Source: Halorussus pelagicus (GTDB taxonomy: Archaea; Halobacteriota; Halobacteria; Halobacteriales; Haladaptataceae). Taken from it: a stretch of 64,000 nucleotides of DNA. The notes under the pieces are model-generated. The model searched no databases. It worked only from the letters and a program-made list of their open reading frames with translations, and had not been told where the DNA came from. This document shows, one piece after another, positions 1-64,000 of the stretch. Numbering within the stretch: position 1 is the first letter of the stretch; every line of letters begins with the position of its first letter. Position numbers and translations under genes: made by a program. Location of the stretch: the NCBI RefSeq assembly GCF_004087835.1, contig NZ_CP035119.1, positions 124,001 to 188,000 on the forward strand, written 5' to 3'.

Positions 1-624
1 GGAGTAGACCGTCAACAGGTCGTTCGCTTTGATTTGGGTATTTCCTCGGGGAGTCAGCGGCTTGCTTTCGCTTTCACGTTCGATAGCGACTATCAGGACG
101 TTGTCTGAGAGGATGTTCTCCCTGCCAGCCTCGGTGAGTGTTTTTCCAGCGATCGGTGCGTTCTCCGTTACCGTAATCTCGAAGACCTCCGCTTCGTCGC
201 CGATTCGCATGTAATCGACGATAGCTGGTCTAGCTACTGCCCGGTAGAGGTATCCGGCAATGAGTTGTTGGGGGTTTTCGATGGTGTTCACTCCGATCTG
301 ACGGAAGAGATTCATATGCTCTGCGTCGTGAACCACCGACGTGATTCCCGGAATCTCGAACTCCTTTGCGAGCAGACAGACCATGACGTTCGTCGCGTCC
401 TGCTCCGTCGTCGAGATGATCGCGTCGGCCCGTTCTGCTCCGGCATCAGCTAGCGTTTCCTTCATCGTGGCGTCCGCGTTAAGCACCAAGCAGTCGTACT
501 CGCTGGCGATTTCGTCAGCTTTCTGCGTGTCTCTCTCGATGACCACGACATCGTTTCCGGAACGCGTAGCGATGTCGATCAGCGGCGATCCAATATCACC
601 TGCTCCAACAATGATAATGTACAT
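1..624 (-). CDS. trkA: TrkA-type potassium uptake regulatory protein (3' end cut off by window edge)
   Basis: The minus-strand frame opens with ATG at 624 and is still open at base 1, so about 208 residues are visible. It begins MYIIIVGAGDIG, the glycine-rich Rossmann loop of TrkA-N domains that bind NAD(H) at the cytoplasmic face of Trk/Ktr potassium channels. An acidic residue (VVVIERD) closes the second strand. Residues from about 135 onward (FEITVTENAPIAGKTL, then a stretch on long-range ligand contacts) form a TrkA-C (RCK_C) domain. The channel subunit is not in the window. A regulator with its own TrkA-C domain lies 0.9 kb away on the other strand, which suggests a shared potassium or nucleotide signal. 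The family call is firm; whether it serves Trk or another transporter is inferred. Confidence 0.9.
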   Translation of the reverse strand, partial: MYIIIVGAGDIGSPLIDIATRSGNDVVVIERDTQKADEIASEYDCLVLNADATMKETLADAGAERADAIISTTEQDATNVMVCLLAKEFEIPGITSVVHDAEHMNLFRQIGVNTIENPQQLIAGYLYRAVARPAIVDYMRIGDEAEVFEITVTENAPIAGKTLTEAGRENILSDNVLIVAIERESESKPLTPRGNTQIKANDLLTVYS

Positions 625-809
625 GTGTAGTTTAAATTATTTGTTTGTCGCACGGTCGGTAGTCGGTTTCGTTCGCGCTTCGCTCGTCTCTCGGTCGGGG
701 GAGTTGACACGGTTGTACTGGCGTTACCGTCTCGGGTGCATCGGTGAGAGATCGTCGCGCGACGTCATTGCGGTTGGCGACTGGAACAATGACCCGGCAG
801 AAAAGCGAC

Positions 810-1166
810 TCAGCCATCGTCGTTGTCCTCCGTTTCGTCGTGTACCTTTCCGAGGTAATGCCACCGATACTGACCCCCCTCGTCGTCGATATTGGGTTGC
901 CATTTGACTCTGTAGGCGAATAGCCCGTGTTCCTCACCCGTTTCGTCCGGGTGTTTCACGACGACGGTAGTGTACGCGCCGTGGTCCTCTACGTGAACTG
1001 GTTCCCCGTACCGTGATTCGATTGCATCTGTTAGGGGCGGATGCTCTCGGAGGAGTTGTTGCGCGTAGTGAATGATATCCCTGAGTTGGCTGTCACTGCT
1101 ATCTTCGAGCGCAGTCGTAATCTGCTCAGGGGTGTCTTCTTGGGAATCGGTGTCAGGTGGAGTCAT
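810..1166 (-). CDS. conserved haloarchaeal protein of unknown function
   Basis: A 118-residue acidic protein. I chose ATG at 1166 because the open frame upstream of it reads through an A+T-rich, non-coding-looking stretch. The N-terminal 25 residues are polar and probably disordered. The core has an amphipathic helix (LRDIIHYAQQLLREHPPL) followed by beta-rich sequence ending in a conserved-looking YRWHYLGKV block and an acidic tail. It has no signal peptide, membrane segment or recognised catalytic motif. It sits between trkA and the Lrp/TrkA-C regulator, but the 185-base gap to trkA argues against tight co-transcription. I do not recognise the family; composition and codon use look like a real haloarchaeal gene. 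Confidence 0.6.
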   Translation of the reverse strand: MTPPDTDSQEDTPEQITTALEDSSDSQLRDIIHYAQQLLREHPPLTDAIESRYGEPVHVEDHGAYTTVVVKHPDETGEEHGLFAYRVKWQPNIDDEGGQYRWHYLGKVHDETEDNDDG

Positions 1167-1539
1167 ATTTTGATTTGGTCGTTGCCGCTTTCGTCCGGCT
1201 AAACACTCTCCGACAACCGAAGAGGGTATGATTCGAGCGACATGTTTGCTGTTACCGGTACAGTCTATCTTCCCCTGAATTCCCCACAAGCCATAAATTT
1301 TGGCATATAATTTCGCTTCAGAGGAGTATACCTGCAGTATATTTTTGCTAAGCAAATTCCTAGCACTTCCCCGACCATTGCTGACCTTAGATGGTCCGCC
1401 AACCGATACCGACGACTCGTCGGAACACTCCCACTGCTTCGTTCGAGGAGGGACGAACACGTAGCGCGAAGCCGTGGCAGTTCCGGACAACCGGCGCTCT
1501 ACAGCGAAGACCTTTATTCGTCCTGAGCGTAGTTCCGCT
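1167..1539. other. intergenic region, divergent promoters
   Basis: 373 bases without a supportable gene. It is richer in A+T than its surroundings (around 1290-1360). TATA-like stretches there could serve the minus-strand gene ending at 810, and CTTTATTC near 1511 lies about 28 bases before the regulator start at 1540, which fits leaderless transcription. I see no repeats or RNA gene. Confidence 0.5.
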
Positions 1540-2283
1540 ATGGCTCACCGCGTCGATGAAATCGACAAACGCATCCTCTATTATCTGGCATTGGACGCGC
1601 GGAACACCTCAACGTCAGATATCGCCGACGAAATGGGGGTAACTCCAGCGACGATCCGAAATCGGATCAAACAGCTCGAAGAGCAAGGCGTTCTTCGAGG
1701 GTATCTGGCCGACATCAACTACAAGTCCATCGAGGGATACGTCACCTACCGGTTCAGATGTACGGCCCCAATTCCGGACCGTGCCCGACTCGCTCAGTCG
1801 GCTCTAGAAATTTCCGGAGTCGTAACCGTTCAGGAACTGATGGCGGGGTCCGCGAACCTCGGGATTACGGTCGTCGGGGCGGATACCGACGACATCAACC
1901 AAATCGCGGGCGAACTGGCCGACCTCGGATTAGAAATTGAAGACGAGAGCGTTATCGAAGGTGAGTACCACACTCCGTACAATCCGTTCGGTCCAGAAAA
2001 CGTCCCGAAGGGACCGTCGTTAACGGACTTCATGAGTTTAGCCGGGGACGCGGAGGTCGTCGAATTCACCGTCTCGGAGGGAGCAGAGATTGCAGATATG
2101 ACTATCGAACAAGCCGTGAACGAAGACCTGCTGGCCGACGAAATGCTCGTCGTCGGCGTTGAACGGGAAGGCGACGTACTCACTCCCAAGGGTGAAACCG
2201 TCATTCAAACGGGTGACGTCGTTTCGCTCTTCTCGAAGGGTCCGCTGGAAAAGAACTCTTTGGAGGTATTCGGGACGCAATAA
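1540..2283 (+). CDS. Lrp/AsnC-family regulator with C-terminal TrkA-C (RCK_C) domain
   Basis: A 247-residue protein. Residues 1-60 are an Lrp/AsnC winged helix (DEIDKRILYYLALDARNTS, then TSDIADEMGVTPATIRNRI as the recognition helix). Residues about 65-150 resemble the Lrp effector fold. Residues about 165-245 (VVEFTVSEGAEIADMTIEQA, then a LTPKGETVIQTGDVVSLFS strand pair) are a TrkA-C domain, which in transport proteins binds small ligands such as cyclic dinucleotides. The combination suggests a ligand-sensing regulator of ion transport, probably acting on the neighbouring trkA or other potassium genes; that target is inferred. I used ATG 1540 instead of the upstream in-frame start because a TATA-like CTTTATTC lies about 28 bases before it and the upstream codons look non-coding. 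Confidence 0.85.
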   Translation: MAHRVDEIDKRILYYLALDARNTSTSDIADEMGVTPATIRNRIKQLEEQGVLRGYLADINYKSIEGYVTYRFRCTAPIPDRARLAQSALEISGVVTVQELMAGSANLGITVVGADTDDINQIAGELADLGLEIEDESVIEGEYHTPYNPFGPENVPKGPSLTDFMSLAGDAEVVEFTVSEGAEIADMTIEQAVNEDLLADEMLVVGVEREGDVLTPKGETVIQTGDVVSLFSKGPLEKNSLEVFGTQ

Positions 2284-2464
2284 GCGTGTAAGACTGAGCA
2301 CGCGGACTCTCTGGTCCAACAAGTACGTTCCAGAAACGCGAACAGTGTGGTGCAGAGGTCTGCGTTCGGTGGCATGGCCCACTGGGACGAACCGCTAGGG
2401 AGCCATATTTCCGTCTTCGACGGTGCGAAAGTTTATTAAATATACATCTTTAACAGTGTGTTCA

Positions 2465-3232
2465 ATGAGCGCAGGGAGTTCCGGGTATCGTGGTGGTGGT
2501 GGGTCCACCGACGACGCGACCCCCTCGGTGGACGAACCACGGTTTCTCGACGTGCTTCGAGAACTGAAGGCCGACGGCTGTAATCTGCTTGTCGTTGGGG
2601 ACGCGCCGCGTCGCCTCTTTACGGAAGCCAGCGCGGGACTGCTCGGGGGGACCGACGAGCGTCGCTATCGACTGCTAGCGGTCACCGACGCGAGCGCACA
2701 GAGCGTCGTCGAGCGCCTGCCCGACCCCGAAGAGACGCCGGGTGCGTTCGCCGAGACGACCGAAATCGTCAACCACGCCTCGCCACCGCGGTCGGTCGTG
2801 GACGCGGGCGAGACCCACGATGCCTTGCCCCTAAGCGACCTCTCTGAGCGACAGGTCGTGGACCCGCAGCTCGCGGGGTTGCAGGCGGAACTCGCCGAAT
2901 CGATGGCGGCGTTCAACCGCCACGCCGGAGGGCTTCGCCCGGCCCAGTTGCGGGTCGGCGTCGATTCGCTCGGCGCGCTCTTCGAACACTACGACGCCGA
3001 TGTCGTGCGTCGCTGTCTACAGGTCGTCACCGGCTACGTCGCCGACTACGACGCGATGGGCCACTACGTGCTGACCGAACCGTACGACGGCGAGCGCGTC
3101 GCCCGACTCGCGGCAGACTTCGACGCCGTAATCGAGATTCGCGCGGTTGACGACGAGAGCCGCGACCACCACGCCGAGGAGCGGTGGCACGTTTCCGATT
3201 ACGACCTGCTGACCGACTGGCTCCCGCTCTGA
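2465..3232 (+). CDS. DUF7504-like haloarchaeal protein (degenerate RecA/KaiC-like)
   Basis: A 255-residue soluble protein, start ATG 2465. TTTATTAAATATAC at 2430-2443 provides a TATA box. After a glycine-rich N-terminus, residues about 25-70 (FLDVLRELKADGCNLLVVGD, then RRYRLLAVTD) match my recollection of the haloarchaeal DUF7504 family, whose members resemble RecA/KaiC NTPases without a clear Walker A loop. The C-terminal half (FNRHAGGLRPAQLRVGVDSL, then YDADVVRRCLQVV) fits the same fold. The start of the CHAT-domain gene follows 51 bases downstream on the same strand, so the two are probably co-transcribed. Function is unknown; the family name is from memory and not verified. Confidence 0.6.
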   Translation: MSAGSSGYRGGGGSTDDATPSVDEPRFLDVLRELKADGCNLLVVGDAPRRLFTEASAGLLGGTDERRYRLLAVTDASAQSVVERLPDPEETPGAFAETTEIVNHASPPRSVVDAGETHDALPLSDLSERQVVDPQLAGLQAELAESMAAFNRHAGGLRPAQLRVGVDSLGALFEHYDADVVRRCLQVVTGYVADYDAMGHYVLTEPYDGERVARLAADFDAVIEIRAVDDESRDHHAEERWHVSDYDLLTDWLPL

Positions 3233-3283
3233 CCGGCGGTATCGCCCCGACGATTTCTCGACGAGAAAAGACGGTCACTCAAC

Positions 3284-5416
3284 ATGCGCCCACGATTCGA
3301 TTCACCTGACGACGGAACTGGTGTGGAAATAATCGACCCCATCGAAAACCATCGCTACGTGCTGTACACTCCCGAACCCGTATCGCTGGAACCGGCCGAC
3401 ACCGAGGCGTTCGCGTATCCGGTGTCGGTCGCTCGCCGATTCGTCACCTCGAAGATAACCCTGCCGTCGAATCCCTACTTGGGAATTATGGACGCGAGCG
3501 ACGGGAAACACATTTCGGACATAAGTTACGGCGAGATCCGGCAATTTGACGACGACCAGTATCTCCTGCACGTCGGGGCGCCGTTCAAGACGTATCTGTG
3601 CATCGACTCGTCGCTTCATGTCGAAAATCGCACACCCGAAGTCAAAATCGAGTTTAGGTCCGAAACCTCTGTCAAAGTCGGCGCACGGTCATCGCACACC
3701 TCGCCCGCGTCCACTGTCACGGTGCCGGACGACCCCGAGGCCGTCATGAAAGCGGTATCGACGTTCGGGTCGGCGCTCAAGACGACAACTCCCGAACAGG
3801 CGTGGCCCACCCTCCGGGGCCACCCACCGCGTCTCGAACGAGGCGAGGAGTTGTCGATTCCGGACGAACTCGACGTGCCGGACACGGGAGTCACCCTCCA
3901 CGTCCCGACCGACTACGAACACGTTTTCCCGGTCGCGCCGCTTGCGTACTACCTCGGGGCGAGCGTCGTACCCGGCAACCCGCCGCGGTTGACTACCGAG
4001 GACGGATTCGTCCATCATCTCGGCGAGGGCGAAAAGTTCGAAAACGAAGTCGCTCGTGTGCTGAAGCAGGTAATCGTTCTCGATTGTGTGACTCGGGCCG
4101 AGACCGAGGGGTTCCATCCGGTTGACCTCGCCGAGCGCCGAGCGGTCGAGTCGGTCACCGACCTTGACTTCGAGGCGTTGTACGACGCGTCGCTCGCCGA
4201 GCGCCTCCCAACGTATCTCTCGGTGCCCGAGACAGTTCTCGACGAGGTTCAACCGTGGTGGAGTCGAGTCACTTACGCACGACCGGTCGCGGAAAGTCTC
4301 GAACTCCTGCCGTACATCGCCGACGATCTCTCGATACTCCGCGTGAAGCCCGCTTCGTCCGACTCCCAGCCGTCTGCAAACGTCGAAAACAGCCCCCAGC
4401 AGGACGCGCTGCGTTCGTTCAAGCGACGCTCCGACATCGCCGCGCTCGACCTTCCCTCGGACTCCGACGGCCGAGCGACCGGCGTTCCGGACTCCGACGA
4501 GTACGTCCCGCTTCCCGAAGTCGAGGCACTGGAGCGAGCGTGGGTCGGCGACGGGACGCCGGTCCACGGGACGAAACTCCATCCCGCAGCGTTCCGCCAC
4601 GAGCGAACGGAGGCAACCGATGGCGTCATCGAGGTGACGGTGGTCTGTAACGACGAGCAGATGCGCGAGGAGTGGGACACCGTCTCGGAAGTGTACGGCG
4701 AACGAGAGACGGTCCCGTTCGAGGTGGACTGTCGGTTCGGGGTCTCGACCGACGAACTCCGGGCGCTGTTGGCTGAGGACCACGACCTGTTCCACTTCAT
4801 CGGCCACATCGACGGGCGCGGGTTGGCGTGTCCCGACGGAATCCTTGACGCCGAAACGGTCTCGGAAACAGGAGCGACGACGATACTACTCAACGCGTGT
4901 CGCTCGCACGACCAAGGGGTCGCGCTGGTGGAAGCGGGTGCCCGCGCGGCCATCGTGAGTTGGGGAGACGTGGGGAATCTCGGTGCGGTCGAGGTCGGTG
5001 AGACGTTTGCACGCCTGCTCAACTACGGCTTCACCGTCGGTAGCGCGCTCGAAATCGTCGAAGAACACACGAGCATCGGTCGTCACTACGTTGCGGTTGG
5101 GGACCCGAACATCACGGTGGCGCAATGTGATGACGCCGCGCCGATACTCTTCGAGATGACATCGGGTACGCCAGTGCAGTACGGTAACGAAGTCGAAACA
5201 AAAGTAACGAACTATCCCGACCCGGGGTACGCCGTCGGGTCCATAATCGTCTCGTCGCTTCGAGACGAGGACGACCCCGAGTTCTTCGCCGTCCCCGGCG
5301 TCCAGCGGTTCACGAATTCGGTCGAGAAAGTCGAGAACCAGCTCGGAGACTACTCGGCACCAATAGTCGTCGATGGAGAACTCTGCTGGACCGACGAATG
5401 GTTCGGTGACGAGTAA
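3284..5416 (+). CDS. CHAT-domain (caspase-like) protein
   Basis: A 710-residue protein. Residues about 1-420 are a haloarchaeal N-terminal region rich in beta strands with no family I can name. Residues about 440-630 form a CHAT-like caspase-fold domain: DLFHFIGHIDGRG supplies the candidate catalytic His508 and LLNACRSHDQG the candidate Cys539, followed by AGARAAIVSWGDV as in CHAT peptidases. The last 80 residues form a short beta-rich tail. It has no signal peptide or membrane helix. CHAT proteins in bacteria act as proteases in programmed death or phage defence (for example Craspase-associated TPR-CHAT), but some are inactive. Here both catalytic residues are present. It follows the DUF7504-like gene by 51 bases. 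The substrate is unknown. Confidence 0.75.
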   Translation: MRPRFDSPDDGTGVEIIDPIENHRYVLYTPEPVSLEPADTEAFAYPVSVARRFVTSKITLPSNPYLGIMDASDGKHISDISYGEIRQFDDDQYLLHVGAPFKTYLCIDSSLHVENRTPEVKIEFRSETSVKVGARSSHTSPASTVTVPDDPEAVMKAVSTFGSALKTTTPEQAWPTLRGHPPRLERGEELSIPDELDVPDTGVTLHVPTDYEHVFPVAPLAYYLGASVVPGNPPRLTTEDGFVHHLGEGEKFENEVARVLKQVIVLDCVTRAETEGFHPVDLAERRAVESVTDLDFEALYDASLAERLPTYLSVPETVLDEVQPWWSRVTYARPVAESLELLPYIADDLSILRVKPASSDSQPSANVENSPQQDALRSFKRRSDIAALDLPSDSDGRATGVPDSDEYVPLPEVEALERAWVGDGTPVHGTKLHPAAFRHERTEATDGVIEVTVVCNDEQMREEWDTVSEVYGERETVPFEVDCRFGVSTDELRALLAEDHDLFHFIGHIDGRGLACPDGILDAETVSETGATTILLNACRSHDQGVALVEAGARAAIVSWGDVGNLGAVEVGETFARLLNYGFTVGSALEIVEEHTSIGRHYVAVGDPNITVAQCDDAAPILFEMTSGTPVQYGNEVETKVTNYPDPGYAVGSIIVSSLRDEDDPEFFAVPGVQRFTNSVEKVENQLGDYSAPIVVDGELCWTDEWFGDE

Positions 5417-5453
5417 CCAGTTCGAGACGAGAAGAGGCCCCAAATACCGAGAC

Positions 5454-5825
5454 TCAGGCCATCACGTCGGCGTCGAGCAGGCGGTCGGCGACGTACTTCT
5501 CCGCGGATCGGTCCTCGGACTCCTCGAAGCGCGCGATCTCCTCGTCGCCGTGTTCGACCACGATAGTCGGGATGAGCGACACGTCGTACGCCTCGACCTT
5601 CGGGCCGTCCTTGTCGCGGTTAACTTCGTAGACCTCAATCTGGTCGTCGGCCACGCCCGCGGCCTCCAGCGCCGCGAAGAAGTCCGGGAGCGCGCTCCGG
5701 CAGTCGCCACACCAGTCGGCACCCCAGACGCGATAGGTGACCTCGCCGACGCCAGCCTCAATGGCGTCAATGACTTCGCTGTGTGCCGCGGCGTCCCACG
5801 TCGGATTTGGTTCGGTCGTCTCCAT
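5454..5825 (-). CDS. thioredoxin-family protein
   Basis: A 123-residue cytoplasmic thioredoxin-fold protein. ATG 5825 gives METTEPNP; longer in-frame starts only add unconserved, arginine-rich sequence. The active site WCGDC has redox cysteines 39 and 42, and the cis-proline lies in SLIPTIVV. The CGDC variant in place of CGPC is common in haloarchaeal thioredoxin-like proteins and would shift the redox potential. Function is thiol-disulfide exchange; the partner is unknown. It ends convergently with the CHAT gene (37-base gap) and diverges from the cysteine synthase gene, with which a shared sulfur/redox theme is possible. Confidence 0.88.
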   Translation of the reverse strand: METTEPNPTWDAAAHSEVIDAIEAGVGEVTYRVWGADWCGDCRSALPDFFAALEAAGVADDQIEVYEVNRDKDGPKVEAYDVSLIPTIVVEHGDEEIARFEESEDRSAEKYVADRLLDADVMA

Positions 5826-6013
5826 GGTCGTCGATTGGCGCTCGACGCGCTTAATCGCACGGGTCGGGGCAGAGTCGGGTATTTTCGCCGAGCGCACGGC
5901 GACCGGCAACCGACACCGGCCGCTACTCTCCGAAGCCACAGAATGTAACGACTACCGGCACGTCCTGCCACCAGCCGTCATTCGTTTATACGCCCCGTGC
6001 CTACCCGTGAGTA

Positions 6014-7072
6014 ATGAAACACTCAATCCTGGACGCGGTGGGGTCGCCGCTCGTCAGGGTATCGTCGCCCGAGGGTGCGACGGTCGCGGCCAAGGTCGAG
6101 GGGTTCAATCCGGGCGGGTCCGCGAAGGACCGGCCCGCCCGCGAGATGATTGCCGCCGCCGAGCGCGCCGGGGCGATAACGCCGGGCGACCGCCTCGTCG
6201 AGCCGACCAGCGGCAACACCGGCATCGGTCTCGCCGTCGCGGCCGCGGCGCGGGGCTACGACCTGACCATCGTGATGCCCGAATCGAAGTCCCCAGAGCG
6301 CCGGAAACTGCTGAAAGCTTACGGCGCGGACCTCGAACTCGTGGATGGCGAGATGGAGAGCGCCCGCGAGCGCGCTGACCGACTGGCCGAGGAGGACGGC
6401 GTCGTCCAGATGGGTCAGTTCGAGAACCCGGCGAACGCCGAGGCCCACTACCGGACCACCGCCGAGGAGATTCTCGAACAGGTCGAGGGACGAGAAATCG
6501 ATGCCTTCGTCGCGGGCGTGGGCACCGGCGGCACCATCACCGGCACCGCCTCGCGCCTGCGCGAGGAGTTCCCCGAGATGGAGGTCGTCGCGGTCGAACC
6601 CGAGCGAAACGCCGTCCTCTCGACGGAACTGGGGGAGGACTCGTCCGACAGCGGCCTCTCGACGGAGGGTGACGACTATCAGGGGATGGGTCCGGGGTTC
6701 GTCAGCGACCTGCTCGATACGGACCTGCTCGATAGCGTGGAGACAGTGGAGTTGGAGGACGCCGAAGCGGAAGCCCGCCGACTCGCCCGCGAAGAGGGTA
6801 TTCTGGTCGGCCAGTCGTCGGGCGCGGCGTCGGTCGCCGCCAACCGAGTGGCCGAGCGCATGGCCGAACCCGAGTTGAACTGCCCGGAGGTCCCCGACGA
6901 CATTGCGAATATGCTGGCCGACGACGGCGGTGAGCGCCTTGCGGAGGTGCAGGCCTCGTCGGGCGCTCGACCCGACGGCGGTGCAAACGACGGCTACGAC
7001 GACTGTCCGCTCGTCGTGACGGTGTTCCCCGACAGCGGCGAGCGATACCTCTCGACCGGGATGTTCGATTAA
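6014..7072 (+). CDS. cysteine synthase family PLP enzyme (CysK/CysM-like)
   Basis: A 352-residue fold-type II PLP enzyme. Lys38 in NPGGSAKDR is the Schiff-base lysine, TSGNTG (about 64-69) binds the alpha-carboxylate, and GTGGTITG binds the PLP phosphate. These mark the O-acetylserine sulfhydrylase/cystathionine beta-synthase group that joins sulfide to an activated serine. At about residue 222 it has GMGPGFV where many CysK proteins have GIGAGF, and the C-terminal 50 residues form a haloarchaeal extension rich in Asp/Gly. GTTTATAC at 5984-5991 is a plausible TATA box. Alternative roles such as CBS-type activity cannot be excluded by sequence alone. Confidence 0.88.
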   Translation: MKHSILDAVGSPLVRVSSPEGATVAAKVEGFNPGGSAKDRPAREMIAAAERAGAITPGDRLVEPTSGNTGIGLAVAAAARGYDLTIVMPESKSPERRKLLKAYGADLELVDGEMESARERADRLAEEDGVVQMGQFENPANAEAHYRTTAEEILEQVEGREIDAFVAGVGTGGTITGTASRLREEFPEMEVVAVEPERNAVLSTELGEDSSDSGLSTEGDDYQGMGPGFVSDLLDTDLLDSVETVELEDAEAEARRLAREEGILVGQSSGAASVAANRVAERMAEPELNCPEVPDDIANMLADDGGERLAEVQASSGARPDGGANDGYDDCPLVVTVFPDSGERYLSTGMFD

Positions 7073-7218
7073 CCGTCACAAAGCAGTTGTTTTACCTGTA
7101 ACTTTTACTACTCCTATTATATAAATATACTATTTTATTGTTGTACTGACGGTACAGATGGTCGATATTGTTCAGAACAACCGAGTATATAATGTATATA
7201 AATCTAATATTTGTGATT

Positions 7219-8691
7219 TTAGCTGCGAAGTTGACATCGTCGGCTGATGACTGCTGACCATAACAGGATGGCGCCACAACAGACGAATGCGATTGGTGTC
7301 ACGACATGCGCTTGTCCGGTTGCTCCCATGAAGTCAAGCCACTTACTTTGGGCACCCGCGTACCAAAGTAGCAAATAACTCCCCTCGAATAGCCGACTGG
7401 TTTTAGTCCAGCTACCGCTGGCGAGCGCGAGTGCAGGAACAAAGACTGCACCTGAGACTAAAACGAATAGTTGGATCACGTCTCCAGCAAGGAATATACG
7501 GAGTCCGACTCCAGACATGAACAAGAGTGTGATCGCTACCCCGACAGCCCAAATAGCGAGGAGTTGACCAACCGGGTAGAGGGAAGAGCCGACGAACGGC
7601 ATTGTTCCGTGTCGGCTCTCTCTAATTCCCATTTTTGACCAGATCAGAAGCGGCCATATCCAGAGCAAAGGAACGATAGAATCACGCACGGTTGGTAGTG
7701 GAAGTGAAACAGAGGCTAACCACAGAAGTCCACCTCCGAGATACCACCCACGGCGGTGACCTCCAAGTAAGAGTCGTCCCTCTGCCCAAAGAATCCGGGG
7801 TAAGTCAATCCCAGCATCAGTATTGACTGACGAGAGTGAGGTCTCTATCGAAACTTCGTCCGGGGTACTCAAGGGAGAAGTCGTTTCGACTTCGGAGTCA
7901 TCCTCGCTATCACCGGAATCTACAGTGGTGTCGAATCGGTTGAACTGGACTGCACTGATGCCGACAACGACGAGCGTAGCAGCGACGTATAAGAGACGTC
8001 GGAGGGCAATTGTACCAGTCAAGGAAAGTCCATTCCATAACGTCTCACCGTTCAGCGTCTGGGTATCCGGTACCGACTGTATACTTGATACGACGGGCCG
8101 TATTCCCATCGGGTCAACAATGCCAGAAACAAACACTAACAGCACCGTGAAAAAATAGACAACACTGGCCCATCCACCACGCAATGATTCGATGGTCTCG
8201 AATAAGATAGCAAGCGCCGAAACAAGAACGACTGCTGGAAAAGTCAATAGCAGAAATGGCAAGACGAGTTTCCAGATATCTAAGCTGCCGACTCCTTCTA
8301 TTTGAAACCGGAACACAGCCACAATCATCATAATACACAGAACTATTGAGAGAACCAATACATTTCCAAGCCATTTTCCGAAGATGTAGGTTTCGTCTCG
8401 AACAGGTGTCGCTGCAATTAATTCGCCGGGACCATCGTACCGGTCCATCGCTATTGCATCTCTCACAACGAAAAATCCGAATAAGAGAATAGCTATCGCG
8501 GCGACAACTGCCGTGTGTGCGCCAACTAGTGCTGCGTTGTTGGCCGCTAAGTCTCTGTTAAACCCAACTGTCGCAGTTTCAGAAAGTGCAAAATAGGATG
8601 CGACAACGACGACTGCGAGGAGACGATATCCTGCGAGGCGACTACGAAAACTCGTCCAAGCAATATGGTAGCATGCTCGCAGTTTGTTCAT
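7219..8691 (-). CDS. ABC-2 type transporter permease
   Basis: A 490-residue polytopic membrane protein with two sets of about six hydrophobic helices separated by a charged, Asp/Ser/Glu-rich cytoplasmic linker (about 255-290). This double layout is seen in large ABC-2 permeases. The N-terminal ACYHIAWTSFRSRLAG is a typical amphipathic lead-in, and SLRGGWASVVYFFTVLL is a permease core helix. ATG 8691 overlaps the stop of the upstream ATPase gene by four bases (ATGA), so the two form a translationally coupled pair. Third codon positions are richer in A/T than in surrounding genes, pointing to acquired DNA. The substrate is not evident; the nearby cysteine-rich micropeptide is a candidate. Confidence 0.85.
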   Translation of the reverse strand: MNKLRACYHIAWTSFRSRLAGYRLLAVVVVASYFALSETATVGFNRDLAANNAALVGAHTAVVAAIAILLFGFFVVRDAIAMDRYDGPGELIAATPVRDETYIFGKWLGNVLVLSIVLCIMMIVAVFRFQIEGVGSLDIWKLVLPFLLLTFPAVVLVSALAILFETIESLRGGWASVVYFFTVLLVFVSGIVDPMGIRPVVSSIQSVPDTQTLNGETLWNGLSLTGTIALRRLLYVAATLVVVGISAVQFNRFDTTVDSGDSEDDSEVETTSPLSTPDEVSIETSLSSVNTDAGIDLPRILWAEGRLLLGGHRRGWYLGGGLLWLASVSLPLPTVRDSIVPLLWIWPLLIWSKMGIRESRHGTMPFVGSSLYPVGQLLAIWAVGVAITLLFMSGVGLRIFLAGDVIQLFVLVSGAVFVPALALASGSWTKTSRLFEGSYLLLWYAGAQSKWLDFMGATGQAHVVTPIAFVCCGAILLWSAVISRRCQLRS

Positions 8692-9566
8692 CGTGCCTCA
8701 CCAGAAGTCATGTCGAGATATGCGTCTTCGAGTGTCGGTTCTACACGATTTGCGTTCGGTCCTGGCGCTTGATCCGAAATAACACGGGTGTGAACGCCAT
8801 CGCTTCGACGCGTCGTTCCACTTACCAGATAGTTCCGTTTTATATCTGGGAGGTCCTCACGGGAGACGATCCACTCCCAGACATTTCCTTTAACTGCAGA
8901 AATCGCTTTTTCCGGTGTTGTATGGGTCAGTAACGCTCCACCATTCATTATGGCGATCTCACTCGCGGTTGCCTCAACGTCCGAAACGATGTGGGTAGAA
9001 AGGATGACAACAATGTCATCTGCAAGACTAGACAAGATGTTGCGGAAACGGACGCGCTCCGCGGGATCAAGTCCGACCGTCGGCTCATCAACTATTAGCA
9101 GATTCGGATCGTTAAGTAGTGCCAGTGCAATCCCGACGCGCTGTTCCATCCCACCTGAAAAATCTGATAGCTTTTGATCTCTGGTGTCGGTAAGGTTAAC
9201 TAAATCGAGGAGTTCATCGATTCGGGTTTCGGCTTGGCCTGAACGGACTCCTTTCAATGCGGCAAAATATTTGAGGAAATCCTCGGCGGTCAAATCAGGA
9301 TAAGTCCCGAAATTCTGGGGGAGATACCCCAAGTCCGAACGGACGCTCTTTGGCGACTCGGCGATGTCCGTTCCGTTCCACATGACAGTTCCCTCAGTCG
9401 GTTGGGTAATAGTTGCGAGAATCCGCATCAACGTTGACTTTCCTGCTCCGTTCGGCCCGAGCAACCCGAGTACACCGGTGGTGGTACTGAGCGTGAAATT
9501 CCGGAGCGCCCAAAGGTCACCATATCGTTTGCCGACGTTCTTGATCCGTATTTCCATCTCGGTCAT
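8688..9566 (-). CDS. ABC transporter ATP-binding protein
   Basis: A 292-residue ABC ATPase. Walker A is GPNGAGKST, the Q-loop lies in LGYLPQNFG, the signature is FSGGMEQRVGIA (a slight variant of LSGGQ), Walker B is LLIVDEP and the H-loop is STHIV. The C-terminal 80 residues form a regulatory tail with LEDAYLDM, seen in ABC-2 exporters. It is first in a two-gene operon with the permease at 7219-8691 (four-base overlap). It is transcribed divergently from a 21-codon cysteine-rich peptide gene at 9799, which suggests a dedicated exporter or resistance pump; this last point is inference from layout. Confidence 0.93.
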   Translation of the reverse strand: MTEMEIRIKNVGKRYGDLWALRNFTLSTTTGVLGLLGPNGAGKSTLMRILATITQPTEGTVMWNGTDIAESPKSVRSDLGYLPQNFGTYPDLTAEDFLKYFAALKGVRSGQAETRIDELLDLVNLTDTRDQKLSDFSGGMEQRVGIALALLNDPNLLIVDEPTVGLDPAERVRFRNILSSLADDIVVILSTHIVSDVEATASEIAIMNGGALLTHTTPEKAISAVKGNVWEWIVSREDLPDIKRNYLVSGTTRRSDGVHTRVISDQAPGPNANRVEPTLEDAYLDMTSGEAR

Positions 9567-9593
9567 ATCGCATAGTCCTACTTATACCATTAC

Positions 9594-9601
9594 AATAAAA
9601 G
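9594..9601 (-). promoter_or_regulatory. TATA-like box of the ABC operon
   Basis: On the minus strand GCTTTTATTG, centred about 30 bases upstream of the ATPase ATG at 9566, fits an archaeal TATA box giving a leaderless or nearly leaderless transcript. Confidence 0.45.
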
Positions 9602-9626
9602 CACATATTCCAAAATTTAGTAGTCG

Positions 9627-9642
9627 CGTATAATATTATACG
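9627..9642. promoter_or_regulatory. perfect 16-base palindrome, candidate operator
   Basis: CGTATAATATTATACG reads the same on both strands. It lies in the 232-base divergent region between the ABC operon and the micropeptide gene, just upstream of the ABC operon TATA box. This is where an archaeal regulator would control one or both transcripts. No regulator gene is present in the island, so one would have to act in trans. Confidence 0.45.
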
Positions 9643-9751
9643 AAGCAGCCATATATCCACATATGAATAATAATATTCAGGAACAACAGTTGGATGGAAT
9701 TATGTATTTAGTGCGAATATATAAGTAATATTTTATTCTAACGCATATAGA

Positions 9752-9759
9752 AATATTTA
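9752..9759 (+). promoter_or_regulatory. TATA-like box of the micropeptide gene
   Basis: AATATTTA lies about 26-30 bases before the TAACTGGAGG stretch, so transcription would begin around 9780-9785, just ahead of the Shine-Dalgarno at 9786. The leader would be very short but would keep the ribosome-binding site. Confidence 0.45.
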
Positions 9760-9785
9760 ACATCAGTCACTAGGTATGTGTAACT

Positions 9786-9793
9786 GGAGGTGA
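9786..9793 (+). promoter_or_regulatory. perfect Shine-Dalgarno of the micropeptide gene
   Basis: GGAGGTGA is complementary along all eight bases to the 16S rRNA 3' end encoded in this window (the same string occurs at 40087-40094 on the plus strand, the complement of 16S). It sits five bases before ATG 9799. Such a strong site is unusual in haloarchaea, where most genes are leaderless or have weak sites, and it is the main reason to believe the tiny gene. Confidence 0.75.
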
Positions 9794-9798
9794 ACTCG

Positions 9799-9864
9799 AT
9801 GATTGACCTGAAGCCTCAGGGCAACTGTAAGAATTGCACGAGCTTCTGCTTCTGCCCCTTCTAA
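9799..9864 (+). CDS. 21-residue cysteine-rich micropeptide (candidate modified or exported peptide)
   Basis: A 22-codon frame with ATG at 9799 and TAA at 9862. The peptide starts MIDLKPQGN and ends CKNCTSFCFCPF: four cysteines at positions 10, 13, 17 and 19 in a C-terminal block rich in Phe, Ser and Thr, after a short leader-like N-terminus. The spacing C-x2-C-x3-C-x-C does not match the paired CPxCG zinc-finger micropeptides known from haloarchaea. A TATA-like box, a perfect Shine-Dalgarno and a T-rich tract after the stop frame it as a stand-alone transcript. An ABC exporter operon diverges from it and a small membrane protein follows. A ribosomally made antimicrobial or signalling peptide is possible. 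No maturation enzyme (radical SAM, LanM, YcaO) is nearby; a metal-binding peptide is the alternative. Confidence 0.7.
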   Translation: MIDLKPQGNCKNCTSFCFCPF

Positions 9865-9897
9865 GTGGGTAGACAGAGAAATAGTATCGGCTATCAG

Positions 9898-9913
9898 TTC
9901 CTTTTTGTTTTTG
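9898..9913 (+). terminator. T-rich terminator after the micropeptide gene
   Basis: TTCCTTTTTGTTTTTG lies 34 bases past the stop codon. Oligo-T tracts without a strong hairpin are typical archaeal terminators. Confidence 0.5.
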
Positions 9914-9954
9914 ACAGTAGTGATCTACAGCCAATTCATACACTTGCATCCTAA

Positions 9955-9974
9955 CTTAAATGTAAATATTTAAG
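9955..9974 (+). promoter_or_regulatory. inverted repeat and TATA region before the 128-residue membrane protein gene
   Basis: CTTAAAT and ATTTAAG form seven-base arms with a six-base spacer. A TATA-rich stretch (TATTTTATATATA, 9981-9993) and GAGGT lie between it and ATG 9999. The gene therefore seems to have its own promoter, possibly operator-controlled. Confidence 0.35.
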
Positions 9975-9998
9975 TATAGATATTTTATATATAGAGGT

Positions 9999-10385
9999 AT
10001 GAAGTACAAAATCAGAGAAACGCTGTTTGGCCGTTCCCGTACAGTGTCGCGTAACCATGCTAGTCTCGCAGCTATCTTATTTATCGGTATAGTTGCGATT
10101 TTTGAGTTAGCTCCTAATCTGAAGTTCCAACAGTGGTTCGCGTACATTTTGTTCGGGATCATGGGTTTTACGGCCTTGATCAATGCATATCGAAATAGTG
10201 GAGTCGTGATTAGTATTATTCTCGCCGGGTCAATTCCACTCGGTGCTTTTACCCTTGCGGCCGTGACCAAACAACCGCCCACAGATGTGCTACTCAGTGA
10301 GTTTGTGCGGGCGCTCTTTCTGGGGATTATTATCGCGCTTCCGGCACATCTCGTCGGTGCGGGTCTAGGGTACGTAAGTGGTTAA
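9999..10385 (+). CDS. small four-helix membrane protein of unknown function
   Basis: A 128-residue protein with a basic N-terminus (MKYKIRETLFGRSRT) and four hydrophobic segments at about 25-43, 45-66, 71-92 and 103-126, so both ends are probably cytoplasmic. It has no cysteines or recognised motif. GAGGT directly precedes ATG 9999. Codon use is A/T-rich, like the rest of the island. It is encoded 134 bases after the cysteine-rich micropeptide gene and in the same direction, across a T-rich tract. In peptide-antibiotic loci, small polytopic proteins of this size often act as immunity proteins; that is inference from position only. Confidence 0.6.
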   Translation: MKYKIRETLFGRSRTVSRNHASLAAILFIGIVAIFELAPNLKFQQWFAYILFGIMGFTALINAYRNSGVVISIILAGSIPLGAFTLAAVTKQPPTDVLLSEFVRALFLGIIIALPAHLVGAGLGYVSG

Positions 10386-10571
10386 TATTATGTTAAATAT
10401 ATTATTTTAGTAGTCCAACAATATACGGATTGGAACTTCCAGTAGAGGACACAACCAGCGCGCCAAGGGAGGAGTTTCACGACGAACAGACGATACGATA
10501 GCCACCCTCAGACAAAGGCAACAAAGTGGTAGAAGAATGTCTTATATCTTATCTTGAGATTGGAACTATCG

Positions 10572-11027
10572 TCAGTCGCCGAACTCCGATTCGGTCACGC
10601 GCACCACTACGGTATCCTCGACGTCTCGGAGGTCGTAGCTCGGAATCTCGCCGTCTTGGCGGGTTAGATACATCGGTTCCACGAGGTCGCTCTCAGCGGT
10701 CAGTCCGTAGACCTTGAGATACTCGTCGGTCTCCGCGGGGTCGATTGCGCCGTCGCGGACCGCCTCGGCGAGGCTTCGGGAGAGCCATTCGGTCTCACTG
10801 ACGCTCGGTTCGAGGACGAGGGCGTCGTCGGTGAAGCGGACGAGATACCAGTTCAGGTCGTTGAGGAGCGCGACGGCCGACCCGAGGCTGATGGTGTCCA
10901 GCGTCAGGGAGTTTTGGTACTGCTCCCGGAGGTCGTAGGTCGAGAGCGCCTCGCGGGCGGTCTCCCGCGAGACGAGTTCCGTGCGGAGGTCCACGCTCTC
11001 GGACCCGACGAGACAGACCTGAGTCAC
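10572..11027 (-). CDS. DUF5804-like haloarchaeal protein
   Basis: A 151-residue soluble protein. I chose the GTG at 11027, which gives a start of MTQVCLVGSESVDLRTELVS. The longer open frame would run into the thiI gene and its extra residues look non-coding. The pattern RETAREALSTYDLREQYQNS followed by LGSAVALLNDLNWYLVRF matches what I recall of DUF5804, a haloarchaeal family of unknown role. No membrane helix or catalytic motif is seen. It lies 40 bases downstream of thiI on the same strand, so the two may be co-transcribed. Confidence 0.7.
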   Translation of the reverse strand: MTQVCLVGSESVDLRTELVSRETAREALSTYDLREQYQNSLTLDTISLGSAVALLNDLNWYLVRFTDDALVLEPSVSETEWLSRSLAEAVRDGAIDPAETDEYLKVYGLTAESDLVEPMYLTRQDGEIPSYDLRDVEDTVVVRVTESEFGD

Positions 11028-11067
11028 ACCTCGTGGATGGCACCTACGGAGTAAAGCGATTTCGTTC

Positions 11068-12255
11068 TCAGATATCCACGACCGTCGCGTTTCGGGCGGC
11101 GTCCTCGGCACGCGCCATGAGGTCGTCGGGTTCGGCGTTCTCCGCGATTTCGAGCGTCGCGTTCGTCTCGGGGTAGTCGGGCGCGATGCGGTTGCACCCC
11201 GCCGGAATCGTCGAGTCGCGGAACGTGCCGATGGCCCGAGCGCGCTCGGTAATCTGGGACTTGTCCATCGTCAACAGTGGGCGGTGAATCGGGAGATCGG
11301 TGGCCTGACTCGTCGCGCCCAGATTTCGGGCGGTCTGAGATGATTTCTGGCCGATGGCTTCGCCGGTCACGATGCCCGAGGAGTTCGTCTCGCGGGCGAC
11401 GTGTTCGGCGACGCGGTACATGAACCGCCGATAGACCAGCATTCTGGCCGGGCCGACCTCTTCGGCGAGCAGGTCCATCACCTCGCCCGCGGGAATTTTC
11501 CGAACGTTCATGTCGAAGTTAGGCGCGTAGTCGGCGAGTCGCCGGACCGTCTCCATCGCGCGGGCCTCGTGGTCCGAGCCGCCGTAGTCGCCGAGTTCGA
11601 GATAGACCGGGACGATTGGTGCCCCGCGTTTCATGACCTCCCACGCCGCCACCGGCGAGTCGATGCCGCCGCTCACGAGCGCGACGACCGACGCTTGGCT
11701 TCCGAGGGGAAGCCCGCCGGGACCGGACCGCTCGTGGGTGTAGACGAACGCCTCGTCTTTCCGGCACTCCACGGAGAACGTCGTGTCGGGGGAGGTCAGG
11801 TCCACCTCGGGGTCGTCCAGCGCGTCGAACACCGCCGCGCCGCCCTCTCGCTCCAAGTCCTCGCTCGTAAACGGGTGGGCATCGGCGTTGCCCGCGCGTC
11901 GGGCGCGCACCGCGAAGGTGTCGCCGACCGCATCGGCGTTGGCGTTCGCGTCGGCGGTCCGGGCCAGCGCGTCCACGATGGGTCCCTTCTCGGGCGGGAC
12001 GATTGCGGCCGGACTCGCCGAGCGCACGCCGAACGTGTCGGCCGCGGCGTCGGTCGCGGCGTCGATTTCGTCGGGGTCGGCGTGGAGGAGGATACGCGAC
12101 CAGCGGCGCTCGACCGTGGCGTCGATGCCTCGGTCGCGGACGATTGCTTCGATGTTGTCCCGGAGCCGTCGCTCCATCTCGGTTTGGACCTTCCCGCTCT
12201 TGACGCCGACATCGGCGTGGCGGACGAGGACGGTGTCGGCTCCCGGTTGTCGCAT
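11068..12255 (-). CDS. thiI: tRNA 4-thiouridine sulfurtransferase ThiI
   Basis: A 395-residue protein with a ferredoxin-like/THUMP N-terminal region (about 1-165) and a PP-loop ATP pyrophosphatase domain starting at SGGIDSPVAAW (about 192). THUMP binds tRNA and the PP-loop adenylates U8 before sulfur insertion. It has no C-terminal rhodanese domain, as in other archaeal ThiI proteins, so the sulfur carrier must be separate. The CNRIAPDYPETNATL segment near the C-terminus is typical of archaeal forms. The start MRQPGADTVLVRHADVGVKSG matches the family. A thioredoxin and a cysteine synthase gene lie 4-6 kb away, but no operon link is seen. Confidence 0.93.
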   Translation of the reverse strand: MRQPGADTVLVRHADVGVKSGKVQTEMERRLRDNIEAIVRDRGIDATVERRWSRILLHADPDEIDAATDAAADTFGVRSASPAAIVPPEKGPIVDALARTADANANADAVGDTFAVRARRAGNADAHPFTSEDLEREGGAAVFDALDDPEVDLTSPDTTFSVECRKDEAFVYTHERSGPGGLPLGSQASVVALVSGGIDSPVAAWEVMKRGAPIVPVYLELGDYGGSDHEARAMETVRRLADYAPNFDMNVRKIPAGEVMDLLAEEVGPARMLVYRRFMYRVAEHVARETNSSGIVTGEAIGQKSSQTARNLGATSQATDLPIHRPLLTMDKSQITERARAIGTFRDSTIPAGCNRIAPDYPETNATLEIAENAEPDDLMARAEDAARNATVVDI

Positions 12256-12481
12256 GGACGGGCGTAGACACGAGGCGGATAAACGGGCTTCGATTACGAG
12301 GCGGGAAAACTGCCGAGCGAAGCGAGGCAGGCAAACCGCCTCGAAATAGCGACCGGAAAACCGTCTCCGCTGGAGGCAGGTAACCCCCCGAAACGCCGCA
12401 CCGACGGAACGTTCGAGTCGGAGGTCTCGGCGCAGTTCGGGGTCAGAGAGTCGAAGGAGAGTCCGCGCGCGAGAAGACCGC

Positions 12482-13693
12482 TCAGAACGTCGAGAGTTCG
12501 CCGTCGATGACGCGCTCGGTGATGGAGGTCACGTCGGCGAGTTCGGCGTCGATGATTTCGGTCACGTCGTCCTCGATGTCCGCGATGGTCACGCCCTCCT
12601 CGGTGACGACTTCCGCGTCGGCGACGTGGGGTTGGTCGATTGGTCGCCCGATTTGGGACAGCAGGCGAATCCGGAGGTCACGGATGCCGTCCACTTCGGC
12701 GACGACCGACTCGGCGATTTCGGTGCCCAGCAGGTTGTAAATCTTTCCGATGTGGTTGACGGGGTTCTTCCCGGAGGTCGCCTCCATCGACATCGAGCGG
12801 TTGGGCGTGATGAGACCGTTCGAGCGGTTGCCGCGGCCCACGGAGCCGTCGTCGCCCATCTCGGCGCTGGTGCCTGTGGTCGTGAGATAGACGCTTTCCT
12901 CGTCGTCGCCGTCGCCGTCAGCGGTGTTGACGTAGACGCTCACGTCGCGGTCGGTGTACTCGTCGGCCACGTCGCGGACGAACTCCCGGACCGTCTCGAC
13001 CGTGTCGTCGTAGTCGGCGCGGTCCTCGACGTACTTGTCTATCATCGCGGCGGCGACGGTGATGTCGATGGCGTCGCCCTCGCGCTTGCCCATGAGTTTG
13101 ATGTCCTGTCCCAAGGCGGGGTGGTCGTCGCCGAACTCGCCGTTGAGGCGTCGCTCGGCGTTCAGGACTATCTGTTCGGTCTCGGTCAGGGGCGCGTGGC
13201 CGACGCCGAAACTCGTGTCGTTGGCCATCGGCACCGTGACGCCCTCCTCACCGAAGACCTCCTTCAAATCGCCGCTGCCCTCGCCCAACTTCACGTCCAC
13301 GATGATGTCGGTGCCGAGGTCCAGTTCTGGGAAGTGCTCGCCGAGGTAGTCGCGGGCCGCTTCGAGCGCGATGGTCTCGGTCGGGATGGTCTGGTCGCCG
13401 TACTCCTTGGTCGCGCGCCCGACGATGAGCAGGTAGATGGGTTCGATCATCTCGCCGCCGCCGAATTGAGGGTTCGAGCGCCCGGCGACGAGTTGTGTCT
13501 CGTCGGTGTTGTAGTGAAGGACCTTCCCTACGCGGTCGAGGTAGGCGTTAGCCAGCGCTTGGGAGACGCGCTCGGCGATGCCGTCGCTGATGGAGTCGGG
13601 GTGGCCTAACCCTTTTCGCTCGACGATCTCTATCTCTTGGTCTTCGACTGCGGGGCGGTCGATGGGTTCGACTTGGATATTTCGGTCGGTCAT
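12482..13693 (-). CDS. mat: S-adenosylmethionine synthetase, archaeal type
   Basis: A 403-residue protein, full length for the archaeal AdoMet synthetase family, which is only distantly related to bacterial MetK. It makes AdoMet from methionine and ATP. Diagnostic stretches include [18 protein letters not shown] near residue 26, [11 protein letters not shown] near 62, and [20 protein letters not shown] near 285-305. ATG 13693 gives [12 protein letters not shown]. It stands alone, with 226- and 274-base flanks that look non-coding; the closest upstream gene on this strand is the CYTH protein. Confidence 0.95.
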
Positions 13694-13967
13694 TACCCCA
13701 ACGTATCCGGCCGCGGATTCTATAACTTGCGAAAAGAAAACGCCGGGTCGGGATTACCCGAGGTTATCCGACGCTTCGGCGGGCGTTCCCCTTATTTCGG
13801 GACGATGGCCCAGAGTCGTCGGAACGCGCCCGATACCGCGTTCGGTAAAAATTGCCGAGCGCGTTCCGGTCCTCGGCGCGCGCTGTCGGCGGCGTCGTCA
13901 TCGCCATCGCCGTCATCGCCGTTGGCACCGTCGCCGAACTGGAAGATAGAACTGCCCGAAAGCGCCG

Positions 13968-14519
13968 CTACACTTCCTCGTCGCCGAGCAGAAGCCCGAG
14001 ATACGACGTGCGAATCTGGTCGTCCGGGTCGAGACCGAGGTCGCTCAAGACCTCAAAGGCCGCCTCGCGGGCCGCCTCAACCGACGCCTCGTCCTCGACT
14101 TCGGTCTCGACCTCCACGAACTCGCCCAATCCCTCCACCGTGTCGAGGGTGACGGTGTAGCCGTCGAACGCGAACCGCTCGCGCTCCTTCCGGACGGTCG
14201 CGGCGGGGTCGAACCCGAGCGCCGAGAGGATGTCGCCCGCGGCCTCGCCCTCCGCGACCTCGGTCTCGACCTCGCGGCGCGTCTTCGACTCGGTCTCCAC
14301 GAGCGGTCCCTTGTAGGTGAGTTCCGCGAACGAGTCGGCGTCGGCGGGACTCTCGCGGCGAATCCGCAGGGCTTCGTCCGTCTCGACGAACTCCCGGTGG
14401 GGCGCGTCGTAGTAGGTGTCTTCCTGTTCGACCGCGTTCACCTTCTCAGCCCCGCGCTCGGCGAGGCGCTCGCGGACGGTCGCGTGGTCGGCGCGGACCT
14501 TCACTTCGACCTCGTACAT
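13968..14519 (-). CDS. cyaB: class IV adenylyl cyclase/thiamine-triphosphatase-like CYTH protein (CyaB type)
   Basis: A 183-residue CYTH-fold protein. ATG 14519 gives MYEVEVKVRADH, in which the EVEVK strand is the ExExK metal/triphosphate motif of the family; the upstream in-frame extension is unconserved. LRIRRES, AELTYKGP and TVTLDTVEGLGEFVEVETEV supply the alternating basic and acidic strands of the triphosphate tunnel. Archaeal CyaB proteins are annotated as cyclases, but many are thought to hydrolyse or bind triphosphates, so the substrate is uncertain. The C-terminal helix (DDQIRTSYLGLL) is also family-typical. Confidence 0.88.
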   Translation of the reverse strand: MYEVEVKVRADHATVRERLAERGAEKVNAVEQEDTYYDAPHREFVETDEALRIRRESPADADSFAELTYKGPLVETESKTRREVETEVAEGEAAGDILSALGFDPAATVRKERERFAFDGYTVTLDTVEGLGEFVEVETEVEDEASVEAAREAAFEVLSDLGLDPDDQIRTSYLGLLLGDEEV

Positions 14520-14665
14520 GACCGGTGGTTCGGTTCGGCGGCGTTTCGGGGTTGCGCTTTCGGCGGGGTTCCGAGATTGCACGTTCGGCGGCGCGTCGCC
14601 CCGCGGTCGGCTCGCTCGGCTCGTCTCGACGAACCTTTATTACAACGGGCTGATGATTAGGCGTC

Positions 14666-15601
14666 ATGGCTACCTCCGACTCGAACGTGCGCTTCGACGG
14701 CGCGGGCCGTCCGCTGGCGACGGAGTTCGCGCTCGTCGTCGCCGCGACGGTCGGATTCGCGCTCGTCGTTCGAACCGTCGCGGCCGCGTCGTCTCGACTC
14801 GGAGACCTCGTTGCGTTGCCCGACAGTCTGCTGATCGATGGACTTCTCCACGGCACCGCGCTACTCGCCGGTCTCGGTCTCCTCGTCGGCGCGTACGCGA
14901 CGTGGCGCGACATCGAGGTCGGTCTGCGCCCGCCGACCCGTGAGGACCTTCCGGCGGCCTTCGGGGCGCTCGCGGGTCCCGCACTTCTCGTCGGTCTCAC
15001 CGCGCTGGTCGCCGACGCGACCGGCCCGGCGTACAGTTCGCTGGCGAAGACGAGTTACGCTCCGAACGCCGCGCTCGGTCCCGTTCTCGCCGTCGCCGGA
15101 CTGGGCCTGTTCGTCGGAGTGCCGAGCTATCTCCTGCTCTGTCAGGTCCTCGTGCAGGGGAGTTTCGACCGCGCCGTCGGCGGCGACGCTGCCGCGGCGC
15201 TGACGACGGTGACGACCGCGTTCCTCTTGGTGGGGACCGACGGCGGGGGCGGCCTGTCGCCGTTCCCCGCCCGCGGGCGACTCGCTGGTACGGTACTGTT
15301 CGCTCTTGCGGGTGGAATCGCACTCTACGCGGCCGACCGCGCCAAGCGTCGGTGGGTCCGATACCTCGCGGCGGTGCCCGCGCTGGCGCTCGTCGGTGTG
15401 ACCCTTTTCTCGGCGCTCGCCGCGGTCGGGTCGCTCGCTGGCGCGCTGTTCGCGGGCACCCAAATAGCGGTCCTCGCGCTCGCGGCCGTGACCTACGAAC
15501 GGACCGACTCGCTGGTGGTGCCCGCGCTCGCGTACCTCAGCCTCTCGCTGGCCCACTCGGCGGCCGTCTTCGCCGCGGAGACAGGAGCGATGGGACTGTA
15601 G
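14666..15601 (+). CDS. polytopic membrane protein (possible degenerate CPBP-type)
   Basis: A 311-residue protein with about eight hydrophobic segments and short polar loops. ATG 14666 follows CTTTATTACAAC around 14634-14645, a TATA box giving a short leader. The organisation (a pair of helices, then a longer loop with RPPTREDLPAAFGALAG) recalls haloarchaeal CPBP/CAAX-protease-like membrane proteins, but I do not see the paired EExxxR and HxxxN motifs, so it is either degenerate or a different family. Role unknown. It diverges from cyaB with a 146-base gap. Confidence 0.6.
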   Translation: MATSDSNVRFDGAGRPLATEFALVVAATVGFALVVRTVAAASSRLGDLVALPDSLLIDGLLHGTALLAGLGLLVGAYATWRDIEVGLRPPTREDLPAAFGALAGPALLVGLTALVADATGPAYSSLAKTSYAPNAALGPVLAVAGLGLFVGVPSYLLLCQVLVQGSFDRAVGGDAAAALTTVTTAFLLVGTDGGGGLSPFPARGRLAGTVLFALAGGIALYAADRAKRRWVRYLAAVPALALVGVTLFSALAAVGSLAGALFAGTQIAVLALAAVTYERTDSLVVPALAYLSLSLAHSAAVFAAETGAMGL

Positions 15602-15671
15602 GGCACGAGATGAGAGCGACGAGGCTGTCGCGCGAGACGAGAACTACCGGGACGACGAAATCGCGTCGGGA

Positions 15672-16745
15672 CTACTCCAACTGAACCGCGCGCTGTTGGT
15701 CGTGAGAGCGATAGATGGCGTCGATGACGCGCTGGACCTCCAGCGCCTGCTCGACGGTGTTCCGAGTCGGGGTCACGCCGTCTCGGACCGCCTCGAAGAA
15801 GGCGCGCTGTTCGGCCTTGTGAGGGTCCTCGTGGCGGGTCTGGATGTCGGAGTCCGAGAAATGGTCGGTCCCCTGCTGACCCGTCTCGTGGAGGGTGAGG
15901 GTGTCGTTTCCCCTGTCGAAGGTCGCGCCCGCCTCGGTCCCGCGGACGATGTACTCTTCGTTGGGCGAGCGGTTGGCGGCCCACGCGACTTCCAGCGCGA
16001 TGGTCTTGCCCCCCTCACAGCGAATGAACGCGCTCACCGAGTCGTCAACCGAGAACTCCCCGGAGTTGGTGTCCTCGCCCCACATTTCGAGGTAGGCGTA
16101 GTCGTCTCGGTCGCCGAACTGCGAGCGAATCGTCCCCGATACCTCCTCGACCGTCGGGAAGTCGTGGAAGTGCAGCGAGAGGTCGATGGCGTGGACGCCG
16201 ATGTCGATGAGCGCGCCGCCGCCCGCGATATCGCTGTTGGTGAACCACGACCCGCGGCCCGGAATCCCGCGCCGCCGGATGAAGTTAGCCTCGACGTGGC
16301 GCGTCCGGCCGAACCGACCCTCTTCCTGATACGCCTTCACGACCTCGATGGGGTTCCGAAAGCGGTTGTGGAATCCGACCATGCAGAACCCCTCGGCGTT
16401 GGTGGCCGCCTCGGCGATTCGCTCGGCGCTCTCCAGCGAGTGGGCCAGCGGCTTTTCGAGCAGTACGTCGAGACCGCTCCGGAGCGCCTCGACGGCGTAC
16501 TCCTCGTGGAACTTGTTGGGCGTCGTGACGACGACTGCGTCCACGTCCGCACCGTAGAGGTCCTCGTAGCTCTCGAACGATTCGACGCCGTACTTCTCGG
16601 CGAAGCGCGCCCGCGCGTCCGGGTTGATATCGACGCCGCCGACGATGGCGACCCCGTCTAACTCCGCGATGCGGTCGGCGTGGTAGTGACCGATGTTCCC
16701 CAAGCCGACGAATCCGACTCGGACTGGCTCAGTCATACGAGACAT
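15672..16745 (-). CDS. Gfo/Idh/MocA family sugar oxidoreductase
   Basis: A 357-residue NAD(P)-dependent dehydrogenase. Residues 8-25 (VRVGFVGLGNIG) form the Rossmann nucleotide loop, VTTPNKFHEEYAVEAL leads to EKPL with the catalytic lysine (about 98), and GGGALIDIGVHAIDL (about 177-191) carries the conserved Asp and His of the active site. The second half is the alpha/beta substrate domain. It probably oxidises a sugar, inositol or sugar acid; the substrate cannot be read. ATG 16745 or the in-frame ATG at 16736 (MTEPVRV) could be the start. It is transcribed toward the membrane protein gene and has no obvious operon partner. Confidence 0.9.
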   Translation of the reverse strand: MSRMTEPVRVGFVGLGNIGHYHADRIAELDGVAIVGGVDINPDARARFAEKYGVESFESYEDLYGADVDAVVVTTPNKFHEEYAVEALRSGLDVLLEKPLAHSLESAERIAEAATNAEGFCMVGFHNRFRNPIEVVKAYQEEGRFGRTRHVEANFIRRRGIPGRGSWFTNSDIAGGGALIDIGVHAIDLSLHFHDFPTVEEVSGTIRSQFGDRDDYAYLEMWGEDTNSGEFSVDDSVSAFIRCEGGKTIALEVAWAANRSPNEEYIVRGTEAGATFDRGNDTLTLHETGQQGTDHFSDSDIQTRHEDPHKAEQRAFFEAVRDGVTPTRNTVEQALEVQRVIDAIYRSHDQQRAVQLE

Positions 16746-16914
16746 AGTTACTAGTCGTAGGCAACCGTGAGCCGTTGTTAGGTGTTTCTGTTCGGCTGTC
16801 TGTCATTAATCGGGAAGGTCGCAATTTCGGATACATCAGGACTAAACGCATTAGGATTCGCTCGTCCATCTCCCAGCAGTACAACTGCCGTTCGGTCTCC
16901 TCGCGTTCGGTTCG

Positions 16915-17347
16915 ATGGACGCGAACTAAAGGCTGTGGCTGACGGCGTCGCCGGTCACGGTGTCGAGAGGTGGACGCGCTCGCGGGCGCGCTCGGAGCGG
17001 TCGGCGCGACGGCTATCGCGCTCCGCGGCTATCTGGTCGCCGACACGCCAAGGTTCGCGCCGGGACTGGTCTCGTGGCTCCCCGGCGACTACTTCGACCA
17101 CGGCGACCCGATGCCGGACCACGCGTCGCGGACGCTGGCCGCCGAGACCGACCGGACCGCAACGCGCCGAGCGCAGGCCGCCGGACCGCTACGGACGCTC
17201 CTGCGAGCGTGTCCGGTGTGTGACGGACCGGTCGCGGAGACGACCGAAATGGACTGCTGTGGCGGGCCGCGTGGGACGAGTCCCGACGCGCCCGACGAGG
17301 TGCTGGCCTGCGCGGACCGTAGCGCGCGACTCGACGGTGTCGAGTCG
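16915..17347 (+). pseudogene. decaying zinc-ribbon protein gene (frameshifted)
   Basis: Two frames together read like one haloarchaeal protein: LKAVADGVAGHGVE in one frame to about 16966, then VDALAGALGAVGATAIALRG and YLVADTPRFAPGLVSWLPGD in another from 16970. The switch point GTCGAGAGGTGGAC looks like a two-base duplication (AG). The second part has a CPVC ... DCCGG ... LACAD cysteine pattern of a zinc ribbon. No stop codon closes the frame where such a protein should end, and it runs on opposite the TrmB gene. A GTG at 16970 could allow expression of the second part. I do not recognise the family; the pseudogene reading is inference. Confidence 0.45.
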
Positions 17348-17368
17348 CGGGCGCTGACGGAGACTCCG

Positions 17369-18436
17369 TCAGCGCGCGGGCGGACTCCCGCGACCCACGC
17401 GAATCTCGTGGGCCTCGATGTCCTCCAGCGCCGCGACCTGTCCGCCGACCGTGACTACCCCGTCGTCGGTCTGAATCTTCATCCCGGCGACGCGCTCGCC
17501 CGCCTCGAACGAGAAGCCGACGACTTCGCCCTCCACGACCCACGAGTCGCCGGTCTCGATGTCCCGGCCCTCGATGGTGACGTAGAAGTCGCCGCCGAGT
17601 TCCTGCAACTCCTTGACACAGCGGCGGATAGAGGCGTAGCGGCGGGGGAACGGGCGGTTCTCGCCGTCGGCCGCGAGGGTGCGCTCGGCGGTGGTCCAGA
17701 GGACCGTGCCGAAAAAGCCCGAAACGAGAAAGCCAAGCGCCGAGCGGTTGAAGATGACGCCGTAGCGGTCCTCGTCGTCTCGGAGGGCATCCTGCGTGGC
17801 GTAGATGGAGTATTCGCCGTCGGCGACGGCGACGACAGGCGTCGTGATTCCTCGCCGAGCGCGGGCGGTCGTCGCCACGTCGAGGTAGTCGAACTCCGCC
17901 GGGTCGGGTGCTTCCGAGGCGGGCGTGACCAGCAGTTCGACGCTGACGCCCGAATCGACGGCCGCGCTCAACTCGTCGGCGAACCGCTTCAGCAGGTCCG
18001 GGGTCAGCGAGAGGGCGAGTTCGAACTCGGCCTCGGTGATGACCTCCTCGAAGTACCGGAGGATGGTCGAGCGCGACTTGACCAGCGAGACGGCTTCGGT
18101 CTCTCTGGCGGGCGCGGTGTAGCGCGCTTCCAGTTCCGAGACCATGTCCATCAGCGACGACTGGATGCCCGAGAAGGCTTCGTCGGGGTCCACCGCGATG
18201 ACCTTCATCGGGCGGGATTCCCGCAGTTCGACCAGTCCGCGGTCGCTGAGGCTTCGCACCGTGTCGTACACCCGCGGTTGGGGGATGTCGGTCCGGTCGG
18301 CTATCTGGCTCGCGGTCAGGTCGCCGTGTTCGAGAACCGTCAGGTAGGCGTCGATTTCGTACTCGCCGAGGTCGAACCGGTCGCCAACCTGCTCCATCGT
18401 CGCGTAGAGATCGTCCGAACTCATGTGAGAAGCCAT
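17369..18436 (-). CDS. TrmB-family transcriptional regulator
   Basis: A 355-residue regulator. Residues about 10-85 form a winged helix ([20 protein letters not shown], then [20 protein letters not shown]) that binds promoter DNA. Residues about 95-130 form a coiled-coil linker, and the C-terminal region (about 130-355) is the TrmB sugar-binding domain, ending in a small beta-barrel ([20 protein letters not shown]). Haloarchaeal TrmB globally controls sugar metabolism genes and releases DNA on binding sugar. The start MASHMSS has ATGs at residues 1 and 5, either usable. The neighbouring oxidoreductase gene could be a target, but no TACT-type operator was identified. Confidence 0.9.
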
Positions 18437-18840
18437 ACTCTCGAAGGGTAAATGATTTATCCGATTTCGAGTAGCACTGCTTTCCGAAAACGGGTTTCAT
18501 CCTTTGGGTAGTTCCGGCGGGGAATCGAGTTAGCAGTCGCTGAAACGCCCGACAAAAGAGATTGACGAGTCCGAGGACGACGCGGTGAGTCGGCACGCTA
18601 CGGGGTTGCCTCGGCTTCATTTATAAACCCTCGGCGCGGGTGACGACGAGGATGGACGAGAGTACAAGAGTACGAAAACGAACCGGCAAACGACTGCGAG
18701 CGAACGACCGGAGGGAGTGAGCGGACACACAAGTTAACCATCAGAACCGGCACCAGCACAACGACCGCGAGCGAAGGGAGCGAAGCGACCGAGCGAGCGG
18801 ACCAAGAGAGGACCAACGGGACGACCGCAGTGTTTTTCAT
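18437..18840. other. gene-free stretch with purine-rich low-complexity sequence
   Basis: About 400 bases between trmB and the frameshifted PAC2 gene. Bases 18660-18835 are purine-rich with repeated GAGCGAA, GCGACCGAGCG and ACGACCG words. CATTTATAAACC near 18619 looks like a TATA box, but no gene follows. A minus-strand reading frame crosses it with a hydrophobic translation, but it has no start signal of its own and looks like repeat sequence. Confidence 0.4.
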
Positions 18841-18900
18841 GAAACTTTTGCCAGCGAGGAGATTCGCCAGAGGCGAATCTCCGAGCGCAGCAAAAGTTTC
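18841..18900. repeat. 60-base imperfect hairpin at the end of the PAC2 gene
   Basis: Outer arms GAAACTTTTGC (18841-18851) and GCAAAAGTTTC (18890-18900) and inner arms GGAGATTCGCC (18858-18868) and GGCGAATCTCC (18872-18882) pair perfectly around an AGA loop. Six and seven unpaired bases separate the inner and outer arms. The right end includes the TGA of the PAC2 frame (18899-18901). It could be a terminator-like structure or a copy of a dispersed palindromic element. Confidence 0.7.
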
Positions 18901-19641
18901 ACATGTACATCCTGCCCTCCGGCCCGTCGGTCTCGGCGCGCTCGGTAAGTCGTTCGGCGAGACCCTCGTAGTAGCTCTGTATCTCGGCGGCGAACTCCTC
19001 CAGCGGTCCCGTGTAACGTCGAGGTCATAGACGCGCTGGGTCGCGTCGAGGAGTCTGATTGCGGCCTCCACATCCGGGGCCTGCCCGTGGACCGGCGTCA
19101 GGAACGTCGCGGTCCGGAGGTCCGACTCCATCCCGCGGGCGAGAAGTTCGGCGTTCATTCCGTCGAGGAAGCCGCGACCCATCGGGGGAATCTCGGCGTC
19201 GGCGAGTCGGCGCTCCCGGTAGTCGTCGGTGGCGACGTAAAACACCTGATGCTCCTCAGGACCGTGGGGAATCGGGACGCCGTGGAGGACCGCGACTTCC
19301 TCGATGCCCTCGGTCTCGGTCCACTCCAAGACGGCTTCGCTGAACTGCTGGGCGGCCCACGCGGGGACGAACAGTTCGCCGACGAGGACCGAGAGGCCCG
19401 CGTCGGCGTGCGAGAAGACGCGGGTGTGGTGGCGCGGCTGGCCGTCCTCGAACGGCGTGATGGCCGGGAGTTGGTCGGCCGTGATGTGGCCGACCTGCTC
19501 GAAGTCGAGGTGGTCCACGAGGTAGTCCACGGCGGTCAGCCCCGCCAGTCCGAACTGCGAGAATCCGGCGACGACCGTCTCCTGAATGTCGTGGGCGTTG
19601 ATTTCGAACGACGCGCTTTCGGACCGCGGGTTCCCACTCAT
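18899..19641 (-). pseudogene. PAC2-family protein (proteasome assembly chaperone-like), single-base frameshift
   Basis: ATG 19641 gives MSGNPRSESASFEI, continuing through FSQFGLAGLTAVDYLVDHL to LLDATQRVYDLDVT near 19017, all typical of archaeal PAC2 (PF09754) proteins that resemble proteasome assembly chaperones. The frame then slips. The conserved ending PLEEFAAEIQSYYEGLAERL and a terminal GRMYM followed by TGA occur one frame away. Adding one base near 19014 would read DVDTGPLEEF and restore 247 residues. Total length 743 bases (one short of a codon multiple) agrees. Either a recent mutation or a sequencing error. Confidence 0.8.
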
Positions 19642-19747
19642 GACGATACGGTACGAGAAAGCGCTCCTTAGCTCTTTTCGGGCGCGTCGCGCGACGAGCG
19701 CTTCGTCAGGCGAAAGCGTTTTGCCACCGCCGAGAAAGGTTGGTGCC

Positions 19748-20716
19748 ATGGTCGGCGTCGCCGAGGTGAGAGACGAGGTTCTGGGGCTACTCGGGGGTCT
19801 GCCCGGCGCGAACTACGTCACGGCCACGCTGATTCTCGTCGTCGCGTGGTACGGGAGCCAACTGCTCGTCCGGTTTCTCGGTCGCCCCGTCGCCCGCCGG
19901 TTCCAGCGTCCGAGTCTGACGAAGACGATTCTCAGCGGGATTCGAGCCATCGTGATGCTCTTGGCGGCGACGGTGGCGGCCGATCAGTTCGGCTTCGAGG
20001 CAGGCGACATCCTGCTGTCGGTGACGGTGTTCTCGGCGGTTCTCGGACTCGTCCTTGCGCCCATCATCGGGAGCGTCATCAACGGCCTGTTCCTGTTGGC
20101 CGACCAGCCCTACGAGGTCGGCGACATGATAGAACTGGTGGACCGCAACCAGCGAGGCTACGTCGAGGACATCACGCTCCGGTACACGAAGATTTTCACG
20201 CTCGAAAACACCTTCCTCGTGATTCCCAACTCAAACATGCGCGACCGGGACGTAATCAACTACTCGGCGGAGGACACCCGCTCGCGCCTCTCGCTCGAAC
20301 TCCTCGTGACCTACGAGGGCGATTTGGAGCGGGCCCGCGCGATTTTGGAGCGGGCCGCCCGCGAGACGACCGAAGTCGTCGAGGGCGGGCCGGACATCCG
20401 CATCGGGAGCGCGCGCTACCCCTCCGCGCCGGTCGCGTACATCAAGGACTACGCCGACCACGGCGTCCTGCTGGACCTGCGCTACTGGGTCAAAGACCCC
20501 TACTACGTGGGTCGCGTCGAGTCGAAAATTCAGGAGCGCATCTGGGAGCAACTCGACGACGCCGACGTGGAAATCGCCTACCCCCACAGCCACCTCGTCT
20601 TCGACGACACCAGCGGCACCGCCAACGTGGAAGTCGCGGGGCGCGAGCGCCAATCCAGGACGGAAGACGGGAACGAACGCTCCGCGCCACCGGAAGAGTT
20701 CGACTCGCCGAACTGA
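19748..20716 (+). CDS. MscS-type mechanosensitive channel
   Basis: A 322-residue membrane protein. Three hydrophobic helices lie at about 20-40, 55-80 and 83-105. The third is the pore-lining, glycine/alanine-rich helix (DILLSVTVFSAVLGLVLAPI), followed directly by FLLADQPYEVGDMIEL, the MscS beta-domain signature. Residues about 115-290 form the cytoplasmic vestibule, and the C-terminal 35 residues are polar and disordered. It opens under membrane tension to release solutes during hypo-osmotic shock, which is relevant to a halophile. ATG 19748 is supported by the TATA-like and family-typical start; it diverges from the PAC2 gene. Confidence 0.92.
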   Translation: MVGVAEVRDEVLGLLGGLPGANYVTATLILVVAWYGSQLLVRFLGRPVARRFQRPSLTKTILSGIRAIVMLLAATVAADQFGFEAGDILLSVTVFSAVLGLVLAPIIGSVINGLFLLADQPYEVGDMIELVDRNQRGYVEDITLRYTKIFTLENTFLVIPNSNMRDRDVINYSAEDTRSRLSLELLVTYEGDLERARAILERAARETTEVVEGGPDIRIGSARYPSAPVAYIKDYADHGVLLDLRYWVKDPYYVGRVESKIQERIWEQLDDADVEIAYPHSHLVFDDTSGTANVEVAGRERQSRTEDGNERSAPPEEFDSPN

Positions 20717-20765
20717 GACGCCGAGAGCGAGCGAAACGAACTTCGAGACGACGAGCGAGACGGAA

Positions 20766-21170
20766 CTACTCGCGCCCGACCGTGAGGACTTCGGCGTCGA
20801 GTTTCTCGCGGAGGAACCCCTCGATGTCGGGGTCGGCAGTCAGTTTCCGGAACATGCGCCGCCAGCGACTGGCCTGTTTGTGGCCGATGATGACTGCGTC
20901 GGCCTCTTCGGCGGCAACCTCTTCGAGGATGGTCTCTTCGACCAGAAACCCCTCGCGGACGACGTACTGGACGTTAGCCACCCGGCCGAACTCGTTCTCG
21001 ACCACGCGTTTCAGTTCGGCGCGCGACACCTCTCGCCCGTGGTGATAGAGGTTGACGTGCAGGACCGTGAGCGCCGCGTCGCACTCTTCGGCGACGCGGA
21101 GGGCTTCAGCGAGCGTCCGCTTCGAATGGTCGGTCAGCGGATACCGGACGGGGACGACGACGCTAGTCAC
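20766..21170 (-). CDS. universal stress protein (UspA family)
   Basis: A 134-residue alpha/beta protein. MTSVVVPVRYPLTDHSKRTL is the first strand and nucleotide-site loop, ALTVLHVNLYHHG the second strand, and ADAVIIGHKQASRWRRM the usual Gx2Gx9G-like ATP region, though the glycines are only partly kept, so ATP binding is uncertain. Usp proteins support stress survival, often as dimers. It ends 50 bases from the convergent MscS gene and starts 28 bases after the end of the nucleotidase gene on the same strand, a possible two-gene transcript. Confidence 0.85.
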   Translation of the reverse strand: MTSVVVPVRYPLTDHSKRTLAEALRVAEECDAALTVLHVNLYHHGREVSRAELKRVVENEFGRVANVQYVVREGFLVEETILEEVAAEEADAVIIGHKQASRWRRMFRKLTADPDIEGFLREKLDAEVLTVGRE

Positions 21171-21197
21171 GGGTCGAGAAACGCGGTCCGGGACCTT

Positions 21198-22580
21198 CTA
21201 CCTCTCGGCTGAACGCGCTCCGGCGTCGATTTCGACTTCGGCGATGCGCCCGTCGAGTTCGGGCGCGATGGCCGTCTCGCGGGCGTACTCGACCAGCACC
21301 TCGTACTGGATTCCGGCCGTCGAGACGCGGTGGTCCTCCCGGAGGGAGGGAAACTCGTCGTCGGTGTGGAGGACGTAGTCCGAGAGCGCGACCGAGTAGG
21401 TCCGGTCGTCGGCTATCGGTTCGCCACCGACCTCGACGGACTCGACGCTGTGGCGCTCGGGGTCCCACGCGACTGTTGCGCCGCTGACTTGCGCGTGCCA
21501 CCAGCCCGGTTCCGCGAAGCCGAGGTCGGGGCTGGCAGCCCACTCGAAGGCCGCCCGGAGTTGTGCGCCCGAAACTTCGGCGACCACCACGCGCTCCTCG
21601 AAAGGGGTGACGCTCACGAGGTCGGCGGCAGTGACCTCACCCGAGATGTCGTCGCCGGTCCGGACCCCGCCGCCGTTCTGGAGACCCACGTCGGCGTCGG
21701 TCTCCCAGCGGTAGGCGTCGGCGACGAAGTTCCCGAGTCGAGACTCGCCGCCGAACAGCGTCGTCTCCGCGCGGTCGATGGGTTCCGAGACGGTTCCGAC
21801 CACGTCGTTGAGGCCGGTCTCGGCGAGTCTGGCGCGCATCGCGTCGGCGACGCCCTCGTGAACCGGGGCGTCGCCGACGCGGTGGCGGGTCACGTCGCCA
21901 GCGAGGTCCACTTCGAGGACGGCCGACCCGCCGTCGCCGGGCCGGGTAAGCAGGGTTCCGTCCACTCGGTCGCACCGCTCGGTCGGGACGTGACCGCCGA
22001 GGATGGCGTCGGCCTCGACGGCGCGGGCCAACTCCTCGTCGCGCTGGCCGAGGTGCGAGAGGACCACGCGGTAGTCGGTGTCGAGGTCGGCCAGCGCGTC
22101 TCGGGCGGCCGCGACCGGGTCGGTGAACTCGATGTCGGTCGCCTCTGGGTTTATCGACCCGGTGCGCTCGGTGGTGACGCCGACGACGCCCACCGTCGCG
22201 CCGTCTGCTCGTACGACCGTGGCGGGGACGACGCCCGCGTCCGCGGCGAATCGGTCGCCCGACTCCCGGTCGCGCCAGACGTTGGCGCTGACCCACGTCT
22301 GGGGCGAGTCAGCGACGAGACTGCGGAGCGCCGAGGGTCCGTGGTCGAACTCGTGATTGCCGAACGTCTCCACGTCAGGGGCGACCACCTCGAAGAAATC
22401 GAGCGCCTGCGCGCCGTCTTCGATCAGCGCGAGGACGCCCGGCGAGGTGTTGTCGCCCGACCCGGCGAGGACGGCGTCGTCGCCGTCCAACTCGCGGAGG
22501 AGTCCGGCGAGTCGCCCCGCGCGCTCGGGGGTGTCGTAGACGTTCTCTACGTCGGAGTAATGGACGAGGCGGGGAGCCAT
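21198..22580 (-). CDS. 5'-nucleotidase/2',3'-cyclic phosphodiesterase-like metallophosphoesterase
   Basis: A 460-residue protein with two domains. Residues about 1-245 are a calcineurin-like metallophosphatase: LVHYSDVENVYD, GSGDN, TFGNHEFDHG and the later SHLG and GGHV motifs provide the two-metal site. Residues about 260-445 form the UshA-type substrate domain, with LGNFVADAYRW and LQNGGGVRTGDDI (nucleoside stacking) and VTPFEERVVV. It lacks a signal peptide, so it acts in the cytoplasm, unlike secreted UshA. It probably hydrolyses nucleotides or related phosphomonoesters. ATG 22580 gives MAPRLVHYSD. Confidence 0.9.
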   Translation of the reverse strand: MAPRLVHYSDVENVYDTPERAGRLAGLLRELDGDDAVLAGSGDNTSPGVLALIEDGAQALDFFEVVAPDVETFGNHEFDHGPSALRSLVADSPQTWVSANVWRDRESGDRFAADAGVVPATVVRADGATVGVVGVTTERTGSINPEATDIEFTDPVAAARDALADLDTDYRVVLSHLGQRDEELARAVEADAILGGHVPTERCDRVDGTLLTRPGDGGSAVLEVDLAGDVTRHRVGDAPVHEGVADAMRARLAETGLNDVVGTVSEPIDRAETTLFGGESRLGNFVADAYRWETDADVGLQNGGGVRTGDDISGEVTAADLVSVTPFEERVVVAEVSGAQLRAAFEWAASPDLGFAEPGWWHAQVSGATVAWDPERHSVESVEVGGEPIADDRTYSVALSDYVLHTDDEFPSLREDHRVSTAGIQYEVLVEYARETAIAPELDGRIAEVEIDAGARSAER

Positions 22581-22682
22581 TTGTTCGGGGTTTCCAGCCT
22601 CGGGGTATGATTCCTTCGGGACGCGACGGTCGTCGAAGCGAGGTCAGTACGCCTAAACGCACGGCGCGCGTATCGGGAGGCG

Positions 22683-22922
22683 ATGGACGCGACCACGACG
22701 ACAGACGACCGGACGGTGTACGTGGCCCGCAACGAGGGCGACCGCGGGTCGAAGGGACCGTTCTTCGTCGTTTACAGCGACGAGTCCCGAGAGGACCGCT
22801 ACGGCTACCTCTGTGGCAACTGCGAGCGAATCGACAACGCGATGGACTCGATGGGCCGCATCGAGTGCAACGCCTGCGGGAACGTTCGGAAGCCGACCGA
22901 GTGGGACGCCGCCCACGAGTGA
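22683..22922 (+). CDS. DUF5816-like small zinc-ribbon protein
   Basis: A 79-residue protein with two CxxC pairs, LCGNC and CNACGN, at residues about 44-67, consistent with a zinc ribbon. The N-terminal part (TVYVARNEGDRGSKGPFFVV) and the TEWDAAHE tail match my recollection of haloarchaeal DUF5816. Function is unknown. ATG 22683 diverges from the nucleotidase start across about 100 bases. It has no signal peptide or membrane segment. Confidence 0.75.
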   Translation: MDATTTTDDRTVYVARNEGDRGSKGPFFVVYSDESREDRYGYLCGNCERIDNAMDSMGRIECNACGNVRKPTEWDAAHE

Positions 22923-23044
22923 CTGAAGGAACTGCGCCAGAACGGCGAAATCGAAGAATTCGCCTCTCAGCACCGGAACCCGACCATTCGGCTCAACTGA
23001 CTCGCAAGAAGGTTTATTACCCCGTCCGTGTAACGACTACGTGG

Positions 23045-23368
23045 ATGGCCACTGTTAGCACACCGCCCATCGATCAGGCGAGGACCATCTTCTCCAACTT
23101 GGGCTACACCGTCTCCGGCGACGACGGTGACGAGTTCCGAGCCGAACGGAAGTGGCGGGTCGTTCGCGTGACGACCCTGACCGACGCAGAGACGACTCCG
23201 AACGACGGAGAGTTACGCTGTTTCGTAACGTGGAACGAGCACGCGTCCGAACTCCGCCAGCGTCTCCGACGGGCGGACACCGAGTACGAGTGGGCGATAA
23301 TCGGCGTCCGAGAGAGCGGCGACTACGAAGTCCACCGCGCGCCGCCGAGTGCCACAGCAGCGGTCTGA
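23045..23368 (+). CDS. conserved haloarchaeal protein (DUF7116-like)
   Basis: A 107-residue soluble protein, start ATG 23045 (MATVSTPPIDQARTIFSNLG). GGTTTATTACCCC at 23011-23023 supplies a TATA box at leaderless distance. The sequence alternates beta strands and one helix (FRAERKWRVVRVTTL, then GELRCFVTWNEHASELRQRL). It fits a small haloarchaeal family I recall as DUF7116; that name is from memory. No catalytic motif is visible. It stands alone between DUF5816 and the aminotransferase gene. Confidence 0.7.
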   Translation: MATVSTPPIDQARTIFSNLGYTVSGDDGDEFRAERKWRVVRVTTLTDAETTPNDGELRCFVTWNEHASELRQRLRRADTEYEWAIIGVRESGDYEVHRAPPSATAAV

Positions 23369-23435
23369 CGAAAAATCGTTCCCGCGCCGGACACCCGGCG
23401 CGTCGGTTCTCTTTCAATCGACCGGAGAGCGACGC

Positions 23436-24626
23436 TTACCGCTCGCCGAGTTTCCGGGCCGTCGCGGCGAGTCCGGCTTCCACGTCTACGGCCGCGCCCT
23501 GCTCGGAAAGCGCGTCGCCGAGCGCGGCCATCAGGTACGACACCGTCTCGGGCCGCGAGGAATAACCCATGCACCCGATTCGGAAGATGTCGCCCTCCAA
23601 GTCCCCGAGTCCGGTGGCGATTTCGAGGTCGTACTGGTCGAGTAGGTAGCTCGTAACGTCCGTGTCGGTCACGCCGTCGGGGACACGGACCGCGTTGAGA
23701 CTCGGAAGCCAGTAGTCGTCGGGCGCGTTCATCTCCATCCCCATCGCTTCGACGCCCGCCTTGAGCGCGGCGGCGTTCTCGCGGTGGCGCTCCCAGCGGT
23801 TCTCGATGCCCTCCTCGGCGACGAGGCGAAGCGCCTCGCGGAGCGCGTAGACGTTCGTGATGGGCGCGGTGTGGTGGTACGAGCGGTCGTCGCCCCAGTA
23901 GCCTTCCAACAGCGAGAGGTCGAGATACCACGACCGGGCGTCCGCCTCGCGCGAGAGGACCTTCTCCATCGCGCGGTCGTTGAGCGTGAGCGGGGCCGCG
24001 CCCGGCGGACACGAGAGACACTTCTGGGGTCCGGCGTAGGCCACGTCGATTCCCCAGTCGTCCACTTTCAGTTCGACGCCGCCCAGCGAGGTCACGGTGT
24101 CGGCGATGACGAGGGCGTCGTGGTCGTGGGCCACGTTGGTCAACTCCGAGACCTGCGGCTGGAGGACGCCCGTACTGGTCTCAGCGTGGACGAACCCGAA
24201 CACGTCCGGTTGGTGTTCGTCCATCGCCGCGGCCACGTCGGCGGGGTCGAGCGGTTCGCCCCACGGCGCGTCCACGCGGACCACGTCGCCGCCCGCGCGA
24301 GTCGCCATCTTCGCCATCCGGCCGCCGAAGTAGCCGTTCGTCGGGACCAACATCGTGTCGCCCGGTTCCACGACGTTGCCGATTGCGGCCTCCATCGCGG
24401 CCGACCCGGTGCCAGAGACCGGAATCGTCCACTGGTTGTCGGTTCGGAAGGTGTACCGCAGGAGGTCTTGGACCTCGTTCATAATCTCGATGAACGACGG
24501 GTCAAGATGTCCGACCAGCGGGGTACTCATCGCGCGAAGCACCCGCGGGTGGACCTCGCTCGGTCCGGGACCCATCAGCGTTCTGTCCGGCGGCGTCAAC
24601 TCTCCAACGTCCGGTTTCTCCACCAT
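23436..24626 (-). CDS. PLP-dependent aminotransferase (alanine-glyoxylate/serine-pyruvate type)
   Basis: A 396-residue class V aminotransferase. Lys202 in DVAYAGPQKCLSCPPG binds PLP. DRTLMGPGPSEVHPRVL near the N-terminus, GTGSAAMEA (about 72-80) and VIADTVTSLGG (about 173-183, the Asp that pairs with the pyridine nitrogen) are hallmark segments. Relatives transfer amino groups between alanine, serine or phosphonates and glyoxylate or pyruvate. A role in glyoxylate or serine turnover is likely; the exact pair is unresolved. ATG 24626 gives MVEKPDVGEL, with TTTAAAC near 24652-24658 as TATA on the minus strand. Confidence 0.92.
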   Translation of the reverse strand: MVEKPDVGELTPPDRTLMGPGPSEVHPRVLRAMSTPLVGHLDPSFIEIMNEVQDLLRYTFRTDNQWTIPVSGTGSAAMEAAIGNVVEPGDTMLVPTNGYFGGRMAKMATRAGGDVVRVDAPWGEPLDPADVAAAMDEHQPDVFGFVHAETSTGVLQPQVSELTNVAHDHDALVIADTVTSLGGVELKVDDWGIDVAYAGPQKCLSCPPGAAPLTLNDRAMEKVLSREADARSWYLDLSLLEGYWGDDRSYHHTAPITNVYALREALRLVAEEGIENRWERHRENAAALKAGVEAMGMEMNAPDDYWLPSLNAVRVPDGVTDTDVTSYLLDQYDLEIATGLGDLEGDIFRIGCMGYSSRPETVSYLMAALGDALSEQGAAVDVEAGLAATARKLGER

Positions 24627-25214
24627 GTCGCGTGCTACCGCCGGAGGCGACTTAAACGGTTTTAACCCGGAAATTCGGTTATCGCGTCGTTTCGCAGGAC
24701 GCCGCGGCGCGTAACTCCGCGTTGTCCGACCCCGAGCGCGCGGCCGCCAGCGAAACGCGACGTTTCGGCGACTGAACGGACAGAACGGTCACATCTGTTT
24801 ATTCCGATGTCCGGCATACGGGAAGACGCCCAGACGGACGCGACGGGGGCGCGTTCGACGGGCGAGACTTTCGAAACGGCACGACAGGACCCGCGGGGGA
24901 CCGCGGGCGCGACCGACGGACGGCTACGACGAAGCCCGCACGAGGGTGACACCAAACGGGGGAGGTTGGTTCGACCCCGTGCGGGCACGACCGCTTGCCC
25001 GAGAGAGGGCGGCCGAGCCGCGGTTGCGACCGCTTGCGCGGCGTCCCGAGCCGTCTTTCCAACACCGGCGGTGGCGGTTTCCGCCCTGCCGACGACCGCC
25101 TTTTTCGTACCGAAGCGACACTAGCGAGCCAGCACAACGCCAGTGAGCCAGCGAGTGCGACCGATTACCAGTCGGGGAGACGCTTATACCGTCCGAGCGC
25201 CAACGGTCGTACCT
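24627..25214. other. 588-base region without a supportable gene
   Basis: It holds the aminotransferase promoter and, near 25181 (GCTTATACC), a TATA box for the next plus-strand gene. A GTTTATTCCG box near 24796 precedes an open frame beginning at 24807, but its translation is arginine/alanine-rich with no family-like pattern and its codon use does not favour that frame. It may be decayed coding sequence. Confidence 0.4.
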
Positions 25215-26189
25215 ATGATGGTCGGACACGCGATGGTGGCGTTCGCAGTCGCCACCGCCGTCGCGGGGCGGCGGTGGCCGAGCGAGCGCGCCCTCGCGTT
25301 CGGAGTTACGGCGGGCGCGTTCGCCGCGGTCCCCGACGTAGACATGCTCTACGCCGTGTTCGGACTCGCGCAGGTCGGTCTCGCTGGCGTCTGGACCATG
25401 ACCGACGCGTTCTGGTCGAGTTCCACCCTCGTCCACCGCGCCGTGACCCACTCGTTAGTGGTCGGTGTCGTCGCCGCCGCGGCGTTCGCGGCGAGCGTCG
25501 CGGGCCGCGGTGCCCGCAGCTTCACGGCCGGGGCGTTCCACCGACTCCTCGCGGTCGCACTCGTCGCGGGCCTGACCGCCGTCGCCGTCGCTGAGAGCGG
25601 TCTGCTCGGCGGCGCGGTCATGCTCGCGTTCCTGCTCGCGGGTCTGGTCGTCGCGGCGGTCGCGTCGCGCCGGGGGGAGTTCGGCCCGCGGGAACTGCTC
25701 GCCGCGGCGCTCCTCGGACTGCTCAGTCACCCCTTCGGTGACCTGTTCACTGGCGCGCCGCCGCAGTTTCTCTATCCGCTGGACGTGCGCCTGCTGACCG
25801 AGCGCGTCACGCTACTTGGAGACCCGACGCTCAATCTGCTGGCGGTGTTCGGCGTCGAGTTGGCGACGATTTGGCTCGCGGGCTACGTCTATCTGCGGGC
25901 CACCGACCGGCGGGTCCTCCAACACGTTGACACTCGCGCCGCGTTCGGGGCCGCCTACGCCATCGCGGCGGTGGCGATGCCCGCGCCGACACTCGACGTG
26001 TCGTACCACTTCGTGTTCTCGATTCTGGCGGTCGGCGCAGTCGGCATCGCGCCGAACCTCCTCCCTCCGAAGTCGGTGCTGTCCGCCGACTGGCACGAGA
26101 CCGTGACGTGGGTGTTGACCGGGCTGGCGGCGGTGTCGGTCGCGGCGCTAACCTACACGCTGGTCTATCTGATGTACTCGCTCGCGTGA
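25215..26189 (+). CDS. membrane-bound metal-dependent hydrolase-like protein (YdjM/DUF457 family)
   Basis: A 324-residue polytopic protein with about nine hydrophobic helices. VGHAMVAFAVATAV at the start, AAVPDVDMLYAVFG, HRAVTHSLVVG and LLSHPFGDLFTGAPPQFLYP carry the His/Asp residues expected of the YdjM (LexA-regulated membrane hydrolase-like) family. The reaction is unknown even for studied members. I chose ATG 25215 because a TATA-like CTTATACC lies about 30 bases upstream; a second ATG follows at 25218. A relative, also in this window, is at 55462-56103. Confidence 0.82.
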   Translation: MMVGHAMVAFAVATAVAGRRWPSERALAFGVTAGAFAAVPDVDMLYAVFGLAQVGLAGVWTMTDAFWSSSTLVHRAVTHSLVVGVVAAAAFAASVAGRGARSFTAGAFHRLLAVALVAGLTAVAVAESGLLGGAVMLAFLLAGLVVAAVASRRGEFGPRELLAAALLGLLSHPFGDLFTGAPPQFLYPLDVRLLTERVTLLGDPTLNLLAVFGVELATIWLAGYVYLRATDRRVLQHVDTRAAFGAAYAIAAVAMPAPTLDVSYHFVFSILAVGAVGIAPNLLPPKSVLSADWHETVTWVLTGLAAVSVAALTYTLVYLMYSLA

Positions 26190-26277
26190 GGTTGTACTCG
26201 CCCGCCGATTCGGTCACGTCGCCGCGCTCCGTCCCGACACCCCTGCTTTCATACCGGATCGTTCTCTACGGAGTGAT

Positions 26278-26886
26278 ATGGCACGCCGCACCGGGAGGCT
26301 CGACCGAGTCGTCGAAGACGAGCGCGTGAACGCCGGTCTCGGCTGGGCGCTCGTGGCGTTTCTCGCAGTCGTCTCGGCCGAGGAGATGCTCGACGGACAT
26401 CTGCTCTGGGCCGGGTTCACCGCCTTCGTCGGGGCGCTGGCGTTGGTTCCGACAGTCGCCAAGCGCGACTGGATTGTCATGCTCCCGTGGGAGGTGCTGG
26501 CGCTCGCGGCGCTTCCCATCTTCGGGCGGTCGATGGCGACGTTTCCGTCGGCCTCGCGGGTGGCAACGTATCTTTCCGTCGCGGCGCTCGCGCTCATCGT
26601 CGCCGTTGAGTTGCACGCGTTCACCACCGTCGAGATGACCCACTGGTTCGCGGTGCTGTTCGTCGTCGTCGCAACGATTGCTACCTCGGGAATTTGGGCG
26701 GTCGTCCAGTGGCTCTCGGACATCTATCTCGGCACCGCCTTCATCCGGAGCGAACACCGACTCATGTGGGACTTCGTGGCCGCGACGGTCATCGGCGGCA
26801 TGGCTGGCGTCGTCTTCGAGTGGTACTTCCGGCGGTTCGCGCGCATCGAAGCGCGTCTATCGGGCCAACACGGTGAGCGCCTGTGA
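26278..26886 (+). CDS. polytopic membrane protein, YjdF-like
   Basis: A 202-residue protein with five to six hydrophobic segments. ATG 26278 follows GTTCTCTACGGAGTGATATG with a GGAG site eight bases upstream. Its C-terminal third (MTHWFAVLFVVVATIATSGI, then EHRLMWDFVAATVIGGMAGV) resembles the last part of the next protein: a His-rich membrane helix, then a Trp/Asp near TVGG-like helix. The two genes overlap by four bases (GTGA), so they are coupled and may form one complex. Function unknown. Confidence 0.65.
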   Translation: MARRTGRLDRVVEDERVNAGLGWALVAFLAVVSAEEMLDGHLLWAGFTAFVGALALVPTVAKRDWIVMLPWEVLALAALPIFGRSMATFPSASRVATYLSVAALALIVAVELHAFTTVEMTHWFAVLFVVVATIATSGIWAVVQWLSDIYLGTAFIRSEHRLMWDFVAATVIGGMAGVVFEWYFRRFARIEARLSGQHGERL

Positions 26887-27533
26887 GAACCCGCGACCGA
26901 CTCCGAATCTCCGAGCGCCGACAAACGCAAGTGACCCGCGCGATGGAGGTCGGACTCGTCGTCATCCTCCTCGCGGGACTCTACCGGCGGAACATCGGCG
27001 TCGTCGTCAACGCGGGCATCGCGTTTGCCATCACCTTCCTCCCGGCCATCTTGGAACGGGACTACGACATCCCGATGGACGCGGGTCTCACCCTCTGGAT
27101 TACGACCGCGGTGTTCCTCCATGCGCTGGGCACACTCGGACCGTACCGCAACCCGTCGTTGTGGTGGTGGGACCACATGACCCACGCGCTCTCGTCGTCG
27201 CTCGTGGCGGCCATCGGGTATGCGACCACCCGCGCGCTCGACGAACATACCGACGACATCTATCTCCCGCCGCGGTTCACGTTCGTCTTCATCCTGCTGT
27301 TCGTCGTCGCGTTCGGCGTCGTCTGGGAGGTCATCGAGTTCGGCGTCGGCGGACTGGCGACGATTCTGGGCAGCGACAAGATACTCACCCAGTTCGGTCT
27401 CGAAGACACGATGAAGGACCTGCTGTTCGACACGGTGGGCGGCGTCCTCGTCGCAATCTGGGGCGCGGCCTACCTCTCGGACGTTGTCGGTGCGCTGACC
27501 GACCGCCTTGACGGCGGCCGGAGCGCGGAGTAA
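26883..27533 (+). CDS. polytopic membrane protein, YjdF/DUF2238-like
   Basis: A 216-residue protein starting at GTG 26883, overlapping the upstream stop by four bases. It has about six helices. LHALGTLGPYRNPSLWWWDH followed by MTHALSSSLVAAIGYA, then GVVWEVIEFG and DTMKDLLFDTVGGVLVAI, show the conserved H..G, DH..H, WE..E and D.DT..D..G residues of the YjdF (DUF2238) family. These polar residues inside helices suggest metal or proton binding. The role is unknown. Confidence 0.75.
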   Translation: MRTRDRLRISERRQTQVTRAMEVGLVVILLAGLYRRNIGVVVNAGIAFAITFLPAILERDYDIPMDAGLTLWITTAVFLHALGTLGPYRNPSLWWWDHMTHALSSSLVAAIGYATTRALDEHTDDIYLPPRFTFVFILLFVVAFGVVWEVIEFGVGGLATILGSDKILTQFGLEDTMKDLLFDTVGGVLVAIWGAAYLSDVVGALTDRLDGGRSAE

Positions 27534-27662
27534 CTGACTCGGCGCACGACTCCGGGAGCGCGCCGGGCGCGGGCGAGTATCCAGCCACGAGCAGGTGTCT
27601 GGCGGCGAGCGGGCGTTCGGCCGCGTAGCTTTATCCGTCTCTACGTGGTACCCGGAGTGGCC

Positions 27663-27863
27663 ATGGTGTTCAAGAAAATCACGCTCATCGGCACGAGCGA
27701 GGAGAGTTTCGACGCGGCCGCGGACGACGCCATCGACCGCGCCGAGAGAACGTTGGAGAACTTGAAGTGGGTGGAGGTGGACGAACTCGGCGTCGAAGTC
27801 GCCAACGCGCCGGACCGGGAGTATCAGGCCGAGGTCACGGTCGCTTTCGAGTTAGAGGGGTAA
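27663..27863 (+). CDS. dodecin (flavin-binding protein)
   Basis: A 66-residue protein, exactly dodecin size. [20 protein letters not shown], then the helix [20 protein letters not shown] with the flavin-stacking Trp, then strands ending [13 protein letters not shown], match archaeal dodecins, which form hollow dodecamers storing riboflavin or lumichrome. CTTTATCC at 27630-27637 lies about 30 bases before ATG 27663, giving a leaderless transcript. It stands alone, as usual for dodecins. Confidence 0.95.
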
Positions 27864-27893
27864 GGAGAGCGTAGCGCGCTCGGACCGCGACGG

Positions 27894-28739
27894 TCAGAGA
27901 TCGAGTTGGTCGAGTTGCCAGACCGCGAATCCGTCGATAGTACCAATATCGGCCCAGCAGACGTCGTCCAAGTCGTCACGCATCGACTCGATGTCGCTCC
28001 AGTTCACGCCATCTACGTGGGCACCGAAGGCAACCTCGTGGTCGGTCTCCTCGCTGAAATCGTCGTAGAGCCATTCGAGATGCGTTCTCACCTCGGAGGT
28101 GGTCGGGTCGTACGTCATGGCGACGATGCGGTCGATACTGTCGTCGGTGGCGATGGCCGAGAACTGCGAGGCGGTGGCGTTGTTCCCCCACGCGGGGATG
28201 GCCGCGAGCGCGTAATCGAGACCCTGCCCGTCGATTTGGGTGGTCAGCGACGAGTCGAGGAGGTGAGTCTCGATACCGGACAGCGTCTTCTGAGCGTCAC
28301 CGTCGTACGCACCATCTTCCACGTCGATTTGGATGCCGTCTATCTTCTGTCCAGAGGTAGCGTCGGCGTTCCAGTCGAGCATCTGTTGCACGACATCCGC
28401 GGCCGCGTCGGCCTTCACGCCGTTGACGACCGGGACGACGCGAACCCCACGGTCGTTCATCCGACCGACGAAGTCGAGCCAGTCGGATTTGTAGCCGGTC
28501 TCGAAACCATTGTGAGGAATCATCGGGTAGACGCCGTCTATCGGTTTCTGGTCGAGTGCGGTGGTCAGGTCGGCCGGTTCGTTAAACGTTCCATGTTCAA
28601 GACTACCGATCCAGTGGTACAGTCGGTACGTGTCAGTCGTGGCAGCGCTCGCAGACCCCGGAACGAGCGTTCCGACGGTCCCTGCGGCAGCGAGCGAGGC
28701 GGTTCCCTTCAACACGGAGCGTCGGTCGTGATTCGACAT
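27894..28739 (-). CDS. Tat-exported protein of unknown function (possible glycosidase-like barrel)
   Basis: A 281-residue secreted protein. ATG 28739 (MSNHDRRSVLKGTASLAAAG) gives a Tat signal with twin Arg at residues 6-7, hydrophobic core and a likely SASA-type cleavage near residue 32. The mature part alternates strands and helices like a TIM barrel: WIGSLEHGTF, RVVPVVNGV, IDGIQIDVEDGAYDG with acidic residues after a strand, then IDRIVAMTYDP and HEVAFGAHVDG. Acidic residues after the fourth strand fit a glycoside-hydrolase-like active site, but no family was identified. TATA-like TTTTGTACC lies upstream. Confidence 0.65.
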   Translation of the reverse strand: MSNHDRRSVLKGTASLAAAGTVGTLVPGSASAATTDTYRLYHWIGSLEHGTFNEPADLTTALDQKPIDGVYPMIPHNGFETGYKSDWLDFVGRMNDRGVRVVPVVNGVKADAAADVVQQMLDWNADATSGQKIDGIQIDVEDGAYDGDAQKTLSGIETHLLDSSLTTQIDGQGLDYALAAIPAWGNNATASQFSAIATDDSIDRIVAMTYDPTTSEVRTHLEWLYDDFSEETDHEVAFGAHVDGVNWSDIESMRDDLDDVCWADIGTIDGFAVWQLDQLDL

Positions 28740-28877
28740 GTATATTTCGAACAACTCTCCCGGTACAAAAGTTCTTTCAAAATACTATCTAGTCGTTATT
28801 ATCCTTCCCACCTAGGGACTCGAAACCGTTCGTCGCTCGGCGTCAACATTAACACCCCGGACGCGCAACGATACGGT

Positions 28878-29246
28878 ATGAGTACCGAGACCGCACCCGA
28901 CGGCGACCCCACGACGAAGATAGAGGTGACACCCGACGCCGCCGACGAAGCCCTCGCGCTGTTGGAGAGCGAGGAGTTGGACACCGGCATCGCTGGACTC
29001 CGGCTGTTCGTCCAGCAGGGCGGCTGTGCGGGGCTGTCTTACGGGATGCGCTTCGACGAGGAACCGGAAGAAGACGACACGGTCTACGAGCATCACGAGC
29101 TTCGGGTGTTCGTTGACCCCGCGAGCATGAACTACATCGAGGGGAGCGTCGTGGACTACGAGGACGGCCTGCAGGGCGCGGGCTTCCACGTCGATAATCC
29201 GAACGTCGTCAGCGAGTGCGGGTGCGGCGAGAGCTTCCGGACGTAG
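28878..29246 (+). CDS. HesB/IscA-family iron-sulfur carrier
   Basis: A 122-residue A-type carrier that receives and hands on Fe-S clusters. The three conserved cysteines are present: Cys50 in QQGGCAGLSYG and Cys114/Cys116 in VVSECGCGESF. IEVTPDAADEALALL is the family's first helix. ATG 28878 follows a TATA-like region 30 bases back; a longer in-frame extension has no support. Homologues include IscA, ErpA and SufA; which one cannot be told here. It stands alone, with no isc or suf genes in the window. Confidence 0.93.
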   Translation: MSTETAPDGDPTTKIEVTPDAADEALALLESEELDTGIAGLRLFVQQGGCAGLSYGMRFDEEPEEDDTVYEHHELRVFVDPASMNYIEGSVVDYEDGLQGAGFHVDNPNVVSECGCGESFRT

Positions 29247-29315
29247 ACCGTCGCCGGATCGGAGTCTCGCATCGGGAGGGCCATTCTTATCACATCGAGA
29301 ACGCTACGTGACGGT

Positions 29316-29426
29316 ATGACCAGAGACGACTCCGTCGAGCCAGTTCCAGAGCGAACTGCGCGCGACGACTCGACCGGGCGGAGAGGACACTCTTCGACAG
29401 GGAAGACGCGGAGGACCGAATGGTAG
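29316..29426 (+). CDS. possible 36-residue leader peptide overlapping the CNNM gene
   Basis: ATG 29316 lies about 28 bases after TTCTTATC (29284-29291), where a leaderless transcript would start. The frame encodes a charged 36-residue peptide (MTRDDSVEPVPERTARDDS at the start) and ends at TAG 29424, seven bases inside the next gene. The peptide resembles no family. It may be translated first and coupled to the downstream start at 29420, or be chance. Confidence 0.3.
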   Translation: MTRDDSVEPVPERTARDDSTGRRGHSSTGKTRRTEW

Positions 29427-30826
29427 ACCTCGCGTTCTCGCTCGGGCGCGTCCTGCTCGCGCTCGTGCTAGTGGTGTTGAACGGCTTCTTCGTCGCCACG
29501 GAGTTCGCCTTCGTCCGAATCAGATCCACGGCCGTCGAGGGACTCGTCGCGAAGGGCAAACCGGGCGCGAAGACGTTGCAGACGGTGATGGAGAGCCTTG
29601 ACGACTACCTCGCGGTGACACAGCTCGGCATCACGATTTCCTCGCTGGGTCTCGGGTGGATCGGAGAACCGGCGGTGGCGGCGCTCATCGAGCCGTTCCT
29701 CGGCTCCATCCTCCCGCAGAATCTCGTCCACCTCGTCGCGTTCGCCGCCGGGTTCGGCTTCATCACGTTCCTGCACGTCGTCTTCGGCGAACTCGCGCCG
29801 AAGACGATAGCCATCGCGCAGGCAGAACGCGTCTCGCTGCTGGCCGCACCGCCGATGAAGTTCTTCTACTACCTGTTCGTCCCCGGTATTATCGTGTTTA
29901 ACGGCACGGCGAACGCCTTCACGCGACTTATCGGCGTCCCGCCGGTGACCGAGAGCGAGGAGAGCCTCGAAGAAGAAGAGCTTCTGATGGTACTGGGTCG
30001 CTCGGGCAAGCAGGGTCACATCGACAAGTCCGAGGTCGAGATGATAGAGCGCGTGTTCGACCTCGACGACATCACCGTCCGGGAAGTCATGGTGCCCCGC
30101 CCCGACGTGGTGAGTGCGTCCGCCGACCTCCCGCTGTCGGACCTCCGCCGACTGATAATCGGCGAGGGCCACACCCGCTACCCGGTCGTGGAGACCGACG
30201 ACAGCGACCAAGTCGTCGGCTACGTTGACGTGAAAGACGTGCTAGAAGCGAGCGAGTCCACCGACGGAGCGACCGAATCCGTCACGGCCGGGGACCTCGC
30301 GCGCGACCTCACCGTCGTTCCGGAGACCGGCCGCATCAACGACCTCCTCACGGAGTTTCAGGACGAGCAGGGCCAGATGGCCGCAGTTATCGACGAGTGG
30401 GGGTCGTTCGAGGGCATCGTGACGGTCGAAGACCTCGTGGAAGTCGTCGTCGGCGACCTCCGAGACGACTTCGACGTGGACCACCGCGAACCCACCATCG
30501 AGCGACGGAGCGACGGTGTCTTCACCGTTGACGGTGGCGTCGCTGTCTCGGACGTTAACGAGCGACTGAACGCCGACTTCGAGGTGTCGGACTTCGGGAC
30601 GCTCGGCGGTCTGGTGCTGGACCGTCTCGGACGCGCCCCGGAGGTCGGCGACCGCATCAAGACTGACGGCTACTACCTCGACGTTGAGGAGGTCGAGGGT
30701 GCTCGGGTCTCGACGGTCGTCGTTCGAGAGCGAGGCGACGCGAGCCGAGCGAGTCAATCCAGAGAGACGAGAAGCGAAGACGAACCCAAGCGAGCGGACC
30801 CCTCGGACGACGAACCAGCGAGGTGA
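29420..30826 (+). CDS. CNNM/CorC-type transporter (DUF21-CBS-CorC)
   Basis: A 468-residue protein. Residues about 1-190 are the DUF21 (CNNM) membrane domain with three to four helices (LALVLVVLNGFFVATEFAFV, then LGITISSLGLGWIGEPAVAAL and FGELAPKTIAIAQAE). Residues about 205-330 hold two CBS domains (VREVMVPRPDVVSASADLPL, MAAVIDEWGSFEGIVTVEDL), and about 350-440 the CorC_HlyC domain. Members export Mg2+ or other divalent ions. The C-terminal tail is charged. ATG 29420 is used; a short reading frame from the apparent transcription start overlaps it. It ends six bases from the convergent hisD gene. Confidence 0.92.
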   Translation: MVDLAFSLGRVLLALVLVVLNGFFVATEFAFVRIRSTAVEGLVAKGKPGAKTLQTVMESLDDYLAVTQLGITISSLGLGWIGEPAVAALIEPFLGSILPQNLVHLVAFAAGFGFITFLHVVFGELAPKTIAIAQAERVSLLAAPPMKFFYYLFVPGIIVFNGTANAFTRLIGVPPVTESEESLEEEELLMVLGRSGKQGHIDKSEVEMIERVFDLDDITVREVMVPRPDVVSASADLPLSDLRRLIIGEGHTRYPVVETDDSDQVVGYVDVKDVLEASESTDGATESVTAGDLARDLTVVPETGRINDLLTEFQDEQGQMAAVIDEWGSFEGIVTVEDLVEVVVGDLRDDFDVDHREPTIERRSDGVFTVDGGVAVSDVNERLNADFEVSDFGTLGGLVLDRLGRAPEVGDRIKTDGYYLDVEEVEGARVSTVVVRERGDASRASQSRETRSEDEPKRADPSDDEPAR

Positions 30827-30832
30827 GGGGTC

Positions 30833-32107
30833 TCAGTCCTCGAATCGCTTACGCACGCTCTCGGCGTGGCCCTCAAGTCCTTCGGCTTCCGCGAGCGTCG
30901 TAATCGTCGCCGAGAGGTCGTCTAACCCGCCCTCGTCCAAGCGCTGGACGGTCGTCTCGCGCACGAACGTATCGACCGACAGGCCGCCCGTTATCTTCGC
31001 CGCGCCGGTGGTCGGCAGAACGTGGTTGGTGCCGCTGGCGTAGTCGCCCGCGGCGACGGGAGTGTAGGGTCCGAGGAAGACGCTTCCGGCGCTGTCGATG
31101 CGGTCCAGAATCTCCTCGTCGTCGTCGGCCTGAATCGAGAGGTGTTCGGCGGCGAACTCCTCGGCGAACAGGACGGTCTCGCTCGGCGAGCGCGCGAGCA
31201 GGACGCCGCTCTCGTCGCTTTCGAGGGCCTTCCGGGCGGTCTCGCTCCGCTCGCGCTCGGGGAGTTGGGCCTCGATTTCCTCGGCGATTGCCTCGGCGGT
31301 CGCCTCGTCGTCGGTCACCGCGACGACCGACGCCTCGGGGTCGTGTTCGGCCTGCGCGACGAGGTCCGCGGCCGCGAGTCGCGGGTCCGCGGTTTCGTCG
31401 GCGACGACCAACACCTCGCTCGGTCCGGCGAGGAAGTCAATGGCCACGTCGCCTCGAACCTCTGCTTTCGCCGCCGTCACCCACTTGTTGCCCGGCCCGA
31501 CGACTTTCTGGACGCGGTCTATCTGTTCGGTGCCGTAGGCCAGCGCGGCGACCGCCTGCGCGCCGCCGACGTTGAACACCGCGTCAGCGCCAGCGGCGTG
31601 GATGGCCGCGAGCGTCACGGGGTTCATCTCCTCGGCGGGCGGGGTCGCCACCGCGACCTGCTCGACGCCAGCGACCTTCGCCGGGATGACGCCCATCAGC
31701 GCGCTGGAGGGGTAGGCCGCGGCCCCGCCGGGGACGTAGACCCCGACGCGTTCGAGCGGTCGGAACCGACGACCCAACTCGCGGCCGTCGGCGAACTTGC
31801 GCCGCCAGTCTTCGGGGCGTTGGGCTTCGTGGAACGCCCGGATATTCTCGGCGGCGGTCTCGATGGCGTCTCGAATCTCGTCGTCGAGTTCGTCGTAGGC
31901 GCGCTCGGCCTCGTCGGTGATGTCTAAGTTGCCGACCGAGACGCCGTCGAACTCCTCGCAGAACTCTCGGACCGCCACGTCGCCTTCCTCGCGGACGCGA
32001 GAGACGATGTCGCGCACGTCCTCGCGGACGCCTTCGATGCCCGCGTCGCGGTCGAACAGCGCCCGTCGGTCGTCGGGACCGAGGTCCGCCAGCTTTCGTA
32101 CGTTCAT
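30833..32107 (-). CDS. hisD: histidinol dehydrogenase
   Basis: A 424-residue enzyme, full length. It performs the last two oxidations of histidine synthesis (L-histidinol to histidine, NAD-dependent, zinc). GVYVPGGAAAYPSSALMGVIPAKVAG (shown in parts: GVYVPGGAAAYPSS, then PAKVAG), VVGPGNKWVTAAK, DFLAGPSEVLVVADE and QAEHDPEASV are signature stretches, and TNHVLPTTGAAKI lies near the end. I chose ATG 32107 (MNVRKLADLG) because the longer frame upstream is unconserved. No other his genes are nearby, as is usual in haloarchaea where the pathway genes are scattered. Confidence 0.95.
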   Translation of the reverse strand: MNVRKLADLGPDDRRALFDRDAGIEGVREDVRDIVSRVREEGDVAVREFCEEFDGVSVGNLDITDEAERAYDELDDEIRDAIETAAENIRAFHEAQRPEDWRRKFADGRELGRRFRPLERVGVYVPGGAAAYPSSALMGVIPAKVAGVEQVAVATPPAEEMNPVTLAAIHAAGADAVFNVGGAQAVAALAYGTEQIDRVQKVVGPGNKWVTAAKAEVRGDVAIDFLAGPSEVLVVADETADPRLAAADLVAQAEHDPEASVVAVTDDEATAEAIAEEIEAQLPERERSETARKALESDESGVLLARSPSETVLFAEEFAAEHLSIQADDDEEILDRIDSAGSVFLGPYTPVAAGDYASGTNHVLPTTGAAKITGGLSVDTFVRETTVQRLDEGGLDDLSATITTLAEAEGLEGHAESVRKRFED

Positions 32108-32290
32108 GGAAGACGGTTCGGAGCGCGGGCGAAAAACGGTTTCCTTCCGGGTCGTCGCGTCCACTGATGGCGGACCGAGGAGCGAAATCGGAGCGGGAGA
32201 GCGTGAGAGGGCAGACCGAACAACGAACGAACAAATCCTGTTCCGCATAAATAAAGAGATAAGTATAACGATTCGCTCAATTTCTCCTAA

Positions 32291-33241
32291 ATGAGACGTT
32301 TACTCGTTCGAGGCGCTGTTCTTCTGTGTGCGATTCTGGTACTCCTCCCGATAGCCGTCGGCGGCGTCGGACTGCCGGGCGACGTGTCCGCCGACGCAAC
32401 GGGGACGCCGCCGACCAGCGACGTGGTCGGCGACGCGACGAACGCCTCCGCCGGAACTGTGAACAAGACGACCAAGATAATCGACATTTCGAACGAGCGG
32501 ACGTCGATATATCTCTCGTCTCAGCGCGTCGCAATCGACAACGGCGAACAGGCCCACCTCGAGTTCAGCGCCGTCAACTACGTTACGAACGAGCGGCCGA
32601 TGACGGTCCAACTCATCTTTCAGGCACCGAGCGGGGTCTCGGTTACTGGCGTCAACGATATCGACGAAGGCGACAACCAGTACGTCGCCACGCGGAGCCT
32701 CGAACCCGGCGGGGAGTTCGGCACTCGCATCACCATCGACCCCGAGAGTCCGGGCGAGTTCCCCGTCACCGCGAAGGCAGTGTACTACTTCGGTACGAAT
32801 CGCTCCGACGGAGAGGGCAAAGAGGTGGAACTCGACGTTACCCATCGCCCACCGCCGAAATCGAGTTCCGAGAAGGTGGTCTCAGACATAGCGAGTACCC
32901 CATCTAGTCTGTTAGGCGGGTTCTCAGAGTCGCTCCCCGGCGAGTACGCACCGCTAGTTCCCACGATAGACGAGAGCCAGCAGTTCGTGGTATTCCGTTT
33001 CAATATCGTGTACGCGCTCTTGGACTCGCTGTTCATCGGGTTCTTCATTTTCTTCCTGTTAGAGATGGGCGACGACGATAACGAGGGGAATTTCGACTTG
33101 GCAGCCCTCCTCTCGGCGATTCTCACACCGATACTCATGGTGGGTGGACTCACGAGAGTGACGCTCCTCGCTTCGATAGCTATCCTGCTGGTAATCGTCG
33201 GTCTCTTCCTCGTGATGGTCGTGCTTTCGGCGTTCATGTAG
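32291..33241 (+). CDS. exported/membrane protein with an immunoglobulin-like domain
   Basis: A 316-residue protein. Residues 1-25 are a Sec-type signal or anchor. Residues about 65-180 look beta-rich and Ig/NEW-like (VQLIFQAPSGVSVTGV, then EFPVTAKAVYYFGTN), probably outside the cell. Residues about 235-316 contain three hydrophobic helices (NIVYALLDSLFIGFFIFFLL and two more at the C-terminus). ATG 32291 follows an A+T-rich stretch with ATAAATAAAGAG at 32246-32257. It diverges from hisD. Function unknown; a surface sensor or stator is possible. Confidence 0.7.
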   Translation: MRRLLVRGAVLLCAILVLLPIAVGGVGLPGDVSADATGTPPTSDVVGDATNASAGTVNKTTKIIDISNERTSIYLSSQRVAIDNGEQAHLEFSAVNYVTNERPMTVQLIFQAPSGVSVTGVNDIDEGDNQYVATRSLEPGGEFGTRITIDPESPGEFPVTAKAVYYFGTNRSDGEGKEVELDVTHRPPPKSSSEKVVSDIASTPSSLLGGFSESLPGEYAPLVPTIDESQQFVVFRFNIVYALLDSLFIGFFIFFLLEMGDDDNEGNFDLAALLSAILTPILMVGGLTRVTLLASIAILLVIVGLFLVMVVLSAFM

Positions 33242-33311
33242 CACGCAACGACCGACTCGTTTCGCCGTCGAAAATCGAAACGGGAAGGGCGTTCGCCGAG
33301 CGCGAAGCGGT

Positions 33312-33557
33312 TCAACAGCTATCGGTACTTTGGAAGAACCTTCCGGGGTCTGTGACCGTCAGAGTCGCGGTGTAGTGGCCCGAGGCATCGTAACTGTGGC
33401 TGACAGTCTCGCCAGTCACGGCGGTGTCGTCGCCGAACTCCCAGTCGTAGGACGCGACTGAGTCGTCCGAGTCCGACAACGCCGAGCCATCGAACGAGGC
33501 GACCGCTCCGGCGGCGCTTCCGAGCGACTTCAACAGGGTGCGTCGTTGCAGATTCAT
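33312..33557 (-). CDS. Tat-signal plus single PKD domain, probable truncated protein
   Basis: An 81-residue frame beginning MNLQRRTLLKSLGSAAGAVA, a Tat signal, followed almost directly by a PKD domain (SYDWEFGDDTAVTGETVSHS, then YDASGHYTATLTVTD) and a short non-family tail. PKD domains normally accompany a catalytic domain, so this looks like a remnant after an internal deletion. It starts six bases after the stop of the PHB-depolymerase-like gene on the same strand, and both have the same kind of signal, so the original could have been a substrate-binding partner. Confidence 0.5.
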   Translation of the reverse strand: MNLQRRTLLKSLGSAAGAVASFDGSALSDSDDSVASYDWEFGDDTAVTGETVSHSYDASGHYTATLTVTDPGRFFQSTDSC

Positions 33558-33563
33558 CGTTAC

Positions 33564-34553
33564 TCACCCCCGGCTTTTGTCCGCGAAGAACTCCCACAGT
33601 ATCTGGCTCGCGTCGGGACCGCCCGGCGCAGTGAACTCGCCACCGGACTCGCCGCCGGACCATGCGTGGTCCATGCCCTCGACCATCCATTTCTCCACCA
33701 CGGCGTCGCCACTCTCGTCGTGATACTCGGAGGTGGTGTAGCTGTAGGAGTCTGACGTGCCATCGCGCACCACGTCGGCGTCGTAGTCGATGCCGTCGTC
33801 GTCGGTACCGTCGGCGGCGAGGTCGTTGGTCTGAGTCGCCTGTTCGGCGGCCTGATGGCCGTTTATCGGGTCAACTGTCGTGTCGTCGGTGCCGTGGAAC
33901 ACGATGGTTGGCAGTTCGCTCGTGATGCCGTAGTCCTCCATCGACTCGTAGGCCTGCGTACCCTGACTCTGCGGGTCGGGTCCGCCGTCGGACATCGCGG
34001 TCGTTCCGCCGTAGGAGGTTTCGGCGGCGTCGTACTCCAGTCCGGAGTGGACGCCCCCCGCGGCGTAGATATCGGCGTACTCCGCGAGCATGTTCGGAAC
34101 CATCGCCGCGCCCGCCGAGAGACCCGCGACGTAGACGCGGTCTGGGTCGAGTCCCTCCGCTTCGACGGTCTCTTGGGTCATCCCGGCGATGACCGCGGCC
34201 TCGCCGTTTCCGCGGGTAGTGTTGGCATCGTAGTACCAGTTCCAACACAGCAGGCCGTTCCGGGCGTTGTACTGGTCGGGGTAGATAACCGCGAACCCCT
34301 CCCGGTCGGCGACCTCGTTCATGCGCGTCTCCTCGCGGAACTGGTCGGCCGTCTGGGAACAGCCGTGGAGCATCACGACGAGGGGGTCGCCCGCCCCGAC
34401 GCCGTCCGGGACGTACTTCCAGTAGTCGAAGCCGCTGTAGTAGTGGTTCGTGTACGAACCCGAGACCGCCGCGGTTCCGACGCCGCCGAGAACGGTCGCC
34501 ACACCGACTGCGCTACCGGCCGACTTGATGAGCGTGCGTCTATCGCAGTTCAT
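33564..34553 (-). CDS. secreted PHB-depolymerase-family esterase
   Basis: A 329-residue protein with a Tat signal (MNCDRRTLIKSAGSAVGVAT, twin Arg at 5-6). The mature part is an alpha/beta hydrolase of the LpqC/poly(3-hydroxybutyrate) depolymerase type: PLVVMLHGCSQTADQF is the oxyanion strand, Ser146 in VAGLSAGAAM the nucleophile, VFHGTDDTTVDP carries the Asp, and EGMDHAWSGG the His. It may release hydroxyalkanoate or other acyl/feruloyl groups outside the cell. TATA-like AATATATAAATTT at about 34601-34613 lies upstream. Next gene on the strand is the PKD remnant. Confidence 0.88.
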   Translation of the reverse strand: MNCDRRTLIKSAGSAVGVATVLGGVGTAAVSGSYTNHYYSGFDYWKYVPDGVGAGDPLVVMLHGCSQTADQFREETRMNEVADREGFAVIYPDQYNARNGLLCWNWYYDANTTRGNGEAAVIAGMTQETVEAEGLDPDRVYVAGLSAGAAMVPNMLAEYADIYAAGGVHSGLEYDAAETSYGGTTAMSDGGPDPQSQGTQAYESMEDYGITSELPTIVFHGTDDTTVDPINGHQAAEQATQTNDLAADGTDDDGIDYDADVVRDGTSDSYSYTTSEYHDESGDAVVEKWMVEGMDHAWSGGESGGEFTAPGGPDASQILWEFFADKSRG

Positions 34554-34739
34554 GAGGTGACATAGCGTACCACTGGACGGAAGGTAATCTAACCAGAGGT
34601 TAATATATAAATTTTATCTGGTGAAAATTTATAGAATGGCGGCTCTCGAACGGCGCGACACCGACGCGAAGTTCGAGTCAGCGAGACGCTCCACGACGGA
34701 GACCAGCGGATTTATTCGCGGGTTAGAGCAAATCAACCC

Positions 34740-36353
34740 GTGACCTCCGAACGGACTGCGCCGGGTGATTCGACCGCCGAGAGCGAGTCGAGTCGGTCGC
34801 CGACCGACGAGTCCGGCGCGAGCGCGACGACCGGTCGTGAACCCGTGGAACGTCGTCTCGAAGACGCGCTGGAGCGAGTTGCCCACGGCGCGAGCGTCTC
34901 CGTGCCAGCCATCCTCCTCCAACGCGGATTGACGCTTGCGTTCACCGCAGTCCTGACGAACGGCTTCTCCGCGGGCGCGTACGGGGTGTTCGCACTCTCC
35001 CGGCGGCTTCAGCGATATCTGCTCCGGCTCACACTCGGGTTCCGGAGCGGCCTAAGCCGATTCCTGCCGAACGCCGACTCGGACGCCGAGCGCGACGTGC
35101 TCGCCACGTTCGCGGGACTATTGCTCGTGGGCGTCGCCACCGCGTTCGGCACTATGCTGTTCGTTGCTGCACCGCTAGTGACGCGAGTCGCCGACGAAGG
35201 CGCGCAGTTCGAACTCTTCTTGCGCATCTTCGCGGCGGGTCTCCCGGCGAGCGTCTGGCTGTTCACCGTGACAGAGATTCTGCGTGGTCTCGAAGCGGTC
35301 GGGCCGCTGAATCTTACGCTCCGGGTCTGCTTCCCGACCGCGCAACTCGCAGTGGGCGCGGTCGCCGCCTTCGTCTTCCGCGACCTCGCGCTCGCGGCCG
35401 CGGGCGTCGTGTTCGTCATGGGATTGTCGGGCATCGGAGCGGCTGTCTGGCTCGTCCGCGAGCGCGACTTCCGACCCCGTATCCGGGGCGGGGACGCCGC
35501 GCGACTCCGGCGAAAATACCTCTCGTTTACACTCCCGCTGTTCGTCGGCGGGGTCGCCACGACGACCCAACGGCTCGGCTTCTACCCGCTCATTGCGGTG
35601 TTCCTCTCGAGCGTCGCGGGCGGCGTGTTCGCGGTCGGCGTCCTCGTCGGCACGCTGGTCCGTCTCCCGCTGATGGGTATCAACCAGTTCATCCCGCCAG
35701 TCGCCGCGGCGCTCCACGAAGAGGGCCACCGGGACGCGCTCGGCCGACTCTACCACGTCACGAGCCGACTGGTGCTGGTCGGCGTGACGGGATTGGCGAT
35801 TCCCGTTATCGTCTATCGAGAGACGGTGATGGGCCTGTTCGGCCCGACATTCGTCGAGTACGCGCCGCTCTTGCCGGGGTTCGTCCTCGCGCAGTACGCC
35901 GCCTGCGCCGCGGGCAGCGCCGGCATCTTGCTGACGATGACCGACCACCAGCGGGCGCTCCTCGTCGTCAACGTCGTCATCACGGCGTTTCTGGTCGTGA
36001 CGGCGATTCCGTTAACTACGAGGTTCGGACTGCCGGGGCTCGTCGGGAGCTATCTGCTAATGCTCACTATCAACAACGGTCTGGAGGTGGCGGTGCTGTA
36101 TTACCTCGAAGGGTTACAACCGTTCACGCGCCTCCACGCGAAGCCATTGATCGCCGGACTTCCGTTGGCACTCCTCGCTCTTCTCGTCCGGTTCGCGCTC
36201 CCTGACGTCGTGGCGCTCGTCGTCGGGACCGCGCTCGGTCTTTTCGCGTACGCCACGTCGCTCCGACTGCTCGGCTTTACCGCCGTCGAGCGACGACTCG
36301 GCGCGACGCTGGTCAAGCGATACCGCGACGAGTTGTGGGACGCCGTTCAGTAA
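34740..36353 (+). CDS. polysaccharide/oligosaccharide flippase (MATE/MurJ-like, MOP superfamily)
   Basis: A 537-residue protein with about fourteen hydrophobic helices after a Ser/Glu-rich N-terminus (about 1-35). ATTAT-type GATTTATT at 34709-34716 lies 28 bases before GTG 34740, so a leaderless GTG start is most likely. LTNGFSAGAYGVFALSRRLQ and LTLGFRSGLSRFLPNADSDA resemble the first helices of Wzx/AglR-type flippases, which move lipid-linked glycans across the membrane for surface polysaccharide or N-glycan synthesis. The window's aglM could feed the same pathway, but the two are separated by the rRNA operon. Confidence 0.88.
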   Translation: MTSERTAPGDSTAESESSRSPTDESGASATTGREPVERRLEDALERVAHGASVSVPAILLQRGLTLAFTAVLTNGFSAGAYGVFALSRRLQRYLLRLTLGFRSGLSRFLPNADSDAERDVLATFAGLLLVGVATAFGTMLFVAAPLVTRVADEGAQFELFLRIFAAGLPASVWLFTVTEILRGLEAVGPLNLTLRVCFPTAQLAVGAVAAFVFRDLALAAAGVVFVMGLSGIGAAVWLVRERDFRPRIRGGDAARLRRKYLSFTLPLFVGGVATTTQRLGFYPLIAVFLSSVAGGVFAVGVLVGTLVRLPLMGINQFIPPVAAALHEEGHRDALGRLYHVTSRLVLVGVTGLAIPVIVYRETVMGLFGPTFVEYAPLLPGFVLAQYAACAAGSAGILLTMTDHQRALLVVNVVITAFLVVTAIPLTTRFGLPGLVGSYLLMLTINNGLEVAVLYYLEGLQPFTRLHAKPLIAGLPLALLALLVRFALPDVVALVVGTALGLFAYATSLRLLGFTAVERRLGATLVKRYRDELWDAVQ

Positions 36354-36423
36354 GGGCGGGAGCTTCGACGACTCTTTGCCGTAGTCACTGTCGAGGACGA
36401 CGCTGAGTGTCGTCGCGTTCGAA

Positions 36424-36460
36424 ATACAAAACCCCCTTCAGGACTACTTCCTGAAGAGGG
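36424..36460 (-). terminator. rRNA operon terminator hairpin
   Basis: On the minus strand CCCTCTTCAGGA and TCCTGAAGGGGG pair around AGTAG, and TTTTGT follows directly. It lies 16 bases past the 5S 3' end. The hairpin plus T-tract is a strong stop for the whole rRNA transcript. Confidence 0.8.
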
Positions 36461-36475
36461 TGACAGTATGAATGG

Positions 36476-36597
36476 TAGGCGGCGAATCGGATTTCCCAGA
36501 GGCTCGCGCACTCCAGTACTCCCCGAAACGCAGGCGGGCTTAACTTCCGTGTTCGGGATGGGTACGGGTGTTTACCCCACCGCTCTGGCCGCCTTAA
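36476..36597 (-). rRNA. 5S ribosomal RNA
   Basis: About 122 nt on the minus strand, starting TTAAGGCGGCCAGAGCGGTG and ending near GATTCGCCGCCT; the ends pair (GGCGGC with GCCGCC). Contains the archaeal 5S core CCCGTACCCATCCCGAACAC (with a GAAGTTAAGCCC continuation). It is last in the 16S-23S-5S operon. No tRNA-Cys follows, unlike in many haloarchaea. Confidence 0.95.
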
Positions 36598-36653
36598 CGC
36601 CGACTCGCGGAATCGAACCGCGAACAATTGTCCAACGTCGGTAGCTCGATGCA

Positions 36654-36713
36654 AACGACCGTATGTGTTTTGTGCAATCCAGTTTGCGCCTGGACCCGAT
36701 GTAATCAATCGGG
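36654..36713 (-). other. 23S processing stem, 3' arm
   Basis: ACGACCGTATGT, GTGCAATCCAG and CTGGACCCGATG pair with the 5' arm at 39668-39724. Together they close the 23S precursor loop, where archaeal splicing endonuclease cuts bulge-helix-bulge sites. Confidence 0.75.
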
Positions 36714-36726
36714 CGCAGTGCGGTGA

Positions 36727-39643
<2,917 letters not shown>

Positions 39644-39667
39644 CTGTTGGTAAACATCGCACTGTGA

Positions 39668-39724
39668 CCCGGATTGACTGCATCGGATCCAGTGGACGCC
39701 TGGATTGCACGTACATACGGTCGT
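39668..39724 (-). other. 23S processing stem, 5' arm
   Basis: Pairs with 36654-36713: ACGACCGTATGT, GTGCAATCCAGG, CTGGATCCGATG and CAATCCGGG line up with only small internal loops. Confidence 0.75.
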
Positions 39725-39831
39725 CATCGTCACGTCCTACAGGTGGTGTAGGAGCGTGCATCGAACCCTTCCTACACGCGCTCTCACGGTGTAGTGCATC
39801 GGTTGTCTCGGACTTGAACGTTCTCTCGTCT

Positions 39832-39846
39832 CCCACTTAAGGGACA
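39832..39846 (-). promoter_or_regulatory. candidate internal promoter in the 16S-23S spacer
   Basis: On the minus strand TCCCTTAAGTGGG shares CCCTTAAGTG with the operon promoter at 41951-41970. Spacer promoters for 23S are known in haloarchaea, so extra 23S/5S transcription from here is plausible. Confidence 0.4.
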
Positions 39847-39869
39847 CGGTTCACGTCAAGCCCAATCAG

Positions 39870-39938
39870 AAATCCATCAGGAATCGAACCTGAGACTACC
39901 TCCCGAAGGAAGGTGCTCTGCCACTGAGCTATGGATTT
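39870..39938 (-). tRNA. degenerate tRNA-like element in the 16S-23S spacer
   Basis: A 69-nt minus-strand sequence that folds as a tRNA: acceptor AAATCCA/TGGATTT (7 of 7), D stem GCTC/GAGC with AGTGGCA loop, T stem TCAGG/CCTGA with TTCGATT loop, all perfect. The anticodon arm is odd: CCTTC/GGAGG closes a five-base loop (CTTCG), or ACCTT/GAGGT closes CCTTCGG without U33. Neither gives a normal anticodon. Haloarchaeal spacers usually hold tRNA-Ala(UGC), but here position 1 is A, the G3:U70 alanine signal is missing and the discriminator is C. It is probably a tRNA-Ala relic kept as a folding or processing element, not a decoding tRNA. Confidence 0.6.
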
Positions 39939-39962
39939 GTCCCCGCTCGGGGACGATTGTGT

Positions 39963-39994
39963 AGCTCTGGTAGTTCTAAGGTGCTCGGTCGGTA
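39963..39994 (-). other. 16S processing stem, 3' arm
   Basis: AGCTCTGGTAGTTC and GCTCGGTCGGT pair with 41654-41684 across a small internal loop, the arrangement expected for the bulge-helix-bulge that releases pre-16S. Confidence 0.75.
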
Positions 39995-40085
39995 TAGCGA
40001 ACGAGTCGTCGAGGAACCCTCGCGTGTCCGTCACAATGACGGACGAGTCTGTGGGCCATCCCCGTCGGGGATGGTCCCGTGCGTT

Positions 40086-41557
<1,472 letters not shown>

Positions 41558-41653
41558 GGTTGCCGAGCACGCAATGGCTCGGTGGGTTTCTGGCGGAGAC
41601 ACATATATCGTGTCTATCTTCTATGGTCCGTTAGTTCGACGACGCCGGTCGTA

Positions 41654-41684
41654 ACCGACCGAGTGTCACCGAACTACCAGAGCT
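41654..41684 (-). other. 16S processing stem, 5' arm
   Basis: GAACTACCAGAGCT and ACCGACCGAG pair with 39963-39994 to close the 16S precursor loop. Confidence 0.75.
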
Positions 41685-41760
41685 AACATCAGATTCCATC
41701 GTGTACGGCGGACCGCAGGGGTGGAATCCTCATCTTCTTCGGACCCGAACGTTGGTCTCG

Positions 41761-41780
41761 ATGGATTATAAACCCATCGA
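41761..41780 (-). promoter_or_regulatory. rRNA operon promoter, proximal
   Basis: Minus strand TCGATGGGTTTATAATCCAT: a CGATG element followed by a TTTATAA box. Nearest to 16S of four related motifs. Confidence 0.6.
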
Positions 41781-41870
41781 GCCTCGTCGGCGACCCGAGA
41801 GTGCGAAACGGATTGAACGTTCCGCGAATCGCGTCGTGTCTTTCTCTGCTTTTGGTTCGAGGTGCCCGCA

Positions 41871-41890
41871 TCGGATAAGGGCATCGAACC
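41871..41890 (-). promoter_or_regulatory. rRNA operon promoter, second
   Basis: Minus strand GGTTCGATGCCCTTATCCGA: TTCGATGCCCTTA is shared with the next copy, about 80 bases upstream. Confidence 0.6.
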
Positions 41891-41950
41891 GTGATCGTCC
41901 TTCGGTGGGAAGACCCCCGAAGGCGCGTTCACATTCAATCCGAAGTGCCC

Positions 41951-41970
41951 TGTTTCACTTAAGGGCATCG
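41951..41970 (-). promoter_or_regulatory. rRNA operon promoter, third
   Basis: Minus strand CGATGCCCTTAAGTGAAACA, with CGATGCCCTTA identical to the second copy and a TTAAGT core as in haloarchaeal rRNA promoters. Confidence 0.6.
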
Positions 41971-42030
41971 GATTGGGCGTGTGGCGAACGTCCGAAACCG
42001 CAGGACGCCGCGTACATCACTACCGAGTAC

Positions 42031-42060
42031 CCGGTTACGTTTAAGACCGTCGAATCGAAC
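42031..42060 (-). promoter_or_regulatory. rRNA operon promoter, distal
   Basis: Minus strand TTCGACGGTCTTAAACGTAA matches the TTCGACG...TTAA layout. With the other three it is part of a ladder spaced 80, 83 and 110 bases. GTTTATCA near 42141 may be a further one. The 41558-42218 stretch holds no gene. Confidence 0.6.
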
Positions 42061-42218
42061 GGCCATTGCGGGGCGTTTCCATGGGTATAACGAACGTCTT
42101 CTGCTGGCGGGACTCGACAGGTATCGACGACCCGTAACAAATTGATAAACTCCATTCGCGCCCGTGCGTGAGGAAGGGAACCGCGGCGACGAAAAGTGAA
42201 GAGCCAACTGCTGGCTAC

Positions 42219-43517
42219 TTACCAAGTGAGACCTTCGTAGGTCAGTCCGTCACGTCGCTCCACGACGTGACGGCCGTCCACGACGACGGGGCGAGCCATC
42301 TCGTCGAACTCCGAGTCAAGCACTGCGAACTCGTCCCAGTCGGTGACGACGAGCGCGCCGTGTGCGTCTCGGAGTGCATCCTCGGCATCGTTCGCGTATG
42401 TTATCTCCGGGAACCGTTCGCGCATGTTGTCGATGGCGACCGGGTCGTACGCGACGACTTCGGTCCCGAGCGCGTCGAGTCGTTCGATGACCGGAATCGC
42501 CCGCGAGTTCCGGATGTCGCCGGTGCCGGGTTTGAACGACAAGCCGAGGACGGCGATGGGTCGTCCCTCAACGTCAACGTGGTCGGTGAGCAGTTCGACC
42601 ATCCGGTCGGGTTGGCCGTCGTTGACCGAGACGACCGCTTCGAGCAGTTCGGGTTCGTACCCCGACGCGCGCGCAGTGTCGATAAGCGCGGCGGTGTCTT
42701 TCGGGAAGCACGACCCACCCCAACCGATGCCCGACCGGAGGAAACGTTCGCCGATACGGTCGTCTACCCCGATAGCGTCGGCCACTTCGTAGGCGTCGAT
42801 GCCGAACTCCTTGCAGACGTTCCCGAGTTCGTTTATCAGGCTAATCTTCGACGCGAGGAAGACGTTGTTGGCGTACTTCACCATCGTTGCCGTTTCGGGG
42901 TCCGTCTCGACGACCTGCGCGTCACTCTCCTCGGTTAGCGGTGCGTACACCGTTCGCAACCGCTCGGTGGCCCAGTCGGAGTCGGTCCCGAAGACTATCT
43001 TTTGGGGGTCGAGGAAGTCCTCGACCGCCGAACCTTCGCGCTGGAATTCGGGATTGGCGGCCACTTCGACGCGATCGCTCGCGTCGCCTGCACCGTCGAG
43101 GACGGCCTCGCGTAACTCTCGGACGTTCGGCGGCGTAACAGTGCTTTTGACGACGACGAGGTGTCGGTCCTCGGTGTCCTGCAACGCCTCGCCCGCCATT
43201 CGGGCCGCGCTCAGGAGCGGCCCGGTGTCGATACTCCCGTCCGGCCGGGAAGGCGTCTGCACCGCGAGAAAGGTGACGGCCGCGTCCGCGAGGTCGTCGT
43301 AGGAAGTGGTCGCAGTGAGGTTTCCACCGACGTGTTCCGCAAGCAAATCGTCGAGTCCGGGTTCGTGTATCGGCGACTCGCCAGCGTTGATGGCGGCGAC
43401 GACTTCCTCGTCGATGTCGATGGTCGTCACCTCGTGCCCGAGGTCCGCGAGGCACGCCCCGACCGTCGTTCCGACGTAGCCGCTGCCGATGATGTTTATT
43501 TGCACGTTTGACAGCAC
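42219..43517 (-). CDS. aglM: UDP-glucose 6-dehydrogenase (AglM-type)
   Basis: A 432-residue enzyme oxidising UDP-glucose to UDP-glucuronate with NAD. INIIGSGYVGTTVGACLADL is the nucleotide loop, STVTPP and NPEFQREG are family segments, Lys214/Asn217 lie in KYANN, and Cys270 in GWGGSCFPKD is the catalytic cysteine. LSFKPGTGDIRNS marks the C-terminal domain. GTG at 43517 or 43505 (VQINIIGSGYVG) could be the start. In Haloferax, AglM supplies glucuronate for S-layer N-glycans; that role is likely here. No other agl gene is adjacent, though a flippase lies beyond the rRNA operon. Confidence 0.92.
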   Translation of the reverse strand: MLSNVQINIIGSGYVGTTVGACLADLGHEVTTIDIDEEVVAAINAGESPIHEPGLDDLLAEHVGGNLTATTSYDDLADAAVTFLAVQTPSRPDGSIDTGPLLSAARMAGEALQDTEDRHLVVVKSTVTPPNVRELREAVLDGAGDASDRVEVAANPEFQREGSAVEDFLDPQKIVFGTDSDWATERLRTVYAPLTEESDAQVVETDPETATMVKYANNVFLASKISLINELGNVCKEFGIDAYEVADAIGVDDRIGERFLRSGIGWGGSCFPKDTAALIDTARASGYEPELLEAVVSVNDGQPDRMVELLTDHVDVEGRPIAVLGLSFKPGTGDIRNSRAIPVIERLDALGTEVVAYDPVAIDNMRERFPEITYANDAEDALRDAHGALVVTDWDEFAVLDSEFDEMARPVVVDGRHVVERRDGLTYEGLTW

Positions 43518-43595
43518 CTCGGCGTGTCACATGAGCATTACGGGTACGTGACGGACGGGCTGAGGGTGAATCGACCGGGGCAGACTCGCTCCGAA

Positions 43596-44426
43596 TCAGT
43601 AGTCGCCGAGGACGCCGAGTCGTCGTGCGCGCCGAGTGGCGAGTTCGAAGACGGCGTACCCGAGCGCCACGTAGCCGACCGCCGTGCCCGTCAGAACGGC
43701 GAGGTCGGCCAGCGGGAACTCCCAGAGGCGGGTCCCATCGACCATCGCGCGCTGAAGCATGGAACTGCCGAGTGCGAGGGGAAGAAACTTCGTCCAGCCG
43801 ATTCCGAACGCCGGGGCCGAGATGAGAACGATAAAACCGAACTGGAGGAGGTTGAGCCAACTGCCGATTCGCTTGTAGAGGACCGTGACGCCCCCGGCCG
43901 CGAACCCGAGTCCAAGCACCGAGGCGACGCTGAGGACTGCGACCGGAACGATGGTCAGCACGTCGAGCGCGAGCGTCGTCCTGGTCACGAGCAACATCGC
44001 GGCGAGGATGACCGTCGAGGTGACGAACGTCCGAACAAGCTTTGCGACCCCCTTGAGGAAGGCGACCGGCGCGAACCCGAACGGCGTCATGACGTGGCGT
44101 TCGAGCGTGCCCCACTGGACCTCGCTCCCGATGTCGTTGGAGATGGCCGAGTAGGCACCCACCGACAGCGTCCACAGGAAGTAGCCGACGATGATGCCCT
44201 CGATGGAGTCGGTCAGCGCCTGCCCGGCGAGCATTCGCCCGCCGTAGAACAGCAGGCCGAAAAAGAACAGCGAGACGACGATGCCGCCGATTGCGTTGGC
44301 GGGATAGCGCACGAAGACCAGATACTCCCGATAGAGAACCGCCTTGGCGAGTTGCAGGTAGCCCGCCCGGCGTGGCGCGTCCGGCTCGCGGGGAGACTCG
44401 GGAGCGTCGTGGTGCGAGTCCGTCAT
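43596..44426 (-). CDS. ABC-2 type transporter permease
   Basis: A 276-residue protein with six hydrophobic helices and the classic ABC-2 layout (AVLYREYLVFVRYPANAIGG leading in, then GYFLWTLSVGAYSAISNDIG and ERHVMTPFGFAPVAFLKGVA as the coupling region). ATG 44426 (MTDSHHDAPESPRE) overlaps the ATPase stop by four bases. Such exporters move drugs, lipids, polysaccharides or unknown ligands. Its neighbour aglM hints at glycan export, but the 78-base gap and common occurrence of such pairs make that weak. Confidence 0.9.
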   Translation of the reverse strand: MTDSHHDAPESPREPDAPRRAGYLQLAKAVLYREYLVFVRYPANAIGGIVVSLFFFGLLFYGGRMLAGQALTDSIEGIIVGYFLWTLSVGAYSAISNDIGSEVQWGTLERHVMTPFGFAPVAFLKGVAKLVRTFVTSTVILAAMLLVTRTTLALDVLTIVPVAVLSVASVLGLGFAAGGVTVLYKRIGSWLNLLQFGFIVLISAPAFGIGWTKFLPLALGSSMLQRAMVDGTRLWEFPLADLAVLTGTAVGYVALGYAVFELATRRARRLGVLGDY

Positions 44427-45457
44427 CGCGCGTCGCCACCCGTCAACTCCACGAACACGTCTTCGAGGTCCCAATCGACCGTCTCCACCGCGTCGAGAGT
44501 CACGCCGTGGCTCCGGAGGTACGCCGTCAGCGCGTAGAAGCCGTCGCTGTCGGTCGCCACCTCGACGCGAGTACGGTCGCCGATGCGTTCGAGGCCGGAC
44601 ACCTCGAACCGGTCGCGCAGGTCCGCCACCAGCGACTCGTCGAAGTCGGGACTGGTAATTCGGTAGCCGCGCGCGTCGAAACCGTGGAGCAGGCTACCGA
44701 CCGTATCGTCGGCGATGACTCGCCCCTCGTTCATGATGACGACGCGGTCGCAGATGTCCTCGATTACGTCCATGTCGTGACTGCTCACGACGACGGTGAG
44801 GTTGCGCTCCGCGACGATGCGCCGGAGTTCCCGGCGGAGCGTCAGCGAACTCTCCACGTCGAGTCCGAGCGTCGGTTCGTCGAGGAACACCACGTCCGCC
44901 TCGCTGGCGAGGACACTGGCCAGCGAGACCTTCTGTTTCATCCCCCGCGAGAGGCTTCGAACGGGCTTGTCGGCCGCGTCCGCGAGGTCGAGTTTGTCGA
45001 GCAGTCGGTCGTGGCGGTCGGCTATCGAGTCGGGATCGATGCCCCCGATGGTGGCAAAGTACCGCAGGTTCTCCCGGACGGTCAACCGCCAGTAGTCGTT
45101 GCGGGCACCCTCCAACATCGCGTCGATGTGGGCGTAGGCCTGCCGGGGGTTCGCGTACACGTCGGTACCGTGAATCCGGACCGACCCCTCGTCGGGCAGG
45201 ACCATCCCCAGAATTAGCTTGATCGTCGTCGTCTTCCCCGCGCCGTTGGGTCCGAGCAGGCCGACGACCGACCCTCGTTCGACCGTAAACGACACGTCAT
45301 CGACCGCAGTAACCGCGTCCGCGCCGCTCCCGAACCGCTTTCGAAGCCCCTCGACGGCGATGGCGGGCGAGTCCTCGCCCGCGGGAGCGCGCGTTGTCTC
45401 CGCGGACGTTTCGTCCGCGGCGTCTTCGAGATGCTCCCGATTCTGCTGAATCGTCAT
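44423..45457 (-). CDS. ABC transporter ATP-binding protein
   Basis: A 344-residue ABC ATPase. ATG 45457 (MTIQQNREHLEDAADETS) is preferred; the longer frame adds a hydrophobic stretch alien to this family. Walker A GPNGAGKTT, signature SLSRGMKQKVSLA, Walker B VVFLDEP and the ABC-2-type C-terminal domain (about 230-340) with LEDVFVELTGGDAR at the end are present. The acidic N-terminal 40 residues are a haloarchaeal extension. It is translationally coupled to the permease at 43596. Confidence 0.93.
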   Translation of the reverse strand: MTIQQNREHLEDAADETSAETTRAPAGEDSPAIAVEGLRKRFGSGADAVTAVDDVSFTVERGSVVGLLGPNGAGKTTTIKLILGMVLPDEGSVRIHGTDVYANPRQAYAHIDAMLEGARNDYWRLTVRENLRYFATIGGIDPDSIADRHDRLLDKLDLADAADKPVRSLSRGMKQKVSLASVLASEADVVFLDEPTLGLDVESSLTLRRELRRIVAERNLTVVVSSHDMDVIEDICDRVVIMNEGRVIADDTVGSLLHGFDARGYRITSPDFDESLVADLRDRFEVSGLERIGDRTRVEVATDSDGFYALTAYLRSHGVTLDAVETVDWDLEDVFVELTGGDAR

Positions 45458-45901
45458 TACTGGTAGTAGGGACCTGATGAGTAAAAGCGCACTCACCGCT
45501 ACGAGTGCGTGAACTGTCGCCCGGAACACTAACCTCCAGCATCATCTCTGGCGGCGTGCCGAATCTGCTGGCAAACCCTCGTGCCGGGCGTGCTGTTCGG
45601 GGTGCAACCCGCTATGTCGCGTACCTGGGTTCTCCGCGCTGTCATCGCTCCCGATGTGGGACCGCTCGGGCGGGGACTTGAGGTACGCATGCGCCGGTAG
45701 ACGCTCCGGGGATTAAGAGGTTCCGACGCCGCGCGCAGACGGCCAGTCCACCGACGCCGACCGCGCGCCGAGTGGGACGCGAACGACCGAAGGAGTCCGA
45801 ATGAGACCCCCGAAAGCGGTCACTGAAACCCGACTTGCACCACCACCACCTAATTCTTTAGGTACCGTGCTTTTTGCCCCGGAGTTTGGAGTAGGGATTG
45901 C
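45458..45901. other. 444-base gene-free region
   Basis: Promoters for the ABC pair (minus) and the DUF7344 gene (plus) should lie here; AATTCTTTAGGTACC near 45851 fits the latter. Bases 45540-45720 are G+C-rich and could fold, but no known RNA family was recognised. Confidence 0.35.
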
Positions 45902-46273
45902 ATGATGGATACGGATGCTCCGGACGTGACCGACGGACGCGCTGGGGGAAACCGTGGCATCTCTCCCGCCCTCGACGCCACGCTCGACCTCCTCTCGAAT
46001 CAGCGGCGTCGTTACGTCCTCTACTGCCTCCGCAAACAGGGTGGTGCGATGTCGGTCGAAAAGCTGGCCGAACAGCTCACATCGTGGGAGGGTGACGACG
46101 CTGACGGCCAGCGCGTGCGCATGGACCTCTACCACAGTCAACTGCCGCGCTTGGACGAAGCGGGCGCGGTCGAGTTCGACGAAGACGAAGGGTACGTGAC
46201 CCTCACAGAGACCAACGAGATTCCCCTCGCAGAGTATCTCGACCTCGCGGCCGCCGAGGAGAACGTCGCCTAA
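45902..46273 (+). CDS. DUF7344-type winged-helix protein
   Basis: A 123-residue protein. Residues about 27-115 form a winged helix: LDLLSNQRRRYVLYCLRKQG, a helix with MSVEKLAEQLTSWEG, then RVRMDLYHSQLPRLDEAGAV and a wing EFDEDEGYVTLTE. DUF7344 is a haloarchaeal regulator-like family. It is soluble, unlike its relative at 63299-63859, which has the same pattern plus two membrane helices. Start at ATG 45902 or 45905. Target unknown. Confidence 0.8.
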   Translation: MMDTDAPDVTDGRAGGNRGISPALDATLDLLSNQRRRYVLYCLRKQGGAMSVEKLAEQLTSWEGDDADGQRVRMDLYHSQLPRLDEAGAVEFDEDEGYVTLTETNEIPLAEYLDLAAAEENVA

Positions 46274-46518
46274 CTCCCGACTGACGCTCTGCACCGGTCC
46301 CGACAGCGGTCTCCGGCCGCAAAGCTCTCCGAGCCGCTCGCTCATCGCCCGCCAAAGCCCTCGCGCGACGACGGCACGCCGTCGGGTCTCCGCTGGCGGC
46401 CGCCCGAACCGGTCTCCGCCGACGCTTTCGACCCTCCTCGGGCGCTGACTGGTTTCTATCGCGTTCGTCTTTTCGGCTGCTGTGTTCGTCCGTGTTCACT
46501 CGTCTGACCGAGCGTCCT

Positions 46519-47130
46519 CTACCCTTGAATCACCTCTGTGACACTCTCGGTAATCTCTTCGTCGGCCCGCCAGAGGTAGAGACTGGCGTAACTCCGGTAC
46601 GGTGCCCATCGCTCGGCGGTCTCGACCATCTCGGCGCGAGTCATGTCGGCATTGAAGAGGCGGTTCATCGCTTTCCGGATGCCGAGGTCGCCGACCGGAA
46701 ACACGTCGGGTCGCCCGAGCGAGAACATGAGCTGCATGTTCGCGGTCCACGCGCCGACGCCCTTGATCGACGTGAGTTCGGCGACCACCTCCTCGTCGGG
46801 CACGCCCGCGAAGGAGTCCTGCGAGTAGCCCGCGTCGAGAAACGCCTCGGCGACGTTCCGGACGTACGCTGTCTTCTGTCTGGAGAGACCGGCCTCGCGC
46901 AGGAGTTCGGGGTCGGCCGCGAGCATCGCTTCGGGAGTCGGTTCGACCCGGTCGAACAGTCGCTCGCGGGTCGCCGCGGCCGAGGCCATCGACACCTGTT
47001 GTCGGAGGATGGAGACGACGAACCGCTCGTAGAAGTTCTCGGCGGGTTCGACGGTCATCGGCCCGTACTCGGCGACTAGCGGTCCGAGGTAGTCGTCGCC
47101 GCGGAGTGCGGCGATGGCTTCATCGGTCAT
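46519..47130 (-). CDS. HhH-GPD DNA glycosylase (AlkA-like 3-methyladenine type)
   Basis: A 203-residue enzyme of base-excision repair. FVVSILRQQVSMASAAATRE is the usual AlkA/Nth entry helix; LTSIKGVGAWTANMQLMFSL is the helix-hairpin-helix, and the catalytic Asp sits in DVFPVGDLGIRKAMNRL. There is no C-terminal Fe-S cysteine cluster, so it belongs to the AlkA-type branch, which removes alkylated purines. It lacks the N-terminal TBP-like domain of E. coli AlkA, as other short archaeal forms do. ATG 47130. Stands alone. Confidence 0.88.
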   Translation of the reverse strand: MTDEAIAALRGDDYLGPLVAEYGPMTVEPAENFYERFVVSILRQQVSMASAAATRERLFDRVEPTPEAMLAADPELLREAGLSRQKTAYVRNVAEAFLDAGYSQDSFAGVPDEEVVAELTSIKGVGAWTANMQLMFSLGRPDVFPVGDLGIRKAMNRLFNADMTRAEMVETAERWAPYRSYASLYLWRADEEITESVTEVIQG

Positions 47131-47323
47131 TCGACGCGGAGTACGGACCGGAGATAGATGAGCGTGTGGCCTCCGAGTCGGCGGGGATTAGCGGCGAGTC
47201 GCGCGCTCACTCCGCAACGACTGCGTCGAACGAGTCGGCGACTCGCGGGTCTGTCTGGCGAGCCGGTCGCTCATGACGGTGAGAGCGACGACGGCTCCGG
47301 GCAAAAATTTGGGGTCGAAGCGA

Positions 47324-48667
47324 CTACTCCTCTTCTTCCTCAGTCTCTTCCTCGGAGTCCACGCGCTTCTGGACGTTGACCTGATAGTGCTTCAGGATGT
47401 CGCGCCCGAGCAGGACCGGGTACTCCATGTGCCCGCGGTCCTCGATGCTGGCCGTGACGGTGTGGCGGTTCCCGCCGACGCCGACCACCACGTCCACGAC
47501 CGGCCGGGACCGACTCGACTTGCTGGACCCGGATTTGACCTTGGCGATGGACTTGATTGGTCCCGCGCCGATTTCGGCCGCGAGTTTGGTGTCGATGCTG
47601 GTCCGGGTCGCGCCCGTGTCGGACTTGGCGACGACCGTCTCCGAGCCACTAGTCCCGCTGAGGATGACCTCCTCGGTGTAGCCGATGACGATGGGGTCGC
47701 CTCCTCCGATTTCCTTCGGAATCGGCTTGCAGGCGGGCACCGAGTCGTCGAGCGTCGCGGTAAGGTTCTCGACTTTCTGCTCGTCCACCGTGCCGCCCGC
47801 GCGCTCGATGGCGAGTTGGGCGATGTACGGCGCGGCGCTCTTGCCGGTCGCTTTGAACAGTCCCTTGAAGCCCGCGGTCGGGTTGACTTCGAGGACGTAC
47901 CAGCCGTCGTGGCCCTCGATGAGGTCCACACCCGCGCAGTCGAGACCGATGACATCCGCGGCCTCTCGGGCGATGGACGCCACTTCCTTCGGGAGGGTGT
48001 CGCTCGCGTCCTCCACTGCGCCGCCGAGCGCCACGTTCGTCCGCCAGTCGTTCTCGGGCGCGTAGCGGTTCATCGCGCCGACGATTCGGTCGCCGACCAC
48101 GTAGACGCGCAGGTCGCGGTGCTTGCCCTCGTCGCGCTCGATGAGTTCCTGCAGGAAGGCCTGCCGGTCGCCGACTCGCGGGTTGACGAGTTCGTCCGGG
48201 CCGACCTTCCACGTTCCGCCGCCGTGAGTCCCGATAGCGGTCTTGTACACCGCTTCGTCGCCGAAGTCGGCGCGGCCGTCGTTGAGACGGTCGTTCGACA
48301 GCGCCAACAGCGCGTCGGGGACAGGAATATCGGCGTCGGCCAGCGTGGTCGCGGTCGAGAACTTGTGGATAGCGGTCATCACGGAACTCGGGTCGTTCAG
48401 AACCGGCCGGACCGAGTCGTAGATTTTGGCGAGACCGAGCGCCTCCGACGGTTGCTCGGTGTTCGAGAGCAACAGTCGGTTCGCCACCGCGTCCACTTCC
48501 GGTTCGAGTTCGACCGACCCGTCTTCGAGTCGCACCGCCGTGTTCTCCTCTCGGAGCCAGAGAGGTTCGTGACCGAGGTCGTCGATAGCGTTCAAAATCG
48601 CCTTTGTTTCCTTACTGTTGTGAAGACTAAGTACACCGACCCGCACGTCCGAACCGTCAGCAGTCAT
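47324..48667 (-). CDS. RimK-type ATP-grasp ligase fused to a retropepsin-like domain
   Basis: A 447-residue fusion. Residues about 1-300 are an ATP-grasp amino-acid ligase of the RimK/LysX type: KTAIGTHGGGTWKVG is the ATP loop, RDLRVYVVGDRIVGAMNRYA and DCAGVDLIEG ... VLEVNPTAGFKG the Mg2+ site. Residues about 320-440 form a retropepsin-fold domain with Asp350 in VVAKSDTGATRTSID and YPVLLGRDIL near the end (RimK-associated ATP-dependent zinc protease family). RimK-type enzymes add Glu or similar residues to proteins or cofactors. A protease-like half on the same chain could process the product. It diverges from an aspartoacylase-like gene. Confidence 0.85.
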   Translation of the reverse strand: MTADGSDVRVGVLSLHNSKETKAILNAIDDLGHEPLWLREENTAVRLEDGSVELEPEVDAVANRLLLSNTEQPSEALGLAKIYDSVRPVLNDPSSVMTAIHKFSTATTLADADIPVPDALLALSNDRLNDGRADFGDEAVYKTAIGTHGGGTWKVGPDELVNPRVGDRQAFLQELIERDEGKHRDLRVYVVGDRIVGAMNRYAPENDWRTNVALGGAVEDASDTLPKEVASIAREAADVIGLDCAGVDLIEGHDGWYVLEVNPTAGFKGLFKATGKSAAPYIAQLAIERAGGTVDEQKVENLTATLDDSVPACKPIPKEIGGGDPIVIGYTEEVILSGTSGSETVVAKSDTGATRTSIDTKLAAEIGAGPIKSIAKVKSGSSKSSRSRPVVDVVVGVGGNRHTVTASIEDRGHMEYPVLLGRDILKHYQVNVQKRVDSEEETEEEEE

Positions 48668-48736
48668 TGGTAGTTACGTATTGAACCCGGCTACTTAAAA
48701 AGCCGAACATCGATTTCTTCGAGATGACTGCCGCGC

Positions 48737-48746
48737 CTTTATATAC
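48737..48746 (+). promoter_or_regulatory. TATA box of the amidohydrolase gene
   Basis: CTTTATATAC lies about 26 bases before ATG 48767, fitting leaderless transcription. On the other strand TTTTTAAGTAG near 48697 serves the RimK fusion. The 99-base divergent region could co-regulate both. Confidence 0.55.
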
Positions 48747-48766
48747 GGCGGGGTCCGAATGGGGAC

Positions 48767-49834
48767 ATGACCGGTTCGGACACGGACCCGGAGGCGTTTA
48801 CGTACAACGGCGGAATCGTCGAGCCGGGAGAGACCCAGAACGTTCGCTACGGCATCAGCGAGACGTATCTCGGCGACCCGGTTCGAATCCCCGTCACCAT
48901 CGTCAACGGGGCCGAACCGGGACCGACGGTGTTTCTCACGGCGGCGGCCCACGGCGACGAACTCAACGGCATCGAGGTCGTCCGCGAGGTCGCCCACGGC
49001 TGGAACCACGACGACCTCCGTGGGACGCTGGTATGTATGCCTGTCCTGAACGTCCCCGGATTCCTCGCACAGGAGCGCTATCTCCCCATCTACGACCGGG
49101 ACCTGAACCGCTCGTTCCCCGGTCGGCAGGGTTCGACCAGCGCCAAGCGGATGGCCTACCAGATTTTCCGAAACTTCATCGCGCCCTGCGACATCGGACT
49201 CGACTTTCACACGTCCACGCGCGGGCGCACGAACATGATACACGTTCGAGCGGACACGGGCGACCCCGAAGTCTCCAGACTCGCCAAGGCATTCGGCTCG
49301 AACGTCATCATCTCGTCGGAAGGACCCACGGGAACCCTCCGCCGGGAGGCGACCGACTACGGCATCCCGACCATCACCATCGAGATGGGCGAGGCCCACC
49401 GGTTCCAGCGAGAGTTCATCGACCGGGGACTGGAGGGCGTCGAGAGCGTCCTCGCCGAGTACGGCGTCCACCGCACCGACTCGGTGAAGTGGCCGGGGTG
49501 GCGGACCGTCATCGACGACGCCAAGGAGAAGACGTGGATTCGGGCCGACGCGGGCGGACTCGTGGACATGCACCACGACCGCGGGTCGCTGGTCTACGAG
49601 GGAGACACCATCTGCACCATCACGAATCCGTTCAAGACCGACCGTGAACCCGTCAAAGCGCCGTTCACGGGGCTTCTCGTCGGCGTGTTGGAGAATCCGG
49701 TCGTCTATCCGGGCAACCCGCTCTGTCACATGGTCGAACTCTCCGCGAAGACCCGAAAGGCGCTCAAGCGCGAGCGCGCCCGGAGCGAGTCCGTCGAGAA
49801 GACGCCGACGCCCGCGAGTCCGAGTCGGCGGTGA
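48767..49834 (+). CDS. succinylglutamate desuccinylase/aspartoacylase-family zinc amidohydrolase
   Basis: A 355-residue M14-like zinc enzyme. [20 protein letters not shown] supplies the zinc His and Glu (HGDE), [13 protein letters not shown] the third ligand, DLNRSFPG the substrate loop, and TIEMGEA the catalytic Glu. Residues about 265-325 form a beta-barrel ([20 protein letters not shown]) like a lipoyl-type domain. It removes acyl groups from N-acyl amino acids or from peptides. The divergent RimK-type ligase next door suggests the two make and break the same amide bond, as described for RimK/AspA neighbours in bacteria. The substrate is inferred. Confidence 0.9.
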
Positions 49835-49935
49835 ACGTGTTCGGTCTCCGGAAATCGGGCGCGGGAATTGCGGCGAGTTCAGCAGTAGGTAGAAACTTCT
49901 ATTTGCCCACAGTCCAACCTCCCGAACGGACAAGT

Positions 49936-50328
49936 ATGAGTCAATCGTATAATCGAGGCCTCGTCGAAGACTTCGGCCGGTGGCGGGAGTTCACGGCCGG
50001 GATGTGGGCCTGGATATTCCACAAGTTCACCGGGTGGGTACTCGTCGGCTACCTGTTCACGCACATCGCCGTGCTGAGTACCGCCATCTCCGGTGCCAAC
50101 GCATACACTGACACGATTCAGGGGCTTGAGAGCCTGCTTCTGGTCCGCGTCATGGAGGTCGGCCTGCTGGCAGTGGCCGTCTTCCACATCCTGAACGGGG
50201 TTCGCCTGCTGTTCGTGGACCTCGGACTCGGACTCGAATCGCAGGACAAGAGCTTCTACGCATCGCTAATAGTTACGGGCGTCATCGTGCTAGCGAGCAT
50301 CCCGACGTTCCTAGAGGGGGCGTTCTAA
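49936..50328 (+). CDS. sdhC: succinate dehydrogenase cytochrome b subunit SdhC
   Basis: A 130-residue membrane protein with three helices (about 30-50, 70-88 and 105-125). [20 protein letters not shown] carries the heme-ligand His and the S/HxxTG-type start of SdhC family helices, and [15 protein letters not shown] the second. It anchors the succinate:quinone reductase (complex II) and binds heme b and menaquinone. ATG 49936 is preceded by TATA-like CTTCTATTTGC near 49895. It is the first gene of sdhCDBA and is followed by SdhD after a one-base gap. Confidence 0.92.
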
Positions 50329-50329
50329 G

Positions 50330-50695
50330 ATGGCCGAACGCTACTCCTCGTTCCGGAGCGGAAGCGCGTCGTGGCTCCTCCAGCGAGTCACAGCCGCGTT
50401 CCTCGTGGTCGTGTTGGCGTTCCACTTCTTCCTCCTGCACTTCGTCAACCACGCCTCCGAGGTGACGTTCGCCGGAACGACCGGCCGCATGGAGCAGTGG
50501 GGCTACTCCGTCACGATGGTCCTGTTCCTGTGGACCGCGACGTTCCACGGCGTCAACGGCGTCTACGCCGCACTGCTGAATCAGGGCCTGACGGGCACGA
50601 AGAAGACCGTTGTCAAGGGCGTCCTCGCCATCGCTGGCCTCGCGCTGGCGGCGCAGGGCACCTACCTCGCGCTCGTCTTGAACGGACTGGTGTAA
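50330..50695 (+). CDS. sdhD: succinate dehydrogenase membrane anchor SdhD
   Basis: A 121-residue subunit with three hydrophobic helices. SASWLLQRVTAAFLVVVLAF, then HFFLLHFVN and ATFHGVNGVYAALLN with the second heme-side His, match haloarchaeal SdhD. ATG 50330 follows the SdhC stop by one base. With SdhC it forms the membrane part of complex II. Confidence 0.92.
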   Translation: MAERYSSFRSGSASWLLQRVTAAFLVVVLAFHFFLLHFVNHASEVTFAGTTGRMEQWGYSVTMVLFLWTATFHGVNGVYAALLNQGLTGTKKTVVKGVLAIAGLALAAQGTYLALVLNGLV

Positions 50696-50697
50696 TC

Positions 50698-51573
50698 ATG
50701 AGCACGCAAGTACCCGAAGAGAAAGAACAGACCGAGACCGAACAGGAAGTCAACGCCGAGAGCGTGTCCCACGGGGACCGTCGCCGTGCCGACCGCGACG
50801 CCAAGCGCGAGCAGTCGGTGTCTGGCGCGCCCGCCGAAATCGAGGGCGAGACCTTCGAGCTGAAGGTGTTCCGCTACGACCCCGAGGTCGAGGGGAAGAT
50901 GGAACCGCGCTTCGACGATTTCGCCATCCCGAAGCAGAAGGGGATGACGGTCCTCGACGCGCTCATCTACGCCCGCGACCGCTACGACACCACGCTGACG
51001 TTCCGACACTCCTGTCGGCAGGCGGTCTGTGGCTCCGACGCGCTGTTCATCAACGGCCGTCAGCGACTCGGCTGTCAGACCCAGATTTCGGACCTCGATG
51101 CGCCGGTCCGGGTCGAGCCGCTTCCCCATCAGGACGTGGTGAAAGACCTCGTCGTGGACATGGAACACTTCTACGACCAGATGCACGCGGTCGAGCCGTT
51201 CTTCCAGCCCGACGAGGAGTCCGACGGCGACCTCGAAGAGTACCGCCAGACCCGCGAGAACCGCGAGAAGATCAAGATGTCCACGCGGTGTATCTGGTGC
51301 GGTGCCTGCATGTCGTCGTGTAACGTCGCGGCCGGAGACAACCAGTATCTCGGTCCGGCGGCAATCAACAAGGCCTACCGCTTCGCCATGGACGAGCGGG
51401 AGGGCGAGAATATGAAGGAACACCGGATGAACGTGCTGGACCAAGAACACGGCGTCTGGCGGTGCCAGACCCAGTTCTCCTGCACGAACGTCTGTCCGAA
51501 GGACATCCCGCTGACCGAACACATCCAAGAGATGAAACGAGAAGCGGTCAAGCAGAACCTCAAGTTCTGGTAA
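50698..51573 (+). CDS. sdhB: succinate dehydrogenase iron-sulfur subunit SdhB
   Basis: A 291-residue protein. After an acidic N-terminal extension of about 50 residues, HSCRQAVCGSDALFINGRQR and LGCQT bind [2Fe-2S], CIWCGACMSSCNV binds [4Fe-4S], and FSCTNVCPKDIPL completes the third cluster. It carries electrons from SdhA to the membrane subunits. ATG 50698 starts two bases after the SdhD stop. The acidic tail is typical of salt-in proteins. Confidence 0.96.
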   Translation: MSTQVPEEKEQTETEQEVNAESVSHGDRRRADRDAKREQSVSGAPAEIEGETFELKVFRYDPEVEGKMEPRFDDFAIPKQKGMTVLDALIYARDRYDTTLTFRHSCRQAVCGSDALFINGRQRLGCQTQISDLDAPVRVEPLPHQDVVKDLVVDMEHFYDQMHAVEPFFQPDEESDGDLEEYRQTRENREKIKMSTRCIWCGACMSSCNVAAGDNQYLGPAAINKAYRFAMDEREGENMKEHRMNVLDQEHGVWRCQTQFSCTNVCPKDIPLTEHIQEMKREAVKQNLKFW

Positions 51574-51594
51574 CAACGAGACTAACGACTAACT

Positions 51595-53433
51595 ATGCAC
51601 GAACACGACGTTCTAGTAATCGGCGGCGGCGGTGCCGGGCTTCGCGCGGCCATCGCGGCTAACGAAGAGGGAGCCGACGTGGCAATCGTCACGAAGCTCC
51701 ACCCTGTGCGAAGCCACACTGGCGCGGCCGAAGGCGGCATTAACGCGGCGCTCCGCGAGGGCGACGACTGGGAACTCCACGCCTACGACACGATGAAGGG
51801 GTCGGACTACCTCGGCGACGCCCCGGCAATCGAGACCCTCGCGCAGGACAGCCCCGAGGAGACCATCCAACTCGAAAACTGGGGGATGCCGTTCTCCCGC
51901 GAGGACGACGGCCGAGTCTCCCAGCGACCGTTCGGCGGACTCTCTTTCGCCCGGACGACCTACGCCGGGGCCGAGACCGGCCACCACATGCTCCACACGA
52001 TGTACGAGCAGGTGGTCAAGCGAGGGATACAGGTGTACGACGAGTGGTACGTCTCGAACCTCGCGGTCACGGACCACGACGACCCCGCCGAGCGAGAGTG
52101 TCACGGTGTCGTCGCCTACGACATCAAGACCGGACAGGTCGAAGGCTTCAAGGCCCGAAACGGGGTCATCCTCGCCACGGGCGGCACCGGACAGGTGTAC
52201 GACCACACGACCAACGCCGTCGCCAATACCGGCGACGGCGCGGCGATGGCCTACCGAGCGGGCGTCCCGCTCGAAGACATGGAGTTCGTCCAGTTCCACC
52301 CGACGACGCTTCCCTCGACGGGCGTCCTCATCTCCGAGGGGGTTCGCGGGGAGGGCGGCATCCTCTACAACTCGGAGGGCGAGCGGTTCATGTTCGAGTA
52401 CGGCTACGCCAACAACGACGGCGAACTCGCCTCCCGCGACGTGGTATCGCGCGCCGAACTGACCGAGGTCAACTCCGGTCGCGGCGTCGAAGACGAGTAC
52501 GTCTACCTCGACATGCGCCACCTCGGCGAGGAGCGCATCACCGACCGACTGGAGAACATCCTCCACCTCGCGCGGGACTTCGAGGGCGTGGACGGTCTCG
52601 AAGAGCCGATGCCGGTCAAGCCCGGCCAGCACTACGAGATGGGCGGCATCGAGACCGACGAGAACGGCGAGACGCTCATCGACGGTCTCTACGCCGCGGG
52701 CGAGTGTGCCTGCGTGTCGGTCCACGGGTCGAACCGCTTGGGCGGCAACGCCCTGCCGGAACTCATCGTCTTCGGCGCGCGCGCGGGTCGTCACGCCGCA
52801 GGCGCGGACCTGGGCGAGGCCGAGATTACGAAGGGCAAGACGAGCGAAATCGAAGAGGAAGACGGTCTCGAAACGCCGGTCGAACCCGGCGCGGTCGAGA
52901 CGAGCGACGAGGACGCTGTCGCGGACGGTGGCGCGGCGGTCGCGGACCCCGACGAGACGGTCCGCAACACCATCGAGCGCGAGCGCACCCGCATCGAGGA
53001 ACTGATGGAGAAAGACGACGGCATCCAGCACGCCGAACTCCGGGCCGACCTCCAGAAGTCGATGACCGAGAACGTCAACGTCTTCCGGAACGAGGAGGGT
53101 CTGAAACAGGCGCTCGAAGACATTCAGGAGGTCCGAGAGTCGTATCAGGACGCCTACGTCAACGACCCCTCGCGGACGTTCAACACCGACCTCATCCACA
53201 CCATCGAGACGCGCAACCTCATCGACCTCGCGGAGGCCATCACCCTCGGCGCGCTGGCCCGCGACGAGTTCCGCGGTGCCCACTGGCGACAGGCCCATCA
53301 GGAGCGCAAGGACGACGAGTGGCTCAAGCACACGATGCTCTCGTGGAACGACGGCAGTCCGGAACTCTGGTACAAGCCGGTCATCCTCGACGGCGAGAAC
53401 AAGACCTACGAGCCGAAAGAACGCTCGTACTGA
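51595..53433 (+). CDS. sdhA: succinate dehydrogenase flavoprotein subunit SdhA
   Basis: A 612-residue subunit. VLVIGGGGAGLRAAIAANEE is the FAD loop, VRSHTGAAEGGINAAL has the His that covalently holds FAD, VQFHPTTL and EGVRGEGGIL form the dicarboxylate site, and SVHGSNRLGGNALPELIVFG is the C-terminal FAD segment. A haloarchaeal acidic insert lies at about 415-465. The RGAHWRQAHQERKDDEWLKH end matches the family (usual GAHxR...D). ATG 51595 is 21 bases after SdhB. It oxidises succinate to fumarate in the TCA cycle. Confidence 0.97.
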   Translation: MHEHDVLVIGGGGAGLRAAIAANEEGADVAIVTKLHPVRSHTGAAEGGINAALREGDDWELHAYDTMKGSDYLGDAPAIETLAQDSPEETIQLENWGMPFSREDDGRVSQRPFGGLSFARTTYAGAETGHHMLHTMYEQVVKRGIQVYDEWYVSNLAVTDHDDPAERECHGVVAYDIKTGQVEGFKARNGVILATGGTGQVYDHTTNAVANTGDGAAMAYRAGVPLEDMEFVQFHPTTLPSTGVLISEGVRGEGGILYNSEGERFMFEYGYANNDGELASRDVVSRAELTEVNSGRGVEDEYVYLDMRHLGEERITDRLENILHLARDFEGVDGLEEPMPVKPGQHYEMGGIETDENGETLIDGLYAAGECACVSVHGSNRLGGNALPELIVFGARAGRHAAGADLGEAEITKGKTSEIEEEDGLETPVEPGAVETSDEDAVADGGAAVADPDETVRNTIERERTRIEELMEKDDGIQHAELRADLQKSMTENVNVFRNEEGLKQALEDIQEVRESYQDAYVNDPSRTFNTDLIHTIETRNLIDLAEAITLGALARDEFRGAHWRQAHQERKDDEWLKHTMLSWNDGSPELWYKPVILDGENKTYEPKERSY

Positions 53434-53499
53434 CGACCGGTTTCGTTTCGCACAGTCGCCGACCGATTTTTTCGCTCGTCGCGTACAGGGCGCGCCGAT

Positions 53500-53700
53500 T
53501 CAGCCAGCGAGTCCGAGCGCCGCCAGTAGGTCGGTTCCCGCGTCGAAATGTTCGACCGTCTTGTAGCCGACGTAGATGCCGACGATGCCGACGACGCCGG
53601 GAAGTTCCGGCGGCGCGGGTAGCGGGACCCCAAGGAAGGTGAACAGCGCGCCCGTGACGAACCCCGTCAGGAGCGCGAGCAGCGTGAGTGTCACGTTCAT
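53500..53700 (-). CDS. XapX-domain small membrane protein
   Basis: A 66-residue protein with two helices. MNVTLTLLALLTGFVTGALF, then LGVPLPAPPELPGVVGIVGI and YVGYKTVEHF match the XapX domain (PF07235): the proline-rich turn between two hydrophobic segments. Function is unknown. ATG 53700 is used; the longer frame is arginine-rich and unconserved. It is convergent with sdhA. Confidence 0.82.
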   Translation of the reverse strand: MNVTLTLLALLTGFVTGALFTFLGVPLPAPPELPGVVGIVGIYVGYKTVEHFDAGTDLLAALGLAG

Positions 53701-53861
53701 GGATTCTCCGTTACGAGGGCAGTGAGAAGGGATTTCTGATTCCAGTCGGGGGGGCAGAACCGCGACGACGCTAACTGTCACAGAAAAGCGTCGGCCGCGG
53801 CGTCGCTCGGCGGCCGAATAGCGTCGCCTCGACTGCCGGGCGAGAAGAGGGCGTCGGCGCG

Positions 53862-54038
53862 TTAGCGCCACTGCGAGAGCGTGTTCGATTCCTCGAAGGG
53901 CATCGCCAGATACGCCTCGTCGTTCGACACGTCGGCGATGATGGTCGTGCGCTCGTCGTCCGTCTCGTCAACGGCGAACATCACTTCGCCGTCGTCGAGC
54001 GATTCGTCCAGTTCGGCGGTGGGGAGTGTCCAACTCAG
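53862..54038 (-). CDS. small haloarchaeal protein (DUF7556-like), start uncertain
   Basis: The minus frame ends at TAA (53862-53864) and reads SWTLPTAELDESLDDGEVMF, AVDETDDERTTIIADVSNDE and AYLAMPFEESNTLSQWR, a pattern like haloarchaeal DUF7556 proteins (strand, ADVS helix, terminal Trp-Arg). The frame is closed by TGA just upstream (54042-54044), and no ATG, GTG or TTG lies before the conserved part except a GTG at 53984 and ATG at 53981. Either it starts at a non-standard CTG (54038), is shorter (40 residues), or lost its start to a frameshift. Confidence 0.45.
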   Translation of the reverse strand: MSWTLPTAELDESLDDGEVMFAVDETDDERTTIIADVSNDEAYLAMPFEESNTLSQWR

Positions 54039-54359
54039 GGTAGATCACCGTGGTTCGGGTTCGTACGTCAATCGTAGACGCGAGAGGGTCTTTAGTATAC
54101 ACCACCCTCCTATTCGTAAGGGAAGGTTACGGGCCGCGTATCGCCGTCAAACGCGAAATGAAACGACTTCCGAAGCACGTTGCAGGTGTTTCGGTCACGC
54201 GGGCCGACCGCGGGCAGGCGACCCCGCGAGGAAGGCCGTGTGCGAACGGATTTCAGGACCGCAAAACCGTCGTGCTCCGTTTCGAGTCGGCGGTAATCAC
54301 TGCTTACCGTCGGACACTCGGGAGATAACAAAGTGCCAATCCGACCTTGGCGTGAGGTA
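54039..54359. other. gene-free stretch with a TATA box near its end
   Basis: About 320 bases, richer in A+T around 54090-54130 and 54310-54345. GATAACAAAG at 54324-54333 is placed to start transcription near 54356. Nothing else recognisable. Confidence 0.35.
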
Positions 54360-54425
54360 ATGAGCCGTCGAACCAGCTACGAGTACCGTCACACCGGCCC
54401 GGAGGCGGTGTCGAACGAACGATGA
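54360..54425 (+). CDS. possible 21-residue upstream peptide coupled to the DUF1616 gene
   Basis: ATG 54360 follows a GAGGTA site and a TATA-like GATAACAAAG about 30 bases upstream. The peptide (MSRRTSYEYRHTGPEAVSNE and one more Arg) ends with TGA that overlaps the next ATG (ATGA at 54422). It has no hydrophobic segment or motif. It may be translated first and set the downstream rate, or be chance. Confidence 0.25.
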   Translation: MSRRTSYEYRHTGPEAVSNER

Positions 54426-55438
54426 GTCACGAAACGCCCGCCGACGCGTGGGTCGAGCGCCTCGTGCGCCCCGCGCTCGCGGCCGACCTCCTCGCGGTCG
54501 TCGGCTACGTCGCTGTCGCGGTCGTCGCCCTCTCCCAGTCCGGCGTCTACGGGACGCCGCTAGCGGCCGCGCTCGGGCTTCCGCTCCTGTTTTTCGCGCC
54601 GGGCTACGCACTCGTCTCGGCGCTGTTCCCCGGCGCGACGCCCGACGACGCCCGGAGTGACGCGACGCCCGACGACGCGGGCCAGCACGGTCTCTCGGGC
54701 ACCGAGCGCGCCGCGCTCGGGTTCGGCGTCAGCCTCGCACTGCTCCCGCTGGTTGGGGTCGCGGTCTCGCTCTCGCCGTGGCAACTCGCGCCCGCGACCG
54801 TCCTGCTCGCGGTGGCGCTCGTGACCGTCGCGTTCGCGGTCGTCGCCGCGGGTCGGCGAGTTCGCCGACCCGCGGACCGCCGGTTCTCGCTCCCTCTCGG
54901 GGTGTGGCTCGACGACGCGCGCCGGGCGTTCTCGACCGGCCCGCTCTCCGAGCGCGCGCTGAACGTCGGTCTCGTCGTCGGCGTCGCGCTGGCGGTCAGT
55001 GCAATGGGCTACGCCATCGCGGCGCCCGGTCCCGGCCAGAGCTACACCGAGGTCGCCCTGCTCTCGCAGAACGAGACCGGCGAACTCGTCGCCGAGGACT
55101 ACCCGGAGACGATAGAGCAGGGCCAGAGCCGACCGCTAGTCGTGGAGTTGACCAACCGCGAGGGCGAGCGGACCGACTACTCGGTGGTGGTCGAACTCCA
55201 GCGCGTCCGAAAGGGCGACGGCGGGCGCGCGAAGGTGGTCGAACAGCGCCAGCTGACCACTTTCTCCCCGACCGTGGCGGCGGGCGAGACGTGGCGGACA
55301 ACCCACGAGGTCGCGCCGACGATGACCGGCGAGGACCTGCGACTAATCTATCTCGTCTACGAGGGCGACCCGCCGCGGGACCCGACCGCGGAGAACGCCT
55401 ATCGGCGCGCCCACATCTGGACAAACGTGACCGAATGA
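54422..55438 (+). CDS. DUF1616 membrane protein
   Basis: A 338-residue protein with five hydrophobic helices (about 20-40, 45-65, 85-130 as a pair, 180-200) and a C-terminal extracellular part (about 205-338). YGTPLAAALGLPLLFFAPGY followed by ALVSALFP is the DUF1616 core, and LVVELTNREGERTDYSVVVE is the Ig-like ectodomain segment. DUF1616 genes often sit with archaeal surface-glycan genes. It is followed after 23 bases by a YdjM-like gene on the same strand, forming a likely operon. ATG 54422 overlaps the stop of a short upstream frame. Confidence 0.85.
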   Translation: MSHETPADAWVERLVRPALAADLLAVVGYVAVAVVALSQSGVYGTPLAAALGLPLLFFAPGYALVSALFPGATPDDARSDATPDDAGQHGLSGTERAALGFGVSLALLPLVGVAVSLSPWQLAPATVLLAVALVTVAFAVVAAGRRVRRPADRRFSLPLGVWLDDARRAFSTGPLSERALNVGLVVGVALAVSAMGYAIAAPGPGQSYTEVALLSQNETGELVAEDYPETIEQGQSRPLVVELTNREGERTDYSVVVELQRVRKGDGGRAKVVEQRQLTTFSPTVAAGETWRTTHEVAPTMTGEDLRLIYLVYEGDPPRDPTAENAYRRAHIWTNVTE

Positions 55439-55461
55439 CGGGAGAGAGAAGCCATTGAGCC

Positions 55462-56103
55462 ATGTGGCCGTGGGAACATCTCGCCGTCGGCTACCTCTGT
55501 TACTCGCTTTCGGTCCGACTGTCGGGCCGCGGAGCGCCGCGACCGTGGCCCGTCGTCGCGCTCGCGGTCGGCACGCAGTTTCCAGACCTCGTGGACAAGC
55601 CGCTGGCGTGGACGGTCGGCGTCCTTCCCTCGGGCCACTCGCTGGCCCACTCGGTGTTCGTCGCGCTCCCGGTCGCGGCGCTCGCGGTGTTCGTCGGCGC
55701 GGCGCTCGGACGACGGCGAAACGGCGCGACACCAAGACGAGACCCCACGGCGCGCGACGACTCGCGCGCCGGGGTGGCGTTCGCGCTCGGCTACCTCAGT
55801 CATCTACCGGGCGACGCCTTCTATCCCGCGCTGGTCGGCAGCGAACCGAACTACGACTTCCTGCTCTGGCCGGTCGTTCCGGTCCCGGCGAGCGAGACGA
55901 GCGTCGGGTTCGCCGAGATGGTCCGACTGCTGTTGGGTCGGTACGTCGAGCGACTGGCCCGCGGCGAACTGTCGCCGTACCTCGCGGTCGAACTCGGCCT
56001 GCTGGCGTCGGTGGTCGCGCTGTGGGTCGCCGACGGCCTGCCGCCGCTCCGGTGGCTCTGGTCGCGGGTCGTCCTCGGGCGTTCCGCCGAAGAATCGCCG
56101 TAG
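55462..56103 (+). CDS. YdjM-family membrane hydrolase-like protein
   Basis: A 213-residue protein with about four hydrophobic helices. WPWEHLAVGYLCYSLSVRLS, TQFPDLVDKPLAWTVGVLPS and GHSLAHSVFVALP, then LGYLSHLPGDAFYPALVG carry the His/Asp pattern (H..G, PD.D/DKP, H.. H, SH..GD) of the YdjM (DUF457) group, a putative metal site. The gene follows DUF1616 with a 23-base gap. It is a shorter relative of 25215-26189. Function unknown. Confidence 0.82.
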   Translation: MWPWEHLAVGYLCYSLSVRLSGRGAPRPWPVVALAVGTQFPDLVDKPLAWTVGVLPSGHSLAHSVFVALPVAALAVFVGAALGRRRNGATPRRDPTARDDSRAGVAFALGYLSHLPGDAFYPALVGSEPNYDFLLWPVVPVPASETSVGFAEMVRLLLGRYVERLARGELSPYLAVELGLLASVVALWVADGLPPLRWLWSRVVLGRSAEESP

Positions 56104-56118
56104 CGAGCTTCAGAACAT

Positions 56119-57564
56119 ATGACAATGGACAGACCTGACAACGCGAACGCGACGAGCGGTGACGAGCGGTCGGCGACGAGACGCGCGTACCTCCGGACCG
56201 CCGTGACCGCCGCGGCGGTGGGCGCGCTCGCGGGGTGCGGTCGGCAGGACCGCGGGCCGAGTTCTCCGGAACCGACCGAGACGACGAGGACGACGCCCGA
56301 CGAGGGGACGAACGGGACGGCGACCGGCGAGGCGGCCGACTCCCCGCCGAGCGAACTGGTCGAGCGGCACGGCTACGAGTCGGTCGTGAACGTCGTGAAC
56401 GCCGGGGCCGACCCGAACGGCGAGGAGTCGGTTCGCCCCGTCCTCGAAGCGAACGCTAGCGACGACACTCTACTGTACTTCCCCGCGGGCCGGTACCGAC
56501 TGGACGAGTGGAGTGCGACCGACTACCAGAACCTCGGCGTGGTCGGCGACGACGCAGTTCTCGTCCCGCCCAAGCGCGTCGGCTACTGGCTGAAGTGGGG
56601 CGGTCTGGACGACCTGCTCTTCGAGGGGTTCACCATCGACTGTCGGCCCAACGACGTTGCGCCCATCGCCCGCGTCGGCACCGCTGGCGGAAAGAGCTTC
56701 GTCCGAAACGTCGCCGTCCGAGGCCACCGCCACGCGCCGCGGACCGCCTTCGAAATCGAGGTGACCGACTCAGACGGCGAGTTGACGTTCGAGAACGTCT
56801 CGCTCCCCGACGGGTCAACGACCGGCCACGCGATGTACGTTTTCCCCGAGAGCGTCGGAACGCTGACGTTCCGGAACTGCCGCCTCGAACACTGGAAGGA
56901 GGGTCTGTACGCGGCCTACCACCGCGGCCCGCTCCGGGTTCTGGGCGGCTACTACGCCAACAACGGCATCGAGCAGGTCCGCGTCGGCGGCGGGACCAGC
57001 GGCGCGCTCGTGCGCGGCGTGACCGTGCGCGTGGACAACCCCCGACAGGCCCAGCACAAGCCGAACATGCGCGGCATCTGGGCCGAAGAGGGCGCGAGCG
57101 CCCGCATCGAGGACTGCGACATCGCCATCACCGACCTGACCGGAACGTACAGTTCCGGCGGCATCGTCGTCGGCACGCAGTTCGGCGAGGTGACGGTGAT
57201 CAACACCCGCGTCCGGACCGACGCCGACGCCTACGCGGTCAGCGTCCGCGACCCCATCGAAAGCATGGAGGGCCAGACTGTCCCGAGCATGGACCGTCTC
57301 CCCGAGCGCACGCGGTTCACCGCGAGAGACCTCCGCATCTCGGGGAGCGCGGCGACCGGGACCGCGGTCCGAGCGGTCCGCCGGAACGACTGCCGGTTCG
57401 AGCGCGTCTGCATCGAACACGGCGGCGAGCGCGACGGCATGGCGTTCACCGACGCGCAGGGCTGTTCGGTCCGGGACTCGACCATCGACGTGGGCGGGGA
57501 GGCCATCCGGAGCGAGAACGCGACGGTGACCAAGCGCGGCGTCCGAACTGACGAGTCGTGCTGA
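56119..57564 (+). CDS. Tat-exported lipoprotein with a right-handed beta-helix
   Basis: A 481-residue protein. TRRAYLRTAVTAAAVGALAG then CG gives a Tat signal and a lipobox (LAGC), so it is probably lipid-anchored outside. After a Thr/Glu linker (about 45-75), VVNVVNAGADPNGEESVRPV and DDTLLYFPAGRYRLDEW open a parallel beta-helix as in pectate-lyase-like and surface glycan-binding proteins. Repeating coils with LTFENVSL, LTFRNCRLEHW and VRGVTVRV follow. No catalytic site is evident. ATG 56119 or the one two codons later. It starts 15 bases after the YdjM-like gene, so the three form an operon. Confidence 0.88.
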   Translation: MTMDRPDNANATSGDERSATRRAYLRTAVTAAAVGALAGCGRQDRGPSSPEPTETTRTTPDEGTNGTATGEAADSPPSELVERHGYESVVNVVNAGADPNGEESVRPVLEANASDDTLLYFPAGRYRLDEWSATDYQNLGVVGDDAVLVPPKRVGYWLKWGGLDDLLFEGFTIDCRPNDVAPIARVGTAGGKSFVRNVAVRGHRHAPRTAFEIEVTDSDGELTFENVSLPDGSTTGHAMYVFPESVGTLTFRNCRLEHWKEGLYAAYHRGPLRVLGGYYANNGIEQVRVGGGTSGALVRGVTVRVDNPRQAQHKPNMRGIWAEEGASARIEDCDIAITDLTGTYSSGGIVVGTQFGEVTVINTRVRTDADAYAVSVRDPIESMEGQTVPSMDRLPERTRFTARDLRISGSAATGTAVRAVRRNDCRFERVCIEHGGERDGMAFTDAQGCSVRDSTIDVGGEAIRSENATVTKRGVRTDESC

Positions 57565-57614
57565 ACGGATTCGTTCGCGGATAGATTTTTGCGCTCGCGC
57601 TCCGAGTGGTCGGT

Positions 57615-57989
57615 ATGCCTCGCGTCGCACTCATCGCGCACGACGACGAAAAACCGGAGATAATCGACCTCGCCAACGAGTACGAGTCGTCACTCTCGTC
57701 GTTCGACCTCGTTGCGACCGGTACGACCGGCGAGCGAATCGCCGCGGAGACCGACCTCGAAATCGAGCGCAAGGAGTCGGGACCAATCGGCGGCGACACC
57801 CAAATCGGTGCGGAGGTCGTCGAGAACCGACTCGACGGCATCGTCTTCCTCCGGGACCCGCTGACCGCCCAACCCCACGAACCCGACATCGCGGCGCTCC
57901 TGCGGCTCTGCGACGTTCACGACGTGCCGATGGCGACGACGCGGACCTCCGCGGAGTACCTGCTGGACGGACTGGCCGCCGAGAAATAG
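57615..57989 (+). CDS. mgsA: methylglyoxal synthase
   Basis: A 124-residue protein, full length for Mgs[17 protein letters not shown] holds His9/Asp10, [12 protein letters not shown] the phosphate-binding loop, and [13 protein letters not shown] the catalytic Asp61 with the GDxQI motif, and [20 protein letters not shown] the rest of the site. It converts dihydroxyacetone phosphate to methylglyoxal. ATG 57615 has TATA-like GATAGATTTTTGCG about 30 bases upstream. It stands after the beta-helix gene but with its own promoter. Confidence 0.93.
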
Positions 57990-58068
57990 CAAGGAAAAGA
58001 GATGTTGAGTGACACGCCGAGAAGCGACGAGGAGAGGTGTGAGGCGACGACACGACAAGAGGGCCGAC

Positions 58069-59088
58069 CTACCGGAACTTCTTGTAGACGCTCGACAGGG
58101 CGTTAGTGACGGCCGTCCCCGACTCCATCGTGTAGTACGACCGGAGTTCGGGTCCGAACTTGGCTTTGTAGCCACAGAGTCGTTCCTCGTTCGCGCCCAC
58201 GAGGTCGTAGCGCTCGACGCCGCGCTCCATCGCGTCGGTCACGATGGCCCAGTCCACGAGGTCGTTGACCGGCAGGTCGGCGTCGTGTTTCGCGCCGCCC
58301 TGCCAGCGATACATCGTGTCGCCGGACTCGACGGCGACCATCCCCCCCGCGATTCGCCCGTCGATTTCGCAGGCGTAGGGCCGGACCACGCCATCGGGCA
58401 GGCGCTCGTAGAGGTCCACGACGAACCGCGGGGTCACGCCGTAGCTCTCGCCCTGTTCGTCGTGGCGAGCGCGGACCTGCGAGATGATGGCCCGAATCTC
58501 GTCGGTGCTCCCCTCGTAGATTCGGTAGTCGCCCTCGGTCCGGATGTTGTTCCGGGCGTCGCCGGAGAACGACATCAACACCTCCTCCTCGCACGGGGTG
58601 AGGTCCACCGAGTAGGTGTGGCGCACGTCGATATCGAACTCGTGCCAGTCGAACGGGCGCACGTCTCGGTAGTCCGGGCCGGGCCGAATCTGGATGTATT
58701 TCGGGCCGAGTTCGCGGTCTATCCAGTCGAGACAGCCGCTTACGAAGCGCTTGTTCCGGCGCTCGCGCTTCCGGCGCTTGAGCTTTCGGTGATTCAGGAG
58801 TGCGGGACCAAGATACGATACCCACAGGCCCGGCGCGGGCGAGAACGCCATCGCCATCCCTCCCTTGCGCTTCTCGAAGACCGGAAACACGCCGACCGGT
58901 TCGTGGCCCTTGTAGCCCACGAGGAGGTGGCAGTCGGCGTCGGCGTGGTCCGCCTGCACCGCTAGCGACTCCCGGTAGTGGAACGGGGTGGTCTGGGGGG
59001 ACCGCTCGACGAGGTCGTTCCAGTCGTGGTGTTCGAATGCTTCCGCACGTCCGACAGTGATACCCTGCTGTTCGATTGTTACGCTCAT
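58069..59088 (-). CDS. FemAB/GNAT-like aminoacyl transferase
   Basis: A 339-residue protein with two GNAT-like domains. TTPFHYRESLAVQADHADAD, then CHLLVGYKGHEPVGVFPVFE form the first; NDLVDWAIVTDAMERGVERY followed by DLVGANEERLCGYKAKFGPE and GGMVAVESGDTMYRWQGGA form the second, as in FemX/FemAB. In bacteria these add amino acids from aminoacyl-tRNA to lipid II; archaea lack peptidoglycan, so here the acceptor is probably a surface glycan or lipid. ATG 59088 starts one base after the stop of the phosphatase-like gene upstream, so the two are tightly linked. Confidence 0.8.
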   Translation of the reverse strand: MSVTIEQQGITVGRAEAFEHHDWNDLVERSPQTTPFHYRESLAVQADHADADCHLLVGYKGHEPVGVFPVFEKRKGGMAMAFSPAPGLWVSYLGPALLNHRKLKRRKRERRNKRFVSGCLDWIDRELGPKYIQIRPGPDYRDVRPFDWHEFDIDVRHTYSVDLTPCEEEVLMSFSGDARNNIRTEGDYRIYEGSTDEIRAIISQVRARHDEQGESYGVTPRFVVDLYERLPDGVVRPYACEIDGRIAGGMVAVESGDTMYRWQGGAKHDADLPVNDLVDWAIVTDAMERGVERYDLVGANEERLCGYKAKFGPELRSYYTMESGTAVTNALSSVYKKFR

Positions 59089-59089
59089 A

Positions 59090-60724
59090 TCATTCGATGT
59101 AGCCGAGGTCCGCAAGTCGCGCTTCGACGGTGTCGTCGTCAGTCGCTCGTTGTTCGCCCGCGTCGAACGCGGGGTGCGATTTGGTGCCGACCGCCTCGAC
59201 CGCGGGGAGGACCGACCCGTCCATCCGGTCGGCCGCCGGAACCCCCATCGTCGCCAGAATCGTGGGGGCCACGTCGAAGAGGTGGGCGTCCGAGAGGTCC
59301 GCGCTCGGAGCTACTCCGTCGCCCGAAATCGCCACGATGCCGTCGCGCTTGTGGTTGTACGGTTCGCTCGGCGGGGCGAACTGACCGTCGCCGACGCGCG
59401 CCGAGAGGAACTCGTCGAACTCGCGCGGGACCGTAACCACGTCCGGGGCCTCCTCGACGTAGGGACCCGAGAACACGTCCTCCCGGCGCGCGACGCGCTC
59501 GAACACGGGGGTTCCCTCGGGAGTCTCGACGCGGGATAGCACGTCAACGAGATCGTCGCAGAGTCGGTCGTACTGGTGTTCGGGCACGACGCCGTCCGGT
59601 TCCCGGCCCTCCAGATTCACGCGGACGCCGAGTTCGATACGGTCGCGCACGTAGGCCTTCGACGCCGAGAAATCGACCTGCTCGGAGCCTGCACGGGCAA
59701 CGTCGGTGGGAACGTGCCGGACCGCGAACTCCGCGAGTCCCACCGCGCCGAGCGCGTTGTAGACGCGCTGGCTGGTGAGACCGACCCCGGCGAGTCCGGC
59801 CACGGCGCGTTCGAGGAGCGACGAGTCGTCTTCGGCGTCGCCTCTCCCGGTCTCGCCGTCCTGTAACTGATTGTCGGCGATGGTGGACCACGAAGGCATC
59901 CCCGCGCCCTCGGTCGTCGTCTCGACCAGTCCCCGCTCGCGCAGGAATTCGTTGGGTCGGAACTCCCGACCGGTGTACTCGCCCATGCCGTGGTCGCTGG
60001 CGACGACCACGGTGTCGGGGTCGCACTCGTCGAGAATCGCGCCGACCTCTCGGTCCACCGCCTCGTAGACGGACCGGACCGCGTCGTCGTCGCCGGGGCG
60101 CTCGTGAAAGACGGTGTCGGTCTGCTGGAACTGGACGAAGCCGAAATCGGGGGCGAACCGGTCGGCGAGGTACCGAAACGCCTCGCCGCGCATCTCCACC
60201 AGTTGCTCGTACCACTCAACGCTCTCAGGACCGTCGGCGTCTCGGGGCGCGTACACTCGATAGTCGCCGATTTCGTCGCGGATATCGGCCAGCAGTCCGT
60301 CGGGGTGGCAGTCGGGGTCCTCCGGGGCGGTGTAACCGGGCACGATTGCGCCGTCGATCTCGCCGGGCGGATGGGTCACCGGAGCGTTGACGACGACGCT
60401 CGATTTGCCGTGGTCGTCCAGTAGCTCCCAGAGAGTTCGTTCGCGGACGTTGGTCGCGTTCACCACGTCCCAGTCGTAGCCGTCGAACGCGAGGAATCCG
60501 AACACTCCGTGCTTGCCGGGGTTGACGCCAGTGTAGAGCGACGGCCACGCGCTCGGGGTCCACGGCGGAATCTGGGACTCCAGCGACCCGGACACCCCCG
60601 ATTCGAAAACTGACGAGAGAGCGGGGAGCGCGCCGGACTCGAAGAGGGGTTCGAGGACCGGCCGACACCCCGCGTCCACCCCCACGAGAAGCGTATCCAT
60701 GTTGGTCTGCGGGCGGTCAAACAT
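59090..60724 (-). CDS. alkaline phosphatase superfamily (nucleotide pyrophosphatase/phosphodiesterase-like) enzyme
   Basis: About 544 residues from ATG 60724 (MFDRPQTNMDTLLVGVDAGC); ATG 60700 is the alternative. A TATA-like CATAACAA near 60753-60760 favours 60724 as a leaderless start. The metal sites are VGVDAGC (first Asp), PSAWPSLYTGVNPG (nucleophile Ser/Thr), QQTDTVFHERPG and ASDHGMGEYTG, then the HLFDVAPTILATMG C-terminal piece with His. Members cleave phosphodiesters or move phosphate groups on lipids and glycans. No membrane helix or signal is seen. The FemAB-like gene follows directly. Confidence 0.9.
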   Translation of the reverse strand: MFDRPQTNMDTLLVGVDAGCRPVLEPLFESGALPALSSVFESGVSGSLESQIPPWTPSAWPSLYTGVNPGKHGVFGFLAFDGYDWDVVNATNVRERTLWELLDDHGKSSVVVNAPVTHPPGEIDGAIVPGYTAPEDPDCHPDGLLADIRDEIGDYRVYAPRDADGPESVEWYEQLVEMRGEAFRYLADRFAPDFGFVQFQQTDTVFHERPGDDDAVRSVYEAVDREVGAILDECDPDTVVVASDHGMGEYTGREFRPNEFLRERGLVETTTEGAGMPSWSTIADNQLQDGETGRGDAEDDSSLLERAVAGLAGVGLTSQRVYNALGAVGLAEFAVRHVPTDVARAGSEQVDFSASKAYVRDRIELGVRVNLEGREPDGVVPEHQYDRLCDDLVDVLSRVETPEGTPVFERVARREDVFSGPYVEEAPDVVTVPREFDEFLSARVGDGQFAPPSEPYNHKRDGIVAISGDGVAPSADLSDAHLFDVAPTILATMGVPAADRMDGSVLPAVEAVGTKSHPAFDAGEQRATDDDTVEARLADLGYIE

Positions 60725-60962
60725 GTACTGCGTTCCACCGCCGGGCCAGTCTTTGTTATGAGGCAACTGCCGCTACGAAAACGACTCCTACGCCCCAATT
60801 TCCGGGTTAAGCTCGCGTTACCCCGTCGAAATTAGCGGTTTCGGCCGTTTCCACCGTTCCGTTCCAACCGTTGCGACGATGGCCATAACACTTAAATTAG
60901 TAACGTAGTATTGAATCCAAGTCGGTGGGTTTATCAGTGACCGGTCTCCCAGAGGAAACTGC

Positions 60963-61217
60963 ATGGCACGCGACGATACGGCAGGCGACTCCGATTCCCT
61001 ACTCGACCGACGCTCGTACGTGAAGTTGGCCGGTGCGGCGGCCGCGACGGTCGGGGCGGCAGGCGTTTCCAGCAGTTCTGCGGACGCGGCGTCCGGCGAC
61101 GGGACCGAGGTGGTTCCGAATACGCACCGAGTCGCCGACGGCGACCGCGAGACTCCCGTGAGCGAATCCGACGCCGTCACCGCCGACGGCGCGCGCGACG
61201 CCAGCGACTCGCAGTAG
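60963..61217 (+). CDS. Tat-signal protein reduced to a short tail
   Basis: An 84-residue frame. LLDRRSYVKLAGAAAATVGA is a Tat signal, but only about 45 polar residues follow and they form no domain. Similar starts are common on haloarchaeal beta-helix and hydrolase proteins, so this may be a remnant. ATG 60963 follows GTTTATCAG at 60933. Its first 20 codons resemble those of the frame at 61465 (MARD-TA-D, then DRRS), so the two arose by duplication. Confidence 0.5.
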   Translation: MARDDTAGDSDSLLDRRSYVKLAGAAAATVGAAGVSSSSADAASGDGTEVVPNTHRVADGDRETPVSESDAVTADGARDASDSQ

Positions 61218-61464
61218 CGACCGACTTCTCCTCACCGACGTTCCGCTCCGTTTCGAAATTCAGCTTGCGCATCACCGGAAAGCCCGGATTACCCACCGTT
61301 CCAGCGAACGACTGTTTATACCGGAAACGCACGGTCACCTGAAGCGGAGCGACGCTGTCGAAGAACCGTACTCCGGAATATCGGCCACTACATTTAAATT
61401 GGAAACCAAACATTGAACTAAATTCGGTACCTTTTTGAACTGGTAATCACGCATTGAACACTGC

Positions 61465-61716
61465 ATGGCACGCGACGTTACGGCACGCGACTTGACTCCC
61501 GAACCGGCCCTCTTCGACCGTCGTTCGACCCGCTGGCACGCCGGGCCGCCGATGGTCGCCGGGTGCGGGGCAGCGGTCCCGACCCGACTGAACCCCGCTG
61601 GCGCGACCCTTCCCGCTGGCGCGACCCTTCCCGCTGGCGCGACCTACTCCGCTGACGAATCGACGCCCTCCGCGCTCGATCGCTCCCTCCCTCAAGAGGT
61701 CCAGAATGGCTCCTGA
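61465..61716 (+). pseudogene. decayed copy of a Tat-signal gene with 18-base tandem repeats
   Basis: The frame starts MARDVTARDLTPEPALFDRR, close to 60963 at the DNA level (ATGGCACGCGACG-TACGGCA), then loses the hydrophobic Tat core (the next residues are STRWHAGPPMV). It ends with Ser/Glu-rich sequence and contains a tandem PAGATL repeat. I see no function. It overlaps the following gene's ATG by 11 bases. Confidence 0.45.
61595..61648 (+). repeat. 18-base tandem repeat, three copies
   Basis: Unit CCGCTGGCGCGACCCTTC occurs at 61595, 61613 and 61631; the third copy has three mismatches at its end. It encodes PAGATL in frame with the decayed gene. Confidence 0.85.
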
Positions 61717-61933
61717 GAACGCCCACACCGAGTCCGACCGCTGGCGGGAGGCACCCCGCGACCCCGACCCATCGGACCTCGGCTACGAACTCGACGACTG
61801 GGAAGTCATCCGCGCCCGGAAGGACGACCGGGGGCATCTAATGTTCCTCCCCGAAGAAGAAGAGATGCTGCGCGATGAGGCGTTTATCGTCGCCGACGCC
61901 TGCTCGGTCTGTGACGTGGTGGACCGAATCTAA
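61706..61933 (+). CDS. small conserved haloarchaeal protein
   Basis: A 75-residue acidic protein from ATG 61706, with GAGGT at 61696-61700 as ribosome site. DPSDLGYELDDWEVIRARKD, then GHLMFLPEEEEMLRDEAFIV and ADACSVCDVVDRI end in a CxxC pair, possibly a metal or redox site. It has no membrane helix. It ends seven bases from the convergent glmM-like gene. I do not recognise the family. Confidence 0.65.
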   Translation: MAPENAHTESDRWREAPRDPDPSDLGYELDDWEVIRARKDDRGHLMFLPEEEEMLRDEAFIVADACSVCDVVDRI

Positions 61934-61939
61934 CCTCCG

Positions 61940-63298
61940 TCAGTTCGCGCGCTCGGCGTTCCCCGCCACGCCGCCGCGTTCGACCGCGCGAATCGCCTCC
62001 TCCACGACGCTTCTAGCCGCCGCGAACAGTCGGTCGGTCCGCCCCTCTTCTCTCGCTTCGGCGGTCACCCTGACCAGCGGTTGGGTCCCACTCGCGCGCA
62101 CGAGAAACCATCCATCGCCGGTTTCGACGCGCACGCCGTCGAGGGCGTTCACGTCGTCGTACTCCGTGCGGACTCGCTCGCGGACCCGCGCCATCGCGGC
62201 GGCCTTCTCGTCGGTCTCGACCCTCCCGCGCCGGAGGGGGTAGCTTTCGACCTCGCCGACGAGTCGGTCGAGCGACCCCCGGCGAGCGACCATCTCCGCC
62301 AGCCGACAGGCCGCCAGCGGGCCGTCCGGACAGAGCGTATCGTCGGGCCAGATCCACGCGCCGCTGGGTTCGCCGCCGAACGCGACCCCCGAGTCGGTCG
62401 CGCGCTCGGCGACGTACACGTCACCCACGCGCGTCCGCGAGACCGACGCCCCCTGTCGTTCGAGCACGTCGGCGACTGCGAGACTCGTGTCAACCGGGAC
62501 GGCCACCTCGTCGCCGGGAGTGGCGGCCTCCCGAGCGAACAGCGCGAGCAGGCAGTCGCCCGAGACGAATTCGCCAGACTCGGTGACGGCGCGCGTCCGG
62601 TCGGCGTCCCCGTCGTGGGCGATACCGAGGTCGGCGTCGGTCGCGGCCACGAAGTCCGCGAGCGCCCGGCAGTTCTCGGCGGTGGGTTCGCTCGGCCGCA
62701 CGGGAAACGACCCATCCGGTCGGTCGTTAAGCGTCCGCACGTCGTGGCCGAGTCGCCGGAGCGCCTCGGCCGTGACCTGCCCGACGCCGTTGCCCGCGTC
62801 CACGACTATCGAGCAACTACCGGACGCCGCCGACCGCTCCAGCACCGCCGCATGGCGCTCGGTTGCGCCGTCCCACGCCTCGACCTCGCCGAGGTCATCC
62901 CACGGTCGCAGGTCGTAGTTCTCCTCGCGCACGCGGGCCGCAATCGTCTCGCGCTGGCGCTCGTCGAACGCCTGCCCCGAGGGGTTCCAGAGCTTCAGCC
63001 CGTTGTCCGGGGCCGGGTTGTGGCTGGCGGTCAGCATCAGGCCCGCGTCGGCGTCGCGCCACCCGACGCTCCGGGCGACGGTCGGCGTGGCCGCCTCGCC
63101 GATTCGAATCGCGTCCGCGCCGCACTCGCGCACCCCCGAGACCGCGGCGTCGGCCAGCATCCGACCGCTCTCGCGGGCGTCTCTGCCGACGACCACCCGG
63201 TCGTAGCCCTCGCTGGCGAGCGCGCGCCCGACTGCGAGCGCGAGGTCGCAGGTCACTTCGTCGCCGATTCGTCCGCGGATGCCGCTGGTTCCGAACAT
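61940..63298 (-). CDS. glmM: phosphoglucosamine mutase/phosphomannomutase (GlmM-like)
   Basis: A 452-residue alpha-D-phosphohexomutase. MFGTSGIRGRIGDEVTCDLA opens it, Ser92 in MLTASHNPAPDNGLK is the phosphoserine nucleophile, IAHDGDADRTRAV binds the metal, GGEPSGAWIWPDD chooses the sugar (GEPSG suggests glucosamine or mannose over glucose) and VRASGTQPLVRV binds the phosphate. It isomerises hexose-6-P to hexose-1-P for nucleotide-sugar synthesis, supporting glycan genes such as aglM. ATG 63298 is used. It starts directly after the DUF7344 gene (the stop is at 63299), so they are a transcript pair. Confidence 0.9.
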   Translation of the reverse strand: MFGTSGIRGRIGDEVTCDLALAVGRALASEGYDRVVVGRDARESGRMLADAAVSGVRECGADAIRIGEAATPTVARSVGWRDADAGLMLTASHNPAPDNGLKLWNPSGQAFDERQRETIAARVREENYDLRPWDDLGEVEAWDGATERHAAVLERSAASGSCSIVVDAGNGVGQVTAEALRRLGHDVRTLNDRPDGSFPVRPSEPTAENCRALADFVAATDADLGIAHDGDADRTRAVTESGEFVSGDCLLALFAREAATPGDEVAVPVDTSLAVADVLERQGASVSRTRVGDVYVAERATDSGVAFGGEPSGAWIWPDDTLCPDGPLAACRLAEMVARRGSLDRLVGEVESYPLRRGRVETDEKAAAMARVRERVRTEYDDVNALDGVRVETGDGWFLVRASGTQPLVRVTAEAREEGRTDRLFAAARSVVEEAIRAVERGGVAGNAERAN

Positions 63299-63859
63299 TC
63301 AGTTTTCCTGTCCGTTGATGTGGTGGAGTTCGGGCGGCGTGCCGACCTCGCCGCCGTGCCTGTACTCGAAGTAGTGGATGACCGCCGAGACACCGAACAC
63401 CGCGAGAATGAGCGTCGCCAACACGAGTCCCGGAATCAGCCCGAAGGGGTAGACGTTCAGCCACACCGCCGCGACCAACAGCGAACTGGCCCCGACCAGT
63501 CCGAGGTAGTATCTGTCCCACGGGAACTCCTCGCGGGAAACGTCGCCCAGATAGATGTCGAGGTCCGAGGCCCGGTCGCCGAGGCGGACGACGCCCTCGT
63601 CGCGGTCGTACTCGACGATGTTCGCCTCGTCAAGTTTCGGGAGGTGGGTCTGATACAGCGAGATGTAGACGCGCTTTCGCTGTTCGGTCGAGAGCGCCGC
63701 GGGCGTCGTCTCGTTCTCCCACGCCGCGACCTGCTCGGTCAGGTCCGAGAGTTCGGTCTCGCCGCCCTCCCGCCGGAGATAGTAGAGGGCGTACCGGCGT
63801 CGAGGACTCTTCAGCACCTCGAAGACCTCGTCCTGAGAGAGTCCGTCAGCGCGGGACAT
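63299..63859 (-). CDS. membrane-anchored DUF7344 winged-helix protein
   Basis: A 186-residue protein from ATG 63859 (MSRADGLSQDEVFEVLKSPR). Residues about 8-100 form a winged helix (RRRYALYYLRREGGETELSD, then RKRVYISLYQTHLPKLDEAN and YDRDEGVVRLGD). Residues about 125-170 hold two hydrophobic helices (YYLGLVGASSLLVAAVWLNV, then LVLATLILAVFGVSAVI). It is a relative of the soluble DUF7344 protein at 45902. A membrane-bound regulator is implied. It lies upstream of the glmM-like gene on the same strand with no gap. Confidence 0.82.
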   Translation of the reverse strand: MSRADGLSQDEVFEVLKSPRRRYALYYLRREGGETELSDLTEQVAAWENETTPAALSTEQRKRVYISLYQTHLPKLDEANIVEYDRDEGVVRLGDRASDLDIYLGDVSREEFPWDRYYLGLVGASSLLVAAVWLNVYPFGLIPGLVLATLILAVFGVSAVIHYFEYRHGGEVGTPPELHHINGQEN

Positions 63860-64000
63860 GCTCCTCCGGAACTCGGTAGGTCGTCGGAGGCGATACGCGC
63901 TCGGAGCCACCGGGTCGGGAGGATGTCCGCAGGTGAGACCGCCGCATACCCTCGATATTACTACGTTCACACTTTGTTACCCAGTTGCTTGTGGCGGCTA

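Follow-up and report, generated by a model that had tools for sequence, protein, structure and literature searches.

A conserved cysteine-rich reading frame of 21 codons next to a divergent ABC operon in Halorussus pelagicus

In the 64-kb stretch of the Halorussus pelagicus genome considered here (64,000 nucleotides, hereafter the window), a reading frame of only 21 codons lies between a divergently oriented pair of ABC transporter genes and a gene encoding a small membrane protein. Two questions are raised by this locus, namely, whether so short a frame is a true protein-encoding gene and, if so, what its cysteine-rich product might do. Direct reading of the DNA confirmed each of the signals described in the original prediction, i.e., a Shine-Dalgarno sequence, five-base spacing, ATG and a frame closed by TAA, as well as a TATA-like box (TATTTAA at ~9745) and a T-rich tract (CCTTTTTGTTTTTG at ~9900-9913). 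The relevant features, some of which recur in a second genome of the genus (G014), are as follows:

9734-9752, forward strand: probable promoter block, CATATAG..AT.TTTAA (BRE/TATA-like), ~50 nt 5' of the ATG, with a counterpart in the G014 alignment
9786-9793, forward strand: Shine-Dalgarno sequence GGAGGTGA, 5 nt 5' of the ATG, the same in G014
9794-9798, forward strand: spacer ACTCG between GGAGGTGA and the ATG, from direct reading
9799-9864, forward strand: micropeptide gene encoding 21 residues, MIDLKPQGNCKNCTSFCFCPF, with ATG at 9799 and TAA at 9862-9864, assigned from reading, the homologue and profile search

The four cysteines fall at C10, C13, C17 and C19, a C-x2-C-x3-C-x-C spacing that is, as originally described, not of the CPxCG type. 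Across the 64-kb window, there is a single instance of GGAGGTGA followed after 3-8 nt by ATG, as compared to 0.07 expected, while GGAGGTGA and ATG followed by CxxC is found once in the entire 3.49-Mb genome.

In G014, an intact homologue, MIDIKPQGNCPKCTSFCFCLL, occupies the syntenic position behind the same Shine-Dalgarno sequence. The two peptides share 16 of 21 residues (76%), including all four cysteines, a level comparable to the 61-76% seen for the neighboring ABC proteins and the 67% seen for the membrane protein. At the DNA level, identity is 78% (62/79) over the Shine-Dalgarno sequence and reading frame versus 37-46% in flanking intergenic DNA, with values of 55% in the 22 bases 3' of the stop codon and 61% in the 33 bases 5' of the membrane protein gene; the T-rich tract has no conserved counterpart in the intergenic alignment with G014. 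Coding differences are distributed over codon positions 1, 2 and 3 as 3, 2 and 8, respectively, and when the same number of changes was placed over codons 2-19 in 20,000 simulated sets, only 0.2% retained as many residues without a stop codon. When a two-row profile was run against 392 genomes of the order, both copies scored E ~1e-15, and the best of the remaining matches reached E = 0.1. A conserved copy showing synonymous-biased change had been set beforehand as a test of the prediction, and the G014 copy, which brings the positive genomes to two only, provides it. The coding evidence that two sequences can offer is thus good, not overwhelming, and is strengthened by the exact Shine-Dalgarno sequence, the frame being intact in both genomes and the retention of the cysteines. 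As judged from these alignments, the reading frame is more than a chance opening and is almost certainly a genuine coding gene. It is very improbable that what is conserved is instead a DNA or RNA element in which the frame is open by accident; only two sequences are known and some non-coding bases 3' of the stop codon are also conserved, but the exact ribosome-binding and start signals, two intact frames, synonymous bias and conserved residues all speak for a coding frame, and no Rfam element was matched in the intergenic region.

A search for homologues in other haloarchaeal genomes, as had been proposed, yielded the G014 copy and no third. None was detected by profile search of the 392 genomes of the order, by tblastn against plasmids or by scanning ~85,000 species genomes with a pattern that required a CxxCT..FCFC core, a scan from which records belonging to the genome of the window or to very close relatives may be missing. 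The scan returned 116 stretches in genome contigs, with no haloarchaeon among the 80 listed and no matched frame resembling the micropeptide gene; 29 matches in viral contigs were likewise attributed to chance. A relaxed Shine-Dalgarno plus C..C...C.C pattern gave fewer matches in the 392 genomes than did a reversed control, the real ones being those of the window and G014. Matches to a Shine-Dalgarno plus CxxC pattern were mostly the starts of ferredoxin-like or zinc-binding proteins, weak profile matches (E 0.1-0.5) were upon inspection not genes of this type, and a match to a plant defensin (E = 9.2) was meaningless. The gene is as such lineage-restricted and undescribed in the libraries searched.

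The surroundings of the micropeptide gene were next considered, with the following features being distinguished:

6014-7072, forward strand: cysM, the 3' end of which borders the cassette
7073-10571, no strand: cassette of low GC content, bordered by the 3' ends of cysM and the DUF5804 gene, complete in the window and G014 only, among 18 genomes of the genus
7219-8691, reverse strand: ABC-2 type permease, 490 residues, the gene sharing 4 nt with that of the ATPase
8688-9566, reverse strand: ABC transporter ATPase, DrrA/GldA-like, 292 residues, divergent from the micropeptide gene
9999-10385, forward strand: membrane protein of the LFGRxRxxSR family, 128 residues, with its own TATA-like block, conserved in G014
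10572-11045, reverse strand: DUF5804 gene, the 3' end of which borders the cassette

The ABC permease, the ATPase, the divergent peptide and the small membrane protein thus make up a cassette of ~3.5 kb, the region having a GC content of 36-53% as compared to 61-71% alongside. The DUF5804 gene is present in all 18 genomes of the genus and in most of them directly faces the 3' end of cysM, across a gap of as little as ~30 bp (L262), with the short locus flanks examined revealing cysM in only some of the genomes. Given that cysM is a conserved neighbor of the empty site, its proximity was dropped as a sign of a cysteine-regulated leader. Whether presence of the peptide tracks that of the ABC operon had also been set beforehand as a test; both are found in two of the 18 genomes and neither in the other 16, such that peptide and operon are co-inherited as exporter and peptide are in a bacteriocin cassette. 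These are small numbers, and with only two carriers the co-occurrence may reflect simple linkage. The natural empty sites in sister species, together with a cassette small enough to be deleted, render function directly testable.

The adjoining divergent ABC genes are as originally described. Scans against Pfam and NCBIfam showed the ATPase to resemble DrrA, GldA and lantibiotic-protection ATPases, in each case below every curated cut-off shown, and the permease to be a poorly characterized ABC-2 type protein with a very weak match to SagH and no relative in the PDB. Such resemblances are compatible with a role in exporting small amphipathic molecules. The description of the pair as a peptide exporter fared less well, in that the family is not one dedicated to peptides; the ATPase carries no C39 peptidase domain, and no micropeptide was found near distant relatives, which share about 30-36% identity with the pair and occur in other haloarchaea as well as in certain bacteria, including the homologues at 32-36% identity in haloarchaea and in Haloferax mediterranei, Rhodococcus and Halobacterium plasmids. 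A search of the 392 genomes with the permease identified one clear orthologue, that of G014, 61-65% identical. In that draft genome (L063 7420-10910), the ATPase, permease and cysM genes each contain one apparent frameshift. These are probably sequencing errors, given that cysM of the same contig is also affected, with decay of the ABC genes being possible.

The reading preferred here, to which a probability of roughly 0.45 is assigned and which is accordingly offered tentatively, is that a genuine, translated and lineage-specific micropeptide, encoded on a small optional cassette, is exported by its own ABC pump to play a small antagonistic or signaling role outside the cell. In such a scheme, the micropeptide or its cysteine-rich C-terminal half (GNCxxCTSFCFCxx) would exit through the divergent two-gene ABC-2 exporter and would then act extracellularly, with the four cysteines being fixed by disulfides, the simplest maturation, while fixation by a trans-acting enzyme is the less likely option. 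Bacterial SkfEF, SagGHI and lantibiotic-protection pumps, in which a DrrA-like ATPase and an ABC-2 permease are encoded beside a tiny cysteine-containing peptide, are presumably among the closest parallels, yet the cassette proteins score below the curated cut-offs throughout and have no modifying enzyme linked to them. Export is also argued against by the lack of a Gly-Gly motif in the peptide and by the fact that carriers number two genomes while distant ABC relatives have no peptide. That an enzyme-free, near-leaderless, cysteine-rich peptide of 21 residues and its own two-gene pump constitute a minimal archaeal cassette for antagonism or signaling is rather doubtful. Were this the case, such a cassette would escape both annotation pipelines and antiSMASH-type searches, the gene being too short and a modifying enzyme being absent. 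Should the peptide be exported and active, secreted cysteine-rich peptides of haloarchaea would extend beyond the known lanthipeptide and halocin classes, with their genes falling under the usual size limit. In favor of such a role, lanthipeptide synthetases abound in the genus, such that antagonistic peptides are likely part of its biology (PMC12144867).

The main rival to export, in itself somewhat unlikely, is an intracellular metal- or thiol-binding peptide, in which C-x2-C-x3-C-x-C would hold Zn, Cu(I) or Fe-S and so regulate or buffer for the ABC operon. Four conserved cysteines within ten residues would suit such a role, as would the divergent gene layout suit a local regulator. Moreover, haloarchaea contain many small cysteine-based zinc-binding proteins (PMC11241148, PMC10716476), one of which, Brz, regulates a neighboring gene (PMC2253796). 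The micropeptide resembles these in being very small and cysteine-based; still, they present two C(P)xCG motifs (PMC11241148), whereas the micropeptide offers CKNC and CFC. Furthermore, a peptide of 21 residues that ends in the hydrophobic FCFCxx would offer very little length for folding around zinc or for binding DNA, and no metal-handling gene is found in the cassette.

A different route to an active product, modification of a RiPP precursor in trans by a LanM or YcaO enzyme encoded elsewhere in the genome, was also weighed. As in the original prediction, no modifying enzyme was visible, Pfam and NCBIfam scans together with a map of reading frames revealing only the ABC genes and the membrane protein in the cassette. 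The micropeptide gene does have traits of a RiPP precursor gene, i.e., a small frame with translation signals and a core conserved in two species, and its tail contains Cys, Ser and Thr. On the other hand, at most nine residues precede the first cysteine and there is no leader with a cleavage site, such that leaderless types are those that remain compatible. Both peptide-bearing genomes encode candidate enzymes, with four LanM and two YcaO proteins in that of the window and two LanM and three YcaO proteins in G014, but such enzymes are likewise frequent in congeneric genomes that lack the peptide; LanM is found in 11 and YcaO in all 18 of the genomes, with six LanM proteins in one lacking the peptide (G007). 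The four LanM-type synthetases of the window's genome (L302-L305) map to G000:C1:531914, 2911854, 905262 and 1986185, elsewhere on the chromosome rather than next to the micropeptide gene. In published searches, archaeal lanthipeptide precursors were sought and found adjoining lanM (PMC10105419, PMC12144867). The class II lanthipeptides known as archalans are, like the micropeptide, short haloarchaeal products with C-terminal Cys and Ser/Thr, mostly encoded in clusters that, as here, include a transporter (PMC10105419, PMC12144867), although archalan genes lie beside lanM, while the present cassette has no lanM and encodes a near-leaderless peptide with four Cys to two Ser/Thr. Modification in trans is thus quite improbable.

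The DNA at the 3' end of the frame bears on yet another explanation, as it contains the following feature:

9842-9880, forward strand: inverted repeat over the last codons and stop codon, weak in the window, with G014 having a 10-bp stem at the corresponding position

Such an element could belong to a regulatory leader, in which stalling of the ribosome on the cysteine-rich tail, together with the 3' hairpin, would control the mRNA or the downstream membrane protein gene. The strong Shine-Dalgarno sequence, the bunching of cysteine codons near the end, the conservation of TAGACAGA after the stop codon and the position of the hairpin over the last codons in G014 (z -3.3) would fit this scheme. 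In the window, however, the hairpin scarcely improves on shuffled sequence (z -1.3, or -0.02 over a longer stretch), and its register slips between the two genomes with no covariation. In addition, a conserved TATA-like block precedes the membrane protein gene itself, relatives of which are found elsewhere without the frame. Attenuators of this kind are, to our knowledge, not known from archaea. A leader function is therefore improbable; it is possible that the hairpin acts as a terminator or processing site.

Returning to the export reading, the membrane protein encoded 3' of the micropeptide gene would be the third component. The original prediction placed a four-helix membrane protein here; a membrane protein is indeed encoded at this position, with at least three membrane segments being supported by a crude hydropathy scan. 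The label of immunity gene was not upheld, given that the family, found in 46 of the 392 genomes, is widespread without the peptide or ABC genes, with no comparable small cysteine-rich gene near the other family loci checked, and given that a member stands alone at the cassette site in G007. The gene is hence not specific to the cassette, as would an immunity gene be in a bacteriocin cassette, and a role as an accessory or immunity protein is possible but unproven. Of the layout originally envisaged, namely, a ribosomal peptide with exporter and immunity gene, the association of the peptide with the ABC genes thus stands while the immunity assignment does not, leaving that reading possible and unproven. 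The lone G007 gene (L253 4919-5299), which lies between cysM and the DUF5804 gene and is high in GC, suggests either loss of the ABC and peptide portion or its arrival beside an older gene.

As a separate observation, a 710-residue protein with a sub-threshold match to CHAT (caspase-like) domains is encoded near the site, both in the window (3284-5416, forward strand) and in G007 (L253 7022-9169).
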